Shown: piece after piece, positions 1 to 7,294 of the stretch
How positions within the stretch are numbered: the stretch's first letter is position 1
Layout of the letters: each line of letters starts with the position of its first letter
Position numbers and translations under genes: made by a program
The notes under the pieces: model-generated
Told to the model about the DNA's origin: nothing
The model's database searches: none
The model's input: the letters and a program-made list of their open reading frames with translations, nothing else
Assembly: GCA_003555285.1 (NCBI GenBank)
Contig: PWGH01000233.1
Span: 1-7,294, forward strand
Direction: 5' to 3'
Length of the DNA stretch: 7,294 nt
Source: Thioalkalivibrio sp.
Lineage (GTDB): Bacteria > Pseudomonadota > Gammaproteobacteria > Ectothiorhodospirales > Ectothiorhodospiraceae

Positions 1-1089
1 ATCGCCACGCGCGACGGCGCGATCTGCCGGGCGACGCGGGACGGCGCCGTGTGGATTACCCACCTGCGCCGGCTTGAGTTCGCGCCGGACCCCTTGAGCG
101 CACCAGAGACCTCGAAGGCGCCAGAGACCTTGAAGCTGCCGGCGACCCAGGTGCTGGGACCGGAACGCCTGGCCGGCGTGCCCGAGATCCCGCTGGATCC
201 CTTCGCCCCGGCCGACACCGGGACCTGGCGTGAGATCACCGCCCGGATCGACGGGGATGTGGGGGTGCTGGCCTTCGAATTCCACAACGGCGCGATGTCC
301 ACCGAACAGTGCCGCCGCCTGCTGGCGGCCTGGCAGCAATTGCGCGCGAGTTCGGCCCGGGTGCTGGTGCTCGAAGGCGGCAGCGACTTCTGGTCCAACG
401 GTATCCACCTGCACCGCATCGAGGCCGAGGGCAACGCCGCCGAGGCCTCCTGGGCCAACATCGAGGCGATGAACGACCTGACCCGCGCGATCATCGAGAC
501 CGAGGACCAATGGGTGATCGCCGCGCTGCAGGGCAACGCCGGCGCCGGCGGCGTCTTTCTGGCATTGGCCGCGGATGCCGTCTGGTGCGCGCCGGGGGTG
601 GTGCTCAATCCCCATTACAAGAACATGGGCAACCTCTACGGCTCCGAATACTGGACCTACCTGCTGCCGCGCCGCGTCGGCCTTGATGCCGCCCGACAGA
701 TCATGGGCAACCGGCTGCCGCTGGGCGCACCCGAGGCCGTGACGGCCGGCCTGGTCGATACGGTGCTCGATGCGCCGGACGGCGCCTTCCTCGACGCGGT
801 GCATCGGCGCGCGGCGGCTCTCGCCGTTGCGGCGGATCTGCCCGCTCGTCTGGCCGAGAAGCAGGCGCGCCGGCGCCAGGACGAGGCGATCAAGCCGCTG
901 GCGACCTACCGCGAAGAGGAGATGCAGCACATGCGGCTGAATTTCTTCGGCTTCGATCCCAGTTATCATGTTGCCCGGTACAACTTCGTGTACCGGGTGG
1001 CGCACTCGCGTACGCCGTTGCACCTGGCGCTGCATCGGCGCCTGGGCGCGTCGCGACCCCTGGGTGCCGCCGCGAGGAGCGAAGCATGA
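1..1089 (+). CDS. hoxX: HoxX/HypX hydrogenase maturation factor, C-terminal part (5' end outside window)
   Basis: The reading frame is open from base 1, so the GTG at 49 is an internal codon and not the start; 362 C-terminal residues are visible. The first about 25 residues (GAICRA..DGAVWITHLRR) look like the end of the N-terminal formyltransferase-like module. A linker follows, then a crotonase (enoyl-CoA hydratase/isomerase-like) domain from about visible residue 75 to the end. Recognisable pieces are the oxyanion-type stretch LQGNAGAGGVFLALAADAV, the HoxX-typical HYKNMGNLYGSEYWTYLLPRR (visible residues about 205-225), and the C-terminal FGFDPSYHVARYNFV signature. From knowledge of the family, HoxX makes CO from formyl-tetrahydrofolate via formyl-CoA for the active-site ligand of [NiFe] hydrogenases, mainly under aerobic conditions. 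Tyr206 and Glu216 (visible numbering) are ten apart, as are the Tyr/Glu pair reported for the Aquifex enzyme (from memory). The stop overlaps nikR by four bases, so the two genes are co-transcribed. The linker carries a small tandem duplication. Confidence 0.93.
   Translation: MATRDGAICRATRDGAVWITHLRRLEFAPDPLSAPETSKAPETLKLPATQVLGPERLAGVPEIPLDPFAPADTGTWREITARIDGDVGVLAFEFHNGAMSTEQCRRLLAAWQQLRASSARVLVLEGGSDFWSNGIHLHRIEAEGNAAEASWANIEAMNDLTRAIIETEDQWVIAALQGNAGAGGVFLALAADAVWCAPGVVLNPHYKNMGNLYGSEYWTYLLPRRVGLDAARQIMGNRLPLGAPEAVTAGLVDTVLDAPDGAFLDAVHRRAAALAVAADLPARLAEKQARRRQDEAIKPLATYREEEMQHMRLNFFGFDPSYHVARYNFVYRVAHSRTPLHLALHRRLGASRPLGAAARSEA
100..135 (+). repeat. 18-bp tandem duplication in the hoxX linker
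   Basis: Two adjacent 18-bp units (100-117 and 118-135) differ at two positions (16/18 identical) and are in frame, encoding APETSK-APETLK. The duplication lies between the formyltransferase-like and crotonase-like modules, where length variation should be tolerated. It looks like a replication-slippage product; no further function is implied. Confidence 0.8.
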
Positions 1090-1553
1090 GCGAACGATTT
1101 ACCGTCTCCGTCGAATCCGCACTGGCGGAAGACTTCGATGCTTTCATCAAGCGCCGGGGCTACAGCAACCGCTCGGAGGCGGTGCGGGATCTGATTCGGG
1201 GTGCGCTGGCCTCCGAGCAGCTTGCCCAGGGGCAGGACGGTCCCTGTGTCGGCGTGCTGAGCTACATGTACGACCACCATGAGCGCGAACTGAGCAAGCG
1301 CTTGACCCAGGCCCATCATGCGCACTTCAACCTGACGGTGACCACGCTGCACATGCACCTGGATCACGACCTGTGCGTGGAGTCGGTACTGCTCAGGGGC
1401 AATGCCAACGATGTCCAGGCCTTCGCCGAATCGGTGGTCGCCCGTCCCGGAATTCGTCACGGCAAGTTGCACCGCATTCCGCTGGAGCCGGCGGCGGGGT
1501 CGGGGGTGGACGCGGCCCCGATGCACCACCATGACCACGAGCATGCCGACTGA
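1086..1553 (+). CDS. nikR: NikR, nickel-responsive transcriptional regulator
   Basis: 155 residues. Residues 1-45 form a ribbon-helix-helix DNA-binding domain (short strand RFTVSVE, then the two helices with the family motif RRGYSNRSEAVRDLIR). Residues about 52-132 form the ACT-like nickel-binding and tetramerisation domain. The four high-affinity square-planar Ni ligands of E. coli NikR (His76, His87, His89, Cys95) align with His78, His89, His91 and Cys97 in TLHMHLDHDLC, so the sensor should be functional. E. coli NikR is 133 residues; this one continues for about 22 more and ends in a His-rich tail (MHHHDHEHAD, residues 146-155). The ATG is preceded by GAGGAG at 1074-1079 with a 6-nt spacer and overlaps the hoxX stop (ATGA), so translation is coupled. 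NikR normally represses nickel uptake genes when nickel is plentiful; the transporter 3 kb downstream is the obvious target. Autoregulation cannot be judged because the operon promoter is outside the window. Confidence 0.96.
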   Translation: MSERFTVSVESALAEDFDAFIKRRGYSNRSEAVRDLIRGALASEQLAQGQDGPCVGVLSYMYDHHERELSKRLTQAHHAHFNLTVTTLHMHLDHDLCVESVLLRGNANDVQAFAESVVARPGIRHGKLHRIPLEPAAGSGVDAAPMHHHDHEHAD

Positions 1554-1561
1554 GCGACGGC

Positions 1562-1587
1562 TCGGCCCGCATCCTTGGTCGGGCCGA
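1562..1587 (+). other. GC-rich hairpin after nikR (possible weak terminator or attenuator)
   Basis: TCGGCCCG (1562-1569) pairs perfectly with CGGGCCGA (1580-1587) around a 10-nt loop, starting 8 nt after the nikR stop. There is no T-run behind the stem, so it is not a canonical intrinsic terminator. It could pause polymerase, protect the 3' end of the hoxX-nikR message, or be incidental in GC-rich DNA. Confidence 0.4.
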
Positions 1588-1630
1588 AGCCCGGCTCGGA
1601 GTCCGGATGCCAATTCCGGCCAAGGTCCGG

Positions 1631-1648
1631 GCCGAGGCCGAGGCCGAG
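1631..1648 (+). repeat. GCCGAG hexamer, three perfect copies
   Basis: Three back-to-back GCCGAG units lie directly upstream of the chosen ggt start at 1653. They sit in the 99-bp nikR-ggt spacer, which otherwise holds only the hairpin at 1562-1587 and no clear promoter. The GAGG strings inside the repeat (for example 1640-1643, 9 nt before the GTG) are the only ribosome-binding candidates, so repeat number could affect translation; that is inference. Confidence 0.6.
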
Positions 1649-1652
1649 CTTC

Positions 1653-3329
1653 GTGAAGGCCTCCGGCGTAGTGGCGGCCGGACATCCGGCCACGGCCGAG
1701 GCAGCCGTCGCGGTGCTCGAGGCCGGCGGTAATGCCTTCGATGCGGTGATCGCCGGGCAATGGGCCGCGTGTGTGGCCGAACCGGTGTTGTCCTCGCTCG
1801 GTGGTGGCGGATTCCTGCTGGCGCGGCAGGGTCTGGGCCGGGTGCAGGCGCTGGACTTCTTCGTGCAGACGCCGCGGCACAAAAGGCCCCCGACCGAGAT
1901 CGATTTCCTGCCGATCGTGGCCGATTTCGGCGATGCCCAGCAGGAGTTCCACATCGGTCTCGGCTCCGCCGCCACCCCGGGCATGGTGCGCGGGCTGTTC
2001 GCAGCGCACCGGCGTTGGGGCAGCCTGCCGATGGCGCTGCTGCTCGAGTCGGCGATCGCGCTGGCGCGCGACGGAGTTCGGGTCAATGCGATGCAGGCCT
2101 ATGCCTTTCGGATCATCGGCGCGATCTATGGCCATTCCGAGGCCGCGCGCCAGGTCTTTGCGAGTTCGATCCGGCCCGGTTTCCCCGTGGTGGAGGGCGA
2201 TCTGTTGCGCCAGCCCGCGCTGGTGCACACGCTGGAATGCCTGGCGCAACAGGGTGCGGACTGGTTCTACACCGGTGAGCTGGCCCATCTCGTCGACGAA
2301 TTCTGCCGGCGCGAAGGCGGCCTGCTGCGGCTGGACGATCTGCAACACTATCGAGCCGAGCGGCGCACGCCGCTGAGCGTCGATTACCGCGGACACCGGA
2401 TCTGGACCAATCCGCCTCCGTCCTCGGGAGGCTTGTTGCTGGGTTTTGCCCTGAAGCTGCTGGCGTCTTCGGGCGGCGTGGACGCGAGCCCACGGACCTC
2501 AGGCTTATCGGGCCTGGGGCCGTCGACGTCGTGGCCATCGTCTTCAAGACCGGAGTCCTCAAGACCGGAGTCCTCAAGACCGGAATCCCCCGGTCAGGGT
2601 ACGGCCGCAGCGCTCGAGGCGCTCGCGCTGGCGATGGCCGTGACCGATCAGGCGCGGCTCGAGGCCCAGTCGGGCGACGACGGCTCGATTGATGCCAACC
2701 GGCTTCTGGATCCCGTGTGGTTGGCGCGGTATCAAAACGAGATCCAGGGGCGCGCCGTGGCGCCGCGCGGCACCACCCACCTGAGCGTGATGGACGGGCA
2801 GGGCAATGTCGCGAGCCTGACCGCCAGCAACGGCGAGGGTTGTGGGGTGCTGATTCCGGATACCGGCGTGATGCTGAACAACATGCTCGGCGAGGAGGAT
2901 CTGAATCCGCACGGATTCTTTCGTTGGCAGGAGAACCAGCGTCTGACCTCGATGATGGCCCCAACCCTGCTCGTTCGAGCCGATGGCGCCGAAATCGCGC
3001 TGGGCTCGGGGGGCTCGAACCGTATTCGCACCGCGATCCTGCAGGTGCTGCTGAATCTGCTGGATCACGGCCTGCCCCTGGTCGCGGCCGTCGAGGCCCC
3101 GCGCATTCATCTGGAGCAGGGCCTGCTGAGTGTGGAGGCGGGAGTGAACGGGCAGGATGCACTCGCCGCCCTGCTCGAGCGGTATCCGCAGCACCGGATC
3201 TGGGGCGATCGCAACCTGTTCTTTGGTGGCGTGCATGCGGTGGCCCGGGACGGCGACGGCTTCTCCGGCGCGGGTGATCCGCGCCGTGGCGGCGTCGTCC
3301 GTTACGTCGGTGATGCGGGCACCGGCTAG
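1653..3329 (+). CDS. ggt: Divergent gamma-glutamyltransferase-like Ntn hydrolase
   Basis: 558 residues from the GTG at 1653. The frame stays open to a TTG at 1575, but that extension is Pro/Arg-rich spacer sequence unlike the family, and homology begins at SGVVAAGHPATAEAA. No signal peptide is visible, so the protein is probably cytoplasmic. The fold is clear: NAFDAVIA, TPGMVRGLF, the NPPPSSGG motif, the autoprocessing site Gly373-Thr374-Thr-His (Thr374 is the expected nucleophile and N-terminus of a 185-residue small subunit), LNNMLGEEDLNP, LTSMMAPT (oxyanion region, usually LSSMSPT) and GSGGSNRI. Two deviations matter. Where E. coli GGT has Arg114 in DFREMAP, which holds the glutamate carboxylate, this protein has DFFVQTP (Phe70). 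The large subunit also contains an insert of roughly 40 residues (about 272-315) with SRPES three times. Family members hydrolyse or transfer gamma-glutamyl groups such as from glutathione, but the substrate here is open. It lies between nikR and the nickel transport genes in the same direction. Confidence 0.85.
   Translation: MKASGVVAAGHPATAEAAVAVLEAGGNAFDAVIAGQWAACVAEPVLSSLGGGGFLLARQGLGRVQALDFFVQTPRHKRPPTEIDFLPIVADFGDAQQEFHIGLGSAATPGMVRGLFAAHRRWGSLPMALLLESAIALARDGVRVNAMQAYAFRIIGAIYGHSEAARQVFASSIRPGFPVVEGDLLRQPALVHTLECLAQQGADWFYTGELAHLVDEFCRREGGLLRLDDLQHYRAERRTPLSVDYRGHRIWTNPPPSSGGLLLGFALKLLASSGGVDASPRTSGLSGLGPSTSWPSSSRPESSRPESSRPESPGQGTAAALEALALAMAVTDQARLEAQSGDDGSIDANRLLDPVWLARYQNEIQGRAVAPRGTTHLSVMDGQGNVASLTASNGEGCGVLIPDTGVMLNNMLGEEDLNPHGFFRWQENQRLTSMMAPTLLVRADGAEIALGSGGSNRIRTAILQVLLNLLDHGLPLVAAVEAPRIHLEQGLLSVEAGVNGQDALAALLERYPQHRIWGDRNLFFGGVHAVARDGDGFSGAGDPRRGGVVRYVGDAGTG
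2544..2588 (+). repeat. 15-bp tandem repeat, three copies, inside ggt
   Basis: Units at 2544-2558, 2559-2573 and 2574-2588 read TCAAGACCGGAGTCC; the third has a single G to A change. They are in frame and encode SRPES three times (residues 298-312) in a Ser/Pro-rich insert of the large subunit, upstream of the helix that other GGTs place directly after PPPSSGG. TCA and AGA codons, scarce in the surrounding GC-rich genes, suggest recent expansion or insertion. Confidence 0.9.
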
Positions 3330-3340
3330 CGTTGGTGTGG

Positions 3341-3362
3341 TGGGCCCGCTGCGCTTGGCCCA
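3341..3362 (+). terminator. Hairpin after ggt, possible weak terminator
   Basis: TGGGCC (3341-3346) pairs with GGCCCA (3357-3362) around a 10-nt loop, starting 12 nt after the ggt stop codon. No T-run follows, so factor-independent termination is doubtful. Its position at the end of the ggt unit, before the separate promoter near 3460-3485, is what makes a transcription-end role reasonable. Confidence 0.3.
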
Positions 3363-3365
3363 GCC

Positions 3366-3410
3366 TGCGAAGGGCCATTCTGCGAAGGGCCGGCCTGCGA
3401 AGGGCCATTC
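3366..3410 (+). repeat. 15-bp tandem repeat, three copies, in the ggt-receptor spacer
   Basis: Units at 3366-3380, 3381-3395 and 3396-3410. Copies one and three are identical (TGCGAAGGGCCATTC) and the middle copy differs only in the last four bases (GGCC for ATTC). Each outer unit contains a near-palindrome, GAAGGGCCATTC, so the array can fold. It is not related in sequence to the repeat inside ggt, although unit length and copy number match. It lies about 50 bp upstream of the -35-like hexamer of the receptor promoter. The rest of the 188-bp spacer holds no gene that I can see. Confidence 0.85.
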
Positions 3411-3456
3411 TGTTGCGGCCGCCGGTACCGGGTCGCGGGAACTCGGTTGGAAGCGA

Positions 3457-3485
3457 TTGGTGCCTGCGCTGTGCGGTGCTAGAAT
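3457..3485 (+). promoter_or_regulatory. Candidate sigma-70 promoter for the receptor / nik operon
   Basis: A -10-like TAGAAT (3480-3485; five of six to TATAAT) lies 17 bp after a weak -35-like TTGGTG (3457-3462; TTG retained). The -10 element starts an AT-rich island (about 3480-3517) that stands out sharply from the GC-rich surroundings and ends at the receptor start codon. Predicted transcription start is around 3491-3493. This is the only credible promoter seen upstream of the receptor-nikKLMQO block. Confidence 0.5.
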
Positions 3486-3488
3486 AAG

Positions 3489-3512
3489 CAGTATTACAAA
3501 AAAGGATTACTG
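3489..3512 (+). promoter_or_regulatory. Imperfect palindrome over the predicted transcription start, candidate NikR operator
   Basis: CAGTATTAC (3489-3497) and GGATTACTG (3504-3512) form an inverted repeat with 7 of 9 pairs matching around six A residues. It overlaps the predicted transcription start, a good place for a repressor. The left arm contains GTATTAC, resembling the GTGTTAC half-site reported for some non-enterobacterial NikR proteins, but the spacing is shorter than in those sites and it does not match the E. coli GTATGA-N16-TCATAC operator. The AAGGA inside the right part (3502-3506) is also the probable ribosome-binding site for the ATG at 3518, 11 nt away, so a bound protein would mask it. 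NikR as the ligand is inference from context. Confidence 0.35.
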
Positions 3513-3517
3513 ACTTC

Positions 3518-4604
3518 ATGAAGTCCAGCAGTCGCCGGCCGTATGGACTGGCTAAAGCGGTTGCGGCCTTGCATCCGGTTCGGGTCGTGCGTACCCCGCA
3601 ATTGCCTGGGTTTGCGGCGGTGCTGATCCTCGGGATCGGCGTGGGGTTTCCGCTCACACTTCCCGCCGATGCCGCTTATCGCCTCGCACCGATCGTGGTC
3701 ACCATCGGACGGATCGCGGAGGTGGAAGACCAAACGGTGGCGCCGGTTGGCGTGGTGGAACGCCGGGAGATCGAGCGCCGGCAGGCGCAGGATCTCGACG
3801 CGGTGCTGCTCGGGATGCCGGGGGTGACGACCGCCGGCGGCCCCCGCCAGGCGGCCCTGGACCCAAATATCCGTGGTCTGGGCGAAGGCCGGGTGGTGGT
3901 TCGGATCGACGGCGCGCGGCAGAACCTCAACATCCGTCACCGCGGCCAGACCTTCATCGACCCGGCGTTGTTCGAGCGCGTCGAGGTGCTGCGCGGCCCC
4001 GGTTCGAGCCTGCACGGTAGCGGCGCGATCGGCGGCGTGATGAGCCTGCGCACGCTGGAGCCGTCCAGCGTGCTCGAACCCGGGCAGGACCTTGGTGGGC
4101 GCGTCGTCGCCGGCTACCAGGACAACGGGCGGCGCGTGTCCGGCGGCCTGACGCTGGCCGGAAGGGGCGCTGCGACCGAGTGGCTGGGCGCGGTGAGCCT
4201 GCGCGACCATTCGGACTTCCGCGACGGCGAAGGGGAGCGGGTGGCCTTCACCGGAAGCGACGTGGTCTCGGGCCTGCTGAAGGGCCGCTGGGACATCGAC
4301 CAGGGGCATCCCTGGCGATCGCTTGGTGTTGGATGGCGCCTGGCGGTGGCGCGGCCCTGATCTCGAGACCGGCGCTCGGCTGAGCTTGAACCGGTCTCAG
4401 GACCGGGTTCCCGATCGCGATCACACGATCGGGCCGACACCCGGATACCACCTGGTCGATGTCTTCATGACCTGGCAACCCGCAAAGCGACTCACCGTCG
4501 ACGCGGGAATCGACAACCTGATGGACACGACCTACCGGCGGCACCTGTCGCAGCTGAACGATCCGGGCCGCAATGCCCGGGTACAGGGCATCTACCGGTT
4601 CTGA
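3518..4604 (+). pseudogene. TonB-dependent outer-membrane receptor, internally deleted and frameshifted
   Basis: From the ATG at 3518 the first frame gives a long signal peptide (hydrophobic stretch about residues 28-46, cleavage near ADA-AYR), a TonB-box-like IVVTIGR, and a plug domain. The plug contains DLDAVLLGMPGV, NIRGLGEGRVVVRIDGARQN and RVEVLRGPGSSLHGSGAIGGV, typical of the haem/haemoglobin-like receptor group. Only the first barrel strands follow before the frame stops at 4358-4360. In the +1-shifted frame, from about 4311 to the stop at 4602-4604, comes an authentic receptor C-terminus: PGYHLVDVFMTW, GIDNLMDTTYRRHLSQLNDPGRN, and the final Phe (IYRF) recognised by the outer-membrane assembly machinery. 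About 350 residues are present in total, whereas such receptors are usually 650-750, so some 300-400 barrel residues are missing. The junction lies around 4300-4320. By position just before nikK it was probably the outer-membrane nickel (or cobalt) receptor. Either a recent deletion or an assembly collapse explains it. Confidence 0.85.
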
Positions 4605-4633
4605 TGCGGTCTCGCCACGCCGCTTTCGAACCC

Positions 4634-4640
4634 AGAGGAG
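4634..4640 (+). promoter_or_regulatory. Ribosome-binding site that fixes the nikK start
   Basis: AGAGGAG ends 5 nt before the ATG at 4646, close to ideal. The alternative in-frame ATG at 4604, overlapping the receptor stop codon, has no such site and would put 14 extra residues ahead of an already long signal peptide, so 4646 is preferred. Confidence 0.8.
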
Positions 4641-4645
4641 TTTTC

Positions 4646-5485
4646 ATGCGCAGCATCGAAGAACATCCGGTCCATCACCTCGAGCGCGGTCGCGAAGCTG
4701 CAGGTCGGCCGCGGTGCCCCGGTCGCGGCCCGCGCGTCGCACTCGGTCTGGGCGCGCTGGTCGGCCTTGCGGTGCTGCTCGCGGGAGCGCCGGCCCTCGC
4801 GCACTATCCCTGGATCACGGTGCACGCAGGCGAGCCACAGGGCGCCTCGTTCCGCATCGGCTTCGGGCACGCGTTTCCGGCAGACGGGCAGTTGCCGGCC
4901 GATCGTCTCGAGGGCGTGCGTCTGGTGCAGCCCGATGGTAGCGTGCGGGCCCTTGAACTCGAGGCGCGTGACGATCATTCGCTGCCCGACGCGGCGCCAG
5001 GGGCCATCCTGATCGTCGCCGAACAGAAGCCGGCGTACTGGAGCCGGACCCACGAGGGGGGGCGCAGGGCCTCCCGGGAACGGTATCCGGAGGCCTTCAG
5101 TTGCAGCCAGTCGGCCAACTCGATGAAGGCCATCGCGGGCCAGGGGCCGGGCGTGGCCTGGCAGCATCGGCAGGGTCAGCTGCTCGAGGTGGTGCCGCTG
5201 GTCGATCCCGCGGCGCTGCGTGCCGGCGATCCGCTTTCAGTGCAGGTGCTGCTGCATGGCGAGCCCTGGGCGGGCGAAGTCCGCGCCACCCATGCCGGCT
5301 ACCCGCGCGACGGTGAGAACGACTACGCGCTCACCGTGCGCACCGACGCCGACGGCGTGGCCCGGCTGGTGCCGGCGGAATCCGGGGACTGGCTGGTGCA
5401 CGCCCACGCCACCGAGGACTACCCGGATCCGGCGGTCTGCGACCGGCGCTCGTACTCTTCCACGCTGACGTTCACGCTGCGCTGA
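4646..5485 (+). CDS. nikK: NikK, DUF4198-type periplasmic nickel-uptake component
   Basis: 279 residues. An N-terminal export signal has an unusually long polar region (residues 1-30, rich in Arg and His) and a hydrophobic core at about 31-48; cleavage is expected after Ala50-Leu-Ala52, so the mature protein starts His53-Tyr-Pro-Trp. The mature part is of the DUF4198 type (COG5266, annotated as the periplasmic component of Co/Ni ABC transport): AHYPWITVHAGE, IGFGHAFPADG, then a C-terminal beta-sandwich with the LVHAHATEDYPD segment. Two Cys residues (in FSCSQS and AVCDRRS) could form a disulfide in the periplasm. In comparative genomics of nickel transporters, NikK and NikL replace NikN in some ECF-type systems, and nikL follows here after 3 nt. 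Its exact job is unproven; delivering periplasmic nickel to NikM is the simple model. The start is set by AGAGGAG at 4634-4640. Confidence 0.85.
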   Translation: MRSIEEHPVHHLERGREAAGRPRCPGRGPRVALGLGALVGLAVLLAGAPALAHYPWITVHAGEPQGASFRIGFGHAFPADGQLPADRLEGVRLVQPDGSVRALELEARDDHSLPDAAPGAILIVAEQKPAYWSRTHEGGRRASRERYPEAFSCSQSANSMKAIAGQGPGVAWQHRQGQLLEVVPLVDPAALRAGDPLSVQVLLHGEPWAGEVRATHAGYPRDGENDYALTVRTDADGVARLVPAESGDWLVHAHATEDYPDPAVCDRRSYSSTLTFTLR

Positions 5486-5488
5486 ACC

Positions 5489-6007
5489 ATGCCGGTACGC
5501 GCCGAAGGTTGTGGTGGCACCGGGCTTCGGCCATCCCGCGGCCGGCGCGGTTTCCGTCATTCGGGAACTTCCCTGCTGCTGCTTGCAGCGGTGCTGGCCG
5601 CTCCGCCGGCCGCGTCGCATGCGCTGCTGCACCGGGTGCTCGAGGCGGACGCAATGGTCCGGGCCGAATTCTACTTTCCCGATGGCGACCGGCCCTACTT
5701 CGAGAGCTACCGGGTGATGGCGCCGGACGACCACCGTCCGTTCCAGACCGGGCGCGTAAATGCGGCGGGGGAGGTGACTTTCCAACCGGACCGGCCGGGC
5801 CCGTGGCGGGTGATCGTCGCCACCGAGGATGGGCATGGCACCGAGCTGCGGATCACCGTCGATGCCGATGGCATCGCTTCGGGCACTCAAGGCCTGGTAG
5901 GGCTTTCGCGCTGGGAACGCCTGACTGCGGGCGTCGGCTATCTGCTGGGGATGTTCGGTCTCCTGGCGTTGTGGCGCATGCACCGCGCCCGCAGACAGCC
6001 CGTCTGA
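5489..6007 (+). CDS. nikL: NikL, membrane-anchored nickel-transporter accessory protein
   Basis: 172 residues. It has an Arg-rich n-region, a hydrophobic core at about 28-40 (TSLLLLAAVLAAPP), and then a probable signal cleavage after Ala41-Ala-Ser43, leaving His44-Ala-Leu-Leu-His at the mature end (cleavage after Ala45 is possible). A small beta-sandwich domain (about 50-130) holds EFYFPDGDRPYFESYRVMAPDD, TFQPDRPGPWRVIVATEDGHG and further strands, as in the carboxypeptidase-regulatory-like fold. A single C-terminal membrane helix (about 145-162) is followed by a basic tail RMHRARRQPV, so the domain faces the periplasm. This is the architecture of NikL in NikKLMQO transporters, where it is thought to take the place of the small NikN/CbiN subunit next to NikM. 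It starts 3 nt after nikK and ends 1 nt before nikM with no strong ribosome-binding site of its own, implying translational coupling. Confidence 0.82.
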   Translation: MPVRAEGCGGTGLRPSRGRRGFRHSGTSLLLLAAVLAAPPAASHALLHRVLEADAMVRAEFYFPDGDRPYFESYRVMAPDDHRPFQTGRVNAAGEVTFQPDRPGPWRVIVATEDGHGTELRITVDADGIASGTQGLVGLSRWERLTAGVGYLLGMFGLLALWRMHRARRQPV

Positions 6008-6008
6008 C

Positions 6009-6671
6009 ATGCACATCCCCGACGGACTGATCTCGCCCCAGACGTATCTGCCCGCGCTGGCCGTCGCCGTGCCGCTGTGGTGGTGGGCTGGGCGCAGTTT
6101 CCGGCGCCAGGTCGGAGATGAGGTCCTGCCGCGGCTCGCGGTGTTCACTGCGCTGGCCTTCCTGTTGTCCAGCCTGATGCTGCCGCTGCCGGGCGGGACC
6201 TCGGGGCATGCAATCGGCGTAGGGCTGCTGACGCTGGTCTTCGGGCCGTGGGTCGCCTTTTTGGCCTACACCCTGGTATTGGTGCTGCAGGCGCTGGTGA
6301 TGGGCGCGGGCGGCATCACGGCGCTGCCGGTGAACGCGCTGGCGATGGGCTTCGTGGGGGCCTTTCTCGCCTATGGCCTGTTCCATCTGCTGCGGTCGGT
6401 GCAGATCGATCTGGCCGTGGTCGTTGCGGTCTTCGTCTCCATCCTGGCGTCCGCGCTGCTGGTTGCCCTGGTCTTGGGGCTGCAGCCGCTGATTGCCCAG
6501 GCGCCGGACGGCAGTCCGCGTTTCTTCCCGTTTGGCTGGGCGGTGACCGTGCCGGCGGTGCTCGTGCCGCACCTGTTCATCGGTGTGGCCGAGGCCGCGC
6601 TGACGCTGCTGATCTGGCGCCATGCCCGCAAGCGGCATTGGCTGCTTGCATCGGGCGGGCAGGGGGCCTGA
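6009..6671 (+). CDS. nikM: NikM, metal-binding S component of the nickel ECF transporter
   Basis: 220 residues, strongly hydrophobic, with about six or seven membrane segments. It begins with the invariant CbiM/NikM signature MHIPDG and contains PGGTSGHAIG with His at residue 67. In the NikM2 crystal structure from Thermoanaerobacter the Ni ion is bound by the N-terminal amine of Met1, the amide and imidazole of His2, and His67; His2 and His67 both occur here at identical positions. The conserved block ALVMGAGGITALPVNALAMGF follows. The protein therefore should be an active Ni (possibly Co) carrier. There is no NikN- or CbiN-type gene, and nikK and nikL sit immediately upstream instead. nikL ends 1 nt before it and nikQ begins 1 nt after its stop. 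The ATG at 6009 must be correct because the N-terminus is itself the metal ligand. Ni versus Co cannot be decided from the protein alone; nikR and hoxX in the locus favour Ni. Confidence 0.95.
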   Translation: MHIPDGLISPQTYLPALAVAVPLWWWAGRSFRRQVGDEVLPRLAVFTALAFLLSSLMLPLPGGTSGHAIGVGLLTLVFGPWVAFLAYTLVLVLQALVMGAGGITALPVNALAMGFVGAFLAYGLFHLLRSVQIDLAVVVAVFVSILASALLVALVLGLQPLIAQAPDGSPRFFPFGWAVTVPAVLVPHLFIGVAEAALTLLIWRHARKRHWLLASGGQGA

Positions 6672-6672
6672 G

Positions 6673-7233
6673 GTGCCGACACTCTCGCATCCGGCGCGTC
6701 TGGGCCTCTACCTGCTGGCGGTGGTGGCAATCAGCTTCGTGCACGATCCGCGCGGGCTCGCGTTGATTCTGGTCGGCGCGCTGCTGCTGTCCGGCGCGGG
6801 TCGTCTCCGCTTGCTGTTGCGTGCGCTGCGCGTGGTGTTGGCCATCCTGCTGCTGCTCTCGGCCGGGTTCCTGCTGATGGGCTGGCTGACCGGGCAGCCG
6901 GTGGTGGCGGCGCTGGTGCTGATCAACCTGCGGGTGCTGCTGCTCGCGCTGCTGACCGCCTGGATGATGCGTGCGGTGAATCTGGATCGTGCGCTGGTGC
7001 ACTGGCCGCAGGCGCAGCGCTGGCTGGTGATCGTGCGCGGGCAGATCCAGCTGTTCCGCCGTTTGGCGCAGGACTACCGCTACGCGCAGCGCAGCCGCTC
7101 GGTGCTGCCGCCGACCTTGCGTGAGCGCTATCGGGGTAGTGCGGCGATCGGCTTGGCCGCGCTCGACAAGGGCGTGCACAACGCCGATCTGGTGACCCAG
7201 GCCATGCGCTCGCGGGGCGCGTTGCATGACTGA
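6673..7233 (+). CDS. nikQ: NikQ, transmembrane T component (EcfT/CbiQ family)
   Basis: 186 residues from the GTG at 6673, which has AGGGGG at 6661-6666 with a 6-nt spacer. An ATG at 6622 in the same frame lies inside nikM and yields a non-hydrophobic, unfamily-like leader, so it was rejected. Four or so membrane helices occupy about 10-100 (two close together at the start, then VVLAILLLLSAGFLLMGWL and LVLINLRVLLLALLTAWMM). The cytosolic C-terminal half has the coupling-helix motifs of EcfT proteins: QRSRS (about 139-143) and MRSRG (178-182, the usual xRG signature) that dock on the ATPase. It is shorter than typical CbiQ (about 220-260), mainly because the N-terminal region is compact. It couples ATP hydrolysis by NikO to NikM. 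Its end overlaps the nikO start by 8 bp. Confidence 0.9.
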   Translation: MPTLSHPARLGLYLLAVVAISFVHDPRGLALILVGALLLSGAGRLRLLLRALRVVLAILLLLSAGFLLMGWLTGQPVVAALVLINLRVLLLALLTAWMMRAVNLDRALVHWPQAQRWLVIVRGQIQLFRRLAQDYRYAQRSRSVLPPTLRERYRGSAAIGLAALDKGVHNADLVTQAMRSRGALHD

Positions 7234-7294
7234 GGCGGCACCGCTGATCGCATTGCACCAGGTCGATGTCGCCTACCCGAACGGCCGCGCGGCG
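7226..7294 (+). CDS. nikO: NikO, ATPase of the nickel ECF transporter (5' end only)
   Basis: Twenty-three codons are visible before the window ends. They read MTEAAPLIALHQVDVAYPNGRAA, matching the usual beginning of CbiO/NikO/EcfA ABC ATPases (a first beta strand followed by V.(F/Y)(P/A).G..AL). The Walker motifs lie beyond the window. The ATG overlaps the last 8 bases of nikQ. Identification rests on this short leader plus the expected M-Q-O gene order. Confidence 0.85.
   Translation, partial: MTEAAPLIALHQVDVAYPNGRAA

Follow-up and report, generated by a model that had tools for sequence, protein, structure and literature searches.

Organization of the locus

The stretch of DNA analysed here, 7,294 nucleotides from Thioalkalivibrio sp. 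and hereafter called the window, carries genes on its plus strand only, in the order enoyl-CoA-hydratase-like gene, nikR, ggt, TonB-dependent receptor, nikK, nikL, nikM and a nikQ-like open reading frame (Table 1); judging by the ggt protein record, the 7,294-base contig is most likely the window end to end. Set against the NikKMLQO complement, K and M were found, L was assigned from a match below the profile cut-off and Q by position, and nikO would fall past the end of the window. The nikQ-like frame gave no Pfam or NCBIfam match at 0.001, and a frame 66-72% identical to it lies 3' of nikM in all seven close-relative loci that have sequence beyond nikM. The nikK ATG is preceded by AGAGGAG and, by eye, is in register with a start in a related locus (L074); a longer in-frame ATG lies at 4604. 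An Rfam search returned nothing over gathering scores.

The order enoyl-CoA-hydratase-like gene, nikR, ggt (window 49-3329) is kept in each of the 11 close relatives examined (11 loci), a conserved link of gamma-glutamyltransferase with nickel genes. After ggt and before the receptor promoter, a 15-bp unit is repeated in tandem in three imperfect copies (3357-3412). Within ggt itself, a repeat with a period of 15 bp (2544-2584) gives the protein an additional SRPES-type stretch.

Table 1. Features of the nickel locus, with window coordinates and supporting observations.
Feature	Position	Strand	Observations
nikR, nickel-responsive repressor	1086..1553	+	NikR_C PF08753 E 4.9e-26; NF002815 181.5 bits, cut-off 83
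ggt, gamma-glutamyltransferase	1575..3329	+	PF01019 E 2.3e-100; sits between nikR and the receptor/nikK promoter
promoter/operator-like block	3476..3513	+	TAGAAT, then CAGTA-N14-TACTG dyad; immediately 5' of the receptor start
receptor N-terminal piece	3518..4360	+	signal peptide (by eye), plug, barrel strands 1-4, stop 4358-4360
deletion junction	4298..4310	+	about 959 bp of the L001 gene absent
receptor C-terminal piece	4308..4604	+	barrel strands 18-22, terminal Phe, stop 4602-4604; frame shifted relative to N-terminal piece
nikK (DUF4198)	4646..5485	+	PF10670 E 8e-34
nikL	5489..6007	+	NF058648 E 1.6e-15, 57.6 bits, under its cut-off of 100
nikM	6009..6671	+	CbiM PF01891 E 4.3e-54
nikQ	6622..7233	+	assigned by position and conservation only

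Anatomy of the receptor remnant

The original prediction, made from the letters alone, had described the receptor as a gene whose signal peptide, plug, first strands and last strands with terminal Phe are intact, whose central barrel of about 300-400 residues is gone and whose frame changes near 4300-4320, and our analysis bears out this anatomy. The TonB-dependent receptor plug (PF07715, E 1.1e-25) occupies residues 72-174 of the N-terminal open reading frame of 280 amino acids, which closes with about 18 out-of-frame residues before its stop. The final part of the TonB_dep_Rec_b-barrel profile (PF00593, positions 382-436 of 436) is found in the C-terminal frame (4323-4604), which ends in YRF followed by the stop codon. 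As a reference we used the receptor of L001 (PULL01000283.1, from a Thioalkalivibrio sp. MAG, genome G001), the nearest relative found and one of four loci returned, which encodes 673 amino acids without an internal stop. At the protein level its identity is 80% with the N-terminal piece and 76% with the C-terminal piece. Two blastn blocks align the genes, window 3677-4298 with L001 361-982 (79.4%) and window 4306-4604 with L001 1949-2247 (79.1%), and between them the offset changes by 959 bases, which is not a multiple of three; the frame change falls at approximately 4298-4310, on the margin of the range first given. On an AlphaFold model of the L001 receptor (mean pLDDT 89.2, pTM 0.88), in which 22 barrel strands were counted by hand with two short loop strands excluded, the window keeps the plug, strands 1-4 and strands 18-22 and lacks strands 5-17, that is approximately residues 255-575, roughly 320 amino acids and 13 of the 22 strands. 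The complete 22-strand barrel in a single frame that a TonB-dependent receptor requires is therefore absent, and the window gene is a remnant of such a receptor and no working member of the family.

At the junction, GCA (about 3 nt) is all that the two donor sides clearly share. The deletion edges were examined for short direct repeats, as had been proposed: in L001, used in place of an intact allele of the window, exact repeats near the edges do not exceed 6 nt, which makes a repeat-driven assembly collapse unlikely. Two structural features were considered as causes of the break and rejected. The hairpin CCAGGG-GCAT-CCCTGG (4300-4315), with a perfect 6-bp stem and a 4-nt loop, is one of 25 such stems in the window. 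The inverted repeat of 13 nt, also perfect, that pairs 4292-4304 with 4451-4463 and has one arm just 5' of the junction is at chance level, at least one 13-nt inverted pair occurring in 30% of 200 Markov sequences of 1501 nt. A search for the junction pattern in viral contigs gave 0 matches. Past the receptor stop, homology between the window and L001 extends for about 60 bases (L001 2248-2307), as far as the region of the nikK start. No nikK match occurs in L001, and G001 has part of a nikK on another contig.

An operator-like block common to the receptor and nikK

In eight relatives that have no receptor at this position, a 38-bp block of constant layout lies 5' of nikK. A weight matrix built from those eight sites, which were picked by eye, with the window, L001 and L074 left out, scored 35.7 bits at window position 3476, the next non-overlapping window site reaching 0.3; the sites ahead of the L001 receptor, which is intact, and ahead of the receptor remnant in L074 reached 29.6 and 37.2 bits, compared with leave-one-out scores of 38.1-47.9 for the training sites and a best score of 14.6 bits in seven other loci, five of which are loci of distant homologues. 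A sequence model made from all 11 sites found ten places in nine of the 11 genomes: each of the nine has a site upstream of nikK, and G001, the only genome with two, has its other site upstream of its intact receptor. Matches of this model to its own training sites are expected; no further site appeared in the 11 genomes at E <= 10, and the two genomes in which no block site was found (G015 and G017) gave no NikM match either. The receptor of the window thus has a putative regulatory site in common with the nickel transporter genes of its relatives. By eye, the half-sites of the block resemble the published NikR half-sites GTATGAT and GTGTTAC (PMC545781), but the spacer to the inverted partner is about 6 nt where the published NikR box has N13/14. 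Because of this difference in spacing, binding of the block by NikR is put forward here as a proposal.

Distribution of the receptor among relatives

Among 192 genomes around G001 that were screened at E <= 1e-10, 14 had a NikM match and 32 a NikR match, and 16 regions from 15 genomes were compared, twelve of them from eleven close relatives and four more distant (L083-L086); no receptor match was seen in the distant four. The interval between ggt and nikK could be read in nine relative loci (L079, L080 and L082 stand outside this count, as the interval was not in the sequence or nikK is missing there). In eight of these intervals tblastn, at a threshold of E <= 0.01, matched no part of the receptor; blastn at E <= 1 returned from them the promoter block plus three weak hits, 22-48 nt long (E 0.19 twice, and 0.32). 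The ninth, L074 of genome G018, retains after the operator block the last 45 codons of the receptor only, 64-67% identical and with an in-frame TAG. When the 11 close-relative genomes were searched with the full-length receptor, a single close copy proved intact, that of G001, on a 3268-base contig separate from its nikK. The search also returned the L074 remnant and, in G028, receptor residues 529-673, with one TGA and one frame change, at another locus; the other receptor matches in these genomes are at most 40% identical. Intact receptors beside nikK, proposed for the alignment, were not found, and the junction was placed with the intact gene of L001. In 369 genomes drawn from the class, only G001 was returned at E <= 1e-150, and nine loci of more distant homologues gave no match to the window's nik proteins within 15-18 kb around them.

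Two of the relatives, G013 (L076) and G011 (L077), have a different gene between ggt and the nikK operator block, which by eye, from its motif, looks like a GTP cyclohydrolase II. The ggt match in G011 (L077 5622-7179) falls into two pieces in different frames, a possible frameshift or assembly error.

The three broken copies, in the window, G018 and G028, differ in extent, which suggests separate deletions. Trees of the neighbouring proteins conflict in where they place the window: the enoyl-CoA hydratase, NikR and GGT tree sets it apart from G018, G001 and G028 with a support of 0.088 at its position, the NikK, L, M and Q tree joins it to G018 (0.753), and the tree of all seven proteins joins it to G017 (0.942). 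As the nik-gene tree pairs the window with G018, the decays of these two copies may share history. The receptor pieces are more alike between the window and L001 (80% and 76%) than are the neighbouring proteins between the window and G001 (72-73%), so that transfer of the receptor is possible and would alter the count of losses. We also observed that NikK and NikL of G018 are nearer to those of the window (74% and 78%; L074 2834-4285) than are those of other close relatives (50-69%); a block transfer of receptor, nikK and nikL is possible.

Age of the break

The original prediction had also noted little decay outside the deletion, leaving either a recent event or an artefact, and both points held up. 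Neither receptor piece contains an in-frame stop, which argues that the break is recent. Compared with L001 by the NG86 method, the N-terminal piece (207 codons) has a dN of 0.0852 and a dS of 0.9715 and the C-terminal piece (98 codons) a dN of 0.1414 and a dS of 0.8909, while YN00 gives a dS of 2.35 for the N-terminal piece; the substitutions gather at third codon positions (25, 10 and 93 across the three positions in the N-terminal piece; 17, 11 and 39 in the C-terminal piece). The window and L001 each deviate at 5 of 83 family-conserved columns, taken as those conserved in 80% or more of 39 homologues, and only one of the window's deviations is absent from L001. By a hand estimate, about 3% neutral divergence would yield roughly five private changes at those 83 codons. 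The deletion is thus probably younger than about 3% neutral divergence, or not present in the cell at all.

Alternative readings of the locus

The latter possibility, that a chimeric read or misjoin dropped the barrel during amplification or assembly and that the living cell has an intact receptor, draws on the fact that the window is one short contig and that a chimera or assembly error would look as free of disabling mutations as the two pieces do. The identical shifted 280-residue protein is also on record from a contig of other size, 8147 bases (a figure taken at face value from the protein record) against 7294 here, which speaks for the junction, but both contigs may derive from the same reads. 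Together with the dearth of long repeats near the edges in L001, the reduction or loss of the same gene in relatives favours a real event, and we infer a true genomic deletion and regard an artefact as unlikely. Identity of the relatives' backbone proteins is only 68-76%, and among the matches listed, nothing that could be the window's own intact allele lay between the L001 protein itself and a 56% match. Far less probable still, to the point that we give it hardly any weight, is that the two pieces continue to function, as a small plug protein or a split receptor: both are open reading frames, but with 13 of 22 strands absent no barrel can close, and the remaining 32 protein-search matches for the 280-residue protein are at most 63% identical, six of them being named partial.

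A different question is whether the gene was a nickel receptor, as first proposed, or a true heme receptor that happened to sit in the nik operon, in which case its loss would be unrelated to nickel. By sequence the gene belongs to the heme receptor family. Both pieces find their best NCBIfam match in the TonB-hemin subfamily TIGR01785; at 176 bits (N-terminal) and 46 bits (C-terminal) they stay below its cut-off of 316.85, as is expected for fragments. The best PDB matches are ShuA-type structures (ShuA 3fhh), with which L001 aligns a plug histidine and the histidine of the FRAP/NPDL box. Both are invariant in a 40-row alignment (L001 and 39 of 120 listed homologues), and presumably the plug histidine and that between FRAP and NPNL are heme ligands; the window keeps the plug histidine and has lost the FRAP/NPDL region. 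Moreover, homologues 45-48% identical neighbour heme genes in all three distant loci scanned out of nine (L018, L022 and L025), where ChuX/HutX or HemS occurs together with a Peripla_BP_2 or FecCD protein. Set against this, the receptor heads the nik operon and has the block of nikK, both in the window and, away from the nik locus, in G001, whereas five distant homologue loci, including the three with heme genes, score at most 14.6 bits for that block. ChuX/HutX matches occur in four of 13 genomes searched and are absent from G001, G018 and G028, the three that have a close copy, whether intact or as a remnant, though these assemblies may be incomplete. The nickel assignment, which would run against the usual role of the family, rests on the operon and the operator-like block, and we consider a plain heme receptor somewhat unlikely.

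Discussion

Our findings are best explained by a recent internal deletion in the receptor of a receptor-nikKLMQ(O) operon, in a clade that has repeatedly discarded this receptor while nikK and the block were kept, and we consider this explanation probable. The receptor would have been the first gene of that operon, adjoining nikR, and a single recent loss of about 959 bp, by illegitimate recombination or replication slippage between ends of little or no homology, would have removed barrel strands 5-17 and shifted the frame, leaving a fragment of the plug and four strands as the only possible product. Both the operator-like block and the downstream inner-membrane nickel system are kept; elsewhere in the clade the receptor would have been discarded repeatedly, with nikK staying behind the same block. 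Nickel, which may have been the receptor's substrate in some chemical species, would now cross the outer membrane through porins. Most likely the window gene became a pseudogene recently, in a lineage with recurrent loss of this receptor, the substrate being less certain than first stated, and it is a case of ordinary gene decay, caught early in a bacterium akin to the sulfur oxidisers of soda lakes. More tentatively, we suggest that the nickel regulon of a Thioalkalivibrio-like gammaproteobacterial clade took in a TonB receptor of heme type, which was then lost more than once with operator and importer kept, the window representing the earliest stage of loss seen; the cargo of the recruited receptor would perhaps have been a nickel chelate or a nickel tetrapyrrole.

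The relatives offer a graded series, with the receptor intact in one, freshly deleted here, reduced to its last codons in another and gone from the locus elsewhere, in which an outer-membrane receptor leaves a metal operon and the rest is undisturbed. A receptor of a heme family behind a nickel-type operator also presents a substrate open to direct test. Among the matches listed in a literature search, titles and abstract openings contained no report of this receptor or its loss.

In comparison with known systems, L001 resembles the TonB-dependent heme/hemoglobin receptors (TIGR01785; ShuA 3fhh, HasR, PhuR) in its plug, barrel, FRAP/NPDL box and both histidines, but it and the window differ from them in having a block in common with nikK, and the window additionally in the absence of the FRAP/NPDL part and 13 strands. 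TonB-dependent receptors linked to nickel exist, FrpB4 of Helicobacter among them. The window gene resembles FrpB4 as an outer-membrane receptor placed, putatively here, under nickel control; unlike it, the window gene is broken and nickel is a candidate substrate only. The NikKMLQO nickel ECF transporter under NikR control (PMC545781, PMC2667541) differs in its half-site spacing (N13/14, against about N6 between the putative half-sites of the window), and the window differs in the ggt gene that stands between nikR and the operon; the transporter is matched by the window in the presence of nikR near nikK, nikL and nikM with a nikQ-like open reading frame, NikK and NikL replacing NikN.
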